From: Ornithinimicrobium ciconiae | Lineage (GTDB): Bacteria > Actinomycetota > Actinomycetes > Actinomycetales > Dermatophilaceae | Direction of reading: 5' to 3' | DNA: 64,000 bases | NCBI RefSeq assembly: GCF_007197575.1 | Contig: NZ_CP041616.1 | Coordinates: forward strand, 1,116,001 to 1,180,000 | In this document: piece after piece, positions 1-64,000 of the stretch | Position numbering within the stretch: the stretch's first letter is position 1 | Layout of the letters: each line of letters starts with the position of its first letter | Notes under the pieces: generated by a model | Databases searched by the model: none | What the model was told of the DNA's origin: nothing | The model's input: only the letters and a program-made list of their open reading frames with translations | Program-made: the position numbers and the translations under genes

Positions 1-494
1 AGCGCGGCATCCTCAATGTCAACGAGGAGATCGAGATCGTTGGCATCCAGGAGGGCCCGCCGCAGAAGACCACCGTCACCGGCATCGAGATGTTCCGCAA
101 GCTGCTCGACGAGGGTCGTGCTGGTGAGAACGTCGGCCTGCTGCTGCGTGGCACCAAGCGCGAGGACGTCGAGCGCGGGCAGGTCATCTGCAAGCCGGGT
201 TCGATCACCCCGCACACCGAGTTCGAGGCCAACGTCTACATCCTGTCCAAGGACGAGGGTGGCCGTCACACGCCGTTCTACGACAACTACCGTCCGCAGT
301 TCTACTTCCGGACCACGGACGTCACCGGTGTCGTGCACCTGCCCGAGGGCACCGAGATGGTCATGCCCGGTGACAACACCGAGATGCGCGTCGAGCTGAT
401 CCAGCCGATCGCCATGGAGGATGGCCTGAAGTTCGCGATCCGCGAGGGTGGCCGCACCGTCGGCGCCGGCCGCGTCACCAAGATCCTCAAGTGA
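1..494 (+). CDS. tuf: Elongation factor Tu, 3' part (cut by window edge)
   Basis: Carries aminoacyl-tRNA to the ribosomal A site as a GTP complex. Only the last 163 codons are present. The frame is open from base 3, and the GTP-binding domain lies outside the window. The visible part is the end of domain 2 ([18 protein letters not shown]) and all of domain 3, ending in the family-typical [13 protein letters not shown]. Codon use is strongly GC-ending, as in the ribosomal genes that follow. A perfect hairpin terminator stands 36 bases after the stop, so tuf closes the upstream str operon. Identification is secure. Confidence 0.97.
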
Positions 495-529
495 TCTGAC
501 GCCGGGCCGACGCACGTCGGCACCGGCAC

Positions 530-570
530 CAGCAGGGCCCGCAACCTCACTGAGGTTGCGGGCCCTGCTG
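530..570 (+). terminator. Perfect hairpin after tuf
   Basis: The arms at 530-549 and 551-570 are exact reverse complements over 20 bases with almost no loop. They form a very stable GC-rich stem without a clear T run, as is usual in actinobacteria. It is placed to end transcription of tuf. Confidence 0.85.
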
Positions 571-659
571 CATGCGGGGGCTGCGGGTGCTTGTGCGGGG
601 CCCTGCTCCGGCTGCATGCGGGGGGCTGCGGGTGCTTGTGCGGGGCCCTGCTCCGGCTG
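571..659. repeat. Two tandem copies of a 44/45-bp unit
   Basis: Copy 1 is 571-614 and copy 2 is 615-659. They are identical except for one extra G in a G run. The unit ends in CCTGCTCCGGCTG and so echoes the right arm of the tuf terminator just before it (GGCCCTGCTG), as if the terminator flank had been duplicated. Together with the next palindrome it fills the 346-base gap between tuf and the lipoprotein gene. No convincing gene is seen there. Confidence 0.8.
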
Positions 660-707
660 CATGTGCCGCGGGCCCCTGTTGCTGGTGGGCCGGCGGCCTG
701 ACCTCTT

Positions 708-751
708 CTGGGGTGCAGAACCGGTCACCGGTGACCGCTTCTGCACCCCAG
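708..751. terminator. Long inverted repeat, probable bidirectional terminator
   Basis: CTGGGGTGCAGAA at 708-720 is the reverse complement of 739-751. The centre (722-737) is itself a 16-base palindrome, giving a nearly continuous 21-bp stem. It lies between convergent genes, downstream of tuf and of the leftward lipoprotein gene, so termination in both directions is the simplest role. A protein-binding palindrome is possible. Confidence 0.6.
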
Positions 752-840
752 TAATGGCCGGGGGCCACGTCAGGTGTCCCCTGAGTCGCGCTCGCTTCTC
801 ACCCCTCGACGTATGCCGGCTGCAACGTTCCCCGGGCGGC

Positions 841-1512
841 TCACCCCAGGTCGGGGTCGGCGCCGCCGGGATTGCACCTGGTCGCGATCATCTCCCTGCC
901 GTCGACGACCGGCCGCCACGGCTCCAGGTGCCACTCCTGCTTGCGCGGTGCGAATAGGACATGACAGGTGAACTGCTCGACCATGCCAGGGGTGTCGGCG
1001 TCCGGCTGGCGTTCGAGGACCTCCGCCCAGGCCAGGTCGTCCACCGCCGCGAGGGCGCAGTCGCGCAGGAGGTCGCTGGGCACGACCTCAAGCGAGGCCC
1101 GCTGGTCGATCTCGACCCATGCCACCTCGTCGATCAGCGCCCGCCCGCCCGCGCATACGCCCGTGCCGGCCTCAGTCGGAACGGCGGTGCGTGTGCCATC
1201 GTCTCCGGCGGACTTTGTGGTGGCTGTCCCCTCGGATCCACCGGCAGAGCCAGGGGAGTATGACGGGGAGCTGGGTGTCGACGTCAGTGCTCCGTCGGCG
1301 GGGGGCGCCGTGCTGCCCGTGGGATGCGCGGTGCTGCCGGCGGGGGAGTTGCTGCTGACAACGGGGGAGTCGCTGCCGACAGCGGGGGACTGCGGGGTCG
1401 TCATCACACCTGGATCAGCAGGGGGAGAGGTGGTGCCACAGGCGGCGGTGAGCGCCGCCATACTCGCAAGGAGGAGGGCGGTCGGTCCCCGCAGAATGTC
1501 CCGGAGCTGCAC
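841..1512 (-). CDS. Putative lipoprotein of unknown function
   Basis: A 223-residue protein with a GTG start and a signal peptide ending in LTAAC (Cys25). The residue at -3 is Thr, so the lipobox is slightly atypical. Residues about 27-100 are Ser/Thr/Pro/Gly-rich low complexity, a typical exported spacer. The C-terminal half (about 110-223) is a more ordinary soluble domain with three cysteines ([23 protein letters not shown]). I recognise no family. Lipid-anchored export is inferred from the N terminus. The gene is divergent from the YceI gene, which leaves about 110 bases for both promoters. Confidence 0.75.
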
Positions 1513-1623
1513 AGGACGACCTTAAGCACCGGCGAGGCAATTCACCGCAAGAGTGCAGATCAGGGTAGCGTCTGAGCGAGTGTCCTCCCGATGAGACCGT
1601 TGGGACTGAGCAAAAGGAGACCC

Positions 1624-2193
1624 ATGGCGGACCTAGATGCCTCGATGAGTGGTCAGTGGCGTTTTGACCCCGAGCACACCCGGGTTGGCTTCTCGGCCAA
1701 GCACGCGATGATCACGACCGTCCGCGGCGCCTTCAACGACGTCGAGGGCATCATCGAGCTCGACGCGGACAACCTCAGCAATTCCACGGTCTCGGTCAGG
1801 CTGCAGTCAGCCAGTGTCGACACCCGCAACGACAAGCGCGACGAGCACCTGCGCAGCCCCGACTTCTTCGACGTGGAGAACCACCCCGAGATTGTCTTCA
1901 CCAGCAGCACCATCGACGAGGTGGAGGAAGGCAACTTCATGGTGGTCGGGGATCTGACGATCCGCGACACGACCAAGCAGGTGGCCATCCCGATCGAGCT
2001 GCTGGGCGTCGAGCGCGACCCGATGGGCAACCTGCGGGCCGGTTTCGAGGCCACCCGTCGACTCAACCGTCGTGACTACGGACTCGAGTGGAACCTGCCG
2101 ATGGACCGGGGCGGAGTCCTGGTGTCTGAGAAGGTCACCCTGGAGTTTGAGATCTCCGCGATCAAGGTCGAGGGCGAGCAGCCCGGCGCCTGA
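1624..2193 (+). CDS. YceI family lipocalin-fold protein
   Basis: A 189-residue protein of the YceI family, a beta-barrel fold that binds long polyisoprenoid-type lipids. Family features visible are the N-terminal W-x-FDPEHTRVGFSAKH, an LRSPDFFDVENHPEI block, and a GDLTIRDTTKQVAIP strand pair. There is no signal peptide, so this form is cytoplasmic, as in many actinobacteria. The ATG at 1624 is chosen because AAAAGGAGA stands four bases before it. An in-frame ATG at 1591 has no such site. The physiological ligand is unknown. It stands alone, followed by its own terminator. Confidence 0.9.
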   Translation: MADLDASMSGQWRFDPEHTRVGFSAKHAMITTVRGAFNDVEGIIELDADNLSNSTVSVRLQSASVDTRNDKRDEHLRSPDFFDVENHPEIVFTSSTIDEVEEGNFMVVGDLTIRDTTKQVAIPIELLGVERDPMGNLRAGFEATRRLNRRDYGLEWNLPMDRGGVLVSEKVTLEFEISAIKVEGEQPGA

Positions 2194-2203
2194 GCGCAGA
2201 CCC

Positions 2204-2235
2204 AGATGGCCCCGCCCGCCCGGGCGGGGCCATCT
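2204..2235 (+). terminator. Hairpin terminator after the YceI gene
   Basis: AGATGGCCCCGCCCG at 2204-2218 pairs exactly with 2221-2235 across a 2-base gap, which would open to a small loop. It begins 11 bases after the stop codon. Confidence 0.85.
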
Positions 2236-2726
2236 GTGTGGGCAGAAGGGTGCGCATGCCTCCCATGCCCGAAGGGGGAGGTGCGCAGGCGGCCCGTGCG
2301 CGCACGCGGAGGCGCGCACGCGGAGGCGGGCCCGTGCGCCAGAGGGAGGTAGCATGCGGCTGTGCCCCAGAAGGGGTGCACAGGCGGCTGTGCGTGCCCA
2401 GCAGGGCCGGGCCGGGGCGGTCTGACCGCCTCGATTTGGGCGAGGGCGCCCCGCCGTGGCACACTAGGCAGGTTGCTTGACGCACGGTGTTGACCCATGT
2501 TGGTGCCGTCAGCCATCCAGCACGCTCAGAAGCGCTCCAGTGTCGGAGTGTGGGGGCGGGCGGAGGCAGCTCAAGCCCCGGCCAGGCCGGGCTCCGAACA
2601 CACACCATCAGAAGAGATTTCTTTCCTCTGGTGCCTGGCGGCAGGGCGACACGCCCGACCGCGGGGGTCGGAGACCACCTGGACGGCCGATAGCCAGTAG
2701 TACGACGAGAGAGAGTCAGACAAGCG
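2236..2726 (+). promoter_or_regulatory. Long leader/promoter region of the S10 operon
   Basis: About 490 bases without a convincing gene, ahead of rpsJ. It starts with GC-rich sequence containing a perfect 14-bp tandem duplication (2298-2311 and 2312-2325). A weak promoter-like pair lies at TTGGGC (2436) and CACACT (2460), and a TTGACG lies at 2477. The last 200 bases would be transcribed leader, where S10 operons are often autoregulated by L4 or by attenuation. I cannot fix a transcription start. An rpsJ ribosome-binding site is weak or GA-rich (GAGAGAG, 2710-2716). Confidence 0.4.
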
Positions 2727-3035
2727 ATGGCGGGACAGAAGATCCGCATCCGGCTGAAGTCCTATGACCACGAGGTCATCGACAGCTCGGCGCGCAAAAT
2801 TGTCGACACGGTGACCCGTGCCGGCGCGACAGTGGTCGGCCCGGTGCCGTTGCCGACGGAGAAGAATGTCTTCTGCGTCATCAGGTCGCCCCACAAGTAC
2901 AAGGACAGCCGCGAGCACTTTGAGATGCGCACGCACAAGCGTCTGATCGACATCGTCGACCCGACGCCGAAGGCCGTTGACTCGCTCATGCGACTCGACC
3001 TGCCGGCTGACGTCAACATCGAAATCAAGCTGTAA
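2727..3035 (+). CDS. rpsJ: 30S ribosomal protein S10
   Basis: First gene of the S10 operon and part of the 30S head. It also serves as NusE in antitermination. Full length at 102 residues, with [20 protein letters not shown] at the N terminus and the conserved [13 protein letters not shown] block, which includes the loop that contacts 16S rRNA. Ten bases separate its stop from rplC, so the two are cotranscribed. Nothing unusual. Confidence 0.98.
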
Positions 3036-3045
3036 GGGCTCCACC

Positions 3046-3702
3046 ATGACTGCTACTACCGAACGCGCCGTCAAGGGCGTCCTCGGCGAGAAGCTCGGCA
3101 TGACCCAGGTTTGGGATGCCGACAACCGCCTGGTGCCCGTGACCGTGATCAAGGCCGGCCCCTGCGTCGTGACGCAGGTGCGCAAGGCCGAGACCGACGG
3201 CTACAACGCGATCCAGATCGCCTTCGGGGCTATTGACCCCCGCAAGGTCAACCAGCCGACCAAAGGCCACTTCGAGAAGGCCGGGGTCACCCCGCGCCGC
3301 TATGTCGCCGAGCTTCGCACCAGCGATGCCGCCGACTACGAGATTGGCCAGGAGTTCACCGCCGAGACCTTCGAGTCCGGTCAGACTGTGGACATCACCG
3401 GCAAGACCAAGGGCAAGGGCTTTGCCGGTGTCATGAAGCGTCACGGCTTCTCCGGTGTGGGCGCCTCCCACGGTGCGCACCGCAACCACCGCAAGCCCGG
3501 TTCCATCGGTGGCGCGTCCACTCCGGGTCGCGTCTTCCGCGGCCAGAAGATGGCCGGCCGCATGGGTGGCGAGCGCCAGACCACGCAGAACCTCACCGTC
3601 CACGCTGTCGACGCCGACCGCGGCCTGTTGCTGATCAAGGGCGCCGTCCCGGGTCCGCGCGGCAGCGTCGTCCTCGTCCGCACCGCAGCCAAGGGGGCCT
3701 GA
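3046..3702 (+). CDS. rplC: 50S ribosomal protein L3
   Basis: An early assembly protein near the peptidyl-transferase centre. 218 residues. The ATG at 3046 lies 10 bases after rpsJ and gives a short N-terminal arm before [14 protein letters not shown]. The central extension that enters the ribosome core is intact ([20 protein letters not shown], then GQKMAGRMG). The Gln that PrmB methylates in other bacteria falls in the GQKMAGRMG segment. A longer reading frame upstream overlaps rpsJ and is not needed. Confidence 0.97.
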
Positions 3703-3706
3703 CGCG

Positions 3707-4714
3707 ATGACGACCATCACGATCACCAAGCCGACCGGTGGCGACGCCGGCACGGTTGAGCTGCCCGCCGAGATCTTCGACGTGCAGACCAACGTGCCGC
3801 TGATCCACCAGGTTGTCGTGGCCCAGCTGGCCGCGGCCCGCCAGGGCACGCACGCCACCAAGACCCGCGGCGAGGTCCGCGGCGGTGGCCGCAAGCCCTA
3901 CCGTCAGAAGGGCACCGGCCGCGCCCGTCAGGGTTCGATCCGTGCGCCGCAGTTTGCCGGTGGTGGCGTTGTCCACGGCCCGCAGCCGCGGGACTACAGC
4001 CAGCGCACCCCCAAGAAGATGAAGGCTGCTGCCCTGCGCGGCGCACTCTCTGACCGGGCCCGCCACGGCCGCATCCACTGCCTCAGCGCGGTCGTCGAGG
4101 GGGAAGCCCCCTCCACGAAGACCGCCTGGGCGGCGCTGACCGGCCTCACCGAGCGTCCCAACCTGCTCGTGGTGCTGGACCGCAGCGACGAGGTCGCACT
4201 GAAGAGCCTGCGCAACCTGGCCGACGTGCACGTCCTGTTCGTCGACCAGCTGAACACGTATGACGTGCTGTGCGCCGACGACATCGTCTTCACCCAGACG
4301 GCACTCACCTCCCTCATCGAGGGCCGCAAGTCCGTGGCAACCGAGGTTGCTGCACCGGCCGTCGAGGCCACGCCGGCTGCCGAGGTCGAGGCTCCGGTCG
4401 TCGAGGACGCTCCGGTCGTCGAGGAGGCCCCGGCCACCGAGGCTGCCACGCTGGTCGACGGTGGCTTCGGCCCCGACTCAGCCGGCGCGATCGAGGACGG
4501 GTCGGCCCCCGAGGGGTTCACCGTCAAGGGCAACAAGGACTCCATGAAGTACCACGTCGAGGGCTCCCGCTGGTATGACCAGACGGTCGCCGAGGTGTGG
4601 TTCCGCACGGCTGAGGCCGCCGCGACTGCTGGCTTCGAGCCGGCCGGTGGCGCTGCCGCGCAGTCCGCCGACACCGGCCTGGAGCTGGGCACCGATGAGG
4701 AGGGCACCAAGTGA
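3707..4714 (+). CDS. rplD: 50S ribosomal protein L4 with an extra C-terminal domain
   Basis: L4 lines the exit tunnel and in other bacteria represses its own operon. Residues 1-208 are a normal L4, with the tunnel loop around [20 protein letters not shown] (58-77). The protein is 335 residues, whereas L4 is usually 200-225. After residue 208 comes an Ala/Pro/Glu/Val linker with repeated PVVE motifs (to about 250). A compact segment at about 270-312 follows ([18 protein letters not shown], then [11 protein letters not shown] and AEAAATAGF) and resembles the small 'sunset' domain, then a short acidic tail. The stop overlaps the rplW GTG by four bases. The added domain's function is unknown to me. 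Confidence 0.95.
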
Positions 4715-5016
4715 GCACCGCACTCGAGGCCAACAAGGACCCGCGCGAGATCCTGATCTCCCCGGTCGTCTCTGAGAAGGCCTACACGCTCCTGGACCAG
4801 GGCAAGTACACCTTTGTGGTGGACCCCCGGGCCAACAAGTCCGAGATCAAGCGGGCCGTGGAGTCCGTCTTCGGCGTCAAGGTCGAGTCGGTCCACACGC
4901 TGAACCGCGTCGGCAAGACCCGTCGCACCCGGTTCGGCCTGGGCAAGCGCAAGGACACCAAGCGGGCGATCGTCACGCTTCGCGAAGGCACCATCGACAT
5001 CTTCGGCACGCTCTGA
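4711..5016 (+). CDS. rplW: 50S ribosomal protein L23
   Basis: Binds 23S rRNA at the tunnel exit and docks trigger factor and SRP. 101 residues, normal for the family. Key blocks are [20 protein letters not shown], the [17 protein letters not shown] helix and [23 protein letters not shown] basic loop (here [20 protein letters not shown]). It starts at a GTG inside the rplD stop (GTGA overlap), so translation is coupled to L4. Confidence 0.97.
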
Positions 5017-5052
5017 GCCGGTTGTCGAGACGAGACGAGGACTTCTTAAATC

Positions 5053-5889
5053 ATGGCTATTCGTAAGTACAAGCCGACAACGCCGGGCCGTCGTGGCTCC
5101 AGCGTCGCCGACTTCGTCGAGGTGACCCGCTCCACTCCGGAGAAGTCGCTGGTCCGTCCGCTGACTAAGTCTGGCGGACGCAACAACTCTGGCCGCATCA
5201 CCACCCGCCACATCGGTGGCGGCCACAAGCGTGCCTACCGCGTGATCGACTTCCGTCGCCACGACAAGGACGGCATCCCCGCAAAGGTCGCGCACATCGA
5301 GTACGACCCGAACCGCACCGCGCGCATCGCGCTGCTGCACTACGCGGACGGCGAGAAGCGCTACATCATCGCGCCGAACAAGCTCCGCCAGGGCGACGCG
5401 ATCGAGCAGGGCCCGTCGGCTGACATCAAGCCGGGCAACAGCCTGCCGCTGCGCAACATCCCGGTCGGTACGGTCATCCACGCCATCGAGCTCAAGCCCG
5501 GTGGCGGGGCCAAGATCGCCCGCTCGGCCGGCACCCGCGTGCAGCTCGTCGCCAAGGAAGGCGCCTACGCCCAGCTGCGTATGCCGTCCGGCGAGATCCG
5601 CAACGTGGACGCCCGCTGCCGCGCCTCCATCGGCGAGGTCGGCAATGCCGAGCAGAGCAATATCAACTGGGGTAAGGCCGGCCGCATGCGGTGGAAGGGC
5701 AAGCGCCCCTCCGTCCGTGGTGTCGTGATGAACCCCATCGACCACCCGCACGGTGGTGGAGAGGGCAAGACCTCCGGTGGTCGCCACCCGGTCAGCCCGT
5801 GGGGTCAGCCTGAGGGCCGCACCCGCCGTCCGAACAAGCCCAGCGACAAGCTCATCGTTCGTCGCCGCCGCACCGGCAAGAAGCGCTGA
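5053..5889 (+). CDS. rplB: 50S ribosomal protein L2
   Basis: A large-subunit core protein needed for subunit joining and peptidyl-transferase assembly. 278 residues, full length. It shows the N-terminal [17 protein letters not shown], the OB-fold and SH3-like domains, and the conserved [20 protein letters not shown] loop, which contains the functionally important histidine. 36 bases follow rplW. No extension or anomaly is seen. Confidence 0.98.
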
Positions 5890-5908
5890 GTAGGGAGCAA
5901 CCGAACAC

Positions 5909-6190
5909 ATGCCTCGTAGTCTGAAGAAGGGCCCCTTCGTCGACGACCACCTCGTCAAGAAGGTGGACGCCCAGAACGAAGCCGGCACCAAGACCGTGAT
6001 CAAGACCTGGTCCCGCCGGTCGATGATCACCCCCGACATGCTCGGCCACACGCTGGCCGTGCACGACGGCCGCAAGCACATCCCGGTCTTCGTGACCGAG
6101 TCGATGGTCGGCCACAAGCTCGGTGAGTTCGCTCCGACCCGCACGTTCAAGGGTCACGAGAAGGACGACAAGAAGGGCCGCCGTCGATGA
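5909..6190 (+). CDS. rpsS: 30S ribosomal protein S19
   Basis: A 30S head protein that contacts the A-site tRNA region and the B1 bridge. 93 residues, beginning [20 protein letters not shown]. The core [20 protein letters not shown] and the basic C terminus [14 protein letters not shown] are both typical. Its stop overlaps the first possible rplV start (ATGA). Confidence 0.98.
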
Positions 6191-6579
6191 GCACCAACAC
6201 CACTGAGGGAACCACCATGGAAGCCAGGGCACAGGCGCGCTTCGTGCGCATCACCCCGCAGAAGGCTCGCCGTGTCGTCAACATGATCCGTGGCAAGTCG
6301 ACCGACGAGGCGATCGCCATCCTGCGGTTCTCTCCGCAGGGCGCGAGCGAGCAGGTGCTGAAGGTGCTGAACAGCGCCGTCGCCAACGCTCGGTATGCCG
6401 CAGAGCAGGTCGGCGCGCCGTTCGACGAGCACCAGTTCGTCGTCACCGCCGCCTACGTCGACGAGGGACCGACCATGAAGCGGTTCCGTCCGCGCGCCCA
6501 GGGGCGCGCCAGCCGCATCCTCAAGCGCACCAGCCACATCACCGTGCTGGTGGGCGAGAAGCAGGGAGGTGCCCGCTAA
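6187..6579 (+). CDS. rplV: 50S ribosomal protein L22
   Basis: Its beta-hairpin lines the exit tunnel and can alter macrolide sensitivity. 130 residues if started at the ATG overlapping the rpsS stop. The family core begins [20 protein letters not shown] at residue 11, and an ATG there (6217) has a GAGGGA site upstream, so either start is possible. The tunnel hairpin is intact ([18 protein letters not shown]). The final TAATG is shared with rpsC. Confidence 0.96.
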
Positions 6580-7445
6580 TGGGGCAGAAGATCAACCCGA
6601 ACGGCTATCGCCTGGGTATCACTACGGACCACCGCAGCCGCTGGTTCGCCGACTCGACCAAGCCGGGTCAGCGTTACCGCGACTACGTCAAGGAAGACGT
6701 CGCCATCCGCAACTTGATGTCGACCGGCATGGACCGGGCCGGCATCAGCAAGGTCGAGATCGAGCGCACTCGTGACCGTGTCCGCGTGGACATCCACACG
6801 GCACGTCCGGGCATCGTCATCGGCCGTCGCGGCGCCGAGGCCGACCGCATCCGCGGCGAGCTCGAGAAGCTCACCGGCAAGCAGGTCCAGCTCAACATCC
6901 TCGAGGTCAAGAACCCGGAGGTCGACGCCCAGCTCGTCGCCCAGGGCATCGCCGAGCAGCTCGCTGCCCGGGTGACTTTCCGTCGCGCCATGCGCAAGGG
7001 CATGCAGTCCGCCCTGCGCGCTGGTGCCAAGGGCATCCGGATCCAGTGCTCGGGTCGTCTCGGCGGCGCTGAGATGTCTCGCTCCGAGTTCTACCGCGAG
7101 GGCCGCGTCCCGCTGCACACGCTGCGCGCGAACATCGACTACGGCTTCTACGAGGCCCGCACGACGTTCGGTCGCATCGGTGTGAAGGTCTGGATCTACA
7201 AGGGTGACCTGACGGCCAAGGAGCTTGCTCGCGAGCAGGCTGCTGCCCCGCCGTCGCGTGGCCCGCGTCGTGACGACCGCGGCCCCCGCCGTGACGACCG
7301 TGGCCCCCGTCGCGATGACCGCGCCGGTCGCGGTCCCCGTCGTGACGCAGGCACCGAGGCCCCGGCCGCGGAGGCCGCCGCCGGTGCACCCGTCGAGGCT
7401 GCGGCCACCGACACCCCGGCACGCACTGAGGGAGAGCAGTCCTGA
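6579..7445 (+). CDS. rpsC: 30S ribosomal protein S3 with a repetitive tail
   Basis: A mRNA-entry-channel protein with helicase activity. The KH domain ([18 protein letters not shown]) and the C-terminal S3 domain occupy residues 1 to about 217. The tail to residue 288 is unusual in sequence. It has three perfect GPRRDDR units (228-248) and a fourth imperfect one, followed by an Ala/Glu-rich acidic stretch. Tails of this kind occur in actinobacterial S3, but the repeats are notable. The ATG overlaps the rplV stop, and its own stop (TGATG) overlaps rplP. Confidence 0.97.
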
Positions 7446-7864
7446 TGTTGATTCCACGTCGAGTCAAGCACCGCAAGCAGCACCACCCCGGTCGGAGTGG
7501 CGCTGCCAAGGGCGGCACCACGATCGCGTTCGGCGACTACGGCATCCAGGCCCTCGAGCCCGCCTACGTCACCAACCGTCAGATCGAGTCCGCTCGTATC
7601 GCAATGACCCGCTTCATCAAGCGTGGCGGAAAGGTCTGGATCAACATCTACCCGGACCGTCCGCTGACCAAGAAGCCGGCCGAGACCCGCATGGGTTCCG
7701 GTAAGGGCTCCCCGGAGTGGTGGGTCGCCAACGTCAAGCCCGGCCGTGTCATGTTCGAGCTCTCCGGTGTGTCCGAAGAGGTCGCCCGTGAGGCGATGCG
7801 CCTGGCAATGCACAAGCTGCCGATGAAGTGCCGCTTCGTCGCGCGTGAGGGTGGTGACATCTGA
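7445..7864 (+). CDS. rplP: 50S ribosomal protein L16
   Basis: Sits near the A site and helps place the aminoacyl-tRNA CCA end. 139 residues, full length. It opens with [19 protein letters not shown] and contains the conserved arginine-rich segment [19 protein letters not shown] block (here [20 protein letters not shown]). The gene overlaps rpsC and rpmC by one to four bases, a tightly coupled arrangement. Confidence 0.98.
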
Positions 7865-8133
7865 TGGCGGTCGGAAGCAAGGACCTGACCCCAGAGCAGT
7901 TGCGCGGTCTGGACGACAGCGCACTCGCGGACGCCTTGTCGGTGTCCAAGAAGGAACTGTTCAACCTGCGATTCCAGTCGGCCACCGGCCAGCTGGAGAG
8001 CCACGGTCGACTGCGCGCGGTCCGCAAGGACATCGCCCGCATCTACACCGAGATGAACGAGCGCAAGCTGGGCATCGGACGTGAGGCCGTCGAGGCCGAG
8101 TCCGAGGAGACCACGAAGGAGAAGGTGGGCTGA
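7864..8133 (+). CDS. rpmC: 50S ribosomal protein L29
   Basis: A small helical protein at the tunnel exit beside L23. 89 residues, somewhat longer than the 65-75 of many bacteria. The core [20 protein letters not shown] and [15 protein letters not shown] is clear. The C terminus adds a Glu/Lys-rich tail ([16 protein letters not shown]). It starts inside the rplP stop and stands two bases before rpsQ. Confidence 0.97.
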
Positions 8134-8135
8134 CG

Positions 8136-8441
8136 ATGAGCGAGAACACCGTCGAGAACCCGGTCACTGCGACCGAGACCGAGCCGTCGACCCGCAACGA
8201 CCGCAAGACCCGCCAGGGCTACGTGGTCAGCGACAAGATGGACAAGACCGTCGTTGTCTCCGTCGAGGACCGTGTCAAGCACGCCCTCTACGGCAAGGTC
8301 ATGCGCAAGAACAGCAAGGTGAAGGCGCACGACGAGGAGAACGCCGCCGGCATCGGTGACCGCGTCCTCATCATGGAGACCCGCCCGCTGTCCGCGACCA
8401 AGCGGTGGCGCGTCGTGGAGATCCTCGAGAAGGCCAAGTAA
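8136..8441 (+). CDS. rpsQ: 30S ribosomal protein S17
   Basis: An OB-fold protein binding the 5' domain of 16S rRNA early in assembly. 101 residues. Residues 1-22 are an acidic Thr/Glu-rich leader not present in short S17s. The core then runs [20 protein letters not shown] and [20 protein letters not shown]. It is the last gene of the S10 group, with a 114-base gap before rplN. Confidence 0.97.
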
Positions 8442-8448
8442 GAAAACC

Positions 8449-8470
8449 CCACGGGGCCCCGGCCCTGTGG
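8449..8470 (+). terminator. Hairpin between rpsQ and rplN
   Basis: CCACGGGGCC at 8449-8458 pairs with GGCCCTGTGG at 8461-8470 with one mismatch, seven bases after the rpsQ stop. No T run follows. It could be a weak terminator or attenuator, or an mRNA-end structure separating S10 from spc transcription. Confidence 0.45.
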
Positions 8471-8555
8471 ACCGTAAGACCATTCATCCACAACGTTCGG
8501 CAAGGCTCACCCGGAGTCCCGGGGAGAGAACCGGCTCGACGACAGGAGTTTGACA

Positions 8556-8924
8556 GTGATCCAGCAGGAGTCGCGACTGCGTGTCGCGGACAACACCGGT
8601 GCGAAGGAGATCCTCTGCATCCGCGTGCTCGGTGGCTCCGGCCGCCGCTATGCGGGCGTCGGGGACACCATCGTGGCCGCGGTCAAGGACGCCATCCCCG
8701 GTGGAAACGTGAAGAAGGGTGACGTCGTCAAGGCCGTCATCGTTCGCACCAAGAAGGAGCGTCGTCGTCCGGACGGCTCCTACATCAAGTTCGACGAGAA
8801 CGCCGCCGTGATCCTAAAGACCGACGGCGACCCTCGTGGCACCCGCATCTTCGGTCCCGTGGGCCGTGAGCTGCGTGACAAGAAGTTCATGAAGATCGTG
8901 TCGCTGGCACCGGAGGTGATCTGA
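8556..8924 (+). CDS. rplN: 50S ribosomal protein L14
   Basis: An inter-subunit bridge protein and docking site for the silencing factor RsfS. The GTG at 8556 is chosen over a TTG two codons earlier. It gives the canonical 122 residues starting [18 protein letters not shown] and sits nine bases after ACAGGAG. The blocks [18 protein letters not shown] and [17 protein letters not shown] are normal. It opens the spc group. Confidence 0.97.
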
Positions 8925-8927
8925 ACC

Positions 8928-9290
8928 ATGGCGAGGATTCGCATCAAGAAGAACGACCTGGTCCAGGTCATCAGCGGGCGCACCCAGGCCAAGGGCGGCG
9001 ACCGTGGCAAGACGGGCCGCGTGATCGCGGTCTACCCGGAGACCAACCGCGTGCTCGTTGAGGGCATCAACCGCGTCACCAAGCACACCAAGGCCGGCGA
9101 CAACCAGGGTGTCAACACCGGCGGCATCCAGGTCGTCGAGGCCCCGATCCACGTGAGCAACGTGGCCGTCGTGGACCCCGAGACCAAGAAGCCGACCCGG
9201 ATCCGCGCCCGTGTCGACAGCGTCGAGCGCGACGGCCGCACCAAGCAGCAGCGCACCCGCGTGTCCGTGCGCTCGGGTAAGGACCTGTGA
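8928..9290 (+). CDS. rplX: 50S ribosomal protein L24
   Basis: A KOW-domain assembly initiator of the large subunit. 120 residues, with the N-terminal [18 protein letters not shown] and the KOW turn [20 protein letters not shown]. The middle [20 protein letters not shown] is typical. It lies three bases after rplN, and its stop shares a base with rplE. Confidence 0.97.
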
Positions 9291-9880
9291 TGACGACCGA
9301 GACCACCACTGAGACCGCTGCACCGGAGGAGCGCACCGCGCCCCGCCTCAAGCAGCGCTACCGCGACGAGGTCAAGCCGGCCCTCTTCTCAGAGTTCGGC
9401 TACGCCAACACCATGCAGGTGCCCGGGGTCGTCAAGATCACCGTGAACATGGGTGTCGGTGAGGCGGCCCGCGACAGCAAGCTGATCGAGGGTGCCATCA
9501 AGGACCTGGCCACCATCACCGGTCAGAAGCCGGCCGTGACCAAGGCCCGCAAGTCGATCGCGCAGTTCAAGCTGCGCGAGGGCATGCCGATCGGTGCGCA
9601 CGTCACGCTGCGCGGCGACCGCATGTGGGAGTTCCTGGACCGTCTGCTGTCCCTGGCGCTGCCGCGTATCCGCGACTTCCGTGGCCTGTCCCCGAAGCAG
9701 TTCGATGGTCGGGGCAACTACACCTTCGGTCTGAACGAGCAGTCGATGTTCCACGAAATCGACCAGGACAAGATCGACCGCGTGCGTGGCATGGACATCA
9801 CCGTGGTGACCAGTGCCCTCAACGACGACGAGGGCCGCGCCCTGCTGCGCGCGCTCGGCTTCCCCTTCAAGGAGAACTGA
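9290..9880 (+). CDS. rplE: 50S ribosomal protein L5
   Basis: Binds 5S rRNA and contacts P-site tRNA. 196 residues from the ATG that overlaps the rplX stop. Residues 1-20 are a Thr/Glu-rich leader. The core is [33 protein letters not shown], then [16 protein letters not shown] and the [14 protein letters not shown] end. A GTG one codon earlier is equally readable. Confidence 0.97.
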
Positions 9881-9883
9881 CCC

Positions 9884-10069
9884 GTGGCGAAGACTGCACT
9901 AGTCAACAAGGCCAACCGCAAGCCCAAGTTCAAGGTCCGGGGCTACACCCGGTGCCAGCGCTGCGGCCGTCCTCACTCGGTGTACCGCAAGTTCGGCCTG
10001 TGCCGGATCTGCCTGCGCGAGATGGCGCACGCTGGCGAGCTGCCCGGCGTGACCAAGTCCAGCTGGTAA
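9884..10069 (+). CDS. rpsZ: 30S ribosomal protein S14, zinc-binding form
   Basis: The 61-residue S14 of the C+ type, with four zinc ligands at Cys24, Cys27, Cys40 and Cys43 ([10 protein letters not shown] and [11 protein letters not shown]). The GTG start is three bases after rplE. Actinobacteria often keep a second zinc-free S14 elsewhere for zinc starvation. None is visible in this window. Confidence 0.97.
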
Positions 10070-10163
10070 TCCCGCACCCCATTCATCCACGCACTGCTAC
10101 ATCGCAGGTCGGTCGGCCCCACGTGGCCCGCTGAAACCGCGGTGAGGAAGGGCACGAAGCCCA

Positions 10164-10562
10164 ATGACAATGACCGACCCGATCGCGGACATGCTGACCC
10201 GCATCCGAAACGCCAACTCGGCGCACAAGGACCAGGTGAGCATGCCGTTCTCCAAACTCAAGTCACACATCGCAGAGATCCTGCAGGCCGAGGGCTACAT
10301 CGGCGGCTGGTCCGTCGAGGACGCCGAGGTGGGCAAGACCCTGCTGATCGACCTCAAGTACGGCCCGAACCGCGAGCGTTCCATCGCCGGGGTGCGCCGG
10401 GTGTCCAAGCCCGGTCTGCGGGTCTACGCCAAGTCCACCGGCATGCCGCGCGTGCTCGGCGGCCTCGGTGTGGCCATCATTTCCACCTCCTCCGGCCTGT
10501 TGACTGACCGGCAGGCGGCCCAGAAGGGTGTAGGTGGGGAAGTCCTCGCCTACGTCTGGTGA
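10164..10562 (+). CDS. rpsH: 30S ribosomal protein S8
   Basis: Binds the central domain of 16S rRNA, and in enterobacteria represses the spc operon. 132 residues, with [17 protein letters not shown] at the N terminus and the RNA-binding [12 protein letters not shown] and GGEVLAYVW at the end. An ATG two codons later would also fit. A GAGGAAG site precedes the chosen start at a rather long distance. The gap of 94 bases after rpsZ shows no strong hairpin. Confidence 0.97.
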
Positions 10563-10579
10563 GAACGGAGGAATAAGAC

Positions 10580-11119
10580 ATGTCTCGTATTGGACGACTT
10601 CCGGTCACCGTGCCCTCTGGGGTTGAGGTGGCTGTCAACGGCAGCAATGTCACAGTGAAGGGCCCGAAGGGTCAGCTCGAGCACACCGTTGCCGAGCCGA
10701 TCTCCGTGGCCGCCGGTGAGAGCGGTGCCCTCGAGGTGTCCCGCCCCAACGACGAGCGTGAGTCCCGTGCCCTGCACGGACTCACTCGCTCCCTGATCGC
10801 CAACATGGTCGAGGGCGTCACCAACGGCTACACCAAGAAGCTGGAGATCCACGGCACCGGCTACCGCGTCGTGGCCAAGGGAAGCGACCTGGAGTTCGCT
10901 CTGGGCTACTCCCACCCGATCCTGGTAAAGGCCCCGGAGGGAATCACCTTCCAGGTCGAGAACCCCACCCGGTTCGCGGTGTCGGGCATCGACAAGCAGC
11001 AGGTCGGCGAGGTGGCTGCGAACATCCGCAAGCTGCGCAAGCCTGACCCCTACAAGGGCAAGGGTGTGCGCTACGAGGGTGAGCACATCCGCCGCAAGGT
11101 CGGAAAGGCTGGTAAGTAA
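10580..11119 (+). CDS. rplF: 50S ribosomal protein L6
   Basis: Binds the sarcin-ricin region near the factor-binding site. 179 residues in two repeated alpha/beta domains. It starts [17 protein letters not shown], with [15 protein letters not shown] at the second-domain entry and the C-terminal [19 protein letters not shown] signature. GGAGGAATAAG precedes the ATG. Confidence 0.98.
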
Positions 11120-11122
11120 GCC

Positions 11123-11497
11123 ATGGCAATGATCATCAAGCGTGCCAAGGGCAAGAATGCCGCGCGCATTCGCCGGCACACCCGTTTGCGCAAGAAGGTC
11201 ATGGGCACCGCATCGCGCCCCCGCCTGGTCGTGAACCGCTCCTCGCGCCACGTCTTCGTCCAGCTGGTTGACGACGACTCGAGCACCACGCTCGCGTCCG
11301 CGTCGACCATGGAGGCGGACCTGCGCGAGATGGAGGGCGACAAGACCGCCAAGGCCAAGCGCGTGGGCGAGTTGCTCGCCGAGCGCGCCAAGGCTGCCGG
11401 GGTCGAGACGGTCGTCTTCGACCGTGGAGGCAACCGCTACGCCGGTCGCGTCGCCGCGATCGCTGATGGCGCACGAGAGGGCGGTCTGTCCCTGTGA
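11123..11497 (+). CDS. rplR: 50S ribosomal protein L18
   Basis: Carries 5S rRNA into the large subunit with L5. 124 residues. The basic N terminus ([20 protein letters not shown]) is followed by [20 protein letters not shown] and the ending [20 protein letters not shown], all standard. It lies three bases after rplF. Confidence 0.97.
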
Positions 11498-11531
11498 CCG
11501 CGATGAACAGCAACGAGAAGAGGACCGTCTG

Positions 11532-12179
11532 ATGGCCGACAACCAGCGCCGTGGGACCGGTGCCACCAGCGGCACCGACAACAGCTCGGACCGTCGCGGA
11601 GGACGCGGCGACCGCCGAGACAGCCGTGACCGCGACAACCGTCGCGGCGGGCGTGAGGACGAGCGCAACCAGTACATGGAGCGCGTCGTCACGATCAACC
11701 GGGTGGCCAAGGTCGTCAAGGGTGGTCGCCGCTTCAGCTTCACCGCGCTGGTCGTGGTGGGCGATGGCGACGGCACCGTGGGCGTCGGCTACGGCAAGGC
11801 CAAGGAGGTGCCCGCGGCTATCGCCAAGGGTGTCGAGGAGGCCAAGAAGAACTTCTTCCGCGTCCCCCGCATTGCCGGGACTATCCCGCACCCCGTCCAG
11901 GGTGAGACCGCTGCCGGTGTCGTGATGCTGCGCCCGGCCAGCCCGGGTACCGGTGTCATCGCCGGTGGTCCGGTGCGCGCCGTCCTGGAGTGCGCCGGCA
12001 TCCACGACGTGCTCAGCAAGTCGCTGGGCTCGGACAACTCCATCAATGTCGTGCACGCTGCCGTGCAGGCGCTCAAGGAGCTTGAGCCCCCGGAGGCCGT
12101 CGCGGCGCGCCGCGGACTGCCCCTTGAGCACGTGGCCCCGGCAGCGATGCTCAAGGCTCGCGCAGAGGCAGGTGCCTGA
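11532..12179 (+). CDS. rpsE: 30S ribosomal protein S5 with an Arg/Asp/Gly N-terminal extension
   Basis: Controls decoding fidelity and mRNA entry. 215 residues from the ATG at 11532. The family core starts near residue 48 ([20 protein letters not shown]) and has the [18 protein letters not shown] loop. Residues 1-47 are Gly/Arg/Asp-rich with repeated RRG, RDR and RRD motifs, like an RGG-type RNA-binding tail, and longer than in E. coli. The frame stays open far upstream inside rplR, but that is antiparallel GC noise. It overlaps rpmD. Confidence 0.96.
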
Positions 12180-12361
12180 TGGCTTCGTTGAAGGTGACCC
12201 AGATCAAGTCCGAGATCGGTGGCAAGCACATGCATCGCGAGACCCTGCGTTCGCTGGGCCTCAAGCGCATCGGCCACACGGTCGTCAAGGAGGACCGCCC
12301 GGAGTTCCGGGGCATGGTCCGTGCGGTCGCCCACCTGGTGACCGTCGAGGAGGTTGACTGA
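12179..12361 (+). CDS. rpmD: 50S ribosomal protein L30
   Basis: A 60-residue bacterial-type L30 of ferredoxin-like fold. It starts [17 protein letters not shown] and has the typical [19 protein letters not shown] followed by [14 protein letters not shown]. The ATG overlaps the rpsE stop. Confidence 0.97.
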
Positions 12362-12363
12362 CG

Positions 12364-12840
12364 ATGGCTGAGTCCGTCGAGAAGGGTGCCCCGAGCACCA
12401 GCGCACTGAAGGTGCACCACCTGCGCCCGGCCCCGGGCGCCAAGACCAAGAAGACCCGTGTGGGTCGCGGTGAGGCATCCAAGGGCAAGACCGCCGGTCG
12501 CGGCACCAAGGGCACCAAGGCGCGTTACCAGGTGCCCGAGGCCTTCGAGGGTGGGCAGACCCCGCTGCACATGCGGCTGCCCAAGCTGCGCGGTTTCAAG
12601 AACCGGTTCAAGACCACCTACCAGGTCGTCAATCTTGACAAGCTGTCCGAGCTCTACCCGCAGGGTGGCGCCGTGACCGTCGAGGACCTGGTCGCCAAGG
12701 GCGGGGTCCGCAAGGGCCACCCCGTCAAGGTCCTGGGCACGGGAGAGATCACCAGCGCCATCCAGGTGAGCGGAGTCCGCTTCTCCGCCAGCGCCAAGGA
12801 GAAGATCGAGGCCGCTGGCGGCTCGGTCACCGAGGCCTGA
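12364..12840 (+). CDS. rplO: 50S ribosomal protein L15
   Basis: A late-assembly core protein. 158 residues. After a 14-residue leader the core reads [20 protein letters not shown], then [20 protein letters not shown] and [11 protein letters not shown]. The C-terminal [19 protein letters not shown] is normal. It is the last gene of the spc group here and is followed by a terminator before secY. Confidence 0.97.
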
Positions 12841-12893
12841 GATGCGCATGCGGCGCGCTGACCACGGTCGACGTGCCCTGAACCACGCGTCAT

Positions 12894-12933
12894 GACGAAG
12901 CCCCGGAGTGCCCACGGCACCCGGGGCTTCGTC
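12894..12933 (+). terminator. Hairpin between rplO and secY
   Basis: GACGAAGCCCCGG at 12894-12906 pairs perfectly with 12921-12933 around a 14-base loop. It sits 53 bases after rplO, so secY-adk-map probably also has its own promoter in the 80 bases that follow. I cannot place that promoter with confidence. Confidence 0.8.
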
Positions 12934-13012
12934 TGTCCCCATCCACGGGTGTTATCGTCACCCGGATACTGCTTGAGCCCGCCGCTGCGGGATCCTTGGG
13001 AGGAAAATCCTC

Positions 13013-14338
13013 GTGCTTTCCGCGTTCGTGCGAGCGTTCAAGACGCCTGATCTTCGCAAGAAGATCCTCTTCACGCTCGGCATCCTGGCGATTTTCCGCC
13101 TCGGTAGCCACATCCCCGCACCGGGCATCGACTACGGTCTGGTGCAGCGCTGCCAGGACATGGCCACCTCCACCAACGCCGCTCTGGGCATGGTGAACCT
13201 GTTCAGTGGCGGTGCGTTGCTGCAGCTGTCGATCTTCGCCCTCGGCGTGATGCCCTACATCACCGCGGCGATCATCGTCCAGCTGCTGACGGTGGTGATC
13301 CCGCGCTTCGAGGCCCTCAAGAAGGAGGGCCAGGCCGGGCAGACCAAGATGACGCAGTACACCCGCTATCTGACCATCGGTCTGGCGGTGCTGCAGTCCT
13401 CCACGCTGATCACCTTCGCGCGCAACCCCTCCACACTCTTTGGCGGCAGCTGCTCGACGGTCATGCCCGACGAGTCCGTCGGCGTCATCGTGCTCATGGT
13501 GCTGACCATGACCGCCGGCACCGGTCTGATCATGTGGCTGGGCGAGCAGATCACCGAGCGCGGCGTCGGCAACGGCATGTCCCTGCTGATCTTCACCGCC
13601 ATCGCAGCGGGCTTCCCGAGCTCGCTGGCAGTCATCCAGCAGAAGTCCTGGAGCACCCTGGTCCTGGTGCTCGCCCTCGGCGTGGTGATCATGACGCTCG
13701 TCGTCTTCGTCGAGCAGTGCCAGCGCCGCATCCCGGTGCAGTACGCCAAGCGGATGATCGGACGTCGCCAGTACGGCGGCACCTCCACCTACATCCCGCT
13801 GAAGATGAACATGGCCAACGTCATCCCGATCATCTTCGCCAGCTCGATCCTGATGCTGCCGACGATGATCGGACAGTTCAACACCCCCAGCGACGGCTCG
13901 CCGGCCCCCGAGTGGGTGACCTGGGTCAACCGCTACCTGGGGATGGGCATCCAGGGCCAGGACACGCACTGGCTCTACATGCTCATCTACACCGTGATGA
14001 TCATCTTCTTCGCGTTCTTCTACACCTCGGTCACGTTCAACCCCGACGATGTCTCGGACAACATGAAGAAGTACGGCGGCTTCATCCCGGGCATCCGCGC
14101 CGGACGTCCGACGGCCGAGTACCTCGCCTATGTCCTCAACCGGATCACCACCCCGGGTGCGATCTATCTGGCGATCCTCTCGCTGATCCCGCTGATCGCC
14201 TTCAACGTGTTGGGGACCAGCCAGGACTTCCCCTTTGGCGGAGCATCCATCATCATCATCGTGGGAGTCGGTCTGCAGACGGTCAAGCAGATCGAGTCCC
14301 AGCTCCAGCAGCACGACTATGAAGGGTTCCTCCGCTGA
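13013..14338 (+). CDS. secY: Protein translocase subunit SecY
   Basis: Pore subunit of the Sec translocon in the cytoplasmic membrane. 441 residues with about ten hydrophobic segments. The start is a GTG nine bases after GGGAGGAAA. Family marks are FRLGSHIPAPGID, the plug and TM2 region (LFSGGALLQLSIFALGVMPY), and the conserved cytoplasmic loop before TM9 (GIRAGRPTAEYL). SecA and ribosome contact loops are intact. The stop overlaps the adk start. Confidence 0.98.
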   Translation: MLSAFVRAFKTPDLRKKILFTLGILAIFRLGSHIPAPGIDYGLVQRCQDMATSTNAALGMVNLFSGGALLQLSIFALGVMPYITAAIIVQLLTVVIPRFEALKKEGQAGQTKMTQYTRYLTIGLAVLQSSTLITFARNPSTLFGGSCSTVMPDESVGVIVLMVLTMTAGTGLIMWLGEQITERGVGNGMSLLIFTAIAAGFPSSLAVIQQKSWSTLVLVLALGVVIMTLVVFVEQCQRRIPVQYAKRMIGRRQYGGTSTYIPLKMNMANVIPIIFASSILMLPTMIGQFNTPSDGSPAPEWVTWVNRYLGMGIQGQDTHWLYMLIYTVMIIFFAFFYTSVTFNPDDVSDNMKKYGGFIPGIRAGRPTAEYLAYVLNRITTPGAIYLAILSLIPLIAFNVLGTSQDFPFGGASIIIIVGVGLQTVKQIESQLQQHDYEGFLR

Positions 14339-14931
14339 TGCGCATGATCATCCTCGGCCCCCCCGGGGCAGGCAAGGGCACGCAGGCCACCCTGATCGCG
14401 GAGAACCGCGCCATCCCGGCGATCTCCACCGGTGACATCTTCCGTGCCAACATCAAGAACGAGACCGAGCTCGGCCTGCAGGTCAAGGAGATCCTCGCCT
14501 CGGGTGGTTACGTCACCGATGAGGTGACCAACGCCATCGTCCGGGACCGACTCACCAAGTCTGACGCGGCCGCGGGCTTCCTGCTGGACGGCTATCCCCG
14601 CACCGTGGGGCAGGTCGAGGCGCTGGACGAGATGCTCGCGGACCAGGGTGCCGCCCTGGACCTCGTGCTGGAGCTGGTCGTCCAGACCGACGAGGTCGTG
14701 GGACGCCTCCTCGCGCGGGCCCAGGAGCAGGGGCGCGCGGACGACACGGAAGAGGTGATCCGCGCCCGCATGGAGAAGTATGCCGAGGAGACCGCTCCGC
14801 TGGCTGCGATCTACCGGGACCGTGGGCTGCTGCGCCAGGTCGACGGCATGGGCTCGGTCAAGGAGGTCTCCGCGCGTGTCCAGGAGGCTCTGGATACCCG
14901 GCCCACCAACGGCAATCACAGCGCACTCTGA
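14338..14931 (+). CDS. adk: Adenylate kinase
   Basis: Converts ATP and AMP to two ADP in the cytosol. 197 residues. P-loop GPPGAGKGTQ at residues 7-16, AMP site ISTGDIFRA, and FLLDGYPRTVGQ. The lid is the short type without zinc cysteines, which explains the length. It is coupled to secY by a four-base overlap, an arrangement common in bacteria. Confidence 0.98.
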   Translation: MRMIILGPPGAGKGTQATLIAENRAIPAISTGDIFRANIKNETELGLQVKEILASGGYVTDEVTNAIVRDRLTKSDAAAGFLLDGYPRTVGQVEALDEMLADQGAALDLVLELVVQTDEVVGRLLARAQEQGRADDTEEVIRARMEKYAEETAPLAAIYRDRGLLRQVDGMGSVKEVSARVQEALDTRPTNGNHSAL

Positions 14932-14950
14932 GTCAGGTCACCGACTCCTG

Positions 14951-15814
14951 ATGTCGTTCCTGCGCCGCCCTAAGATCGAGGCCAAGACCACCGAGCAGAT
15001 CCTGCTGATGCGCGAGGCCGGGTTGGTCGTCGGCAAGACCCTGCAACGTGTTCGGGAACGGGCAGTCCCCGGGATCACCACCGGTCAGCTCGACGCGCTT
15101 GCTGAGGAGCACATCCGCAGCCTCGACAGCGTCCCGTCCTTCAAGGGCTACCACGGCTTTCCCGGCTCCCTCTGCGTGAGCGTGAACGAAGAGGTCGTGC
15201 ACGGCATACCGGGGGAGCGGGTGCTGCACGAGGGCGACCTGGTCTCCATCGACTGCGGAGCGATCTTCTCCGGGTGGCACGGTGACGCCGCGATCTCCCT
15301 GATCGTCGGGGGGCCCGAAGCGGGCAGCGCGCAGGACCGTGCCCTGGTCGAGGACACCGAGGCCGCCCTGTGGGCCGGCATCGCCGCCCTGCGCGTGGGT
15401 GGTCGGCTGTTCGACGTCGGCGACGCGGTGGAGGGCTCCGTCGAGGGCGCGCTAGAACGCCGCCGGATCGCTGGGCAGGACCTGTCCTACGGCATCCTCG
15501 AGGACTATGTCGGCCACGGCATCGGCACGGAGATGCATATGGACCCCAATGTCCCCAACTACGCCGTGTCCGGGAAGGGGCCCAACGTCCCCTCCGGTGC
15601 CACCCTGGCTATCGAGCCGATGATCACCCTCGGCACCATCGAGACCACGACGCTCGACGACGACTGGACCGTCATCACCAACGACCGCTCGCGGGCCGCG
15701 CACTGGGAGAACACCGTCGCGGTGACCGACGCCGGACTCTGGGTGCTGACCGCGCTCGACGGCGGTCAGGCCAAACTGGCCGAGCACGGCATCACGATCG
15801 CTCCGCTGGACTGA
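14951..15814 (+). CDS. map: Methionine aminopeptidase, type I
   Basis: Removes the initiator methionine from new proteins. 287 residues from the ATG at 14951. A longer frame upstream overlaps adk and is not used. Metal and substrate residues appear in order: His in YHGFPGSLCVSVNEEVVHG, Asp in VSIDCGAIFSGWHGDAA, His in GHGIGTEMHMDP, and Glu in LAIEPMITLG, plus a final Glu before NTVAVTD. It follows adk by 19 bases. Confidence 0.97.
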   Translation: MSFLRRPKIEAKTTEQILLMREAGLVVGKTLQRVRERAVPGITTGQLDALAEEHIRSLDSVPSFKGYHGFPGSLCVSVNEEVVHGIPGERVLHEGDLVSIDCGAIFSGWHGDAAISLIVGGPEAGSAQDRALVEDTEAALWAGIAALRVGGRLFDVGDAVEGSVEGALERRRIAGQDLSYGILEDYVGHGIGTEMHMDPNVPNYAVSGKGPNVPSGATLAIEPMITLGTIETTTLDDDWTVITNDRSRAAHWENTVAVTDAGLWVLTALDGGQAKLAEHGITIAPLD

Positions 15815-15882
15815 TCCGGGCGGTGCCTGCCCCGCCCGGGTGTGCGCCTTCGTGCCGCCGGGCGGGTGCAGGGGGAGCGCGA

Positions 15883-15913
15883 TTGGTGGTCCGGCCACCT
15901 CGTGGCGTAGACT
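15883..15913 (+). promoter_or_regulatory. Possible promoter of the infA/alpha operon
   Basis: TTGGTG at 15883-15888 and TAGACT at 15908-15913 with 19 bases between. The -10 match is good for actinobacterial housekeeping promoters, but the spacer is long. It lies 130 bases before infA in the 230-base gap after map, which holds no gene. Confidence 0.4.
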
Positions 15914-16044
15914 TGACCCTCGGTTCACGTCTGGACTCCCTCAGGGGTGCCCAGGGGGCGAACCGAGTGTTGCAACCAACCTTGTGATCACACTCTCCCA
16001 GGTCAACCCTGGGCTGCGCGTGGTTGCTCAGAAATGTGGAGGAC

Positions 16045-16266
16045 ATGGCGAAGAAGGAAGGCGTCATTGAGATCGAGGGCAGCATTGTTGAGGCCCTCCC
16101 GAACGCGATGTTCCGAGTCGAGCTGACCAACGGTCACGTTGTGCTGGCTCACATCTCGGGCAAGATGCGTCAGCACTACATCCGGATCCTCCCCGAGGAC
16201 CGGGTTGTCGTGGAGCTCAGCCCGTACGACCTGACCCGCGGACGCATCGTCTTCCGTTACCGCTGA
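16045..16266 (+). CDS. infA: Translation initiation factor IF-1
   Basis: Occupies the A site during initiation. 73 residues, OB fold, from the ATG behind GTGGAGGAC. Typical blocks are [20 protein letters not shown], then [20 protein letters not shown] and [17 protein letters not shown] seven codons earlier is rejected because the family start is MAKKEG. It leads the alpha-operon group. Confidence 0.98.
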
Positions 16267-16334
16267 CCGGCGCGGGCCCTAGGCCCACACCAGCCAGCAA
16301 TCCACCCACCAGATCGGAAAGACGGCACCAGAAC

Positions 16335-16448
16335 ATGAAGGTTCAGCCGAGCGTCAAGAAGATCTGCGACAAGTGCAAGGTGATCCGCCGTAACGGCCGG
16401 GTCATGGTGATCTGCGAGAACCTGCGCCACAAGCAGCGCCAGGGCTGA
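16335..16448 (+). CDS. rpmJ: 50S ribosomal protein L36
   Basis: A 37-residue zinc-ribbon protein, [20 protein letters not shown] at the start and NLRHKQRQG at the end. Zinc ligands are Cys11, Cys14, Cys27 and His32, so this is the zinc-containing C+ form. GGAAAGACGG precedes the ATG. It fits the usual infA-rpmJ-rpsM order and would be missed by gene finders with a length cut-off. Confidence 0.97.
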
Positions 16449-16649
16449 TCACCCCGGGCGGTCCGCCGCCCTGCACGAGTCGCCGATCACGACGACGACA
16501 CAACTCAACGCAGTACGCAGCACCCGACCCCCGACTTGCGGGACGTCACCCCCGGCGTGGAGGCCGGGGACCGCGGGCGAGAGCCCACCACAGAGGATGC
16601 GGACCGGTGCTGCACCACGACCTCCACACGAAACCAGGAGAACAGCCAT

Positions 16650-17027
16650 ATGGCACGTCTCATCGGTGTTGACCTCCCGCGCGAGAAGCGCGTCGAGGTC
16701 GCTCTCACCTATATCTTCGGCGTGGGTCGCACCCGCGCCGACAAGACGCTGGAGGCCACGGGCGTCGACCCGGCCACCCGCGTCAAGGACCTGACGGACG
16801 AGCAGCTGGTCCAGCTGCGTGACCACCTTGAGGGCAACTACCGCCTTGAGGGTGACCTGCGTCGTGAGGTCGCCGCGGACATCCGCCGCAAGGTCGAGAT
16901 CGGCAGCTACCAGGGTCTGCGGCACCGCCGCGGTCTGCCGGTGCACGGTCAGCGCACCAAGACCAACGCCCGCACCCGCAAGGGTCCCAAGCGGACCGTC
17001 GCAGGCAAGAAGAAGGCCGCCAAGTAA
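16650..17027 (+). CDS. rpsM: 30S ribosomal protein S13
   Basis: A 30S head protein that touches P-site tRNA and the B1 bridges. 125 residues from the ATG at 16650, behind CCAGGAG. It starts [20 protein letters not shown]. The helix-two-turn-helix [20 protein letters not shown] and basic tail [20 protein letters not shown] are standard. The preceding 200-base gap after rpmJ shows no gene. Confidence 0.97.
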
Positions 17028-17030
17028 TCA

Positions 17031-17052
17031 CACGGGGGCTTCGCCCCCCGTG
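17031..17052 (+). terminator. Hairpin between rpsM and rpsK
   Basis: CACGGGGG at 17031-17038 pairs with CCCCCGTG at 17045-17052 around GCTTCGC-like loop sequence. It is compact and lies directly after the rpsM stop. It may partially terminate, or protect the 3' end of a processed mRNA. Confidence 0.5.
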
Positions 17053-17124
17053 CACCCCCGAACGCTCGCTCCGCCCGCGGACCGATGGACCGGGGACGAC
17101 ATACTTGCTCATTCGTCAGGAGAA

Positions 17125-17535
17125 ATGAATGCCCCCAAGAGCCGTAGCACGGCCGGCGCACGCAAGGTGCGCAAGAAGGAAAAGAAGAACGTTGCCTTCG
17201 GGCAGGCTCACATCAAGAGCACGTTCAGCAACACCATCATCTCGATCACTGACCCGACCGGTGCGGTGATCGCGTGGGCCTCGTCCGGCCAGGTCGGATT
17301 CAAGGGCTCGCGCAAGTCCACCCCGTATGCCGCCCAGATGGCTGCCGAGGCTGCTGCCCGTCGCGCCATGGACCACGGCATGCGCAAGGTCGACGTGTTC
17401 GTCAAGGGCCCGGGTTCCGGTCGCGAGACCGCTATCCGCTCGCTCACCGCTGCTGGCCTTGAGGTCGGTGCCATCTCTGATGTCACCCCCCAGGCACACA
17501 ACGGTGTGCGTCCGCCCAAGAAGCGTCGCGTCTGA
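17125..17535 (+). CDS. rpsK: 30S ribosomal protein S11
   Basis: A platform protein at the mRNA exit. 136 residues from the ATG after AGGAGAA. The Lys/Arg-rich start ([20 protein letters not shown]) and SFNNTI-like motif (here [12 protein letters not shown]) are typical, as is the [10 protein letters not shown] end. An open frame upstream of this ATG crosses the hairpin and is ignored. Confidence 0.97.
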
Positions 17536-17563
17536 GATCCGGAAGGGAAGGTAAGGAAAGAAC

Positions 17564-18172
17564 ATGGCCCGTTACACCGGACCCATCACCAAGAAGTCCC
17601 GCCGGCTCAAGGTCGACCTCGTCGGTGGAGACAAGAACTTCGACCTGCGTCCGTTCCCCCCGGGGCAGCACGGCCGCCGCCGCAGCCAGGAGAAGGAATA
17701 CCTGACCCAGCTGCAGGAGAAGCAGAAGGCTCGCTTCACCTATGGCGTCATGGAGAAGCAGTTCCGCCGCTACTACGCCGAGGCCGCACGTCGCCCCGGC
17801 CGCACCGGCTCGAACCTGCTGACCATCCTCGAGTCCCGCCTGGACAACGTGGTCTACCGCGCTGGCCTGGCACGCACCCGTCGTGCCGCCCGCCAGCTGG
17901 TCACCCACGGCCACTTCGAGGTCAACGGCCACCGCGTGGACGTCCCGTCCTACCGCGTCGAGCCCTACGACATCATCACGGTCCGCAAGCAGTCCGTCGA
18001 GAAGTTCCCGATCGAGCTGGCCCGCCAGACTTTCGGTGACCGTCCCGTCCCGGCCTGGATGAAGGTCGTCCCGGGCTCGCTGCAGATCCTGATCCACCAG
18101 CTGCCCGTGCGTGAGCAGATCGACACGATCCTCACCGAGCAGCTCATCGTCGAGCTCTACTCGAAGAATTAG
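17564..18172 (+). CDS. rpsD: 30S ribosomal protein S4, zinc-free form
   Basis: A primary 16S rRNA binder. It acts with S5 in fidelity and mRNA unwinding. 202 residues. The N-terminal region ([19 protein letters not shown]) has no cysteine, so this is the C- form, in contrast with the zinc forms of S14 and L36 in the same cluster. The S4 RNA-binding domain is at about 92-150 ([20 protein letters not shown]). A cluster of hairpins follows it. Confidence 0.97.
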
Positions 18173-18175
18173 TCA

Positions 18176-18196
18176 GTGGGGGCCTCCGGCCCCCAC
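18176..18196 (+). terminator. Hairpin just after rpsD
   Basis: GTGGGGGCC at 18176-18184 is an exact complement of 18188-18196 with a three-base loop, four bases after the stop. A likely terminator or attenuator ahead of rpoA. Confidence 0.65.
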
Positions 18197-18206
18197 ACCC
18201 CCGACG

Positions 18207-18395
18207 GCCAGGAGCTCGCAAGCTCGCGAGTTCCTGGCTGTTCCGGGAAACCAAGGCTCGCAAGCTCGCTGGTTTCCCGGGTTCGCTTCGCGAACAGCCG
18301 GTATGGCGAGGCTCACCTTGTTCGATGAGCGTCCGCCATACCTCCGGCAGCACCGAGGACAGAGTCGGTCTGTCGGTCGGGACCTCGGTCCCGAC
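18207..18395. repeat. Cluster of nested inverted repeats before rpoA
   Basis: Several palindromes follow in 190 bases: 18207-18238 (GCCAGGA...TCCTGGC), 18243-18280 (CCGGGAAACCA...TGGTTTCCCGG), and 18281-18295 (GTTCGCTTCGCGAAC). The last two are enclosed by GGCTGTTC at 18236-18243 and GAACAGCC at 18292-18299. Then come 18300-18342 (GGTATGGCG...CGCCATACC) and 18376-18395 (GTCGGGAC-CTCG-GTCCCGAC). No coding role is seen. As RNA this would make a branched structure in the rpoA leader. Confidence 0.75.
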
Positions 18396-18441
18396 AGATC
18401 ACTGGGCGTCAAATAGCGGTCGCCCGTGGAAAGGAAATATC

Positions 18442-19464
18442 GTGCTCATCGCACAGCGTCCCACCCTGTCCGAGGAGGTCATCTCCGACGCCCGGTCGCG
18501 GTTCTCCATCGAGCCGCTCGAGCCGGGCTTCGGCTACACCCTCGGCAACTCCCTGCGCCGGACCCTGCTGTCCAGCATCCCCGGCGCCGCGATCACCAGC
18601 ATCCGCGTCGACGGTGTGCTGCACGAGTTCTCCACCATCCCGGGGGTGAAGGAGGACCTCACCGAGATCATCCTGAACCTGAAGACCCTGGTCGTCTCCA
18701 GCGAGCACGACGAGCCGGTCATCATGTACCTGCGCAAGCAGGGTGCGGGCCCCGTCACCGCCGCGGACATCGCGCCGCCGGCCGGTGTCGAGGTGCACAA
18801 CCCGGACCTGCACATCGCGACGCTGAACGACAGCGGCAAGGTCGAGATGGAGCTGACGGTCGAGCGTGGCCGTGGCTATGTCTCCGCTCAGCAGAACAAG
18901 TCCGGTGACCAGGAGATCGGCCGCATCCCGGTCGACTCCATCTACTCACCGGTGCTCGCCGTGACCTACAAGGTCGAGGCGACCCGTGTCGAGCAGCGCA
19001 CCGACTTTGACCGTCTCGTGCTGGACGTCGAGACCAAGAACTCGATGGTTCCGCGCGACGCCATGGCCTCCGCCGGCAAGACCCTGGTCGAGCTGTTCGG
19101 TCTGGCCCGTGAGCTCAATGTCGAGGCCGAGGGCATCGAGATCGGCCCGTCGCCGACCGACGCCGCCCTGGCTTCCGACCTGGCCCTGCCGATCGAGGAC
19201 CTGGACCTGACCGTCCGGTCCTACAACTGCCTCAAGCGCGAGGGCGTCCACACGGTGGGCGAGCTCGTCAGCCGCAGCGAGGCCGACTTGCTGGACATCC
19301 GCAACTTCGGTGCGAAGTCCATCGACGAGGTCAAGGAGAAGCTGGCCGACATGAACCTGTCCCTCAAGGACAGCCCCCCCGGGTTCGACCCGGCTCAGGC
19401 TGACCTCTCTGAGGACCTGGAAGACGAGGGCGACGCCAGCTTCGCCGAGGACGAGCAGTACTGA
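18442..19464 (+). CDS. rpoA: RNA polymerase alpha subunit
   Basis: Nucleates RNA polymerase assembly and contacts activators and UP elements. 340 residues. The GTG at 18442 behind GGAAAGGA gives the canonical [13 protein letters not shown]. The N-terminal dimerisation domain includes [17 protein letters not shown]. The C-terminal DNA-binding domain (about 250-315) has the [20 protein letters not shown] and [13 protein letters not shown] signatures. The tail is acidic. An upstream in-frame extension through the hairpin cluster is rejected. Confidence 0.98.
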
Positions 19465-19486
19465 TTCCCTTTAGGAGACCTGAGTT

Positions 19487-20122
19487 ATGCCTACCCCCAC
19501 GAAGGGCCCGCGCCTCGGCGGCGGTCCGGCGCACGAGCGCCTGATCCTGTCCAACCTCGCCACCGCCCTGTTCGAGCACGACCGCATCACCACCACCGAG
19601 GCCAAGGCCAAGCGCCTGCGCCCGATGGCTGAGCGCCTGGTGACCTTTGCCAAGCGCGGCGACCTGCACAACCGTCGTCGCGTGCTGGCCACCATCCGCG
19701 ACAAGGGTGTGGTGCACCGTCTCTTCACCGAGATCGCACCGGACATGGCCGAGCGCCAGGGTGGATACACCCGCATCACCAAGATCGCGGCGCGCAAGGG
19801 CGACAACGCCCCCATGGCCGTGATCGAGCTGGTCCGCGAGCCGGTGGCCAAGAAGGCCGTCGTCACGCAGGCCGAGGGCGCCACCAAGCGTGCGGCCAAG
19901 GACAAGAAGGCTGCCGAGGCCGCCGCGATCACGGACGCCGAGCTGGCTGCCGAGGAGCCGACCACCACCGACGCCGCCGAGGTCGAGAAGGCCCAGGCCG
20001 AGGTGGAGGCCGCTGAGAGCGCCGACGTCACCCCGGCCGCCCCCGCCGAGACCGCTGAGGTCAACGACGAGGGCACCGAGGACGTCACCGAGGCCGCCAA
20101 CACGGTCAAGGATGACGCCTGA
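19487..20122 (+). CDS. rplQ: 50S ribosomal protein L17 with a long acidic tail
   Basis: Lies near the tunnel exit. The core, residues 1 to about 118, is standard ([20 protein letters not shown] through [20 protein letters not shown]). The total is 211 residues. The remaining 93 are Ala/Glu/Lys/Thr-rich low complexity, starting basic ([15 protein letters not shown]) and becoming acidic. Such tails are known in actinobacterial L17, and this one is at the long end. It closes the alpha operon and is followed by a terminator. Confidence 0.97.
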
Positions 20123-20163
20123 TCACACCCGTCCCGTGACGGTTCACACGGTCCCGTGACACC

Positions 20164-20199
20164 GAGCGCCCGTCTCCCTTCAGGGGGAGGCGGGCGCTC
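20164..20199 (+). terminator. Hairpin terminator after rplQ
   Basis: GAGCGCCCG at 20164-20172 pairs with CGGGCGCTC at 20191-20199. The stem continues through CTCCC/GGGAG with a one-base offset. It lies 42 bases after the stop, at the end of the ribosomal block. Confidence 0.8.
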
Positions 20200-20223
20200 A
20201 CCGTTGTGCTGCCACTTGTCGGG

Positions 20224-20431
20224 CTGTGCGCGACGCGCGGGTGGGCCTCTGAATGTGCAGGAAGGGCGCGACGACAGCGGGGTCCTGGCGCGCGACTTGC
20301 CGCAGCGATGTTCGCACTGTGCGCAACACGCGGGCGGGCCTCTGAATGTGCAGGAAGGGCGCGACGACAGCGGGGTCCTGGCGCGCGACTTGCCGCAGCG
20401 ATGTTCGCACTGTGCGCAACACGCGGGCGGG
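20224..20431. repeat. 93-bp tandem repeat, two full copies and a partial third
   Basis: Copies start at 20224, 20317 and 20410 with an exact 93-base period. The last 74 bases of copies 1 and 2 (20243-20316 and 20336-20409) are identical, and only the first 19 differ slightly. The third copy stops after about 22 bases. The period is a multiple of three, so open frames run through on both strands, but none has a credible start or composition. It fills the 379-base gap between rplQ and truA. It could work as a variable-number locus. Confidence 0.85.
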
Positions 20432-20501
20432 GGCACCGGGGGTGCGGGCGGGGAGCGGGGCGGGGGCACCGGGGCACGGGCGGGACGGGTAGGTTCGGGG
20501 C

Positions 20502-21335
20502 GTGCGCATCCGGATCGACCTGGCCTACGACGGCACTGACTTCTCAGGGTGGGCGGCGCAGCCGGGGCTGCGCACCGTCGAGGGTGAGGTGTCCTCCGCG
20601 CTCGGCACCATCCTGCGCACCGACCCCGTCCGGCTGACCGTGGGTGGGCGGACCGATGCCGGGGTGCACGCCCGCGGTTCCGTGGCGCACGTCGACATCG
20701 ACCACGCCGCCTGGACGAGGCTCCAGGGCCGCTCGGACCGGCCACCGCACGAGGCCGCAGTGACCCGGCTTGCCGGCGTGCTGCCCGCCGACATCGTGGT
20801 GCGTGCCGTCACCGAGGTCGCCGACGCGTTCGATGCCCGCTTCTCCGCGCTGCGGCGGCGCTACACCTATCGGATCTGCGACCGTCCCAGCACGCTCGAC
20901 CCGCTGCGGCGCCGCGACACCGTGGCCCACAAGAAGTCGCTCGACGTTGAGGCGATGGACGAGGCCGCGCGTGGACTCGTCGGCCTCAACGACTTCGCCG
21001 CGTTCTGCAAGAAGCGGGAGGGCGCGACCACGGTGCGCACCCTGCTGGGCTACTCCTGGGAGAGGGGAGCGGACGGCATACTCACCGGAACCGTCGTGGC
21101 TGACGCCTTCTGCCACAGCATGGTCCGGGCGCTGGTCGGGTCGGTGGTCCCGGTCGGCGAGGGGCGGTATGCCGTGGGCTGGCCCGCCGAGATCCTCACC
21201 GCTGGCGTCCGGGACCCGCGCGTGACGGTGATGCCTGCGCATGGGCTCTGCCTGGAAGAGATTGTCTATCCGGCCGATGACCACCAGCTCGCGACACGGG
21301 CGCAGCAGGCCAGGGCCAGCCGCACGCTGCCCTGA
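20502..21335 (+). CDS. truA: tRNA pseudouridine(38-40) synthase
   Basis: Isomerises uridines 38-40 of the tRNA anticodon arm. 277 residues. The start is a GTG giving MRIRIDLAYDGTDFSGWAAQ. The catalytic Asp lies in GGRTDAGVHARGSVAHVD. LRRRYTYRIC and the C-terminal FCHSMVRALVGSVVPVGEGR are family blocks. truA after rplQ is a common bacterial order. Here the 93-bp repeats separate them. Confidence 0.97.
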   Translation: MRIRIDLAYDGTDFSGWAAQPGLRTVEGEVSSALGTILRTDPVRLTVGGRTDAGVHARGSVAHVDIDHAAWTRLQGRSDRPPHEAAVTRLAGVLPADIVVRAVTEVADAFDARFSALRRRYTYRICDRPSTLDPLRRRDTVAHKKSLDVEAMDEAARGLVGLNDFAAFCKKREGATTVRTLLGYSWERGADGILTGTVVADAFCHSMVRALVGSVVPVGEGRYAVGWPAEILTAGVRDPRVTVMPAHGLCLEEIVYPADDHQLATRAQQARASRTLP

Positions 21336-21400
21336 CCCCGGACGCAGAGTCGGCTGGAGTTGCAACCCGTAGCCTTGACCTACGGAGAGGAGGAGTCCCG

Positions 21401-22054
21401 ATGTGGAAGGCATGGCGACGGCGTCAGCACCTGGCCAAGGCCACGCCGGGCGACGGCTCCGCGCTCAAGCCGCACCGGCCGTGGCACATCCCCACCCGCT
21501 CGGTCTTCCGGATCGCGCTGCCGGACGAGGACGGGGTCGAGCACGAGTACTCCGTCGACGTGGACTACTTCGACTGGAACGACACCATCCGCTTCTATCG
21601 CGACGGCCGCGAGCAGCTGGTGGCCGAGGCGCCGGCGGCGTTCCCGGTCCCCGGAGGAGTGGTGGAGGTGGCCACGGGGACGTTCGGCGTGACCCGGATG
21701 CACCTGGTGTCCGATACTGGCGGTGAGGAGCGGGTGCTCCGTCCGGTGCGGCACAGCCAGGAGTACTGGCGGGCTGTCCTCGACCACCGCCATCCGCGAC
21801 TCAGCCGCTGGATAGGTCGCGTGGCGATCGCGGTCCTGCTGGTCGGCCTGGTGATCTTCGTGCCACAGCTGCTTGAGCGGGCCACCGAGTGGGACCTGGT
21901 GGCCGAGCGGGTCGGCACCTTCACCTCACCCCTTGCGCTGCCCGGCTGGCTCAACACGACGCTCTTCGTCGCGGGGATCGCGGCGTCCCTGGAGCGGGCC
22001 CTCAGCCTGCGCAATCACTGGCTGATCGACATCGACACCTGGTGGTTGGGCTGA
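21401..22054 (+). CDS. Membrane protein of unknown function
   Basis: 217 residues, not recognised. GAGAGGAGGAG before the ATG makes translation likely. Residues 1-135 are soluble and rich in aromatic and acidic residues (VDVDYFDWNDTIRFYRDGRE). A strong membrane segment follows at about 139-157 (RVAIAVLLVGLVIFVPQLL) and a weaker one at about 183-200, ending in SLRNHWLIDIDTWWLG. Its 3' end overlaps the convergent transporter gene by 40 bases. No partner gene suggests a role. Confidence 0.75.
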   Translation: MWKAWRRRQHLAKATPGDGSALKPHRPWHIPTRSVFRIALPDEDGVEHEYSVDVDYFDWNDTIRFYRDGREQLVAEAPAAFPVPGGVVEVATGTFGVTRMHLVSDTGGEERVLRPVRHSQEYWRAVLDHRHPRLSRWIGRVAIAVLLVGLVIFVPQLLERATEWDLVAERVGTFTSPLALPGWLNTTLFVAGIAASLERALSLRNHWLIDIDTWWLG

Positions 22055-22944
22055 GGCGGCACGATGGTGCCGCCGCGCGGATGTCGACGCAGTGACCCGA
22101 GCAGGACACCCACGACCACGATGACTCCACCGAGCAGCTCCGGGCCGCTGACCCGCTCACCCAGCACGAACCAGGCAGCCAGCATGCCGGCGACCGGGAC
22201 CAGCAGTGAGTAGGGCGCCACGACCCCGGCCGGGTGGCGCGCCATCAGCCAGGTCCAGATGCCGGTTCCGACGACCGTGCCGAAGACCACTGTGTAGGCC
22301 AACCCCACCAGGGCGGGGCGAGCCTCCGGGGTGAGCGCTGTGCTCAGGGATGCCCCGATCCTCGACGGCCCCTCGACCACCAGCGAGACGGCCAGCATCG
22401 GCAGGGGCGGGACGACCGAGACCCAGAGCGTCAGGTGCAGGGGGCTTCGCGGGCGGGCCTGCCGGTTGCAGATGTTGCCGATCGCCCAGCCCAGGGCGCC
22501 CGCGAGAGTCAGCAGGAAGGGCAGGATCGCAGCGACCTGCGCGCGGTGCAACGCCACCAGCGTCAGCCCGCCGACCGCGATCAGGATCCCGAGCACCTGC
22601 TGGCCGGTCATCCGCTCACGCAGGAAGAGCGCGCCGAGCAGGACCGTGAACGGGGCGGAGGCCTGCAGCACCAGGGAGGCCAGGCCGACCGGCATCCCCG
22701 CCGCCATGCCCCAGTAGAGGAAGAGGAACTGCAGGGTGCCGAAGCCCAGGCCATATCCGAGCAGCCAGCGCAGCGGCACTTCCGGCCACGGGACCAGGAA
22801 GACGGTCGGGATGGCCAGGACCAGGAAGCGCAGGGCCACCAGGAAGAACGGCGGGAAGTGCTCCAGCGAGGCGTGGATCGCCGTGAAGTTCAGACCCCAC
22901 ATGACGGCCACCGAGACGGCCAGGAGGCGGTGACGGATCGGCAT
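22015..22944 (-). CDS. EamA/DMT-family transporter (probable metabolite exporter)
   Basis: 309 residues with about ten hydrophobic segments in two homologous EamA halves, typical of inner-membrane drug/metabolite exporters. The first half begins VAVMWGLNFTAIHASLEHFP and contains LRERMTGQQVLGILIAVGGL. The second repeats the pattern near LGERVSGPELLGGVIVVVGV. The start is set at MPIRHRL, and an ATG four codons earlier is possible. The divergent LysR gene next door probably regulates it. The substrate is unknown; LysR-linked EamA proteins often export amino acids or related compounds. Confidence 0.9.
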   Translation of the reverse strand: MPIRHRLLAVSVAVMWGLNFTAIHASLEHFPPFFLVALRFLVLAIPTVFLVPWPEVPLRWLLGYGLGFGTLQFLFLYWGMAAGMPVGLASLVLQASAPFTVLLGALFLRERMTGQQVLGILIAVGGLTLVALHRAQVAAILPFLLTLAGALGWAIGNICNRQARPRSPLHLTLWVSVVPPLPMLAVSLVVEGPSRIGASLSTALTPEARPALVGLAYTVVFGTVVGTGIWTWLMARHPAGVVAPYSLLVPVAGMLAAWFVLGERVSGPELLGGVIVVVGVLLGSLRRHPRGGTIVPPQPNHQVSMSISQ

Positions 22945-23002
22945 GGCTCCAAGCATGCGGCCCGCGATCGTCCAGGACAAGCGAAATGTTGTGACAGATG
23001 CG

Positions 23003-23017
23003 TGTAGGTTGCCTACA
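23003..23017. promoter_or_regulatory. LysR-type operator palindrome
   Basis: TGTAGG-TTG-CCTACA is a perfect palindrome with a T-N-A core. It ends at the first base of the LysR start codon, in the 72 bases between divergent exporter and regulator genes. It fits autoregulation and control of the exporter. Confidence 0.6.
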
Positions 23018-23931
23018 TGGACGTCCGCCACCTGGAACTGCTGAGGGAGTTCGCGGAGCGGGGGAGCGTGACAGCCGTGGCACGCGCCACGCACCGCACG
23101 CCCTCGGCCGTGTCCCAGCAGCTGCAGACCGCCCAGCGAGAGCTGGGCGCCCAGCTGGTGGAGCCGCACGGACGAGGTCTGCGGCTGACCGAGGCCGGCG
23201 AGCTGCTGGCGCGTCGGGCCGTGGACGTGGCCACCGTCCTGGCCGAGGTCAGCGCGGACTGGGACGCCTTCCGGCACCACCCGACGGGCGGCGTCTCGGT
23301 GATGGCTCTGCCCAGCGCGGGGGAGTATCTGCTGCCACCGGCGCTCAGCGCGCTCGCCGGGGCGGGCATCGAGATCACCTGCCACGACACCGATGTCGCG
23401 GAGGCCGACTGGGCCGAGCTGACCAAGGATCACGACATCGTCATCGGTCACTCACTTCGCGGTCGTCGCCCGCCGGGGACCGCGGGGCTGGTGGTCACCA
23501 GGCTCCTGCGTGAGCCGTTGGACGTGGCGCTGCCCACCGGGCACCGTCTCGCGGGGGAGCAGACCGTGCAGCCTCAGGATCTGGTGGATGACGCATGGAT
23601 CGGCGTGCCGCTCGGCTTTCCGTTTGACACGGTGCTGCAGGCCATCGAGGCCGAGACGCAGGCGACGCTCCGGGTGGTCCAGAGGGTGCGGGACAACCGG
23701 CTGGTCGAGGCGATGGTCGCCGCCGGCCACGGGGTGGCTCTGCTGCCACGGTTCACCACCCGGCTGCGGGACGGCGTCGTGCTGCGCCCGCTCGGCGGTG
23801 TCGACACCGGGCGAGCAGTTCTGGCGATCCAGCGTCCGGACCGGGCAGCACGTCTGGCGGTGCGTCAGGTCCTGGCGACGATCCAGCAGGTCGCCGACGA
23901 CCTGGCCACCGTGGCTGCGGAACCCCGATAG
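23017..23931 (+). CDS. LysR-family transcriptional regulator
   Basis: 304 residues. The N-terminal winged helix-turn-helix (MDVRHLELLREFAERGSVTA, then TPSAVSQQLQTAQRELGAQL) is typical. The effector domain (about 90-290) follows, with DDAWIGVPLGFPFDTV in its middle. It is divergent from the EamA exporter, with a palindrome at its start. It probably activates the exporter when an effector binds. The effector cannot be read from the sequence. Confidence 0.95.
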   Translation: MDVRHLELLREFAERGSVTAVARATHRTPSAVSQQLQTAQRELGAQLVEPHGRGLRLTEAGELLARRAVDVATVLAEVSADWDAFRHHPTGGVSVMALPSAGEYLLPPALSALAGAGIEITCHDTDVAEADWAELTKDHDIVIGHSLRGRRPPGTAGLVVTRLLREPLDVALPTGHRLAGEQTVQPQDLVDDAWIGVPLGFPFDTVLQAIEAETQATLRVVQRVRDNRLVEAMVAAGHGVALLPRFTTRLRDGVVLRPLGGVDTGRAVLAIQRPDRAARLAVRQVLATIQQVADDLATVAAEPR

Positions 23932-23942
23932 CGGTCAGCGGC

Positions 23943-24302
23943 TCACTTGGGGTGCAGGCGCGACTCCCAGTCCTCCGGCACCCTGCCGGCCGGCCCCGGC
24001 TTGGGCTGGTCCTCCGGGTGACTGGTGGGTGGCGCCAGGTCCGGGCCGCTGGCGTCCTTGCGCTCCTCCGGATAGGAGTAGAACCACTCCTCCCCAGGCT
24101 CGAAGCTCTGCATCATCGGGTGGCCGGTCTCCGTGAAGTGCGCCGTCGCGTGCTGTGACGGCGAGCTGTCACAGCAGCCGACGTGCCCGCACTGGGCGCA
24201 CCTGCGCAGGTTGAACCACCACCCGTCCTCGGTCGCTAGACACTCGACACAGCCGGTGCCGCTCGGTGGAACAGTGACATCGATGCCGGTGGCATTTGTC
24301 AT
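23943..24302 (-). CDS. UBP-type zinc-finger protein
   Basis: 119 residues. The start at MTNATGIDV is preceded by AAGGAGAG. Residues about 16-75 form a ZnF-UBP domain (GCVECLATEDGWWFNLRRCA, CGHVGCCDSSPSQHATAHF, then ETGHPMM). In eukaryotes this domain binds the free C terminus of ubiquitin. Bacterial stand-alone copies are common in actinobacteria and of unknown role. The rest is a proline-rich tail. It is divergent from the DksA-like gene. Confidence 0.9.
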   Translation of the reverse strand: MTNATGIDVTVPPSGTGCVECLATEDGWWFNLRRCAQCGHVGCCDSSPSQHATAHFTETGHPMMQSFEPGEEWFYSYPEERKDASGPDLAPPTSHPEDQPKPGPAGRVPEDWESRLHPK

Positions 24303-24403
24303 CGGACTCTCCTTCCTGAGGGATCCCATCCACATTGGCAGCAATCGGGACCCCGTGGGGGAGCAGAGGTGCCAGAGTGAAGGGGAGGTGGCAGAGTGAG
24401 GGG

Positions 24404-24727
24404 ATGGCACAGGAGAGGATCTCCGCGAAGCTGCGGGTCAAGGAGGCCGACCTGCTGGAGCAGATGGAGCGCCTGACCCGCCCCGAGCAGGACCAGGGTG
24501 CCATCAGCTTTGGCAAGCGGATCGGCGACGGCACGGCGATGGCCGTCGACCGGCTCACCGCGGTGGGGGCGCACAACAACCTGCAGGACATCCTGGACCA
24601 GGTGCGTCGCGCGCTGAGCAAGCTGGACGAGGACACCTATGGCCGGTGTGACGAGTGCGGCACCCAGATCGCGCCGGGTCGCCTCGAGGTCCGTCCGTGG
24701 TCGACCCACTGCGTCGCGCACGGCTGA
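24404..24727 (+). CDS. DksA/TraR-family zinc-finger protein
   Basis: 107 residues: a coiled-coil-like N-terminal part (MAQERISAKLRVKEADLLEQ) and a C-terminal zinc finger YGRCDECGTQIAPGRLEVRP. The final ligand pair reads Cys-x2-His (HCVAHG) instead of Cys-x2-Cys, so the finger would be C3H. Some family members bind RNA polymerase through the secondary channel, but the acidic coiled-coil tip of DksA is not evident here. The start is chosen at the ATG behind GTGAGGGG. Function is inferred from fold only. Confidence 0.85.
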   Translation: MAQERISAKLRVKEADLLEQMERLTRPEQDQGAISFGKRIGDGTAMAVDRLTAVGAHNNLQDILDQVRRALSKLDEDTYGRCDECGTQIAPGRLEVRPWSTHCVAHG

Positions 24728-24767
24728 CCGAGACCTCTCACCCCGCTGGCCGCGCCGCCTACGCGCA

Positions 24768-24803
24768 GAGGGAGTATGCCGTGTGCTCACGGCATACTCC
24801 CTC
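24768..24803. terminator. Bidirectional hairpin terminator
   Basis: GAGGGAGTATGCCGTG at 24768-24783 is the exact complement of 24788-24803 with a four-base loop. It lies between the convergent DksA-like and cupin genes. Confidence 0.85.
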
Positions 24804-24832
24804 TCCGGCGTGCTGCGTGGTGCAGCCCGCGC

Positions 24833-25270
24833 TCACTCCTCGTTGGGGTCCCTCTCGGCGTCCTTGTGCTCGGGGTGGACGGTGCCCGGCTCGTGGTCGG
24901 CGGGACCGTAGAGGACATAGACCTTCAGCGGCTCGTCACCGGTATTGGTGACGTTGTGCCAGGTGCCGGCCGGCACCAGGACGATGTCGTCATCCCCGAC
25001 GTCCTTGACGAACGACAGGTCCTTCTTGGTCGGGCCCATCTCGGTGCGGCCCTTGCCCTTCTCCACGCGCAGGAACTGGTCGTTCTTGGGGTGCACCTCA
25101 AGACCGATGTCGTCGCCCACGTCGATGCTCATCACCGTGAGCTGCAGGTGCGCGCCGGTCCACAGCGTCTTGCGGAAGTTCTTGTTGTCGACCGTCATCT
25201 TCTCGATGTTGACGACGTAGGGCTCCTTGCCGTGGTCCTTGCCCGTCGTGAAGGTCTCCTTGTCCGCCAT
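24833..25270 (-). CDS. Cupin-domain protein
   Basis: 145 residues with both cupin metal motifs. Motif 1 is around GLEVHPKNDQFLRVEKGKGR and motif 2 around LVPAGTWHNVTNTGDEPL. This gives a His-x-Asn/Gln-Glu-type set on a small beta-barrel. The tail (HPEHKDAERDPNEE) is acidic. Single-domain cupins of this type are annotated only as sugar/mannose-6-phosphate-isomerase-like, and the substrate is unknown. It is divergent from the ABC-F gene with a 150-base gap. Confidence 0.88.
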   Translation of the reverse strand: MADKETFTTGKDHGKEPYVVNIEKMTVDNKNFRKTLWTGAHLQLTVMSIDVGDDIGLEVHPKNDQFLRVEKGKGRTEMGPTKKDLSFVKDVGDDDIVLVPAGTWHNVTNTGDEPLKVYVLYGPADHEPGTVHPEHKDAERDPNEE

Positions 25271-25421
25271 GGGTGTTGCTCCTTACTTGAGTCGATGCAG
25301 GGAACTTGCGGTTCGCCTTCGACCTTAGCCACGAGGTCTGACGGCGGCGAGCCGGGAGTTCGGGGCGGCGTCGCAGCAAACCCCGTTGAGGTCGCGGCCG
25401 TCTGCCCCTGACAATGGGGCC

Positions 25422-27119
25422 GTGGGTCATCTCGAGGTCAACGGTGTCAGTTTTGCTCTCCCGGACGGGCGACCACTGCTCGACGGCGTCTCCCTGCGCG
25501 TCGGTGAAGGCGCGAAGGTCGCCCTGGTCGGGCCCAACGGCACGGGCAAGACGACCCTGCTGCGACTGATTGCTGGGGATCTCGCGGCGCAGACCGGATC
25601 GGTCGCCCGCAGCGGCGGGCTGGGGGTGATGCACCAGTTCATCGGGACCATGGGGCGCGACGACACCAGCGAGCCACCGACCGTGCGGGAGCTGCTGGTC
25701 TCGGTCGCCCCTCCGGACCTGCGCAGGGTCGCCCGGGAGCTGGAGGCAGCGGAGTATGCCGTGATGACCGTCGACGACGAGCCGGCGCAGATGGCCTATG
25801 CCCAGGCGTTGTCGGACTGGGCCGACGTCGGAGGTTATGACTACGAGACGCTCTGGGACGTCTGCACGGTCCGCGCGCTGGGCATCCCGTTCGAGCAGGC
25901 CCAGTGGCGCACCACCGACACGCTGTCCGGAGGTGAGCAGAAGCGGCTGGCGTTGGAGGCGCTGCTGCGCGGCCCGGACGAGGTGCTGCTGCTGGACGAG
26001 CCGGACAACTATCTCGACGTCCCGGCCAAGCAGTGGCTCGAGGGTCAGCTGCGCGAGTCGCCCAAGACCGTGCTGTTCGTCAGCCACGACCGTGAGCTGC
26101 TGTCCAACGTCGCGACCCGCGTCGCCACGCTCGAGCCGGGAGCCGCCGGCGCCGCGATGTGGGTGCACCCGGGCAGCTTCGCCACGTGGCACGAGGCCAG
26201 GGTGGCGCGCAACGCCCGGCTGGAGGAGGCGCGCCGCCGCTGGGACGAGGAGCACGCCAAGCTGCGCGAGCTGATGCTGATGTATAAGCAGAAGGCGTCC
26301 TACAACGCCGACATGGCCAATCAGTATCACGCGGCCCAGACCCGGCTGCGCCGTTTTGAGGACGCCGGTCCGCCCGAGGCCGTGGCGATCCCGCAGCAGG
26401 TCACCATGCGGCTGCAGGGCGGTCGCACCGCCAAGCGGGCGGTGGTCTGCGAGGCGCTCGAGCTCACCAACCTGATGCAGCCCTTCGACCTGGAGGTCTG
26501 GTTCGGCGAGCGGGTGGCCGTCCTGGGCAGCAACGGATCGGGCAAGTCACACTTCCTGCGACTGCTGGCCGGAGGGGGGTCGGACCCCGAGGTGGAGCAC
26601 CGGCCCGTGGGCGACGTCGTGCCGGCCCCGGTGTCCCACACCGGCATCGCGCGCCTGGGCTCTCGGGTCCGGCCCGGATGGTTCGCCCAGACCCACGACC
26701 ACCCGGCGCTGGTCGGTCGCACGCTGCTGGAGATCCTGCACCGCGGTGACGAGCACCGCCGGGGCCGGCCGCAGGACGAGGCGGCGCGGGTGCTGGACCG
26801 CTATGAGCTGGCCCGCTCCGGCGAGCAGACTTTCGACTCCCTCTCCGGCGGTCAGCAGGCGCGCTTCCAGATCCTGCTCCTCGAACTGTCAGGGGCGACC
26901 CTGCTGCTGCTCGACGAACCCACCGACAACCTCGACCTGCACTCCGCAGAGGCGCTGGAGACCGGCCTCGCGGCCTTCGAGGGCACCGTGCTCGCGGTCA
27001 CCCACGACCGGTGGTTCACCCGCGGCTTCGACCGATTCCTCGTGTTTGGTGCCGACGGTCAGGTGCGGGAGACAACCGAGCCGGTGTGGGACGAGGGACG
27101 CGTGGTGCGCGAGCGCTGA
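25422..27119 (+). CDS. ABC-F family ATPase
   Basis: 565 residues with two ABC cassettes and no membrane segments. Such proteins act on the ribosome as translation factors or antibiotic-protection proteins. Cassette 1: Walker A GPNGTGKTT (37-45), signature LSGGEQKRLALEAL, Walker B LLLDEPDNYLD. Cassette 2: Walker A GSNGSGKSH, signature LSGGQQARFQILLLE, Walker B LLLLDEPTDNLD. A charged linker lies between (ARLEEARRRWDEEHAKLREL). Asn for Thr after DEP in cassette 1 is slightly unusual. The GTG at 25422 is preferred to an upstream start. Which subfamily it is cannot be told by eye. Confidence 0.93.
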   Translation: MGHLEVNGVSFALPDGRPLLDGVSLRVGEGAKVALVGPNGTGKTTLLRLIAGDLAAQTGSVARSGGLGVMHQFIGTMGRDDTSEPPTVRELLVSVAPPDLRRVARELEAAEYAVMTVDDEPAQMAYAQALSDWADVGGYDYETLWDVCTVRALGIPFEQAQWRTTDTLSGGEQKRLALEALLRGPDEVLLLDEPDNYLDVPAKQWLEGQLRESPKTVLFVSHDRELLSNVATRVATLEPGAAGAAMWVHPGSFATWHEARVARNARLEEARRRWDEEHAKLRELMLMYKQKASYNADMANQYHAAQTRLRRFEDAGPPEAVAIPQQVTMRLQGGRTAKRAVVCEALELTNLMQPFDLEVWFGERVAVLGSNGSGKSHFLRLLAGGGSDPEVEHRPVGDVVPAPVSHTGIARLGSRVRPGWFAQTHDHPALVGRTLLEILHRGDEHRRGRPQDEAARVLDRYELARSGEQTFDSLSGGQQARFQILLLELSGATLLLLDEPTDNLDLHSAEALETGLAAFEGTVLAVTHDRWFTRGFDRFLVFGADGQVRETTEPVWDEGRVVRER

Positions 27120-27145
27120 GCCGGCCCCACGGCATACTGCACGGC

Positions 27146-29242
27146 ATGAATCGTCGCACCACCCTGGTTGCGGTCGGCGCGCTCGCAGCCGTGGTCGCGG
27201 CGGGTGTCGTCGTGCCGCGCCTGCTCGATGAGGACGCTGAGCCCGGGGCCGAGGACACCGGGACCAGCACCTCGGCGCCGCCGGACGAGGCGGTCCCCGA
27301 GCAGCTGGAGGCACTGGCGCTGGACGGCCTGCGCGGACCGCTGACCGGAGAGCAGTTCTATTTCGTCCTCCCCGACCGGTTCGCCAACGGCGACCCGACC
27401 AACGACACCGCCGGCGTGGACGGCGACCGCCTCGAGCACGGCTTCGATCCCACTGACAGCGGCTTCTATCACGGGGGTGACCTGGCGGGACTGAGCGAGC
27501 AGCTGGACTATCTCCAGGGGCTGGGCACCACCGCGATCTGGCTCACCCCGGTGATGACCAACCAGTGGGTGCAGGGACCGCAGGGACAGGAGAGCGCGGC
27601 CTACCACGGCTACTGGATCACCGACTTCACCACCGTCGATCCACATCTGGGCACTCAGGAGGACCTGGCCACCCTGGTCGAGGAGGCCCACGCGCGGGAC
27701 ATGAAGGTCTTCCTGGACATCATCACCAACCACACCGCCGACGTCATCGACTACGAGGAGGGGGAGTACGGCTACCGGCCCCTGACCCAGGAGCCCTACA
27801 CCCCGGTGGTGGCCGAGGGGGACGAGGACCTCAAGGTGCCCGACTGGCTCAACGACCCGGCGCGCTATCACAACCGCGGCAACAGCACGTTCGAGGGCGA
27901 GTCGAGCCTCTACGGCGACTTCTTCGGCCTGGACGACCTGGCGACCGGGCAACCGGAGGTGGTCGAGGGGATGATCGACATCTACACCGACTGGATCGAC
28001 ACCGGCGTCGACGGTTTCCGCATCGACACCGTCAAACATGTCGACCTGGAGTTCTGGCAGGCGTTCGGACCCGCCATGCTCGAGCACGCGGTCGCCGGCG
28101 GCAACGACGACTTCTTCATGTTCGGCGAGGTCTACGACGCCGACCCCCTGGCGATGAGTCAGTACTCCACCACCGGACGGCTCCCGGCGACCCTGGACTT
28201 CGGCTTCCAGGCCGGCGCCGCGGCATACACCGGGGGTGGCTCGGCCCGCGACCTGGCCACCCTGTTCGCCGGGGACGATTACTACACCGACGCCGACTCC
28301 AACGCCTACGCGCTGCCGACCTTCCTCGGCAACCACGACATGGGCAGGTTCGCGCAGTTCATGGGGCCTGCCGACCTGCGGCACGGCGACCTGGCCGAGC
28401 GCGTCGCCTTCGGCCACACGCTGATGTTCCTCACGCGTGGACAGCCGGTCGTCTACTACGGCGACGAGCAGGGTTTCATCGGGCGGCGCGGGGACAAGGA
28501 CGCCCGGCAGGACATGTTCGCCACCCAGGTCGAGCAGTTCGCACAGGAGGACCTGGTCTCTGGGGGGCCCGGCAGCCGGGACCGCTATGACACCGACGCT
28601 CCGCTCTATCGCCACATCGCCGAGCTCTCCGCGCTGCGTGAGGAGCACCCGGCGCTCGCCGACGGTGCCCAGGTCACCCGGTATGCCGCCGACGGCCCCG
28701 GGATCTTTGCCGTCAGCCGGTTGCTCCCGGAGGAGGGGATCGAATATGTGGTGGCCGTCAACAATGACGTCGAGCCCGCGACAGCGAGCTTTTCAACCTA
28801 CGCTCCGGGAACGGAGTTCGAGCCCGTCTACGGCACCCAGCAGGCGATCACCTCCGACGACGCGAGCACGGTGAGTGTGCAGGTGCCGGCGCTGTCGGCA
28901 GTCGTCTATCGCAGCGCCACCTCCGTGGCCGAGCCCGTCATCGGGCTGGAGGTGCAGGTCAGCGGTGGTGGGTTGGCCGGGCGGGCACCGATCACCGCCG
29001 AGGTGGGTGTCCCCGACGCGGAGAGTATGCCGTTCGTGCAGGTGACCTTCGCCGCGCGTCCCGCCGGTGGCGAGGGAGAGTGGCAGGTGCTCGGCACCGA
29101 CGACCACCCGCCATACCGGGTCTTCCCGGACGTCGCCACGCTGCCGGTGGGACAGATCGACATCGTGGCTGTCGCCAAGCCACTGGCGGGGCAGATCGCC
29201 GTCGGCACCGCCACGGCTGTGGTGGCTGAACAAGCCCAGTAG
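27146..29242 (+). CDS. Secreted or membrane-anchored GH13 alpha-amylase-type enzyme
   Basis: 698 residues, probably cleaving alpha-1,4-glucan outside the membrane. A hydrophobic N-terminal segment (6-26) is followed by a Thr/Ala/Pro linker. The GH13 barrel starts near residue 70 (FYFVLPDRFANGDPTND). Catalytic residues are visible: nucleophile Asp294 (DGFRIDTVKH), acid/base Glu328 (FMFGEVYD) and Asp398 (FLGNHDMGRF). A beta C-domain and a final Ig-like segment (about 590-698) follow. It lies 26 bases after the ABC-F gene and may share its transcript. Maltodextrin release for import is an inference. Confidence 0.92.
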   Translation: MNRRTTLVAVGALAAVVAAGVVVPRLLDEDAEPGAEDTGTSTSAPPDEAVPEQLEALALDGLRGPLTGEQFYFVLPDRFANGDPTNDTAGVDGDRLEHGFDPTDSGFYHGGDLAGLSEQLDYLQGLGTTAIWLTPVMTNQWVQGPQGQESAAYHGYWITDFTTVDPHLGTQEDLATLVEEAHARDMKVFLDIITNHTADVIDYEEGEYGYRPLTQEPYTPVVAEGDEDLKVPDWLNDPARYHNRGNSTFEGESSLYGDFFGLDDLATGQPEVVEGMIDIYTDWIDTGVDGFRIDTVKHVDLEFWQAFGPAMLEHAVAGGNDDFFMFGEVYDADPLAMSQYSTTGRLPATLDFGFQAGAAAYTGGGSARDLATLFAGDDYYTDADSNAYALPTFLGNHDMGRFAQFMGPADLRHGDLAERVAFGHTLMFLTRGQPVVYYGDEQGFIGRRGDKDARQDMFATQVEQFAQEDLVSGGPGSRDRYDTDAPLYRHIAELSALREEHPALADGAQVTRYAADGPGIFAVSRLLPEEGIEYVVAVNNDVEPATASFSTYAPGTEFEPVYGTQQAITSDDASTVSVQVPALSAVVYRSATSVAEPVIGLEVQVSGGGLAGRAPITAEVGVPDAESMPFVQVTFAARPAGGEGEWQVLGTDDHPPYRVFPDVATLPVGQIDIVAVAKPLAGQIAVGTATAVVAEQAQ

Positions 29243-29293
29243 GGGAGTGCGCGCAGGTGACCCTGCCCGGCACGCGCGGTGCGCACTGACCGG

Positions 29294-30220
29294 CTAACCC
29301 ACGCCCATCAGCACCACGACCAGCAGCATCGCCGGCATCGCCAGGAAGGTCGTGGCGAAGACGCTGTCCCGGGCGAGGGTCTCGCCCTTGCGATAGGCGA
29401 CCGCCAGGATGAAGACGTTCTGCGCGGTGGGCAGCGAGGCCATGACGACGGCCCCGAGCACCTCAGGGGTCGACAGACCCAGGACGGGACCGGCGACCAG
29501 CCAGGTCACGGCAGGCATGACCGCGAGCTTCAGCAGCACCATGGCGCTGAGCTCGGCGAGGGTGCCGCGTCCCGTGGGCAGGGGTGAGAGACGCAGGGAG
29601 ATGCCGAAGGCGAGCAGCATGCAGGGGATCGCCAGACCGCCGATGAGGTCCACCGGCTCGCGCACCATCGCCGGCAGCTCCACGCCGGTGAGCGCGACCA
29701 CCAGACCCAGGAGGCTGCCGATGGTGAGGGGGTTGGTGATCGGTGAGAGCACCAGCCTGCGCACGGACACCGTGCCGCGACCGGTGGCATCCAGCGCCGC
29801 CAGCCACATCGGCTGCAGGAGGAGCAGCTGCATGAGCAGGATCGGGGCGGCCCAGGAGGCGTCGCCGAGCACATAGACGGCGATCGGCACGCCGAGGTTG
29901 TTGGCGTTGACATAACTCACGCTCATTCCGCCCATCACGGCGTGCGAGAGCGGACGGCGCAGCACCAACCGCGCGAGGAGGAGATAGAGCCCGGCCGTGA
30001 CGAACACCCCGGCGAGGGTGGCGAACAGGAAGCCGGAGAACAGAACGGCCGCGTCCGCGTCCGCGACGACGAGGAAGAGCAGGGCCGGAGAGCCGACCCA
30101 GAAGGTGAGGCGGGCCAGCATCTGCTGGCCCTCCCGGCCGAACAACTTGGTGTGCGCGATGAACCAGCCGACCGCGATGACCACCGCGATCAGCCAGAAA
30201 CCCTGCAGGACAGCCACCAC
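29294..30220 (-). CDS. AEC-family transporter (auxin efflux carrier type)
   Basis: 308 residues with about ten membrane segments in two inverted halves. Typical pieces are the unwound helix SVSYVNANNLGVPIAVYVLG and the second-half LSPITNPLTIGSLLGLVVAL. The end is ASLPTAQNVFILAVAYRKGE. Bacterial members move organic acids such as malate or malonate. The substrate is not predictable here. It is divergent from osmC. Confidence 0.9.
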   Translation of the reverse strand: MVAVLQGFWLIAVVIAVGWFIAHTKLFGREGQQMLARLTFWVGSPALLFLVVADADAAVLFSGFLFATLAGVFVTAGLYLLLARLVLRRPLSHAVMGGMSVSYVNANNLGVPIAVYVLGDASWAAPILLMQLLLLQPMWLAALDATGRGTVSVRRLVLSPITNPLTIGSLLGLVVALTGVELPAMVREPVDLIGGLAIPCMLLAFGISLRLSPLPTGRGTLAELSAMVLLKLAVMPAVTWLVAGPVLGLSTPEVLGAVVMASLPTAQNVFILAVAYRKGETLARDSVFATTFLAMPAMLLVVVLMGVG

Positions 30221-30337
30221 GATGAGCCATTATCGCCCCTCGGGGTGATCCCTGCGGATGAGGCTGGACGGGCGGGGCGTTACGGTGCAGGAGAAGGGGC
30301 CGCTGCCCGCGGCGCCCACCCGAGATGAGGAGCTTCC

Positions 30338-30769
30338 ATGCCCAACCCTGTTGTCAGCAAGGCCAGCACGACCTGGAATGGTGACCTGTTCACCGGCAAG
30401 GGCAACACGTCCTTGGACAGCTCGGGCGCGGCGACCTTCCCCGTGGAGTGGAACGCCCGCGCCGAGGGCTCGGACACCACGACCACTCCCGAGGAGCTGC
30501 TCGCCGCCGCGCACGCCACCTGCTTCTCGATGGCGTTCTCCAACGAGCTCAAAAAGAACGACACCCCACCGACCGAGGTGCGCACCACCGCCGAGGTCAC
30601 CTTCGTGGCCGGCACCGGCATCACTGGCATCGCGCTGACGATGACCGCCACGGTCGAGGGCATCGATGAGGAGACCTTCCAGAAGATCGCCGAGGGCGCC
30701 AGGGAGGGCTGCCCGGTCAGCCAGGCGCTCAAGGCTGTCGACATCACGCTCAGCGCCACACTGGCCTGA
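30338..30769 (+). CDS. OsmC-family peroxiredoxin
   Basis: 143 residues. OsmC enzymes reduce organic hydroperoxides with two cysteines. Both are present, in AAAHATCFSMAFSNEL and EGAREGCPVSQALKAV. The N-terminal TTWNGDLFTGKGNTSLD and TTTPEELLAAAHA are family marks. The OsmC rather than Ohr subgroup fits the spacing. A hairpin follows the gene. Confidence 0.94.
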   Translation: MPNPVVSKASTTWNGDLFTGKGNTSLDSSGAATFPVEWNARAEGSDTTTTPEELLAAAHATCFSMAFSNELKKNDTPPTEVRTTAEVTFVAGTGITGIALTMTATVEGIDEETFQKIAEGAREGCPVSQALKAVDITLSATLA

Positions 30770-30779
30770 GCGCCGCGTC

Positions 30780-30806
30780 GCGTTGAACCCCTTGTGGGTT
30801 CAGCGC
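30780..30806 (+). terminator. Hairpin after the OsmC gene
   Basis: GCGTTGAACCC at 30780-30790 pairs with GGGTTCAGCGC at 30796-30806 with one G-T pair. It lies between convergent genes and may end both. Confidence 0.65.
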
Positions 30807-30864
30807 GATAGCGGGACGACCGACGGAGGGTTCGGCGGAGGGCTCGGCGGAGGCGGTGCACGCC

Positions 30865-31434
30865 TCACGAGCGGCTGACGGGGAGCGCGCAGGTGTAGAC
30901 GGACACGCGCTTGGCCTGAGGGTTGCCCTGGCCAAGCCTGCGATAGCGCTCGAGCACCTCGACCAACTCCTCGCGCAGCGCTGTCATCTGCTCCGCAGTC
31001 ACCAGCACCAGGTGGTCCTCCAACCCGAGGACCGACTGCCACGGTGCGTCCCACCCGGTGCGCTCATCGAGCCAGTCCCCGGCCCGGCCGGTGAAGTGCT
31101 CGAGATAGTCACGGGCCAGCCAGTTGGCCGCGGCCACGTCGTCCGGATCGTCGGGATCGGGAGCGTCGGCAGTGGTCTCACCCGGTCCGGTGGGGACGAC
31201 CGCCTGCCAGACCCGGCGCCGGCCGGTGCCCTCTCCGCTGTCCTCGATCAGTCCGACCTCGGCGAGCTGGCGCAGGTGATAGCTCGTCGCGCCGGTGTTG
31301 GTCTCCAGGGCGCGGGCCAGCTCGGTCGCCGTCGCCGCACCGTGCACCCGCAACTGGGCCAGGAGCCGGCTGCGCAGGGGATGGGCGAGCACCCGCAGGG
31401 CGGTGCGGCCGGGGGAGAGGGCGCGTTCCGTCAT
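30865..31434 (-). CDS. ArsR-type winged-helix regulator
   Basis: 189 residues. The N-terminal HTH (LSPGRTALRVLAHPLRSRLL, then GAATATELARALETNTGATS) is the pattern of ArsR-like regulators. A C-terminal alpha-rich domain of about 110 residues (NWLARDYLEHFTGRAGDWLD) follows and is found in many actinobacterial 'helix-turn-helix domain' proteins. No metal-binding cysteines are seen in the HTH. An inverted repeat touches its start codon, suggesting autoregulation. The reading frame continues upstream across rplM/rpsI in antisense, which is not coding. Confidence 0.9.
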   Translation of the reverse strand: MTERALSPGRTALRVLAHPLRSRLLAQLRVHGAATATELARALETNTGATSYHLRQLAEVGLIEDSGEGTGRRRVWQAVVPTGPGETTADAPDPDDPDDVAAANWLARDYLEHFTGRAGDWLDERTGWDAPWQSVLGLEDHLVLVTAEQMTALREELVEVLERYRRLGQGNPQAKRVSVYTCALPVSRS

Positions 31435-31435
31435 A

Positions 31436-31470
31436 CATCCAGTATGCACAGTTTGTGTGCACACCGGATG
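31436..31470. promoter_or_regulatory. Inverted-repeat operator of the ArsR-type gene
   Basis: CATCCAGTATGCACA at 31436-31450 and TGTGCACACCGGATG at 31456-31470 match as inverted repeats at 13 of 15 positions with a five-base spacer. It lies two bases before the regulator's start codon. Confidence 0.65.
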
Positions 31471-31526
31471 TGCATTGGCGTCACAGGTGACCGCAGAAGT
31501 GCTGCTGACCTGCTGGTTTGGCGGAT

Positions 31527-31556
31527 TTGAGCGAACCGCGGCCGGTCCCGTAAACT
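31527..31556 (+). promoter_or_regulatory. Promoter of rplM-rpsI
   Basis: TTGAGC at 31527-31532 and TAAACT at 31551-31556 with an 18-base spacer, close to the sigma-70-type consensus. It lies 70 bases before rplM. Confidence 0.65.
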
Positions 31557-31626
31557 GGATGACTGTTGCCGATCCGCGCGTCTGCGGGTCCGGCTCAAGC
31601 CATTCCCACGAACACGAGGGTTTCAC

Positions 31627-32070
31627 GTGCGTACCTACACACCGAAGGCCAGCGAGATCACCCGCGCCTGGCACGTTATCGACGCCACGGACGTCGTGCT
31701 GGGCCGCCTCGCGTCCCAGGCCGCGATCCTGCTCCGCGGCAAGCACAAGGCGATCTACGCTCCCCACGTTGACACCGGTGACTTCGTCATCATCATCAAC
31801 GCGGAGAAGGTCGCGCTGACCGGCGCCAAGCTGGAGCAGAAGCTGGCCTACCGCCACTCGGGCTACCCCGGCGGTCTGACCTCCAAGAGCTACACCCAGC
31901 TGCTGGAGCAGCACCCGACCCGTGCGGTCGAGAAGGCCATCCGCGGCATGATCCCGAAGAACTCCCTGGGCCGCCAGCAGCTGTCCAAGCTCAAGGTCTA
32001 TGCCGGCGACAGCCACCCGCACGCCGCGCAGCAGCCCGTCCCGTTCGAAATCTCGCAGGTTGCGCAGTAA
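31627..32070 (+). CDS. rplM: 50S ribosomal protein L13
   Basis: An early large-subunit assembly protein. 147 residues, GTG start. Typical blocks are [23 protein letters not shown] (here [20 protein letters not shown]), then [19 protein letters not shown] and [20 protein letters not shown]. It forms a two-gene operon with rpsI, 16 bases away. Confidence 0.97.
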
Positions 32071-32086
32071 GGAAACTGAGACAGAT

Positions 32087-32590
32087 ATGACTGTGAACAA
32101 CACCGAGAACACTGAGCTCGAGGCCGACGAGGTCGAGCTGACCGAGTACACCTCCGAGTCCGAGGGCCCTGTCGGCGAGGCTGCGCCGCGCCCGACCGCC
32201 TCCGCCCCCGGCGCCGGCACCGGCCGTCGCAAGCAGGCCATCGCCCGCGTCCGCATCGTGCCGGGCACCGGCGAGTGGAAGATCAACGGCAAGAGCCTGG
32301 ACCAGTACTTCCCCAACAAGGTCCACCAGCAGATCGTCAACGAGCCGCTGACCGTGCTCGAGCTTGACGGTGCCTACGACGTGCTCGTGCGCGTCCACGG
32401 CGGTGGCCCCTCCGGCCAGGCCGGTGCCGTCCGCCTGGGTGTCGCCCGTTCGCTGAACGGTGTCGACGAGGAGCTGAACCGTCCGGCGCTGAAGAAGGCC
32501 GGTCTGCTCAGCCGGGACGCGCGCGTCCCCGAGCGCAAGAAGGCTGGCCTGAAGAAGGCCCGCAAGGCGCCGCAGTACAGCAAGCGCTGA
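32087..32590 (+). CDS. rpsI: 30S ribosomal protein S9 with an acidic N-terminal extension
   Basis: Its C-terminal Arg contacts P-site tRNA. 167 residues from the ATG at 32087. The core begins near residue 46 ([20 protein letters not shown]) and ends in the standard [12 protein letters not shown]. Residues 1-44 are Glu/Thr-rich, absent from the 130-residue E. coli S9 but common in actinobacteria. A terminator follows. Confidence 0.97.
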
Positions 32591-32598
32591 TCGACGCT

Positions 32599-32662
32599 GC
32601 TCCGCACGCGGAGCGCGCCGGACCCGAGGGTCCCGTCCTGCACCTGGGGCGGGGCCCTCGGG
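32599..32662 (+). terminator. Two successive hairpins after rpsI
   Basis: GCTCCG/CGGAGC at 32599-32614 is followed by CCCGAGGG at 32623-32630 pairing with CCCTCGGG at 32655-32662. Both are GC-rich without a T run. They separate rpsI from glmM. Confidence 0.65.
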
Positions 32663-32730
32663 CTGTTCCGGTTAGGCTGTGGGGCTGATGGCGTCACTCG
32701 GCGCCCCTCCCTATCGCACTAGGAGTGGAC

Positions 32731-34080
32731 GTGACGCGACTCTTCGGCACCGACGGTGTCCGCGGACTGGCCAACAAGGACATCACCGCGGAGCTGGCCC
32801 TCAAGCTTTCCGTCGCCGTGGCCCACGAGCTCGGCTCCAGCGGCACCAGCTATGGCGGGCGGCGGGCTTCTGCCGTGGTCGGCCGCGACCCGCGCGCGTC
32901 GGGGGAGTTCCTCAGCGCCGCGGTCATGGCCGGGTTCGCCTCGGCGGGCGTGGACGTCCTTGACGCCGGCGTGCTGCCCACCCCCGCGATCGCCTATCTG
33001 ACGGCCCGGATGGATGCCGAGATGGGCGCGGTGCTGTCGGCCTCGCACAACGCCATGCCGGACAACGGCATCAAGTTCTTCGCCGAGGGCGGTCACAAGC
33101 TGGCTGACGACATCGAGGACGCGATCACCCAGCGGCTGGACGCGGACTGGGAGCGCCCGACCGGTGTGGGTGTGGGCCGGGTCCGTCCGTTCCCGCAGGG
33201 GGCTGACTTCTATATGGAGCACCTGCTCGCGTCGGTGCCCGGTCGGCTCGACGGTCTGCACGTCGTGATCGACGCGGCCCACGGTGCCGCCAGCCACGTC
33301 GGCCCCGAGGTGTTCCGCCGCGCCGGAGCCACCGTCGACACGATCGGCGGAGACCCGGATGGCCTCAACATCAACGACGGCTACGGCTCGACCCACATGG
33401 AGCGGCTGCAGCAGGCTGTGGTGGACCGCGGTGCAGACCTCGGGTTCGCGTTCGACGGGGACGCCGACCGGTGCCTGGCTGTTGACGCCGACGGCAACCC
33501 GGTCGACGGCGACCAGATCATGGCGGTGCTGGCGGTGGACATGCGCGATCGCGGCACCCTGGCCAACAACACGCTGGTGGCCACCGTGATGAGCAACCTC
33601 GGGCTGATGCAGGCCATGGAGCGCGAGGGCATCGCCGTCGTCCAGACCGCGGTCGGTGACCGCTATGTCCTGGAGGAGATGCGGGCCCATAAGCACACCC
33701 TCGGTGGGGAGCAGTCCGGCCACGTGATCATGCTCGAGCACGGCACGACCGGCGACGGGGTGCTGACCGCGCTCGCCGTGGCCCGACGCGTCCGGGCCTC
33801 CGGGAGCCCGCTTGCCAGGCTCACCTCGGTGATGCACCGCCTGCCGCAGGTCCTGATCAACGTCAAGGGCGTGGACAACAGCCGGGTCAACTCGGACGAG
33901 GCCGTCCAGTCTGCCGTCGCGGCTGCCTCGGCCGAGCTGGCCGGTGCTGGTCGCGTGCTGCTGCGCAAGTCCGGCACCGAGCCGCTGGTGCGGGTCATGG
34001 TTGAGGCAGACACGGCCGAGCGCGCCCAGCAGTATGCCGACCGGCTGGCAGCGACCGTCCAGGAGCGACTCGCCCTATGA
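32731..34080 (+). CDS. glmM: Phosphoglucosamine mutase
   Basis: Makes glucosamine-1-phosphate for peptidoglycan precursors. 449 residues. The GTG at 32731 is preferred to one two codons earlier because CTAGGAG ends directly before the earlier codon, and this start gives the canonical [17 protein letters not shown]. The phosphoserine is in [17 protein letters not shown], the metal site is [11 protein letters not shown], and the sugar loop is GGEQSGHVI. The C-terminal phosphate loop is [12 protein letters not shown]. Its stop overlaps the next gene's ATG. Confidence 0.97.
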
Positions 34081-36014
34081 CGTGGGGCAGGACACGGTCG
34101 TGGTGGCCCGGCCCCGACCGGTCATCCTGGACCGTCTTCGTGACCGTGCTTCTAGCGGCGGCGATCACAGTCTCCGCCCCGAGCGGGTTGGGCGGGCTCG
34201 GCACGACCGCAGCGACCGCGTCACCGGCGGCGGCCCCGGTCCTCTCGGCGCTCGACGGCACCGAGGATGATCTCGGTGCGCGGGCCCTGAAGGGCGATTC
34301 ATGGAGCAGGCCGGCCGCAGAGCCGCAGGACTTCACCCGGTACGGACCGGTCTTTCCCGTTTCGCCCCCCTTTGATGAGCTCCACCGGAACCCGGTCTAC
34401 TACTCCGACGGATGTCATGCTCCCCGGTGGCGGGTCACGGTGGTGCCCGGCTGCACCTATGGCGACACCACCAGCAATGTCACCGTCGCGGTGGTCGGCA
34501 GCTCCAAGATCGGTCAGTACTTCCCGGCCCTGGAGGAGATCGCCCTCCGGGAGGGCTGGTCGCTGCGGATGTACACCAAGACCGCCTGTGACTTCGTGAT
34601 GGACGCCCCGCCCACGCCTAACTACCCCCAGTGCGACCTCTACAACACCGCGCTACGGGAGCACCTGCAGAACAATCCTCCGGACCTGGCCATCACTGGC
34701 GGTATGCGGACCGACACGGTTGACGGCTACGCCAACGCCTGGCGGTTCCTGGAGAACCTCAGGGCCTCCCAGATCGGTGCCGTGTGGGACACCCCAGTGC
34801 CCCTGGGAGACCCTGACCGGTGTGTCGCCGAGGCGCTCATCGACCGTGCCGACCTGACTCGCTGCGCGCAGAAGCTCGACAGCGCGCGCAGCGGCAACCC
34901 AGGGATGCGAGAGGCCGCCTGGCGTGTGAAGTCGGCGAGCTTCATCAACCTGCGTGACTGGGTCTGCCCGGAGTCCTGGCTCAGTCCGGACTGCGCCATG
35001 GTCGTTGGCCGTGCCCAGATCTACGCGGAGGGCTCGCACCTGTCCCAGGGCTATGCCGCCACGCTCACGGACCCGCTGCACCAGCGGCTTCACGAGGCTG
35101 GCATTGCCCAGTTCCGCCCGTCAGTGGACCGTGTTGCCGGGGCAGACCGCTACGCGACGGCAGCTCTACTGTCCCGCGATGTGACCCCGGGCGGACGCGT
35201 GTTGGTGGCCAGCGGCACCGACTACCCGGACGCGCTCGCTGCGGCCGCCAAGGCGGGCCACACCGACGGCGCGGTGCTGCTGACCCGGGGCACCTCGCTT
35301 CCCCAGGCGACCCGCGAGGCGTTGATCCGCCTTGCCCCCTCCGAGATCGTGGTCGCCGGAGGGCGCTCCGCGATCAGCGCCGACGTCGTGCAGGAGCTGC
35401 AGACGCTCGGCGCGCAGGTGCGACGAGTCGAGGGTCCCGACCGCTACGCAACGGCGGCTGAGATCTCGACCCTGACGCCCGTGCGGACCGAGGGCGTCGT
35501 CTATGTCGCGACCGGCACCGGCTTCGCCGACGCCCTCGCCGCAGCAGCTCAGGCTGGCCAGTCGGAGGCAGCAGTCCTGCTCGTGCGTCCCGGATCCATC
35601 CCCAGCGCGACTGCGGAGGCGCTGCGAGAGCTGCGTCCCCGGCAGATCGTGGTGGCCGGAGGCAACGCCGCCGTCTCGCAGCAGGTGGTCAACGAGCTGA
35701 GGGGGTTCGCCACGGAGGGTGTGGAGCGCCGCGGTGGCGCGAATCGCTACGAGACGGCAGCACTCCTGGCGCAGGACACCCCGCCAGGGGGCGTGCTGCA
35801 CGTCGGGGTGGGGAGCAACTTTGCCGACTCCCTGGCCGCGGCGCCGGCCTCGGCCGCCGCCCAGGGGGCCGTGCTGCTGGTGGCCTCCGGCCAGGTGCCA
35901 GGCGTCACAGCCGAGGCGATCCGTGCGCTGGAGCCCTCACGCATCGTCCTCGCGGGCGGCACTGCCGCGGTGAGCGAGAAGGTCAAGCGAGCCCTCATCC
36001 GGCTCACCCCCTGA
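34077..36014 (+). CDS. Secreted SGNH-like protein with three CWB2 cell-wall-binding repeats
   Basis: 645 residues, coupled to glmM by an ATGA overlap. A hydrophobic export segment lies at about 17-33. Residues about 105-345 resemble the SGNH domain attached to peptidoglycan/sugar acyltransferases: six or more cysteines, [20 protein letters not shown] near 137-156 in the GDSH position, and [13 protein letters not shown] (315-327) in the D-x2-HLS position. The canonical Asp and His of GDSH read Ser and Lys, so activity may be altered. Three CWB2 repeats follow (350-444, 450-544, 551-645), each with DRYxTA, a FADxLAAA/PDALAAA block and IVxAGG. A surface-bound esterase or binding protein is inferred. 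Confidence 0.85.
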
Positions 36015-36173
36015 CCCATTTTCAGGGAGGTTTCGTAGGTGGAATCCACCTTTTTGCAGGGGTTTTGTCGGAGGAGTCGCCGACCAAACCCCGCCAAGAA
36101 GCGTCTGGGGCGGAACCTACGAAACCCCTCTAAAAACTCGGGTGGGACCTACGAAACCCCTCCAAAAATGGGT
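36014..36173. repeat. Nested inverted/direct repeat between convergent genes
   Basis: The outer arms 36014-36040 and 36147-36173 are inverted repeats matching at 23 of 27 positions (ACCCATTTT...GGTTTCGTAGGT). A third copy of ACCTACGAAACCCCTC lies at 36115-36130, a direct repeat of 36147-36162. Inside, GGGTTTTGTCGG and CCGACCAAACCC form another stem. The outer arms touch both flanking stop codons, so it should act as a two-way terminator. The size and nesting are also like a small non-coding repeat element. Confidence 0.75.
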
Positions 36174-36678
36174 TAGACGAGGAGGTTCAGGAGGCCGGTG
36201 TCCACGTCATACAGGAAGCCGCCGACCTGGGCGCGGTCGCCGATCAGCGGGTGGCTGGTCACCCGGTGGACGTCCTCAACCAGGGCTGCGTGCTGGTCGG
36301 CGACGACGTGGAAGTGCTGCCACCAAGCGTCCTGACCGGACACCTCGGTGATCTTCTCGCGCAGCTCGTTCTCGGACATCTGCGACATCGCGCACCGGGT
36401 GTGCGGGACGACCATGATGCGGTTGACGTTGAGCAGGTGGACACCCAGGACGAGCGCCTCGAGCGCGGCGTCGGTGACGCGGCCACCCGGATTGCGGAAG
36501 ATCTTGGCGTCGCCGTGGGTCAGGCCCACCATCGCCAGCGGCTCGATCCGTGAGTCCATGCAGGTCACGATGGCCACGCCCTGTCGGGCGATGCCGTCAA
36601 AGCCGCCGAGGCTGAAGTCCTGGGCATAGTCGTGGTTGTGGGCGAGGAGGTCGGCGAAGTCGCCCGTGGGAGTGCTCA

Positions 36679-36679
<1 letters not shown>
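36173..36679 (-). CDS. Beta-class carbonic anhydrase
   Basis: 168 residues. Interconverts CO2 and bicarbonate. Zinc ligands are the Cys of IVTCMDSRIEP and the His/Cys of VPHTRCAMSQ, and the Asp-Arg pair of CMDSR is intact. NPGGRVTDAALEALVLGVHL is a family block. The gene overlaps the fumarase stop by one base. Joint transcription links bicarbonate supply with the TCA step, which is suggestive only. Confidence 0.95.
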
Positions 36680-38412
<1,733 letters not shown>

Positions 38413-38558
38413 GCCCGAAGCCTAAACCTTTGGCAAATGGCCGCGTCAGGGTGGCGCAGGCCACACGGCTGGTGTTCTATTGGACTGCGGTACAAGGTGT
38501 ACGCCGGTCGCGCACACGGTGAATGATCATGGTTGCCCCACCACGGTCGGCACTGTGC

Positions 38559-38567
38559 GAACGGTTC
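38559..38567. promoter_or_regulatory. Small palindrome upstream of the sugar transporter
   Basis: GAAC-G-GTTC lies 24 bases before the transporter's first gene and resembles the core of LacI-family operators. A second short palindrome, GTACAAGGTGTAC, is at 38490-38502. Both are in the 178-base divergent region with fumarase. No regulator gene is adjacent, so this is tentative. Confidence 0.3.
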
Positions 38568-38590
38568 ATGTTCTGACAAAGGAGCCAGAT

Positions 38591-39895
38591 GTGAGCAGGC
38601 AGAGATCACGCTCCAGGGTCGCGCTGGCGCTCTGCGCCGCCTCGGTGCTCGTCGGGTTGACGGCCTGCGGCGGCAGCGAGGACAACACGCGGCTGACCTG
38701 GTATATCAACCCCGACGGCGGAGGATCCAACCCTGAGGGCGGAGGTCAGGCGCAGATCGCCGCGGAGTGCAGTGAGCAGTCGGAGGGCGCCTACTCCATC
38801 GAGATCCAGCTGCTGCCCAACAGCGCCAGCGACCAGCGCCAGCAGTTGCTCCGCCGGCTGGCGGGCAGTGACTCCAGCGTCGACCTGATGAGTTTGGACC
38901 CCCCCTTCATCCCGGAGTTCGCCCAGGCCGGCTTCCTGTCCCCGGTGCCCGAGGACATGGTCGAGACCTTCACCGAGGACCGCGTCGAGTCCTCGGTTGT
39001 GGCCTCGACGTGGAATGACGAGTTGGTCACCGTCCCGTTCTGGGCCAACACCCAGCTGCTCTGGTATCGCAAGAGCGTCGCCGAGGCAGCGGGGTTGAAC
39101 ATCGAGGGCGGCAATGTCACCTGGCAGCAGATCGTCGAGGCCGCGGATGCGCAGGACGTGACGATCGGTGTCCAGGCCAACCGCTACGAGGGCTACACCG
39201 TGTGGATCAATGCGTTGATCGCCGGAGCCGGTGGAGAGATCCTGGTCAATCCGGGGCCGGATCTGGATGACATCGAGCTGGGTCTGGACAGCGACGCCGG
39301 TCGCGCCGCGGCGGACATCGTCCGCTCGGTCGCAGACGCTGGTGTCGGCGGCCCGTCGATGGGCACGAGCGACGAGACCGTGTCGCTGAATCTCTTCCAG
39401 GACCCCGACACCAGCGGCTTCCTGGTGAACTGGCCCTATGTGTGGGCCGCCTTCCCCGCCAACAACGTCGACTTCATCGACGACATCGGCTGGGCGATGT
39501 ATCCCGCGACCAGTGACGAGGGTGACCCGGCGCCGCCCTACGGCGGCATCTCGATCGGGGTTGGTGCCTTCACCGAGGACCCCGACCTCGCCTACCAGGC
39601 CGCGGAGTGCATCACCAACCACGAGCACCAGGTGCTGTATATGACCGGGACCGGCAACCCGGCCTCGCGCGCCGCGGTGTTCGACGAGGCGGAGGTCATC
39701 GACCAGTTCCCGATGGCCGACGTCATCCGCGATTCGCTCGAGGTGGCCGTGCCCCGGCCGCAGACCCAGTTCTACGGCGACCTGTCGACCGCCATCCAGC
39801 GGGAGTGGAGCCCGCCGGGCGCCGTCACCGAAGACACCCCGGCCAGTTCGGCCGACCTCATCATGGCTGTTCTCAGAGGGGAGGCCCTGCTATGA
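38591..39895 (+). CDS. lpqY: LpqY-like sugar-binding lipoprotein
   Basis: 434 residues, the extracellular receptor of an ABC importer. The GTG start is eight bases after AAAGGAG, and the signal peptide ends at LTAC (Cys26). The mature part follows the pattern of mycobacterial LpqY, the trehalose receptor: EIQLLPNSASDQRQQLLRRL, then FWANTQLLWYRKSVAEAAGL, IGVQANRYEGYTVWINALI and FLVNWPYVWAAF. Trehalose as substrate is inferred from this likeness and the SugABC-type partners. Another alpha-glucoside is possible. The stop overlaps the permease ATG. Confidence 0.85.
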   Translation: MSRQRSRSRVALALCAASVLVGLTACGGSEDNTRLTWYINPDGGGSNPEGGGQAQIAAECSEQSEGAYSIEIQLLPNSASDQRQQLLRRLAGSDSSVDLMSLDPPFIPEFAQAGFLSPVPEDMVETFTEDRVESSVVASTWNDELVTVPFWANTQLLWYRKSVAEAAGLNIEGGNVTWQQIVEAADAQDVTIGVQANRYEGYTVWINALIAGAGGEILVNPGPDLDDIELGLDSDAGRAAADIVRSVADAGVGGPSMGTSDETVSLNLFQDPDTSGFLVNWPYVWAAFPANNVDFIDDIGWAMYPATSDEGDPAPPYGGISIGVGAFTEDPDLAYQAAECITNHEHQVLYMTGTGNPASRAAVFDEAEVIDQFPMADVIRDSLEVAVPRPQTQFYGDLSTAIQREWSPPGAVTEDTPASSADLIMAVLRGEALL

Positions 39896-40845
39896 GCACC
39901 GCAACGGCGCCCACCAGCACCCACCGGCAGGACAAGAAGACCAAACCGGTGCTGTCCGACCGGGCCAAGGCCGAGCGCAAGCTCGGCTGGAAGCTGGCCG
40001 GACCCGCCTTCGTCATCATGCTGGCGGTCACCGCCTACCCGATCCTTCAGGCGGTCTGGCTGTCCTTCTTCCGTTACCGGTTGACCGACCCGGACTCCCG
40101 GGAGTTCATCTTCCTCGACAACTACTCCGTGATCTTCACCGACTCGCTCTTCTACCAGGCGCTGTGGAACACGCTGTTCATCACGGTCGTCACGGTGGCG
40201 GTGGAGTTGGTGCTGGGCTTCGCCATCGCGATGCTGATGCACCGGATCGTGCTGCCCCGCAGGACTCTTCGCACGATCGTGCTGATCCCCTACTCGATCA
40301 TCACGGTGGTCTCCGCGTTCGCCTGGCTCTACAGCTTCCGGACGGACACCGGCTATGTCAACGGGTGGCTGAACACCCTGACCCTCGGTGCCTGGGACGC
40401 CTCGTTCGACTGGTTCGGCAGCTGGCTGCCGGCCATGGGCGTGATCATGATCTCGGAGATCTGGAAGACCACACCCTTCATGTCGCTGCTGCTCCTGGCC
40501 GGACTGGCCCAGATCGACGGCGCGATGGAGGAGGCCGCCAAGGTGGACGGCGCCACCTTCTGGCAGCGGCTGTTCAAGGTCGTCCTGCCGAACATGAAGG
40601 CGGCCATCATGGTCGCGGTGCTGTTCCGCACCCTGGACGCCTTCCGCATCTTCGACAACGTCTTCGTCATGACCCGAGGAGCCAATAACACCGAGACCCT
40701 GTCCACGCTGGCCTATAAACAGACCATCGACCGCGTCGAGATCGGGATGGGGTCGGCCCTGTCCGTGGTCCTGTTCCTCCTGGTCTTCGCGATAGCCCTG
40801 CTTTTTATCAGAGGCTTCAAGGTCGACCTGGCCGGATCGAAGTAG
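39892..40845 (+). CDS. sugA: ABC sugar permease, SugA/MalF type
   Basis: 317 residues with six membrane segments, from the ATG overlapping the receptor stop. A cytoplasmic Thr/Lys-rich leader of about 35 residues precedes the first segment (LAGPAFVIMLAVTAYPILQA). The EAA loop that docks the ATPase is MEEAAKVDGATFWQRLFKVV. The next permease starts 12 bases later. Gene order receptor-permease-permease-ATPase matches LpqY-SugABC. Confidence 0.85.
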   Translation: MSTATAPTSTHRQDKKTKPVLSDRAKAERKLGWKLAGPAFVIMLAVTAYPILQAVWLSFFRYRLTDPDSREFIFLDNYSVIFTDSLFYQALWNTLFITVVTVAVELVLGFAIAMLMHRIVLPRRTLRTIVLIPYSIITVVSAFAWLYSFRTDTGYVNGWLNTLTLGAWDASFDWFGSWLPAMGVIMISEIWKTTPFMSLLLLAGLAQIDGAMEEAAKVDGATFWQRLFKVVLPNMKAAIMVAVLFRTLDAFRIFDNVFVMTRGANNTETLSTLAYKQTIDRVEIGMGSALSVVLFLLVFAIALLFIRGFKVDLAGSK

Positions 40846-40857
40846 GAGGAGGCTGAC

Positions 40858-41694
40858 ATGGACGCCACACCGAAGCAGAAGTGGAGCCTGGCCGCGGTCT
40901 CAATCCCGGTCATGCTCTGGACCCTCATCCCGCTGTTCTGGATCTTCTCCCTCGCGGTGAAGCCGCAGTCGATCCAAGCGGACAAGAAGTACTTCCCCCG
41001 CGAGTTCTCCTGGGAGAACTTCCAATTGATCACGACGGGCACCGCCAGCGACCTGTTCAACCCGGCGCTGGTCAACTCCATCGTGGTCTGCCTGATCGCC
41101 ACCATCATCAGTGTCGTGCTCGCGACGTTCTGTGCCTACGCCATCGCGCGGTTGAACTTCCCGGGCAAGAAGCTGATCCTGCTGGTCTCCCTGGCCGTCT
41201 CGTTCTTCCCCGTGATCTCGCTGGTCACGCCACTGTTTGACCTGTGGCGCAATATCGGGTTGTTCGACACCATCCCCGGCCTGGTGATTCCCTATCTGTC
41301 GCTGACCCTGCCGCTCTCGATCTGGGTGCTCTCCGCCTTCTTCCAGCAGATCCCCTGGGAGATGGAGCAGGCGGCCCAGGTGGACGGTGCCACCAGCTGG
41401 CAGGCCTTCCGCAAGGTGATTGTGCCGCTGGCCGCCCCCGGGGTGTTCACCACGGCCCTGATCACCTTCTTCACTGCGTGGAACGACTTCGTCTTCGCGA
41501 TCTCGCTGACGTCGGAGAACGCCCGCACGGTGCCGGCAGCACTGGCCTTCTTCACCGGTGCCAGCCAGTTCGAGCAACCCACCGGAGCCATTTCGGCGGC
41601 TGCGGTGATCGTCACCATCCCGGTCGTGATCCTGGTCCTGATCTTCCAGAAGCGCATCGTGGCCGGGCTGACCTCCGGCGCCGTCAAGGGCTGA
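40858..41694 (+). CDS. sugB: ABC sugar permease, SugB/MalG type
   Basis: 278 residues, six membrane segments, the partner of the preceding permease. GGAGGAGG precedes the ATG. The EAA motif is EQAAQVDGATSWQAFRKVIV. The N-terminal LWTLIPLFWIFSLAVKPQ and the VLATFCAYAIARLNFPGKK segment are typical of MalG-like proteins. Confidence 0.87.
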   Translation: MDATPKQKWSLAAVSIPVMLWTLIPLFWIFSLAVKPQSIQADKKYFPREFSWENFQLITTGTASDLFNPALVNSIVVCLIATIISVVLATFCAYAIARLNFPGKKLILLVSLAVSFFPVISLVTPLFDLWRNIGLFDTIPGLVIPYLSLTLPLSIWVLSAFFQQIPWEMEQAAQVDGATSWQAFRKVIVPLAAPGVFTTALITFFTAWNDFVFAISLTSENARTVPAALAFFTGASQFEQPTGAISAAAVIVTIPVVILVLIFQKRIVAGLTSGAVKG

Positions 41695-41721
41695 GGCCCA
41701 CTCAACCCAAGGAGAACCTCA

Positions 41722-42975
41722 ATGTCACAGATTCAGCTCAAAGAGATCGGCAAGACCTACGCCGACGGCTACGAGGCGGTCAAGGGCGTCAGCATGGACA
41801 TCGCCGACGGCGAGTTCATGATCCTGGTCGGCCCCTCCGGCTGCGGCAAGTCAACCCTGCTGCGGATGGTCGTCGGCCTGGAGGACATCACCTCTGGTGA
41901 CCTGCTCATCGACGGCAAGCGGGTCAACGAGCTCGCACCGCGGGACCGCAACCTGTCGATGGTCTTCCAGAACTACGCGCTCTATCCGCACCTGTCGGTC
42001 TATGAGAACATCGCCTTCCCGCTGCGACTCAACAAGGGCGAGATCAGCGAGGAGGAGGTCAAGCGGCGGGTCTCCGACGCGTCGACCATGCTCGAGCTCA
42101 ATGACCACCTGGACCGCAAGCCGGCCAACCTCTCCGGTGGCCAGCGCCAGCGGGTGGCGATGGGCCGGGCCATCGTGCGCGACGCCGACGCCTTCCTGTT
42201 TGACGAGCCGCTGTCCAACCTGGATGCCAAGCTGCGCGGCCAGATGCGCACTGAGATCGCCCGCATGCAGCGCCGCCTGGGGCAGACCACGATCTATGTC
42301 ACACACGACCAGACCGAGGCGATGACCCTGGGCGACCGGGTCACCGTCCTCAAGAAGGGCGTCGTGCAGCAGATCGCGTCCCCGCGCGAGCTCTACGAAC
42401 AACCGGTCAACCTGTTCGTGGCCGGGTTCATCGGATCCCCGCCGATGAACTTCCTGCCGGCTCGCGTCCGGGACAACGTCCTGGAGCTGCCGTTCTGTGA
42501 GGTCAGCTTCGGCGAGGAGTTCGCCGGGAAGGTCGCCGGCAAGGAGCTGGTCATCGTCGGGCTGCGCCCGGAGTTCGTCAAGGACGCGGAGATCCAGGAG
42601 CCGGGTGCCAATGCCATCCACTTCGAGGCCGACGTGGACGTCACCGAGTGGCTCGGCAACGAGCTGTATGCCTATGTCCCCTTCGAGGCTGACCAGTCCG
42701 TGCAGCACAAACTCGACGAGCTGGACCGTGATCTCGACGGTGAGGGCATGCGCACCCAGATGGTGGTCAACCTGGAGGCGCGCTCCCGGGTCAAGGAGGG
42801 CGAGCGTGCTCGGTTCTTCTTCGATCCGATGCTGATGCACGTCTTCGACCCGGAGACGGGTGACAACCTCACGCGCGACGAGGAGGCGGCCGAGCGGATC
42901 GCCGCGGAGAGCGAGGAGGACCGCAAGCGCGCCCTGGCGCGGGCCAAGCGGTTGGACGCCGAGGCGAGCGCCTGA
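41722..42975 (+). CDS. sugC: ABC sugar transporter ATPase, SugC/MalK type
   Basis: 417 residues. Walker A GPSGCGKST (about 39-47), Q-loop FQNYALYPHLSVYENI, signature LSGGQRQRVAMGRA, Walker B FLFDEPLSNLD, and VTHDQTEAMTLG with the switch His. A C-terminal TOBE/regulatory domain follows, with an unusually long Glu/Arg-rich end (about 360-417). ATPases of this class can serve several sugar importers. The gene ends four bases from the convergent kinase gene. Confidence 0.9.
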   Translation: MSQIQLKEIGKTYADGYEAVKGVSMDIADGEFMILVGPSGCGKSTLLRMVVGLEDITSGDLLIDGKRVNELAPRDRNLSMVFQNYALYPHLSVYENIAFPLRLNKGEISEEEVKRRVSDASTMLELNDHLDRKPANLSGGQRQRVAMGRAIVRDADAFLFDEPLSNLDAKLRGQMRTEIARMQRRLGQTTIYVTHDQTEAMTLGDRVTVLKKGVVQQIASPRELYEQPVNLFVAGFIGSPPMNFLPARVRDNVLELPFCEVSFGEEFAGKVAGKELVIVGLRPEFVKDAEIQEPGANAIHFEADVDVTEWLGNELYAYVPFEADQSVQHKLDELDRDLDGEGMRTQMVVNLEARSRVKEGERARFFFDPMLMHVFDPETGDNLTRDEEAAERIAAESEEDRKRALARAKRLDAEASA

Positions 42976-42979
42976 GGGT

Positions 42980-43912
42980 TTAGTCGCTGACGGACAGGTC
43001 TGAGCGGGTCGGTGCTGCGGCACCGGCCCGCTCGATCGTCCAGTAGGCGCAGGCGCTCGCCCGCGCAACCGCTGGGAGTATGTCGTCCAGCCCGGCCGTG
43101 CGCAGTGCCTCCCTGGCCTCGCGACCCCCGAGAAGGCCGGCATCCAGCAGCCCGGAGAGCAGTCCGGCCATGAACGAGTCGCCGGCCCCGACGGTGTCCA
43201 CGACCCGTGCCGGGACCGCTTGCACCGCGGCCTCCTCACCCGCCGCCGGGAGGTGCACCAGTGCGCCGTCCGGCCCACGGGTGATGACGATGACCGACGG
43301 ACCCAGCTGGCCCCAGAGGCGAGCCACCTCGAAGACCGGTGCACCGGCATACAGCCAGGCGAGGTCCTCGTCGCTGGTCTTGACGACGTCGGACCAGCCG
43401 ATGAGCTCCTCGACGCGGGCGCGGACGTCATGGGGCTCACCCATGATGCTGGGCCGCAGGTTGGGGTCATAGCTGATGGTGGCGTCCGCCCGGGACCGCT
43501 GGACCAGCTCCAGGACCTGACTGGCGCCGGGCTCGAGCGTCGCGGCGATGGAGCCGGTGTGCAGGTGCACACCACCTGGTGGGTCGATCGGGGGGAGGTC
43601 CCAGGGCAGGTCGAAGTCGTAGGTGGCCACGCCCGCCTCGTCGAGGTGGGCCGTGGCGGTGGGGGTGCGGTCCGCCGCCTCGCTGCCAGGACTCAGCCGG
43701 ACCCCGGTCGCGGCCAGGTGATCCTGGATGCGCCGGCCCCGCTCGTCCGGTCCCAGGTGGGTGAGCAGCTCGGCGGGATGGCCCAGACGGGACAGGCCGA
43801 TGGCCACGTTGGCGGGGGAGCCGCCCACATGCTCCTCACGCCCGGCGGGGCCGAGCACGATGTCGATCAGGGCCTCGCCGACCACCAGGGTGCGTGCTGC
43901 TTGGGACGCCAT
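42980..43912 (-). CDS. PfkB-family sugar kinase (fructokinase-like)
   Basis: 310 residues. N-terminal ribokinase motif GSPANVAIGLSRLGHPAELL, and C-terminal catalytic motif VVDTVGAGDSFMAGLLSGLL with the base Asp. The overall form suits a fructokinase, but the substrate is not certain. It lies directly downstream of glpX on the same strand (four-base gap), so kinase and fructose-1,6-bisphosphatase are likely co-expressed, linking free-sugar entry with gluconeogenesis. Confidence 0.9.
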   Translation of the reverse strand: MASQAARTLVVGEALIDIVLGPAGREEHVGGSPANVAIGLSRLGHPAELLTHLGPDERGRRIQDHLAATGVRLSPGSEAADRTPTATAHLDEAGVATYDFDLPWDLPPIDPPGGVHLHTGSIAATLEPGASQVLELVQRSRADATISYDPNLRPSIMGEPHDVRARVEELIGWSDVVKTSDEDLAWLYAGAPVFEVARLWGQLGPSVIVITRGPDGALVHLPAAGEEAAVQAVPARVVDTVGAGDSFMAGLLSGLLDAGLLGGREAREALRTAGLDDILPAVARASACAYWTIERAGAAAPTRSDLSVSD

Positions 43913-43916
43913 CCGG

Positions 43917-44942
43917 TCAGTCCGTGCCGCCGCGGCCGACGAGGTCGGCGACCTTGTTGAGCCGGTGGTGGGCCTCGATCTCGCGGATGGTGCCCGACTT
44001 GGAGCGCATCACCAGGGAGTAGGTGATCGCGGACCCGCCGCTGGCGAAGCGCACACCGCGCAGCAGCTCGCCGTTGGTGATGCCGGTGGCCACGAAGAAA
44101 CAGTTGTCGCCGGTCACCAGGTCGTCGGTGGCCAGGACGGCGTCCAGGTCATGACCGGCGTCGATGGCGCCCTGGCGCTCCTCGTCGTCCTTGGGCCACA
44201 GCTTGCCCTGGATGACCCCGCCCATGGCCTTGACCGCGCAGGCGGTGATGATGCCCTCGGGGGTGCCGCCGATGCCGAGCAGCATGTCGATGCCCGACTC
44301 GTCGCGGGCGGCGGCGATGCCACCGGCCACGTCGCCGTCGGTGATGAACTTCAACCGGGCCCCGGCCTCCCGGACCTCCTGGGCGAGCTGCTCGTGGCGG
44401 GGACGGTCGAGCATGACCACCGTGATGTCCTCGACGCCGCGCTTCTTGGCCTTGGCGACGCGACGGACGTTCTCCTTGACCGGCAGGCGGATGTCAACGT
44501 GGTCGGCCGCCTCGGGGCCGACCACCAGCTTGTCCATATAGAAGACGGCGCTCGGGTCATACATCGTCCCGGACTCGGAGACCGCCATGACGGCGATGGC
44601 GTTGTCCATGCCCTTGGCCGTCAGCGTCGTGCCGTCGATCGGGTCCACGGCAACGTCGACCTTGGGTCCGGTGCCGTCGCCGACCTTCTCGCCGTTGAAG
44701 AGCATCGGTGCCTCGTCCTTCTCCCCCTCACCGATGACGACGATGCCGTCCATCGCGACTCCGGAGATGACCTTGCGCATCGCGGCGACGGCGGCACCGT
44801 CGGCGAGGTTCTTGTCGCCCATGCCCACCCAGCGAGCGGCGGCCAGGGCGGCGGCCTCGGTGACTCGCACCAGCTCCAGAGCCAGGTTGCGGTCGGGCAG
44901 GACCGACTGGTGTGACGTGCTGCGGGCGTCCTCGGTGGGCAT
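43917..44942 (-). CDS. glpX: Fructose-1,6-bisphosphatase, class II
   Basis: 341 residues. Hydrolyses fructose-1,6-bisphosphate in gluconeogenesis, the sole such enzyme in many actinobacteria. The start is behind GAGGAG and gives [20 protein letters not shown]. The metal/phosphate sites are [26 protein letters not shown], and [21 protein letters not shown] longer frame upstream runs antisense to the neighbouring gene and is rejected. It is divergent from the DUF4245 gene. Confidence 0.96.
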
Positions 44943-45016
44943 GCTCGGCTCCTCGGCAGGTGGGCGACGTTGCTGCCCCGACACTACCGCCCGGCTGTCA
45001 GTGGGACGATAGGAGT

Positions 45017-45754
45017 GTGAGCCGCAGCCCCGAGACCAACCCGACCACCCGTGAGGAGACCGCACAGGACCAGGAGCGCCCTGTGCCAGACCAGGACGAG
45101 CCCACCCAGGACCAGGGAGTGGAACCCGTGCCCCACCGGGGGCAGACCGCGCCCGACGAGGGCGCCGACACCCCGCCGACCACCGATGGTCCGCAGCAGG
45201 GCGAGGACAAGTCGGTCGCCCGGCTGCGCAACTACTCGGTCCAGAACATGGTCTACTCCCTTCTCGCGGTCCTGGCCCTCGCGTTTGCCTGGTGGGCTCT
45301 GATGCCCAACCCCGATCAGCTCGAACGTCGACCGGTCGAGGTGGACATGGTCTCGCCCTACGCGGCGGCGGAGTCCGACTTCCCGGTGTGGACACCGGAA
45401 GCCTTCCTGGGGGAGGACTGGACGGCCAACTTCGCCACCTTTGAGACGCACGCCGGGTCGCTGTCCTGGCGGGTGGGTCTGGTCACCCCCGCGGGAGAGT
45501 ATGTCGAGATCTCCCAGACCGCTCAGGCCACCCCGGAGTGGGTGGGCGCCCTGACGGAGAAGGCGGGGGAGCAGGTCGGGACCCGCACGATCACCGGACC
45601 CGACGGCCCGGCGGAGTGGACCGCCTACGAGGGTGAGGAGCGTGCTGTAGTCCTCGAGCCCGAGCAGGGCGAGGTCGGCACGACCCTGGTGCGCGGGACG
45701 GCCGGATGGCCCGAGATCGAGGAGTTCATCGGCAAGCTCGAGGTCGCTGGCTGA
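45017..45754 (+). CDS. DUF4245-type membrane-anchored protein
   Basis: About 245 residues. A Glu/Gln/Asp/Pro-rich cytoplasmic N terminus (to about 70), one membrane segment ([20 protein letters not shown]) and an extracytoplasmic domain with [20 protein letters not shown] and [14 protein letters not shown] are visible. This arrangement next to glpX is the usual setting for DUF4245 in actinobacteria. Function is unknown. The GTG start is uncertain, because AGGAG lies only one base before it. GTGs at 45081 or 45119 could serve instead, or the message may be leaderless. Confidence 0.75.
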
Positions 45755-45766
45755 CCCCGCCGCTCG

Positions 45767-46324
45767 TCAGAGGTCGAGGGGCAGGCGCTGCGTCTCCGGC
45801 CACGGGTCGGTGACCAGCCGCGAATAGGTGTGCACGTCGACGCGCACACCGTCCACCAGGAACTTCTCCCGCTCGACACCCTCCATGACAAAACCGGCGG
45901 CCCGGGCCACTCCGCCGGAAGCCGGGTTGTTGGCACGGTGGCCGAGCTCGAGCCGGTGCAGGAACATGTCGGTGAGCGCATAGTCAGCCAGGGTGACCGC
46001 CGCGCGCGACATCCATCCCCTGCCGCGGTGCTCGCGGTGCATCCAGTACCAGAACCAGCCGGTCTCGTTCTCCTGGTCGATCGAGCTCACCACGACCGCA
46101 CCGATCATCGAGCCGCCCAGGTCGAGGGCCAGGGCCAGGCGCTCGCCGCGACCGCCCATGAAGCTGACCCAGTTCTGAGCCTCCTCCAGGGTGCGGATCG
46201 TGCCCTGTCGGCGCATGGCGTCGTCGTCGAAGGCGTCGAGCACCGCCGGCGCGTCGCGCTCCTCGATGACCCGCAGCCGGGGCAGGTCAGGCACCACCTG
46301 GAGCGTGGAGGGGGCGTCAGTCAT
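45767..46324 (-). CDS. GNAT-family acetyltransferase (RimJ/RimL type)
   Basis: 185 residues. Probably transfers an acetyl group to a protein N terminus or small amine. The acetyl-CoA loop is REHRGRGWMSRAAVTLADYA, and the C-terminal RLELGHRANNPASGGVARAA and GFVMEGVEREKFLVDG are characteristic of RimJ/RimL-like enzymes. The target is unknown. The start overlaps the end of xseB by eight bases, and a longer frame upstream reads through xseB repeats and is rejected. Confidence 0.9.
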   Translation of the reverse strand: MTDAPSTLQVVPDLPRLRVIEERDAPAVLDAFDDDAMRRQGTIRTLEEAQNWVSFMGGRGERLALALDLGGSMIGAVVVSSIDQENETGWFWYWMHREHRGRGWMSRAAVTLADYALTDMFLHRLELGHRANNPASGGVARAAGFVMEGVEREKFLVDGVRVDVHTYSRLVTDPWPETQRLPLDL

Positions 46325-46682
46325 CCGCAGGGTCGTCCTCGTCGATCGCGTCCCCCGCCTGGTCCGCCTGGCTGCCGGTCCCCTCGTCCACAGCCTGGTC
46401 CGTCTGGCTGCCGGTCCTCTCGTCCCCAGCCTGGCCCGTCTGGCTGCCGGTCCCCTCGTCCCCAGCGCCCGGTGCGGCGCGGTCCAGCTGCTGCTGTGCC
46501 TGGTCCAGCTTGGCCTTGCAGTGTGCGGCGAGAGCCTCTCCACGCTCCCAGAGCGTCATCGACTCCTCCAGGGAGGCGCTGCCGCCCTCGATGCGGGCGA
46601 CGATCCCGACCAGCTCGTCCCGCGCGTCCTCATAACTGAGTTCGCTGATCTCCTCGGTCGCCTGGCTGCTGTCCGCGCTCAT
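46317..46682 (-). CDS. xseB: Exodeoxyribonuclease VII small subunit with a repeat tail
   Basis: 121 residues. With XseA it degrades single-stranded DNA. The family core is residues 16-70 (LSYEDARDELVGIVARIEGG, SLEESMTLWERGEALAAHC). XseB is normally 70-85 residues. Here a tail adds three tandem 12-residue units of the type DEGTGSQTGQAG (75-110) and an acidic end. An NADP-reductase-like gene stands between xseB and xseA, although they are usually adjacent. Confidence 0.93.
   Translation of the reverse strand: MSADSSQATEEISELSYEDARDELVGIVARIEGGSASLEESMTLWERGEALAAHCKAKLDQAQQQLDRAAPGAGDEGTGSQTGQAGDERTGSQTDQAVDEGTGSQADQAGDAIDEDDPADD
46353..46460 (-). repeat. Three 36-bp tandem units inside xseB
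   Basis: Encodes DEGTGSQTGQAG, DERTGSQTDQAV and DEGTGSQADQAG. The unit length is a multiple of three, so copy number can change without breaking the frame. Confidence 0.8.
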
Positions 46683-46709
46683 GGAAAGACTCTAACGTCG
46701 CCCACACCG

Positions 46710-47375
46710 TCACCCGGCAGAGCTCGCCCGGCCCTGCTGGCTCACCGAGGGCCGAGAGAGCATCGTCTCCAGCTGTGCGGCGACCACGTCTGCCCCGAAG
46801 GCCTCGGTCCCAGGCTGCAGCGCCGCGCCGCTGGCCAGCGGCCCGACGACCACCGGGTCGAACCCCAGATCGTCGACGATCCGGGAGGCAGTCGCCAGGT
46901 CCGCCGGGTCGTCGCCGGCGATGCCGATCGCCGTGCGGCCGGGGGCACCCGCTGGCCGCGCCTGGTCCTCGATGTCGTGGTAGCCCATGTGGTTGAACGC
47001 CTTGACCACCCGGGCGGCGGGCAGAAACCGCTGGACGATCTCACTCGTGGAGGTGTCTGGATCGGTGAGGTCGTCGCGCACCCCGTCGACCTCCCACCAG
47101 TAGTTCATGGCGTCCAGGACCAGCTTGCCGGCCAGCGCGTCAACCGGCAGGGTGTGGTGCTTGCCCAGCGGCAGCGCCAGGATGACCACATCGGCCTTGA
47201 GCGCGGCGTCGACCGCGGTCGCCGGGACCGCGCCGGGCACCAGCACCTCGATCGTGAGCGAGATCTGGGCCGGGTCACCGGAGCCGGCGATCAACACCTC
47301 GTGCCCCGCGGCGACCGCGTGCCGCGCGAGGACGGTGCCGACCTTGCCAGCGCCCAGGATGGCGAGGGTGCTCAT
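46710..47375 (-). CDS. NADP/F420-dependent oxidoreductase-like protein
   Basis: 221 residues. The N-terminal Rossmann motif [20 protein letters not shown] is followed by [20 protein letters not shown], the pattern of the F420:NADP oxidoreductase domain (NAD-binding, coenzyme-F420-dependent). Many such proteins are related only in fold, so F420 use is not shown. GGAAGG precedes the start. It is inserted between xseB and xseA. Confidence 0.85.
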
Positions 47376-47473
47376 GCGCAACCTTCCGTGAGGGGAGTGC
47401 CGTGGCGGCAGCGCGGGATGAGACCGGCGCGCCACGGCCGTTGAAGCGTCATCTAGTGCCAACGATGCGGCCC

Positions 47474-47565
47474 GCACGGTATTCCGGTGGGGCGCGGGCC
47501 GCCGTGGCGGCGACGGGCTGCACGGTATTCCGGTGGGTCTGGGCCGCCCTGGCTGCGACCCGTGA
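47474..47565. repeat. 46-bp imperfect tandem duplication
   Basis: Two units, 47474-47519 and 47520-47565, share GCACGGTATTCCGGTGGG exactly and most of the following GGGCCGCC..TGGC.GCGAC. They lie in the 200-base gap between the oxidoreductase start and the xseA stop, which has no other feature I can support. Confidence 0.7.
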
Positions 47566-47576
47566 CGAGAGAGTGC

Positions 47577-48842
47577 TCAGTTGCCGGGATCGACGACCGG
47601 TCGCACGGCGAAGTCTCCGCGTGCCACCGTCACGCGCAGCAGCTCCTCGGCCGCCACCTCCGTGATGTCGCGCACGATGGTGCCGTCGCTGTGCCGCACC
47701 ACCGCATAACCCCGCTCCAGGGTGTGCTGCGGGGACACCGCGCGCAGATGCGTGCTCAGGCTGGCGACCCGGTCGAACTCTCGGGAGACCAGCGTGGTCA
47801 CCCGGTAGCGGCCCCGCTCCGCTGCCGCGTCGATGTCCCGGCGGTAGGCGGAGATGATCGCCTGCCGGTCGGCCATGACCGGGCGGCTCATCGTGGCCTC
47901 CAGGCGGCGGCGCTGCTCGGTGATCCTGCGCTGCAGCGCGGCCCGTCCGCGACCACGGGTCGCCGCCAGCCCGCGCAGCTCCTCCTGCTGGTCGGGCACG
48001 ACCCGGGTCGCGGCGTGGGTCGGTGTCGAGGCGCGGTAGTCGGCGACGTAGTCCAGCAATGGTGTGTCGGTCTCATGACCGATCGCGCTGACCACCGGTG
48101 TGCGCACGCCCACCACGCCACGCACCAGGGCCTCGTTGCTGAACGGGAGCAGGTCCTCGAAGGAGCCGCCCCCGCGGGCGATCACGATGACCTCGACCTG
48201 CGGCAGGCCGTCCAGCTCGGCCAGCGCCTCGCTGACGCCGGTGACGGTCGTCGGGCCCTGCACCGAGACGTTGCGGATCTCGAAGCGAGCCGCCGGCCAG
48301 CGGCGTCGGACGTTCATCACGACGTCGCGCTCCGCGGCAGTGTTGCGCCCGCAGATCAGCCCGATGGTCGCCGGCAGGAAGGGCAGTGCCCTCTTGCGGC
48401 TCGGCTCGAACAGCCCCTCGGCACGCAGGAGCTGCTTGAGGTGCTCGAGGCGTGCCAGCAGCTCACCGACCCCGACGTGCCGGATCTGGCGGGCCTCCAG
48501 CTGCAGCGCGCCGCGCTTGGTCCAGAAGGTCGGCTTGGCGTGCACCACCACCCGCGCGCCAGCCTCCGGGGGAGCGGCCAGCGCGTCCAGGGCGGGCACC
48601 GGGATGGAGACGGACAAGGACATGTCGACATCGGTGTCGCGCAGCGTCAGGTAGGCCCACGACATGCCGGCCCGCCGGTTGAGCTGCACGATTTGACCCT
48701 CGACCCACAGCGGCGACATCTTGTCGACGTAGTCGGAGATCTTCATCGACAGGGTGCGCACCGGCCACGGGGTCTCGGCGGTGGTGTCCCGAGCCGTGGC
48801 CGGCAGGGAGCGCTTGGCGGCTGGCTCGCTCACGGGTGCCAC
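47577..48842 (-). CDS. xseA: Exodeoxyribonuclease VII large subunit
   Basis: 421 residues. The N-terminal OB-fold binds DNA (SMKISDYVDKMSPLWVEGQI, then AYLTLRDTDVDMSLSV). The catalytic domain contains GLICGRNTAAERDVVMNV, VIVIARGGGSFEDLLPFSNE and SAIGHETDTPLLDYVADYRA. The C-terminal coiled region ends ERGYAVVRHSDGTIV. The start is a GTG; another GTG three codons later is possible. Confidence 0.96.
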   Translation of the reverse strand: MAPVSEPAAKRSLPATARDTTAETPWPVRTLSMKISDYVDKMSPLWVEGQIVQLNRRAGMSWAYLTLRDTDVDMSLSVSIPVPALDALAAPPEAGARVVVHAKPTFWTKRGALQLEARQIRHVGVGELLARLEHLKQLLRAEGLFEPSRKRALPFLPATIGLICGRNTAAERDVVMNVRRRWPAARFEIRNVSVQGPTTVTGVSEALAELDGLPQVEVIVIARGGGSFEDLLPFSNEALVRGVVGVRTPVVSAIGHETDTPLLDYVADYRASTPTHAATRVVPDQQEELRGLAATRGRGRAALQRRITEQRRRLEATMSRPVMADRQAIISAYRRDIDAAAERGRYRVTTLVSREFDRVASLSTHLRAVSPQHTLERGYAVVRHSDGTIVRDITEVAAEELLRVTVARGDFAVRPVVDPGN

Positions 48843-48912
48843 GATAGGCGGACGCAGGGACAGCAGCCGCGAGCGACTCCCGGGACAGGCCCAGGAGTAT
48901 GCCGGCAGGCAC

Positions 48913-49919
48913 CTACCAGCGGTTGCGCGCCTCCTCGGCCCAGCCGGTCAGCCCGTCGAGGTCGACCCGGGTGCCGTCGTCGGTGCTGGCCCAGCCGGTG
49001 AAGTGGCCAAAGCACTGGTGCGTCTCACCGGCCAGGACGAGCAGGTTGGTGCGCGCCACGCGCTCGTGGAAGGGCGTGAAGACGACCTGTGCCCGCTCAC
49101 CCTCGATCCGCCACGGGCGCAGCCAGTCCGACCGGTCGTAGGTCCAGGACAGCTCCTCGTGGATCTTGTGCAGCCGTCCGGCGACGAAGAGTCCGTTCTC
49201 GGTCTGGCCGCTGCCCTCGGTCCACTTCCCGCCGAGCTGGATCGACAGGTCGCCCCCGGGCCGGGAGCCAGCGGCCCAGTTCCAGGTCATCGAGTAGGGC
49301 CACTTCCCGCGCCCGTGGTCCAGGACCGCGAAGGTCTCCTCGGCGCGCAACCGGTGCTCGGTGCCATCGAGCGTGAGGGCACCACTGACCGGACGGCCGA
49401 GGTCCTTGAGGGTGAACTGGAAGCGCCGCTGGCTCCAGGGCACCAGCACCCCCAGGGCCTCGTGGCCTGCGTGCTGCCCGATGGTCAGGTGGAGCTCGAC
49501 CCCGCCGGCCACCGCGTCGATCGTGATCTCGTCCTGCTGATCGATGATGATCGCGAGGTCACGACCGCGGGCGACCACCGTGCCCTGACCGCTGCGCGGT
49601 GGGAGGATGGCCCGTGGGCCAGGGGCACCACCGCCTCCGGTGTCCACTCCTGCCCCGTGTTCCGGTCCAGGACATAGAGGCTGTGCACGCCGGCATAGTC
49701 CAGGGAGGAGACCACGACTCCGACGATGTGGGTCGGGGTGACCACGCCCCAGTACTCCCACCGCTTGGTGCGGCCCCAGCCCCGGAGGTTGTCGGTGTGC
49801 AGCGGGGTGCGGGACCAGCCCACGGCCCGTGGGTTGAGCCGGCCGTCGGGTCCGCACAGTGCCACCGGCTGGGTGATCTCGGCGGCCAGCGGAGACGGCA
49901 CCCCGACCGGTGGGGTCAC
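48913..49919 (-). pseudogene. DUF2804 gene with a one-base frameshift
   Basis: The protein family is read in two frames. The first (GTG at 49919) gives LCGPDGRLNPRAVGWSRTPL, LRGWGRTKRWEYWGVV and LYVLDRNTGQEWTPEAVVPL. The second gives PPRSGQGTVVARGRDLAIII, FAVLDHGRGKWPYSMTWNWA, LGGKWTEGSGQTENGLFVAG and YDRSDWLRPWRIEGE. Together these cover a full DUF2804 protein. One base added to the GGG on the coding strand (plus-strand CCC at 49611-49613) joins the frames exactly into 335 residues. This may be a real null allele or a homopolymer sequencing error. The GTG overlaps the stop of the DUF885 gene, so the two are coupled. Function of DUF2804 is unknown. Confidence 0.85.
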
Positions 49920-51595
49920 AGCGTGCTCAGCTCCCGGGTCAGGTCATCCAGGCCGAGTGCGCCGAGGGACAGCGCTGCCATATGCCACTCCTTGAGGTTG
50001 AACTCCTCGCCGCGCTCCTTGTGGGCCCGGCGGGCCGCCTCGCGTCCGGCCAGCCACGCGCGCTCGCCGAGCTTGTAGCTGATGGCCTGGCCCGGCCACC
50101 CGAGGTAGCGGATGATCTCGGAGTCGATGAAGTCCTGTGAGCGCCCGGAGTGGGCGGCGAAGAACTGATTGGCCAGCTCCGGTGTCCAGGTCTGGCCGGG
50201 GGCGATGGGGGAGTCGTCCGGGATCGGCAGCTGCAGGTGCATGCCGATGTCGATGACCACCCGGATGGCGCGCATGATCTGGCAGTCGAGATAGCCCATC
50301 CGCGCCTCGGTGTCGAGATAGCCGAGCTCGTCCATCAGCCGCTCGGCATACAGCGCCCACCCCTCGGTGGCCCCGCTGGAGGAGCCCAGGCTGGTCTGGT
50401 AGATCGACAGCTGAGGGGCGACATACACCCACTGGGCCAACTGGAGGTGGTGTCCGGGGACACCCTCGTGATACCAGGTGCTGACCAGGTCATACATCGG
50501 GAAACTGGTGCGGCCCATGGTCGGCAGCCAGGTGCGGCCGGGGCGGGAGAAGTCGATCGAGGGGCGGCTGTAGTAGGGCGCGGCGGCACTGCCGGCCGGG
50601 GCGATCATCGCCTCGACGGTCTTGATCGGCTCAGCGATGTCGAAGTGTGTGCCGTCGAGGTCCTCGATCGCCTGGTCCATCATCTGCTGCAGCTTCTCGC
50701 GGACCTGTTCGACGCCCTCGATGATCTCGCCGTGCTCGTCCAGGTGACGCATCGCCTCGACCGGCGTCGACCCCGGCAGGATCTCTCCGGCCAGCCCGAC
50801 CATCTCGGCGTTGATCTGCTGGTACTCGGCCCAGCCCCAGGCACAGGCCTCCTCCAGGTCGAGATCTGCCCCCATCCACCGGCGGGCATTGAGGCGATAA
50901 CGCTGCGCGCCCACCGCGTTGGGGGTCCCGTCGGAGGCGGGCAGGTAGGTCTGCTGCAGGTAGTCACGCAGCTCGATGGTGCCCGCGGTCGCGGTGTCCG
51001 CCGCCGCGATCAACTCACCCTTGACCGACTCGGGGCCGCCGGCCACGAAGTTGTGCCACCACTGGCTGTCGGCCCACTCGGTGAGCTGGTCGATGGTGGT
51101 GCGCACCTGCAGCGGGGCGGCGAACAGGCCTCGGGCGATGCCCTCGTCGAGGGTCTGGGTCCAGGAGCGGTAGGCCTGCGGGACCCGGGCCATGCGCCGG
51201 GCGATGACCGTCCAGTCAGCGTCGGAGGCGGAGGGCATCATCGAGAGGATCTGCCGGATCGCCTGGGGCGGGCCGAAGATATTGCGGATCTCGCGCAGGT
51301 GCTCGCCGGCGGCGTGGGCCTCGAGCTGGACCCCCAGCCGGTCCCGCAACAGCGTGGCGCAGCGCTGCTCCAGGGCGTCCCACCCGTCAGGGCCGGCCGC
51401 CGCCTCCAGCGTCTCCAGCTCGGCCAGGGTCGAGGAGGCGAGGTCGGCCTTGGCCTGATAACCGGCCGGTGACAGGTCCGGGAGCCGGTCGTCCTGCGGG
51501 TTGAGCCCGAGGCCGGTGGCGACGGAGGGGTCCAGGTCAGCCAGGTCGCGCACGAAGGTGTCGGCCAGCTGTCGAGCAGTGGTGAGATTCGGCAT
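49916..51595 (-). CDS. DUF885-family putative metallopeptidase
   Basis: 559 residues. Family members are cytoplasmic zinc peptidases or esterase-like proteins. The zinc motif is visible in STWYHEGVPGHHLQLAQWVY (HEG-x2-GHH), with the distal glutamate region SSSGATEGWALYAERLMDEL. The start is set at MPNLTTARQLADTFV; the frame runs further upstream over the divergent small gene and is rejected. The terminal GTGA overlap ties it to the DUF2804 gene. The substrate is unknown. Confidence 0.9.
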   Translation of the reverse strand: MPNLTTARQLADTFVRDLADLDPSVATGLGLNPQDDRLPDLSPAGYQAKADLASSTLAELETLEAAAGPDGWDALEQRCATLLRDRLGVQLEAHAAGEHLREIRNIFGPPQAIRQILSMMPSASDADWTVIARRMARVPQAYRSWTQTLDEGIARGLFAAPLQVRTTIDQLTEWADSQWWHNFVAGGPESVKGELIAAADTATAGTIELRDYLQQTYLPASDGTPNAVGAQRYRLNARRWMGADLDLEEACAWGWAEYQQINAEMVGLAGEILPGSTPVEAMRHLDEHGEIIEGVEQVREKLQQMMDQAIEDLDGTHFDIAEPIKTVEAMIAPAGSAAAPYYSRPSIDFSRPGRTWLPTMGRTSFPMYDLVSTWYHEGVPGHHLQLAQWVYVAPQLSIYQTSLGSSSGATEGWALYAERLMDELGYLDTEARMGYLDCQIMRAIRVVIDIGMHLQLPIPDDSPIAPGQTWTPELANQFFAAHSGRSQDFIDSEIIRYLGWPGQAISYKLGERAWLAGREAARRAHKERGEEFNLKEWHMAALSLGALGLDDLTRELSTL

Positions 51596-51736
51596 ACGAC
51601 ATATCCTCGCGCGTGAGGACTCTGGGCGGGAGACCGGCCCCACCTCTGATGGGGCAGGTGGTTGTGGTGTGACGAATGTGACGCCGCGCGGCGGGTCTGC
51701 ACCACTTTTGCGGCCGCCCTTGTCAGGCTGACCGGC

Positions 51737-51967
51737 ATGGCAACCGAGTCGGTGACCGAGGAAGAACTGCGCCGCATCTGTCTCGACGCTGCCTCCCGCG
51801 GGGAGCGCGTCGGCTACATCCTCAACGACTATCTGTATCTCAACTTCCTGCACGAGCAGCAGGAGGCGGACCGCGCCGCCAACCACCGCACTGAGGACGA
51901 CTCCGAGGAGTGGTGGATCGCCTCCGGCGCTGCGCGCGCCGAGGGGCGGCACCGCGTCGCGAGCTGA
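51737..51967 (+). CDS. Small conserved-looking protein, function unknown
   Basis: 76 residues from MATESVTEEELRRICLDAAS. It is acidic, mostly helical in appearance, with YILNDYLYLNFLHEQQEADR and a WWIASGAARAEGRH end. No domain is recognised. There is no strong Shine-Dalgarno, so a leaderless message or the upstream reading is possible. It is divergent from the DUF885 gene, with ispH 51 bases after it. Confidence 0.6.
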   Translation: MATESVTEEELRRICLDAASRGERVGYILNDYLYLNFLHEQQEADRAANHRTEDDSEEWWIASGAARAEGRHRVAS

Positions 51968-52018
51968 GCCAGGCTCACTGGCTGAGGTCTTTCAGGCGGG
52001 GTCGCCTACCATGGAGGC

Positions 52019-53038
52019 GTGACTGCCCTTCCCGCTGACCAGGTGTCCAAGCGCGTGCTGCTGGCCGCGCCCCGCGGCTACTGCGCCGGTGTTGACCGGG
52101 CGGTGGTGACTGTCGAGAAGGCCCTCGACCTCTACGGCCCGCCGATCTACGTGCGCAAACAGATCGTGCACAACAAGCATGTCGTGCGCACCCTGGAGAA
52201 GCGGGGCGCGATCTTCGTGGAGGAGACCGATGAGGTGCCCGAGGGCGCCACCGTCATCTTCTCCGCACACGGTGTCTCCCCGGCCGTGCACCTGGAGGCG
52301 GAGGCACGCCAGCTCAAGACGATCGACGCGACCTGCCCGCTGGTGACCAAGGTGCACCGCGAGGCCGTCCGCTTCGCCAAGGAGGACTACGACATCCTGC
52401 TCATCGGGCACGAGGGGCACGAGGAGGTCGAGGGGACCGCCGGCGAGGCGCCGGACCACATCGTGCTGGTGCAGAACCCCGATGAGGTCGACGACGTTGA
52501 AGTCCGCGACCCGGACAAGGTCGTCTGGCTCTCCCAGACCACGCTCTCGGTCGATGAGACCATGGAGACGGTCCGGCGGTTGCGCGAGCGGTTCCCGGCG
52601 CTGCAGGACCCGCCCAGCGACGACATCTGCTACGCCACCCAGAACCGTCAGGTCGCCGTGAAGCAGATGGCCGCCGACTGCGACCTGATGATCGTCGTGG
52701 GCTCGAAGAACTCCTCCAACTCGGTGCGCCTGGTCGAGGTGGCACTGGACCACGGGTCCCAGGCAGGGCACCTGGTCGACTACGCCGACGAGATCGACGA
52801 GGCCTGGCTGGAGGGCGTGAGCACCGTGGGCGTCACCAGCGGCGCCAGCGTCCCGGAGATCCTGGTCCGCGACGTCCTGCAGTTCCTGGCTGACCGGGGT
52901 TATGAGGACGTCAAGCCGATCACCGCGGCCGAGGAATCGCTGCTGTTCGCGCTGCCCCACGAGATCCGCCGCGACCTCAAGGCCCGCGACGGCGTGGAGG
53001 CCGCCAAGATCCGCCACGACGCAGGCTCCCTCCACTAA
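52019..53038 (+). CDS. ispH: 4-hydroxy-3-methylbut-2-enyl diphosphate reductase
   Basis: The last step of the MEP isoprenoid pathway, giving IPP and DMAPP. 339 residues, GTG start. The three iron-sulfur cysteines are in [34 protein letters not shown] and [15 protein letters not shown]. The catalytic Glu and His regions ([30 protein letters not shown]) are intact. TACCAT six bases before the GTG suggests a nearly leaderless transcript. The xseB/xseA/ispH neighbourhood is typical of actinobacteria. Confidence 0.97.
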
Positions 53039-53309
53039 TCCGTTCTTCGGGAGGTTCGGTACGGGCCCTCACCTTGTGTGGGGCGGTTCGGGCCGCGCAG
53101 CGGCCTCCAGGTCACAAGTCGGTAACGCCCCGGTGGCAGGCTGGCCCGTCTCCGGCGGTTTGGGAGAGCCTGCCACCGTGCGCGCGCGATATCGCATTCC
53201 GCGGGGTTCGTCGAGCCGAGAGGGAGCCTGCGCGACCGGTTTGACCGACCTCTCTCCTCTTTCTAAGTTCGACACAAAGAAGTGCGAACTCACGAGAGAG
53301 ACGATCCTT
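53039..53309 (+). promoter_or_regulatory. Structured leader of the amino-acid transporter operon
   Basis: 271 bases with no gene. It holds GTCAC at 53111 and GTAAC at 53122, an 11-base-phased direct repeat like OmpR-family sites. A perfect 10-bp inverted repeat, GGTGGCAGGC, lies at 53132-53141 and 53168-53177. Near the start codon, CTCTCTC (53250-53256) can pair with GAGAGAG (53294-53300), and AGTTCG (53266-53271) with CGAACT (53285-53290). This would hide the ribosome-binding site in a hairpin. Translational control is an inference, and no known riboswitch class is recognised. Confidence 0.5.
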
Positions 53310-54137
53310 ATGAACAAGCCCACCCCAAACCGCCGCGCCGGAGCGCTGGTGGCGATCGCTGCCGCCTCGCTCGCTCTGACTGCCTGTGGCGGTGGCGATG
53401 AGAAGTTGCTCAACGACGGCACACTCGTTGTCGCGATGAGCGGTGAGTTCCAGCCGTTCAGTCACTTCGAGGGCGACCAGCTGACTGGTTTTGACTATGA
53501 CATCGGTGCCGCAATCGCCGAGGAGATGGGCCTGGAGCTGGACACTCAGACCGGTGCCTTCGACAGTCTGATCCAGGGCCTGAAGTCCGACCGCTACGAC
53601 GTGCTCATCGCCTCGATGACTCCCACCGAGGAGCGAGACGCCCAGGTCGACTTCACCGACCCCTACTACCTCTCTGGTGCGACCGTCTTCGTGCCCAACG
53701 ACAGTGACTGTGAGGACCCCACCCAGCTGGACAGCCCGGCCATTGGGGTCGCCTCGGGCACGACCTATGAGACCTTCCTCAACGATCAGGACTGGGTGGG
53801 CGAGATCCGCACCTTCACCTCGGACATCACGGCCCTGGAGGACACCGAGGTCGGCCGTCTGGACGCGGCGATGACCGATCGCCTCGTCGGCCTCTACCAG
53901 ATCGACCAGGCCGACCGGGACCTGCGCGTCTGTGGTGAGCCGCTCTACACCGAGGAGCCCGCGTTCGCGGTCCGTGACGGCAACACCGAGCTCGTGGACG
54001 AGCTGAACGAGGCCCTGGCCAGCATCATCGAGGACGGCACCTATGCCGAGATCTCGGAGAAGTGGTTTGGGCAGAACATCCTGGAGTCTGACACCGGTCA
54101 GCCGGCTGACGACGCCGAGCAGACCAGCGGTGACTGA
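53310..54137 (+). CDS. Polar amino-acid ABC transporter binding lipoprotein
   Basis: 275 residues. Signal peptide with lipobox LTAC (Cys26). The mature protein is a family 3 solute-binding domain (LVVAMSGEFQPFSHFEGDQL, GFDYDIGAAIAEEMGLELD, SLIQGLKSDRYDVLIASMTP). The binding-pocket pattern indicates a polar amino acid such as glutamine, glutamate or cystine, but I cannot choose. Two cysteines (DSDCEDP and LRVCGEP) could form a disulfide. It heads a three-gene operon. Confidence 0.93.
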   Translation: MNKPTPNRRAGALVAIAAASLALTACGGGDEKLLNDGTLVVAMSGEFQPFSHFEGDQLTGFDYDIGAAIAEEMGLELDTQTGAFDSLIQGLKSDRYDVLIASMTPTEERDAQVDFTDPYYLSGATVFVPNDSDCEDPTQLDSPAIGVASGTTYETFLNDQDWVGEIRTFTSDITALEDTEVGRLDAAMTDRLVGLYQIDQADRDLRVCGEPLYTEEPAFAVRDGNTELVDELNEALASIIEDGTYAEISEKWFGQNILESDTGQPADDAEQTSGD

Positions 54138-54146
54138 GCTCCGGTC

Positions 54147-54893
54147 ATGAGCTTCTTCGACCGCTTCGTCGACTACGCCCCGCTCTTCATCGAGGCCAGC
54201 TGGGTCACTCTGCGCCTGACTGCCGTGGCACTGGTCATCGCGATGGTGCTGGGCGGTGTGATCGCCTGGATGGTGATGAGCAGGTTCGCCCCGCTGCGGT
54301 GGCTCGCCACGGCATACATCGGGCTCATCCGGGGCACACCGCTGATCGCCCAGATCTTCGTGCTCTACTTCGGGATCTCCGAGATCGTGAAGATGCCGGC
54401 CTTCTGGGCCGGGGCGCTCGCCCTGGCCGCACACAACTCGGCCTACATCGCTGAGATCTTCCGATCCGGTTTCCAGGCGGTCCCCAAGGGGCTGGTGGAG
54501 GCCTCCCGCTCCCTGGGCATGGGCCGGGCCAAGACCCTGCGGCGAGTCCAGGCACCGCTGGCTCTGCGCACGACCCTGCCGGTGCTGGGCAATCAGTACA
54601 TCATCGCGGTCAAGGACTCCTCGCTGGTGTCCTTCATCGGGATGACCGAGCTCTTCCAGACCTCGCGCAACCTGCAGGCACAGAACTACGAGCCGCTGCA
54701 GATGTATCTGATGGTGTCCATCTACTACCTAGTCATCGTCCTGATCCTCACCTTTGTGGTGAGCCGGATCGAGCGCTCACTCAGCAAACACCGCCGACCG
54801 ATCGAACCAGGCTCATCCAGCGGCGGCGCCAGCAGCGGGCTGCGACTCCCGACCTGGGTGAAGTGGCGGCAGTCCGAGGGAGGACGAGTATGA
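54147..54893 (+). CDS. Polar amino-acid ABC transporter permease
   Basis: 248 residues with about five membrane segments (His/Glu/Gln/Arg permease family). LIRGTPLIAQIFVLYFGISE and the ATPase-docking loop PKGLVEASRSLGMGRAKTLR are typical. It starts nine bases after the receptor gene. A Ser/Gly-rich and basic cytoplasmic tail of about 35 residues follows the last segment. The stop overlaps the ATPase ATG. Only one permease is present, so a homodimer is expected. Confidence 0.95.
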   Translation: MSFFDRFVDYAPLFIEASWVTLRLTAVALVIAMVLGGVIAWMVMSRFAPLRWLATAYIGLIRGTPLIAQIFVLYFGISEIVKMPAFWAGALALAAHNSAYIAEIFRSGFQAVPKGLVEASRSLGMGRAKTLRRVQAPLALRTTLPVLGNQYIIAVKDSSLVSFIGMTELFQTSRNLQAQNYEPLQMYLMVSIYYLVIVLILTFVVSRIERSLSKHRRPIEPGSSSGGASSGLRLPTWVKWRQSEGGRV

Positions 54894-55645
54894 GCACCAC
54901 ATCTCAGGGCGAGCCCCTGGTCAGCATGCGCGGCATCGTGAAGAGGTTTGGCGACAACGTCGTCCTCGACGGTGTCGACCTGGATGTCTACCCCGGCGAG
55001 GTGGTCGTCCTCATCGGTCCCTCGGGCGCTGGCAAGAGCACCCTCCTGCGGTGCATCAACGGTCTGGAGCGGATCAGCGGAGGAACCATCGAGGTTGATG
55101 GTCACCAGCTCAGCTATCAGGAGACCGCGATCAACAAGATCCGGTCCCGGATCGGCATGGTCTTCCAGTCGTTCAACCTGTTCCCCCACATGACGGTTGC
55201 CCAGAACATCATGATGGCGCAGCGAGACGTCCTGGGACGCTCCACTGCGGAGGCCCGACAGCGTGCTGAGGGGCTGCTCGACCGCGTCGGGTTGGGAGAG
55301 AAGGCGGATGCCTATCCGGACAGCCTCTCCGGTGGTCAGCAGCAGCGGGTCGCGATCGCCCGGGCGCTGGCGATGGACCCGGCCGTGATGCTGTTTGACG
55401 AGCCGACGTCGGCGCTGGACCCGGAACTCGTCGGGGAGGTCCTGCACGTGATGCGCGAGCTTGCTGACGAGGGCATGACGATGATCGTGGTCACCCACGA
55501 GATGCGCTTTGCCCGCCGTGCGGCCGACCGCGTCGTGCTGATGGCTGACAAGCAGATCGTCGAGGAGGGTACCCCCGAGCAGGTCCTCGACAGCCCCACC
55601 AGCGAGCGTGGTCAGGCCTTCTTGCGCCAACTCTCCGAGGAGTAG
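54890..55645 (+). CDS. Polar amino-acid ABC transporter ATPase
   Basis: 251 residues from the ATG overlapping the permease stop. Walker A GPSGAGKSTLLRCINGLE, signature LSGGQQQRVAIARALAMDP, Walker B VMLFDEPTSALDPELVGEVL and VVTHEMRFARRAADRV are the standard GlnQ/HisP form. It completes the importer. Confidence 0.96.
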   Translation: MSTTSQGEPLVSMRGIVKRFGDNVVLDGVDLDVYPGEVVVLIGPSGAGKSTLLRCINGLERISGGTIEVDGHQLSYQETAINKIRSRIGMVFQSFNLFPHMTVAQNIMMAQRDVLGRSTAEARQRAEGLLDRVGLGEKADAYPDSLSGGQQQRVAIARALAMDPAVMLFDEPTSALDPELVGEVLHVMRELADEGMTMIVVTHEMRFARRAADRVVLMADKQIVEEGTPEQVLDSPTSERGQAFLRQLSEE

Positions 55646-55706
55646 TCGCATCGCCGAATGATGTCACTCAGGAAGAGGACAAAGCCCACCCCATGATGGT
55701 TCGGCG

Positions 55707-55732
55707 CTGACGGCCCAGGGCCGTGTCGTCAG
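55707..55732. terminator. Weak hairpin between convergent operons
   Basis: CTGACG/CGTCAG at the ends, or ACGGCCC (55710-55716) with GGGCCGT (55718-55724), give alternative stems between the amino-acid transporter and rmuC. Confidence 0.35.
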
Positions 55733-56955
55733 GCCTGCTTTCGCCGAATCTGTGAGGAGGAGTCCCTGTCCTGGAGCCCTCCCGGAGCAGCCAGCGTTGG
55801 ATCGATCTCGGTCCGCTCATCGGCAATCTCGAGCAGTTCGTCATCGATCAGTTCGGGCACAGTCAGGGGGCGCACCGCGGTCCGCACCGGCTCCAGCCCG
55901 GGATGGGCCGACTCCGCGATGCCGATCTCCTGGAGGCTCCGACTGGTCACCATGACCCGTGACTCCAGCGTCCCGATCATGCTGTTGTAACTCTCGACAG
56001 ATCGCCGCAGCGCCGACCCCATCGTGGTGACGTGCTTGCCCAGAGTGCCCAGACGCTGGTGCAGCTCGGTCCCCAGGCGCACCAGCTCGCGCGCGTTGTC
56101 GGCCAGGGCGTCCTGCTGCCAGGTGAAGGCCAGAGCACGCAGCAGCGCCAGGAGCGTCGCGGGGGAGGCCAGGACGACCCGGCGGGACTGGGCGTGGTCA
56201 TACAGGTCCGGCGCGGCCTGCAATGCGGCGGCGAGCACCGCGTCACTGGGCACGAAGCAGATCACCAGCTCGGGTGTGGTGCTGAAGGCACTCCAGTAGG
56301 CCTTGGCCGCGAGGGCGTCGACGTGTCCGCGGAGGGAGCGGGCATGCTGGCGCAGCAGGCCGGAGCGCTCCTCGGCCGAGATGCCGTCCGCCTGGGCGCG
56401 CAGGAACGCGCTCAGCGGTGCCTTGCTGTCCAGCACCAGCACCTTGTCATCAGGCAGCCGCACCACGACATCGGGGCGGACCGTCACGTCATGACTGCTG
56501 ACGGCGGAGACCTGCTCGTCGAAGTCACAACGGGCGAGCATGCCGGAGTGCTCAAGGATGCGTCGCAGCTGGCTCTCGCCCCACGTCCCACGCACTCCCG
56601 ACGAGTTGAGAGCACCCGACAGGCTCGCTGTCTGGTCGCGCAGCTCAGCAGTATGTCGCGCCACCTCCCCGAGCCGCTCGCCGACCGACCCGAACTGCTC
56701 GACCCGGTCCCGCTCCAGGTCGCGGACCTGGTTCTCCACCCGGCCCAGCGCCGCACGGAGCGGGGCCAGCTCGGCGGCGGTCTGCCGGTCTTCCCCCTCC
56801 ACGGTCTCGCGGGCAGCCAGCCGCTCGCCCAACAGGTCGCGCTCTGCGCGGGTGCGGGCCAGCACCGCAGAGTTGGCTGCTCGCGCTGTCAGCCACCCGA
56901 TGAGCAGACCGAGCGCCCCAGCGCTCAGGGTGACGAGCACCATCCATATCTCCAT
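55729..56955 (-). CDS. rmuC: DNA recombination protein RmuC
   Basis: 408 residues. RmuC proteins limit DNA inversions and have a predicted nuclease-like core. The form is typical: an N-terminal membrane segment (VTLSAGALGLLIGWLTARAA), a coiled coil (about 35-115), then the RmuC core with RGTWGESQLRRILEHSGML, DVVVRLPDDKVLVLDSKAPL and TPELVICFVPSDAVLAAAL. The start at MEIWMVLV avoids an upstream basic extension that is antisense noise. rmuC beside ychF and near ispH is a conserved order. Confidence 0.93.
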   Translation of the reverse strand: MEIWMVLVTLSAGALGLLIGWLTARAANSAVLARTRAERDLLGERLAARETVEGEDRQTAAELAPLRAALGRVENQVRDLERDRVEQFGSVGERLGEVARHTAELRDQTASLSGALNSSGVRGTWGESQLRRILEHSGMLARCDFDEQVSAVSSHDVTVRPDVVVRLPDDKVLVLDSKAPLSAFLRAQADGISAEERSGLLRQHARSLRGHVDALAAKAYWSAFSTTPELVICFVPSDAVLAAALQAAPDLYDHAQSRRVVLASPATLLALLRALAFTWQQDALADNARELVRLGTELHQRLGTLGKHVTTMGSALRRSVESYNSMIGTLESRVMVTSRSLQEIGIAESAHPGLEPVRTAVRPLTVPELIDDELLEIADERTEIDPTLAAPGGLQDRDSSSQIRRKQA

Positions 56956-57052
56956 GACGCACACCGTGCCAGGAGGCACTGACATCGCAACGCGGCGCGC
57001 TCGGTGGGGTGGCTTTCTCGCAACCCGGTGCGCTCGGCGGGTGCTGGGATGG

Positions 57053-57091
57053 CGAAGCCCCCGTCCGGCATACGGCGGGACGGGGGCTTCG
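57053..57091 (-). terminator. Hairpin terminator of the acidic lipoprotein gene
   Basis: CGAAGCCCCCGTCC at 57053-57066 is the exact complement of 57078-57091 around an 11-base loop, 50 bases past the stop of the leftward gene. A short duplication (CGCAAC..GCGCTCGG.GGGTG near 56986 and 57020) lies between it and rmuC. Confidence 0.8.
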
Positions 57092-57140
57092 AGGGTTGTC
57101 CTGTGCGATGACCGGTGCCTGCGCGCCGGTCGGTCAGAGG

Positions 57141-57953
57141 TCACTGCCAGATGACAGGAGCCTCCAGGTAGGGGTTCTCGTCCCAGCCGCCGTCGATCTC
57201 ACGCACACCGGTCCAGGCGGCACCGGTGACCTCCTGGCCCTCGGGCGCAAGGGCCACGTCGCAGGTGGTCGAGGTCGCCCCGGTGACAAAGTCCTCGAAA
57301 TAGTCGTTCGGGCACTCGGAGATGCCTGTGCTGATGACGATCAGGCCCTGCGCGGGGCTGCCGTCGTCGAGGATCCCCTCGAAACCGGGCTCGACGTTGG
57401 TGGCGCCCTCGTCCCCCTCGGCATACAGCACCGTGTGCTCGGACATGATGAAGTACGGGGTCATCCCCTCGTACTCCTCCGTGTCATCGAACTGGTCGAA
57501 GAAGGAGGCGTCGCCGGCGACGATCTCGGTCACCGAGGACTCGATGTACCCGAAGGCGTAGTACTCCTCGCCCTCCTCACGCTCCTGGGCGTGCAGCACG
57601 GCGGTCTCGCCGAAGGCCACCTCGGTGCCCGGAGCGGCCGTCTCGAAGTCACCGGCCTCGCCAGTGGTCGCCGGGTCCGCGGTCTCCTGCGCGGCGTCGC
57701 CCACGGGAGCCTCGGTCTCCGTGTCGTCGTCAGCCGGGGCCTCGGTCTCGGTCTGGTCGTCGGCCGTGGCCTCGGTCTCCTCAGCGTCATCGGTGGTCTC
57801 CTCCACCTCATCCACCTGCTCGTCCACCGTCTCCTCAGCGGAGGTCTCCTCGGCGGGCTCCTCCTCGCCCCCGCACGCGGTCAGGACCAGGGCGGCAACG
57901 GCGGCCGCGCTGACCAGGCTGAGGCTGCGTCGGGTGGTGTTGGTGCTCTTCAT
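57141..57953 (-). CDS. Acidic lipoprotein of unknown function
   Basis: 270 residues. Signal peptide with lipobox LTAC (Cys27), then about 75 residues of Glu/Thr/Asp/Ala low complexity (EETVDEQVDEVEETTDDAEE and TETEAP repeats) as a spacer. A folded domain (about 105-270) follows, with AVLHAQEREEGEEYYAFGYI, the cysteines of ISECPNDYFEDF and STTCDVALAPEG, and a W-rich end. The late cysteines may pair. I do not recognise a family. It stands alone, divergent from ychF. Confidence 0.8.
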   Translation of the reverse strand: MKSTNTTRRSLSLVSAAAVAALVLTACGGEEEPAEETSAEETVDEQVDEVEETTDDAEETEATADDQTETEAPADDDTETEAPVGDAAQETADPATTGEAGDFETAAPGTEVAFGETAVLHAQEREEGEEYYAFGYIESSVTEIVAGDASFFDQFDDTEEYEGMTPYFIMSEHTVLYAEGDEGATNVEPGFEGILDDGSPAQGLIVISTGISECPNDYFEDFVTGATSTTCDVALAPEGQEVTGAAWTGVREIDGGWDENPYLEAPVIWQ

Positions 57954-58122
57954 GTCTGTGCTCCTGTGTGTCTCCCCCGGCGGTCAGGGGGTCTCGAACC
58001 GCCATGGAACCGACGGGACCACTCCTCGACCGGTTCCGGACCGGTGGAAACTTTGACGAATCTTGACCATCGGGCACGCAGCGTCAGGAGGTATGCCGTG
58101 GGGCCGGTAGACTCCTGACCCC

Positions 58123-59208
58123 GTGGCACTCACTATCGGAATCGTTGGCCTGCCCAACGTCGGCAAGTCGACCCTCTTCAACGCACTGACCAAGAACACG
58201 GTGCTCGCCGCGAACTATCCGTTCGCGACGATCGAGCCCAATATCGGGGTGGTCCCGCTGGCTGACAAGCGGTTGGACCGCCTCGCCGAGATCTTTGGCA
58301 GCCAGCGGATTCTGCCCGCGCCGGTCAGCTTCGTGGACATCGCGGGCATCGTGCGGGGCGCCTCAGAGGGGGAGGGCCTGGGCAACAAGTTCCTGGCCAA
58401 CATCCGTGAGGCGGATGCGATCTGCCAGGTGGTGCGCGCGTTCGTCGACGACGACGTGGTGCACGTCGATGGCCGAGTCAGCCCGAAGGACGACATCGAG
58501 ACCATCAACACCGAGCTGGTGCTCGCCGACCTGCAGACCCTCGAGTCAGCCGTCCCCAGGCTCGAGAAGGAGGTCAAGGGCAAGAAGACCGACAAGTCCG
58601 TGCTCGACACCGCGCTGGCGGCCCAGCAGGTGCTGGAAGCCGGTGACACCCTCTTCGTCAAGGGTGCCGCTGCTGGGGTCGACATGGACCTGGCCAAGAG
58701 TCTGGGCCTGCTGACGACCAAGCCGTTCCTCTATGTCTTCAACCTGGACGAGGACGGCCTGACTGACACCGCCCTGCACGACGAGCTCGCCGCCCTGGTC
58801 GCGCCGGCCGAGGCGATCTATCTCAACGCCAAGCTCGAAGCCGACCTGGCCGAGTTGGACGAGGAGGAGGCAGCCGAGCTGCTCGAGTCCGTCGGGGTCA
58901 GCGAGCCGGGCATGCTCCAGCTGGCCCGCGTCGGTTTCCAGAACCTGGGTCTGCAGACCTATCTGACTGCCGGTCCCAAGGAGTCCCGGGCCTGGACGAT
59001 CCGCGTCGGCTCGACCGCACCACAGGCCGCAGGTGTTATCCACACCGACTTCCAGCGCGGGTTCATCAAGGCCGAGGTCGTCTCCTTCGAGGATCTCGAC
59101 GCCGCCGGCTCGATGGCCGATGCGCGGGCCGCCGGCAAGGTGCGTATGGAGGGCAAGGACTACGTGATGGCCGACGGTGATGTCGTGGAGTTCCGGTTTA
59201 ACGTCTGA
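58123..59208 (+). CDS. ychF: Ribosome-associated ATPase/GTPase YchF (Obg family)
   Basis: 361 residues, GTG start. G1 GLPNVGKSTLFNALTKN (residues 6-22), the switch region NYPFATIEPNIGVVPLADKR, G3 DIAGIVRGASEGEGLGNKFL, and the NLDE at the usual NxxE/NKxD position that favours ATP. It has a coiled-coil domain and a C-terminal TGS domain (GFIKAEVVSFEDLDAAGSM). It probably binds the ribosome. Gene and context are standard. Confidence 0.97.
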   Translation: MALTIGIVGLPNVGKSTLFNALTKNTVLAANYPFATIEPNIGVVPLADKRLDRLAEIFGSQRILPAPVSFVDIAGIVRGASEGEGLGNKFLANIREADAICQVVRAFVDDDVVHVDGRVSPKDDIETINTELVLADLQTLESAVPRLEKEVKGKKTDKSVLDTALAAQQVLEAGDTLFVKGAAAGVDMDLAKSLGLLTTKPFLYVFNLDEDGLTDTALHDELAALVAPAEAIYLNAKLEADLAELDEEEAAELLESVGVSEPGMLQLARVGFQNLGLQTYLTAGPKESRAWTIRVGSTAPQAAGVIHTDFQRGFIKAEVVSFEDLDAAGSMADARAAGKVRMEGKDYVMADGDVVEFRFNV

Positions 59209-59224
59209 TCTTCCGCTTCTGCGC

Positions 59225-59417
59225 TCTCCTCCTCGGTCGTCGGTGACGGCCTGGGCGGAGCTGTAGTACTGCAGGTCGAATCCGTGACTGCTGAGGCCGA
59301 GGGCCGGGTTGAGGCCCCCGGCTCGACCGTAGTTCGTTGGCTGCCTCGTTGGTCGCGTCGCAGGCGACCGCACGCACACCCTCTGGTGCCGTGCCCCTGC
59401 GTGGCAGCGCGGTCACG
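59225..59417 (-). pseudogene. Possible remnant of an NAD-dependent epimerase-type gene
   Basis: On the minus strand, AGHDVTALPRRGTAPEGVRA and then VACDATNEAANE read like the first Rossmann repeat of extended short-chain dehydrogenases. No glycine-rich start or continuation remains in frame, and the surrounding frames are broken. It lies in the 209 bases between ychF and the next minus-strand gene. This is a weak reading based on short likeness. Confidence 0.35.
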
Positions 59418-59813
59418 TCATGACCCGCGCGGACGGCGTCGAAGGCCCCTGCGCACGGCGTCGAGGGTCGACTCGGGCGAGTCGTTGAAGCAGAGCCGGA
59501 GGCCCGGCTGGCACTCGCGAACCGTGTTGACCACCCGCTCAAAGATCAGCGTGTAGTCGTGGGAGGTCCTGAGGCCCGAACCGATCTCGACGACGTCAAA
59601 TCTTTGCCCAGCGAGGGCTTGCCGGACGGCCGTCTCGGCAGCGTCCGCATCATCTGTGAGCAGGCAGGTGGTGACCTCGAGTCCCGCGGTGCGCAGGTCG
59701 TCCTCGGCATTGCGGAGGCGCACGCGCAGCGTCTCGGCAGACTGGCCGGGCCAGGGGGAGAAGTCGATCACGTCAGGGTCCATCCCGACCTGGAGGACGC
59801 GCGGGCGGACCAT
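59418..59813 (-). CDS. Small hypothetical protein
   Basis: 131 residues beginning MVRPRVLQVGMDPDVIDFSP. It looks like a single alpha/beta domain: PWPGQSAETLRVRLRNAEDD, TTCLLTDDADAAETAVRQAL, FDVVEIGSGLRTSHDYTLIF, and LRLCFNDSPESTLDAVRRGL. The pattern recalls small conserved actinobacterial proteins of unknown role. The Arg-rich last eight residues (LRRRPRGS) may have replaced a normal end. It is divergent from the RpiB-like gene and shares the operator region. Confidence 0.7.
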   Translation of the reverse strand: MVRPRVLQVGMDPDVIDFSPWPGQSAETLRVRLRNAEDDLRTAGLEVTTCLLTDDADAAETAVRQALAGQRFDVVEIGSGLRTSHDYTLIFERVVNTVRECQPGLRLCFNDSPESTLDAVRRGLRRRPRGS

Positions 59814-59885
59814 ATCTGCGACTGTACGCCGACCGCCTCACGGCGACAGCCAGGAGCGGGTGGGAGTACTGTCAGAGTGGCGTCT

Positions 59886-59919
59886 ACTACGCCTCGTAGT
59901 GTTTACTACTGCCTGTAGT
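59886..59919. promoter_or_regulatory. Two tandem copies of the palindrome ACTAC-N5-GTAGT
   Basis: Copy 1 is 59886-59900 (spacer GCCTC) and copy 2 is 59905-59919 (spacer TGCCT). The centres are 19 bases apart. They cover or adjoin a promoter-like pair, TTTACT (59902) and TACGAT (59927), ahead of the RpiB-like gene. The divergent small gene begins 73 bases the other way, so one regulator could control both directions. The regulator is not in the window. Confidence 0.75.
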
Positions 59920-59954
59920 GAAAAAATACGATGGTACGGAGGAGGGCGGCAAGT

Positions 59955-60398
59955 ATGCGCGTAGTCATCGGTTCCCCGGGTAACGGGGCGGCCCTGAAGG
60001 ACGCGATCAAGGAGTTCTTGCAGAGCGATGGGCGGGTCAGCGAGGTGGTTGACCTCTCTGAGGCGGATATCTCCTATCCCGAGGTGTCCTTTCGGGCCGC
60101 GCACGCGGTGGTTGACGGCACGGCGGACCGGGCGGTGCTGGTCTGCGGCACCGGTGTGGGCACCGCGATCGCCGCCAGCAAGGTCAAGGGTGCTCGCGCC
60201 GCGACCGCCCACGACCTGGTCACCGTCAGGGGAGCCGTCGAGAACTATGACGCGCAGATCCTGTGCATGGGACAGAACGTCATCGCGCCCGCTTATGCGC
60301 GGATCCTGGTGGACCTGTGGCTGGACCTGCGGCATGATCCGTCCGGCTTCTACGGACCGAAGGTGCGCGAGATCGCTGAGTTCGAGTCCCGTGCCTGA
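59955..60398 (+). CDS. RpiB/LacAB-family sugar-phosphate isomerase, divergent
   Basis: 147 residues from the ATG behind GGAGGAGGGCGG. The active-site Cys is present in AVLVCGTGVGTAIAASKVKG, with RAATAHDLVTVRGAVENYDA and ILCMGQNVIAPAYARILVDL after it. The family N terminus (GSDHAG in ribose-5-phosphate isomerase B) reads GSPGNG, so the usual Asp-His pair is missing. The substrate may therefore differ from ribose-5-phosphate. It is the first gene of the candidate four-gene operon, 44 bases from the channel gene. Confidence 0.88.
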   Translation: MRVVIGSPGNGAALKDAIKEFLQSDGRVSEVVDLSEADISYPEVSFRAAHAVVDGTADRAVLVCGTGVGTAIAASKVKGARAATAHDLVTVRGAVENYDAQILCMGQNVIAPAYARILVDLWLDLRHDPSGFYGPKVREIAEFESRA

Positions 60399-60442
60399 CC
60401 GGCCAGGACGGACCAGGTCCACAGCGGACCCCGGAGAATGGC

Positions 60443-61348
60443 GTGAGTAGCGACAGCACGATCCTCACGCCGTCGCAGATGGCGAGGGCTGCAGAGGACG
60501 CAGCCTTCGGGAAGGCCACCAGTCATCAGCTCAAATCCTTCCTGCTGGCCCTGACTGCCGGTGGCTACATCGCGCTCGGTTTTGTCTTCTTCACCACGAG
60601 CCAGGTCGGCGCTGACCAGATGCCGTTCGGTGTCGCCAAGGTCCTGGGGGGCTTTGTCTTCGCCACCGGACTGGCGCTCGTCGTGCTCACCGGTGCCGAG
60701 CTGTTCACCTCCTCGACGTTGACCCTGACGGCTCGGGCTAGCGGTCGCATCACCACGTGGCAGCTGCTGCGCAACTGGGTCGTGGTCTTCGTCGGCAACT
60801 TCATCGGCGCCTTGACCATCGTCGCCCTGGTCTATCTCGGCCGGGTCTGGGAACAGGCAGACGGGGGATGGGGCGCCGTGGTCCTGGACGTGTCGCTGAA
60901 GAAGGTCCACCACGACTTCCTCACCGCGTTCATGCTCGGGATCCTGTGCAACCTGATGGTCTGCCTGGCGATCTGGGCCGCCTACAGCGGCCGGACCACC
61001 ACCGACAAGGTCGTGGCCGTCACGATGCCGATCGCCCTGTTCGTGGCCAGCGGCTTCGAGCACTCGGTGGCCAATATGTTCATGATCCCGCTGGGCATCC
61101 TGGTGCGCTCGTATGCCGGCCAGGACTTCTGGGCCTCCTCCGGCTTGGATCAGGCCGCCTACGGCGACCTGACCTGGGCCAGCTTCCTGGTGGACAACCT
61201 ACTGCCGGTCACGCTCGGCAACATCGTCGGCGGTGGGGTCATGATCGGCGTCCTCTACTGGACGATCTTTCACTTCCTCGACCGCCCCGGGAAGGTCATC
61301 GGCAAGGCCACCGTAGGCACCGACTCAGCCAAAGACACAAAGGAGTAA
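60443..61348 (+). CDS. Formate/nitrite-family (FNT) membrane channel
   Basis: 301 residues with six membrane segments, the pentameric FNT fold for small monovalent anions (formate, nitrite or hydrosulfide). The GTG start gives MSSDSTILTPSQMARAAEDA. Family marks are LKSFLLALTAGGYIALGFVF, LTGAELFTSSTLTLTAR, the central pore region HHDFLTAFMLGILCNLMVCL, and the pore-His loop ASGFEHSVANMFMIPLGILV. Which anion passes cannot be told by eye. It is five bases from the following oxidoreductase, so the two are likely a functional pair. Confidence 0.93.
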   Translation: MSSDSTILTPSQMARAAEDAAFGKATSHQLKSFLLALTAGGYIALGFVFFTTSQVGADQMPFGVAKVLGGFVFATGLALVVLTGAELFTSSTLTLTARASGRITTWQLLRNWVVVFVGNFIGALTIVALVYLGRVWEQADGGWGAVVLDVSLKKVHHDFLTAFMLGILCNLMVCLAIWAAYSGRTTTDKVVAVTMPIALFVASGFEHSVANMFMIPLGILVRSYAGQDFWASSGLDQAAYGDLTWASFLVDNLLPVTLGNIVGGGVMIGVLYWTIFHFLDRPGKVIGKATVGTDSAKDTKE

Positions 61349-61352
61349 GGCA

Positions 61353-62876
61353 ATGGACGGCGATTTCCCCCTGTGGTTGAGGGCGCAGCACCTCCTCAAC
61401 TTCATCCTGATCGGGATGCTCATCCGATCGGGCATCGAGATGCTCTCCTCGTTGCCCCGGCTGTGGTGGCGCAAGGACTGCGCGCCCGGCACCGAGTGGC
61501 TGAAGTTCACCAAGCGTGAGCTGCCCAAGGAGGAGGGTGTCTACACCTCCCTCATGGACGAGAAGTCGCTCCACCCGCTCCTCTCGCTCCCAGGGCGGGA
61601 GAACATCGGCCTGGGCCGTCACTGGCACGGACTGTCGGTGATGTTCTGGGTGCTCAATGGCCTGGTCTACATCATCCTGCTGTTCGCCACCGGGCTCTGG
61701 CAGCGGATCGTGCCGACCTCGTGGGACGTCATCCCGCAGGCGTGGGAGTCCTTGAAGATGTATCTGAGTTTCGAGGTCCCGGACATCAGCCACTTCGAGC
61801 CCTATGACGCGCTGCAGATGCTGGGCTACACCTTCGTGATCTTCATCCTGGCCCCGTTCCAGATGCTGACCGGCGTCGCGATGTCGCCGGCTATCCGCTC
61901 CCGTTTCCCGTGGTACGTCAAGATGTGGGGCGGTCACCAGGGAGCCCGCTCCCTGCACTTCATCGGTCTGGTGATCTTCACCGGTTTCATCGTGATGCAC
62001 GTGTCCCTGGTCTTCCTGGTCCACCGCGACCGCAACATCGTCAACATGGTCTTTGGTGGTGGCGAGGTCACCACCGCGCGGGCTGCCCAGGCGCTGGTCG
62101 TCATGGTCGCGGTCATCGTCGCGGTCATCGTGTTCTGGATCGCGCTGTCCTACTGGTCGCTGGCCGACCGGGTCCGTGCCCAGAAGTTCACCGCTGGTGT
62201 CACCGAGATCGGCCGGAAGATCTTCCTGAACCACCTGCGTCCGCTGGGCGCGAAGAAGAAGGCCTACACCGACAAGGACATCTCCGAGTTCCACTGGACC
62301 AACGGCCTGCCGCCCACCCAGGAGGAGTCGCAGTTGTGGGTCGAGGCCCGAGACAATGACTGGGAGGGCCTGACGATCACCCTCCGCGATGACCTCAACG
62401 ACGTGGAGAAGACGCTGACCGTCGAGGACCTCAAGAAGTTGCCGCGCCACTCCTACGTCGCCACCCACACCTGCATGCAGGGCTGGTCGGCCACCTCCCG
62501 CTGGACCGGGGTACGGCTCACCGACCTGATGGAGGTGCTCGGCCCACGACCAGAGGGCGCCCGCTACCTGTTGACCGAGTCCTACGGCCTGGCCCAGAAG
62601 ATGTATGACAACCGTCCTCGCGAGCCCTTCTACGCCGCCATCGACCTGGAGACGATGGCCGAGGAGGAGTCGATCCTGGCCTACGAGCGCAACGACCACG
62701 ACATCGAGGACTACCTCGGGGCGCCGGCCCGGCTGCGCGTGGAGTCCAACCACGGCTACAAGCACGTCAAGTGGGTCTCCCGGGTGATGTGGGTCCGCGA
62801 CTATGCCGACTACGGTGATGGTCGAGGCGGGACACGAGAGGACTCCGCCCTGCAGGCGTTCAACGGAAGGATCTGA
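61353..62876 (+). CDS. Cytochrome b561-like membrane domain fused to a molybdopterin oxidoreductase domain
   Basis: 507 residues. Residues 1-270 carry four to five membrane segments with candidate heme histidines His13, His90/His92, His202 and His216, like cytochrome b of formate dehydrogenase/MsrQ-type partners. Residues about 305-495 are a sulfite-oxidase-fold domain with the molybdenum Cys374 in YVATHTCMQGWSATSRWTGV, ARYLLTESYGLAQKMYDN, and the C-terminal ESNHGYKHVKWVSRVMWVRD. There is no signal peptide, so the side of the membrane is uncertain. The two parts are usually separate proteins. Electron exchange between a small substrate and the quinone pool is inferred. Confidence 0.88.
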   Translation: MDGDFPLWLRAQHLLNFILIGMLIRSGIEMLSSLPRLWWRKDCAPGTEWLKFTKRELPKEEGVYTSLMDEKSLHPLLSLPGRENIGLGRHWHGLSVMFWVLNGLVYIILLFATGLWQRIVPTSWDVIPQAWESLKMYLSFEVPDISHFEPYDALQMLGYTFVIFILAPFQMLTGVAMSPAIRSRFPWYVKMWGGHQGARSLHFIGLVIFTGFIVMHVSLVFLVHRDRNIVNMVFGGGEVTTARAAQALVVMVAVIVAVIVFWIALSYWSLADRVRAQKFTAGVTEIGRKIFLNHLRPLGAKKKAYTDKDISEFHWTNGLPPTQEESQLWVEARDNDWEGLTITLRDDLNDVEKTLTVEDLKKLPRHSYVATHTCMQGWSATSRWTGVRLTDLMEVLGPRPEGARYLLTESYGLAQKMYDNRPREPFYAAIDLETMAEEESILAYERNDHDIEDYLGAPARLRVESNHGYKHVKWVSRVMWVRDYADYGDGRGGTREDSALQAFNGRI

Positions 62877-63127
62877 TGCCGATGGTGAAGATTGTGTCGA
62901 CGTGCTTTCTCGTGGAGGGCGTCACTGACGACCGCGACACGAAGAAGGCGATGCAGCCCCTGTTCGACATCTTCGCTCAGCAGGGTCTGGGCCAGGCGAC
63001 CTTCGAGATCGTGCCGGGTGAGCCGACGCGCCTGTGGATCAAGCACAAGGACAGCGTCCAGCCCAACCGGGACCTGATCGACCAGGCGCTGGCCGAGGCC
63101 GGTGACTACCGGACCATCGACGGCTAG
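62876..63127 (+). CDS. Small protein in the FNT-oxidoreductase operon
   Basis: 83 residues, coupled to the oxidoreductase by an ATG overlapping its last base. The pattern suggests a beta-alpha-beta-beta-alpha-beta ferredoxin-like fold: MVKIVSTCFLVEGV (strand), DTKKAMQPLFDIFAQQ (helix), GQATFEIV and RLWIKHKD (strands), NRDLIDQALAEAG (helix), YRTI (strand). One cysteine is at residue 10. No family is recognised. A regulator, chaperone or cofactor-handling partner of the oxidoreductase is possible. Confidence 0.8.
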   Translation: MPMVKIVSTCFLVEGVTDDRDTKKAMQPLFDIFAQQGLGQATFEIVPGEPTRLWIKHKDSVQPNRDLIDQALAEAGDYRTIDG

Positions 63128-63145
63128 CCACAGCGCACCGGATCC

Positions 63146-63180
63146 CGTGGACCCCGCCCCCTCAGGGAGCGGGGTCCACG
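63146..63180. terminator. Hairpin closing the FNT-oxidoreductase operon
   Basis: CGTGGACCCCGC at 63146-63157 pairs exactly with 63169-63180 around an 11-base loop. It overlaps the 3' end of the convergent YhhN gene, so it can serve both directions. Confidence 0.85.
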
Positions 63181-63875
63181 GCGTTCACGGACGCCACCTG
63201 CGGGCCACGCCCCACCGGGGCCGGGGCCTCCCGGAGCACCCCCAGCACGATCAGCAGCTGCGCGGCGATATAGGTGAGCATCACCCAGAAACCCTGACCC
63301 GGCAGGTCCCACCAGGGGGCGAAGGCGTTGAGTGCGATCAGGCCGTCCGAGACCAGGAAGAGCGCCCCGCCGGCCCAGACCAGACCATTGAGCCCGGTGG
63401 CCAGCACGGCCATGGTGCCCAGCAGGAGCCCGTAGACCAGGACCGGCACGAGCAGCGCACCGGCGTGCGGCGCACAGGCGAGGATGAGGGCGGCGATCGC
63501 TACGGCATACGGCAGGAGCAGACCCCGCCGCTGGTGCAGCACACTCTGGTGGCGGTGGGGCCAGAACGCCACGATGTAGACGACCTGAGCGACCAGGAAG
63601 AAGCCGACCATGAGCAGGAACGAGATGTCACCCTCAGCCAGGTCCGGTGCGCCGTCACCCAACCAGGAGAATCCGAGGGCGACCAGGGTCAGGGTGACAA
63701 GGCGCCCGCGTGCCGCGCCACGTGTGCGGATCAAGAGGTAGGCGGCGAGGACCGGCATCAGGAACCACTGGGAGGCGCTGGCATAGGCCTCCTGGCCGGT
63801 GAGGTGCCACACCAGGTGCACGGTGGCCAGGGCCAGGAAGACTCTCAGGACGATCCGGGCCGGGGTGCGCGTCAT
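63162..63875 (-). CDS. YhhN-family membrane protein (lysoplasmalogenase-like)
   Basis: 237 residues with about eight membrane segments. YhhN/TMEM86 proteins hydrolyse the vinyl-ether bond of lysoplasmalogens in some organisms. FSWLGDGAPDLAEGDISFLL and LNGLVWAGGALFLVSDGLIA hold the two conserved polar Asp regions. The start is set at MTRTPARIVLRVFLALATVH, as the longer upstream frame has no membrane character. The C terminus lies inside the shared hairpin. Enzyme activity is inferred from family only. Confidence 0.88.
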   Translation of the reverse strand: MTRTPARIVLRVFLALATVHLVWHLTGQEAYASASQWFLMPVLAAYLLIRTRGAARGRLVTLTLVALGFSWLGDGAPDLAEGDISFLLMVGFFLVAQVVYIVAFWPHRHQSVLHQRRGLLLPYAVAIAALILACAPHAGALLVPVLVYGLLLGTMAVLATGLNGLVWAGGALFLVSDGLIALNAFAPWWDLPGQGFWVMLTYIAAQLLIVLGVLREAPAPVGRGPQVASVNAVDPAP

Positions 63876-63941
63876 GCACGCATCGTAGGCGGGCAGCTGG
63901 CCCCGATTGCGGCGGACCAGGTTGTGGGATGGACTGGTCTG

Positions 63942-64000
63942 ATGGCACGCATCGGTTTTCACGCCTCGCACGAGCAGGCCTCGCCACGTCAGTTGCTGCA
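63942..64000 (+). CDS. Flavin/F420-type oxidoreductase, 5' end only
   Basis: The last 59 bases read MARIGFHASHEQASPRQLL, the start of luciferase-like monooxygenase proteins of the group called probable non-F420 flavinoid oxidoreductases (IGFHASHEQ is characteristic). The gene is cut by the window edge. No strong Shine-Dalgarno is seen, and TTGCGG (63907) with TGGACT (63930) is a weak promoter-like pair suggesting a short leader. Confidence 0.7.
   Translation, partial: MARIGFHASHEQASPRQLL

Follow-up and report, generated by a model that had tools for sequence, protein, structure and literature searches.

Organisation of the locus

Within the window analysed here (a 64,000-nt stretch of Ornithinimicrobium ciconiae contig NZ_CP041616.1, positions 1,116,001–1,180,000; coordinates below count from its first nucleotide), four genes on the forward strand form a predicted operon, encoding an RpiB-like protein (147 aa, PF02502 fold, 59955..60398), a FocA-type formate/nitrite channel (FNT, 301 aa, 60443..61348), a haem-molybdenum fusion protein (here MOB, 507 aa, 61353..62876) and an 83-aa partner (here S83, 62876..63127). 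All four had been called in a sequence-only reading of this DNA and all four open reading frames are real; the gaps between them are 44, 4 and −1 bases, the second having been given earlier as 5. Profile searches placed the RpiB-like protein in PF02502, the channel in PF01226 and TIGR04060, and MOB in PF01292 and PF00174, and returned no family for S83. The RpiB-like gene has a second in-frame ATG at 59931, and the GGAGGAGGG stretch favours the start at 59955. The window contained no Rfam element at gathering score.

The double operator noticed earlier upstream of the operon was confirmed by sequence and genome scan, and consists of two palindromes with the pattern ACTAC-N5-GTAGT, ACTACGCCTCGTAGT at 59886..59900 and ACTACTGCCTGTAGT at 59905..59919, 19 bp after the first. 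At the other end, a strong hairpin (63145..63181) where the S83 and YhhN genes converge is a probable terminator, and lies within a fold of −45.9 kcal/mol (z = −5.35 versus 200 shuffles). The strong terminator described earlier is this hairpin, which has no T tract; a promoter/terminator consensus scan detected nothing.

Conservation and co-occurrence of the four genes

Exact-peptide scanning yielded 39 close loci with at least 63% identity, in 38 of which S83 directly follows MOB, while the RpiB-like gene is part of the cluster in 13/39 and the FNT gene in 4/39, with the latter nearby in two further loci. MOB and S83 are therefore the indivisible conserved core of a gene set which is itself real and recurrent, in support of the module proposed earlier. 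The FNT and RpiB-like genes are found apart from MOB in most relatives, the outcome that had been named beforehand as refuting the unit and that, taken literally, applies to both, yet both co-occur with it in trans. A FocA-level FNT (260 bits or more) was present in 13/38 genomes with MOB versus 1/295 others (p about 9e-13), and the RpiB-like subfamily in 18/38 versus 0/295 other genomes of the class, a comparison in which 13 of the roughly 30 candidates in each genome received a score (p about 1e-19; both Fisher tests, which ignore phylogeny). Since 25/38 MOB genomes lack a FocA-level FNT (several have weaker FNT matches) and 20/38 lack the RpiB-like gene, MOB and S83 appear able to work without them. 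The neighbouring YchF gene was rejected as a functional partner, as it was found in just 4/39 loci by tblastn.

The co-occurrence also holds where the genes are apart in the genome (G299, G311, G318 and G326), and the RpiB-like and MOB genes show three linkage arrangements, with operators in trans in two genomes. In a tree of the window MOB, 37 relatives and four outgroups (one with a long-branch warning), the loci with a same-strand RpiB operon form one clade (100/100) across several families, which suggests transfer. S83 was found on plasmids only together with close MOBs (three records), and beside none of the distant MOB relatives scanned. Some MOB-S83 pairs are located in metal-related islands, with CueP in C. 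marinum, with ars genes in Cellulomonas, and with Crp/Fnr, HMA proteins or P-type metal ATPases in the Isoptericola group.

A shared operator and a possible BlaI link

The pattern ACTAC-N5-GTAGT occurs at eight sites in the 4.09-Mb O. ciconiae genome; with 11 sites for the reversed control pattern, the motif by itself shows no enrichment. Besides the pair at the module, this genome has just one further close operator pair, located about 49 bp upstream of the listed frame of cydA (cytochrome bd) and adjoining a blaI gene (Penicillinase_R). In the O. ciconiae genome, the module and cydA thus have in common a palindrome that accompanies a blaI-linked gene, which would place both in a putative BlaI regulon, and BlaI may be the regulator acting on the module operator. 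Binding of Mycobacterium tuberculosis BlaI to the cytochrome bd promoter is among the statements of PMC5473688, which cites Sala 2009 for it.

In six of the 39 relative loci, CTAC-N5-GTAG is located between −46 and −89 relative to the first gene (it is absent from the other 33), with seven copies in the 150 bp ahead of that gene versus two in the remaining 464 kb. One of these two lies just upstream of a separately transcribed RpiB-like gene, and a further copy precedes a stand-alone FocA gene in Homoserinimonas; in some relatives the motif thus stands upstream of MOB, or of an RpiB-like or FocA gene encoded apart from it. The proposed coupling of channel and redox enzyme is therefore supported by co-occurrence and, in some genomes, by a common operator. 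Five genomes contained 32 operator-like places, eight of them at module genes (neighbours were inspected for 25/32), and no match at cydA was seen among them, which confines the cytochrome bd link to the O. ciconiae genome.

MOB is a predicted single-chain haem-molybdenum protein

Hydropathy predicts five helices in the membrane part of MOB (residues 1–270, 61353..62162, PF01292), helix 1 consisting of two overlapping peaks that were counted once, and this part is followed by a molybdopterin domain (about residues 301–507, 62253..62873, PF00174); these are the only Pfam families matched at E up to 0.01. The candidate haem ligands H13, H92, H202 and H216 are invariant in 36 family rows, as are H372 and the candidate Mo ligand C374, which is located within HTCMQGWS, and the C-terminal tail is highly conserved. 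The histidines may pair as H13/H216 for an outer and H92/H202 for an inner haem. A twin-arginine before helix 5 is absent from 30/30 close rows and 36/36 family rows, and helix 5 is the most hydrophobic of the helices (3.24 Kyte-Doolittle). Mean net charges over 30 sequences were −1.7 for the N-terminus, +2.8, −0.9, +4.2 and −0.7 for loops L12, L23, L34 and L45, and +3.1 for the C-terminal side, a pattern that is weaker in four haloarchaeal rows. By the positive-inside rule, this pattern predicts that the Mo domain faces the cytoplasm. A point against this is that FdnI and similar PF01292 proteins have their N-terminus inside, the opposite of the orientation predicted for MOB.

Among the NCBIfam models, the Mo domain of MOB scored best with MsrP (NF003767), at 39.8 bits for a cut-off of 207, and it aligns with MsrP. 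Scores with the SorA/SoxC/SorT sulfite dehydrogenase models were 25.6–31.4 bits against cut-offs of 420–600, so MOB is not a member of these families, and identity as a sulfite oxidase was rejected. SUOX-fold enzymes also oxidise, which is a point against reading MOB as a reductase. The MsrP/MsrQ (YedY/YedZ) system resembles MOB in pairing a Mo domain of the MsrP type with a membrane partner that carries b haem and draws electrons from the quinone pool, but has separate genes, a Tat-exported MsrP and an MsrQ of another family, whereas MOB is a fusion lacking a Tat motif, for which reason a plain MsrPQ identity was also rejected.

The orientation proposed here is that of NarI, a five-helix b-haem subunit with its N-terminus outside and C-terminus inside, where quinol is oxidised outside and an oxyanion reduced inside. 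MOB is predicted to unite counterparts of NarI and of a Mo subunit in one piece, with the same working mode as NarGHI, but differs in belonging to PF01292 and not to the NarI family (which we take to be PF02665), in having a SUOX-fold domain and not NarG, in lacking an Fe-S subunit and in consisting of one chain.

As described in PMC5449189, Sco3746 is a five-helix haem-MoCo fusion that depends on Tat and is inserted by Sec and Tat together, from a family reported in actinobacteria, firmicutes, chloroflexi and euryarchaeota. MOB matches this description in its five predicted helices, in membrane histidines that could bind two b haems and in a C-terminal MoCo domain in one polypeptide, but lacks the twin-arginine before helix 5 and the weakly hydrophobic helix 5. 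Its Mo domain is predicted to be cytoplasmic and not exported by Tat, and the conserved histidines of MOB lie in helices 1, 2 and 4 and not in helices 2–4; it is set apart from Sco3746 by that description together with its own charge and motif features. The suggestion that the system is undescribed therefore appears to hold for the gene set and not for the fused architecture, which is known from homologues and Sco3746: no description of the MOB-S83 set was found in the open-licence literature that did yield Sco3746.

Homologues with about 30–40% identity, annotated as 'molybdopterin-dependent oxidoreductase', occur throughout actinobacteria, rhizobia and haloarchaea. These distant PF01292 + PF00174 fusions (Rhodococcus, mycobacteria-like by eye, rhizobia and haloarchaea) are likewise long, with the same candidate haem and Mo ligands and similar charges, but those tested have no S83, RpiB-like or FNT gene beside them. 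We inspected 12 of 165 matching records, for which the plasmid gene tables are incomplete, and as raw counts four of the 12 distant plasmid loci had clear N-oxide genes, one was ambiguous and seven had none. The N-oxide neighbours comprised nirBD/nas, nirK, a NorB-like protein, and NsrR-like and flavohaemoprotein genes; a Rhodococcus 'ctaD' considered as NO reductase was rejected, as it is an aa3 oxidase. A TDT/SLAC1-family anion-channel gene adjoins MOB in 4/4 haloarchaeal loci inspected (a raw count, Pfam-tested in one). In the account of PMC11218638, a protein bearing the annotation name 'molybdopterin-dependent oxidoreductase' is induced in denitrifying Haloferax.

S83 and the RpiB-like protein

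Residues G15, G39, E44, K56 and H57 of S83 are invariant in 32 aligned members, and the CxxC metal-binding motif is absent from 38 aligned rows. At the gathering score of the HMA family (PF00403) the window protein did not match, and one of 32 members gave E = 0.0011. Profile comparison by hhalign with five HMA rows (one incomplete) gave a probability of 81.5% over 64 columns, versus at most 1.2% for 60 column-shuffled profiles and 0.1% for the unrelated family A3. In remote profile similarity, which spans the entire domain, S83 thus resembles an HMA domain without its cysteines. A PDB search with the S83 profile gave two chance-level matches, and a regular-expression search for CxxC HMA domains in part of the relative loci gave none.

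The RpiB-like protein falls within the RpiB/LacAB group (PF02502, 113 bits versus 24.7; subfamily TIGR00689, 90.8 versus 88.3) and below both RpiB equivalog cut-offs (125 versus 168 bits and 81 versus 139 bits). Compared with E. coli RpiB it has D9 replaced by P, H10 by G, H99 by N, R133 by F and, mildly, R137 by K, residues which we take to form the RpiB active site, and it retains C66 and Y43. Five of the seven residues compared are thereby lost, in agreement with the earlier description as a divergent isomerase, and the same five positions are also replaced in 13 aligned relatives. Judged by these residues, a role as ribose-5-phosphate isomerase was rejected, and as the fold is kept the protein most probably serves as a partner that binds a ligand or has an altered specificity.

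The FNT protein is FocA-like

The window FNT has 50% identity to E. coli FocA, exceeds the TIGR04060 FocA cut-off (336 versus 290.1 bits) and keeps all seven FocA pore residues compared (F75, L79, T91, N172, F202, F207 and H209), while scoring 93 bits with the NirC model (cut-off 293). This favours a FocA-like over a NirC-like channel and leans towards formate, the transport of which is predicted from FocA membership. A survey of FNT genes (PMC5525234) includes pfl, fdhAB, nirBD and asrABC among the partner operons. Unlike FocA systems encoded with pfl, the window FNT shares its operon with MOB; pyruvate formate-lyase (PFL) is absent from the O. ciconiae genome and from 9/14 FocA+MOB genomes tested (O. 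ciconiae included). The channel is thus not merely for PFL export, an explanation that was rejected.

A proposed respiratory module

As the genes co-occur far above chance and have a common switch in some genomes, it is probable that together they make up a respiratory module not described so far. Our preferred reading, to which we give a probability of roughly 0.45, is that MOB is an inward-facing, quinol-linked reductase of a small oxyanion with its own anion channel. MOB would be a quinone-linked membrane molybdoenzyme in the NarGHI orientation, combining this in one polypeptide with a sulfite-oxidase/MsrP-fold Mo domain. With the N-terminus outside, menaquinol would be oxidised near the outer haem (H13/H216), and electrons would cross to the inner haem (H92/H202) and from there reach the Mo centre (C374), which would reduce a small oxyanion or N/S-oxide on the cytoplasmic side. 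The FocA-type channel would allow passage of that anion, or of the product, across the membrane. The likeliest role of S83 is that of a subunit for docking to the Mo domain or for its maturation, and the RpiB-like protein may bind a ligand. A BlaI-type repressor, also acting on cytochrome bd, would turn the set on under restricted respiration. Nitrite or nitrate is the most probable substrate, an assignment we make tentatively and one that the FocA-like rather than NirC-like score of the channel speaks against.

The FocA-level score, identity and pore residues of the channel speak for a module in which FocA imports formate and electrons reach quinone either via MOB as a new type of formate dehydrogenase, or via a separate formate dehydrogenase with MOB consuming quinol. 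The frequent absence of PFL agrees with this, as do UGA-interrupted formate dehydrogenase-like frames in 11/20 MOB genomes (judged by frame length and score). However, we know of no SUOX-fold enzyme that oxidises formate, PFL is present in 5/14 FocA+MOB genomes, and Fe4S4 frames of this kind occur widely in the class, hence are not specific to MOB genomes, so that formate dehydrogenase co-occurrence was rejected as a clue. Furthermore, no annotated formate genes were seen beside the distant MOB relatives inspected, apart from a Curtobacterium neighbour with formate dehydrogenase as nearest score, below cut-off. We consider the formate explanation unlikely.

Alternatively, MOB may act in MsrPQ-like repair, where it would reduce methionine sulfoxide, free or in proteins, or other S/N-oxides in the cytoplasm when the cell is stressed by oxidants, copper or heavy metals, S83 being the link to metal handling. 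The best NCBIfam score and alignment of the Mo domain, the HMA-like profile of S83 and the metal islands point in this direction, but the MsrP score is far below 207, there is no Tat signal or MsrQ-type subunit, the islands are a minority of loci, and FocA and the RpiB-like protein are left unexplained, which makes repair improbable. Least probable to us is a loose association co-regulated by oxygen or respiration status with no common pathway and spread as a cassette by horizontal transfer, which fits the single RpiB-operon clade and the absence of FNT and RpiB-like genes from most MOB genomes, but not the co-occurrence of genes that are apart, the three linkage arrangements or the operators in trans.

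Taken further, the reading of MOB as an oxyanion reductase leads to a doubtful proposal, in which the complex would represent a respiratory class of its own: a SUOX-fold quinol:oxyanion reductase (or formate oxidase) that consists of one chain, faces inward and conserves energy, with S83 as dedicated Mo-domain subunit, an RpiB-fold ligand sensor, its own FocA gate and a BlaI-cytochrome bd switch. The sulfite-oxidase fold, to our knowledge found mainly in exported or soluble enzymes, would then also drive an inward-facing membrane reductase, with energy conserved as in NarGHI by a single gene. FocA would gain a partner besides pyruvate formate-lyase, the RpiB fold would have a probable non-isomerase role, and a defined respiratory target would be added to the actinobacterial BlaI switch.

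Gene content and conservation of the run

The four open reading frames described in the sequence-only reading were confirmed as a tight forward-strand run, consisting of an RpiB-like gene (59955–60398), a formate/nitrite channel gene (FNT, 60443–61348), a 507-aa haem-molybdenum fusion (MOB, 61353–62876) and an 83-aa protein (S83, 62876–63127); the gaps of 44 and −1 bases stood, and the middle gap is 4 bases rather than 5. Pfam and NCBIfam assigned the first three to the RpiB/LacAB fold, to FocA-level formate/nitrite channels and to cytochrome b561 plus a molybdopterin domain, and contained no family matching S83. The expected double operator is present upstream as two 15-base ACTAC-N5-GTAGT palindromes with starts 19 bases apart (59886..59900 and 59905..59919), and the proposed strong terminator is a strong hairpin (63145..63181) lacking a T tract. 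Of the compared E. coli RpiB residues, the RpiB-like protein retains C66 and Y43, whereas D9, H10, H99, R133 and R137 are all replaced, the last conservatively by K. Elsewhere in the window, a cupin gene (24833–25270, reverse strand) resembles, by eye, the cupin (cluster 9) that accompanies MOB in loci of the Isoptericola type.

Scanning the genome_contigs collection, in which 84,980 species are represented by a single genome each, with the fusion gave 39 MOB loci with best-segment identities of 63–93%, nearly all from named actinobacteria; one labelled Acidobacteria was placed within the actinobacterial rows of the tree. Separation of the genes in most relatives had been named as evidence against a module, and is observed for the RpiB-like gene, clustered with MOB in 13/39 loci (upstream on the same strand in 8, divergent in 2, downstream and convergent in 3), and for FNT, which shares an operon with MOB in 4/39 and lies nearby on the opposite strand in 2 more, but not for S83, directly following MOB in 38/39 (37 by tblastn alone; the exception is locus L023). 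Additional to these 13, Janibacter terrae has a truncated RpiB-like remnant 5′ of MOB (locus L006, 5708–5962), the J. anophelis copy (L038) being intact. The same-strand RpiB-like rows fall within one clade (11 rows, support 100/100) spanning six named families, and the operon has thus probably moved between lineages.

The 38 genomes behind the loci were compared with a class-wide sample of 296 genomes that included the window's own, using thresholds of at least 260 bits for FocA-level FNT and at least 240 bits for the RpiB-like subfamily. FocA-level FNT was found in 13/38 MOB genomes (11/38 above the curated cut-off); in the class-wide sample only the window's genome passed the curated cut-off, and one other reached 260 bits. 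The RpiB-like subfamily was present in 18/38, and in the class-wide sample, where scoring covered 13 of some 30 candidates in each genome, in the window's genome only. It was distant from MOB or on a separate contig in five genomes (G299, G304, G311, G318 and G326), and in Flaviflexus lies immediately 5′ of FocA, with MOB–S83 elsewhere. Among MOB genomes, RpiB-like genes accompanied FocA in 10/13, versus 8/25 without FocA (p = 0.016, this and all other co-occurrence tests ignoring phylogeny). Two Bowdeniella genomes carry a FocA-type channel 54–55% identical to that of the window beside Rieske-dioxygenase-type genes (L158, 5397–6296; L163, 5212–6162), which, with functions judged by eye, perhaps serves an aromatic acid.

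Operator sites and a possible link to cytochrome bd

The motif CTAC-N5-GTAG occurred 7 times less than 150 bases 5′ of the first gene (6/39 loci) versus twice in the other 464 kb, one of these two lying directly 5′ of a separately transcribed RpiB-like gene (L016); it was not found upstream of the first gene in 33/39 loci. In Homoserinimonas, whose MOB locus lacks FNT, it is located ahead of a FocA gene that stands alone and shares 60% identity with that of the window. Five relatives contained, by our count, 32 operator-like places, 8 of them at MOB, RpiB-like or FocA genes; among the neighbours of the 25 examined were DoxX-like and pyridoxamine-oxidase-like genes, common to the window's genome, and many unrelated genes. 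Two genomes conserve an operator 5′ of a gene whose product, a membrane protein matching no family, was judged DoxX-like by eye (L088, 2342–3000; L112). In Ornithinimicrobium pekingense an operator-like site marks the start of a Type III sulfide:quinone reductase, selenoprotein subtype (NF049943; L120, 245–1579).

The sole other double ACTAC-N5-GTAGT site in the window's genome (G000:C1:485284-485316; L085, 5785–5817) is found some 49 bases 5′ of the cydA frame. Its neighbours are a gene for a Penicillinase_R (BlaI) protein and one for a peptidase (M48 above cut-off, M56/BlaR1 below), and the arrangement probably represents a respiratory BlaI switch. M. tuberculosis BlaI reportedly binds the promoters of cytochrome bd and of ATP synthase (PMC5473688). 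The relatives' operator loci examined gave no cydA match, and the cytochrome bd link therefore comes from one genome.

Predicted orientation of the fusion and candidate substrates

MOB has five hydrophobic helices and invariant H13, H92, H202, H216 and C374, the 14-residue spacing of H202 and H216 being that of FdnI. Mean loop charges of 30 MOB sequences predict an outside N-terminus and an inside molybdenum domain, and none of the 30 has a twin-arginine before helix 5. Across 36 wider-family rows these five residues stay invariant and the charge pattern is similar, but weaker in the four haloarchaeal rows. This predicted orientation is that of NarI with NarG, and we therefore propose that MOB would act as an inward-facing quinol-dependent reductase. 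The predicted orientation and the lack of a twin-arginine set MOB apart from Sco3746, a five-helix haem-MoCo protein described as Tat-dependent (PMC5449189).

Nitrite or nitrate is a tentative candidate for the substrate (probability about 0.3). Homologues of about 30–40% identity are widespread, and 4 of 12 distinct plasmid loci of distant fusions examined have clear N-oxide genes nearby: nirBD/nas in Rhizobium, a NorB-like protein in Haloprofundus, nirK in Halobaculum together with a protein sharing the annotation and length of the Haloprofundus NorB-like one, and NsrR-like and flavohaemoprotein genes, both below equivalog cut-offs, in Rhodococcus. Seven of the 12 have none nearby. Of two further plasmid loci, one repeats the Rhodococcus arrangement and one has a split two-gene version. 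The ambiguous twelfth, in Curtobacterium, has a neighbour annotated as nitrate reductase whose nearest NCBIfam model, below cut-off, is formate dehydrogenase. Formate itself is a less likely substrate. In the window's genome, an Fe4S4 domain resembling that of formate dehydrogenases (G000:C1:2030616-2030777) lies in a frame of 216 codons, possibly a UGA (selenocysteine) formate dehydrogenase judging from frame length and score.

S/N-oxide or metal-stress repair is about as likely as formate. MOB–S83 lies inside metal-resistance islands in some relatives, which keeps a metal-stress role in consideration, and S83 aligned over the whole domain with real HMA domains (hhalign probability 81.5%; 60 column-shuffled controls ≤1.2%, unrelated family 0.1%), keeping G15, G39, E44, K56 and H57 in 32 aligned members and lacking CxxC. 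One such island, on the mobilizable Corynebacterium marinum plasmid pCmarinum1 (L172), also holds CueP, a VIT protein, Crp/Fnr, HMA and a P-type metal ATPase. The remaining probability falls to another substrate or none.

In all four haloarchaeal loci MOB is directly followed by a gene with a tellurite-resistance/dicarboxylate (TDT) transporter annotation (opposite strand in Halobaculum; PF03595 SLAC1 by Pfam in Haloprofundus), and the pairing of a haem-molybdenum fusion with an anion channel may thus have arisen more than once. The four-gene set is real and conserved, and apparently a form of an already known enzyme kind that has not been described before. Mechanistically, the best reading is a quinol-linked reductase that faces inward and has an anion channel of its own.
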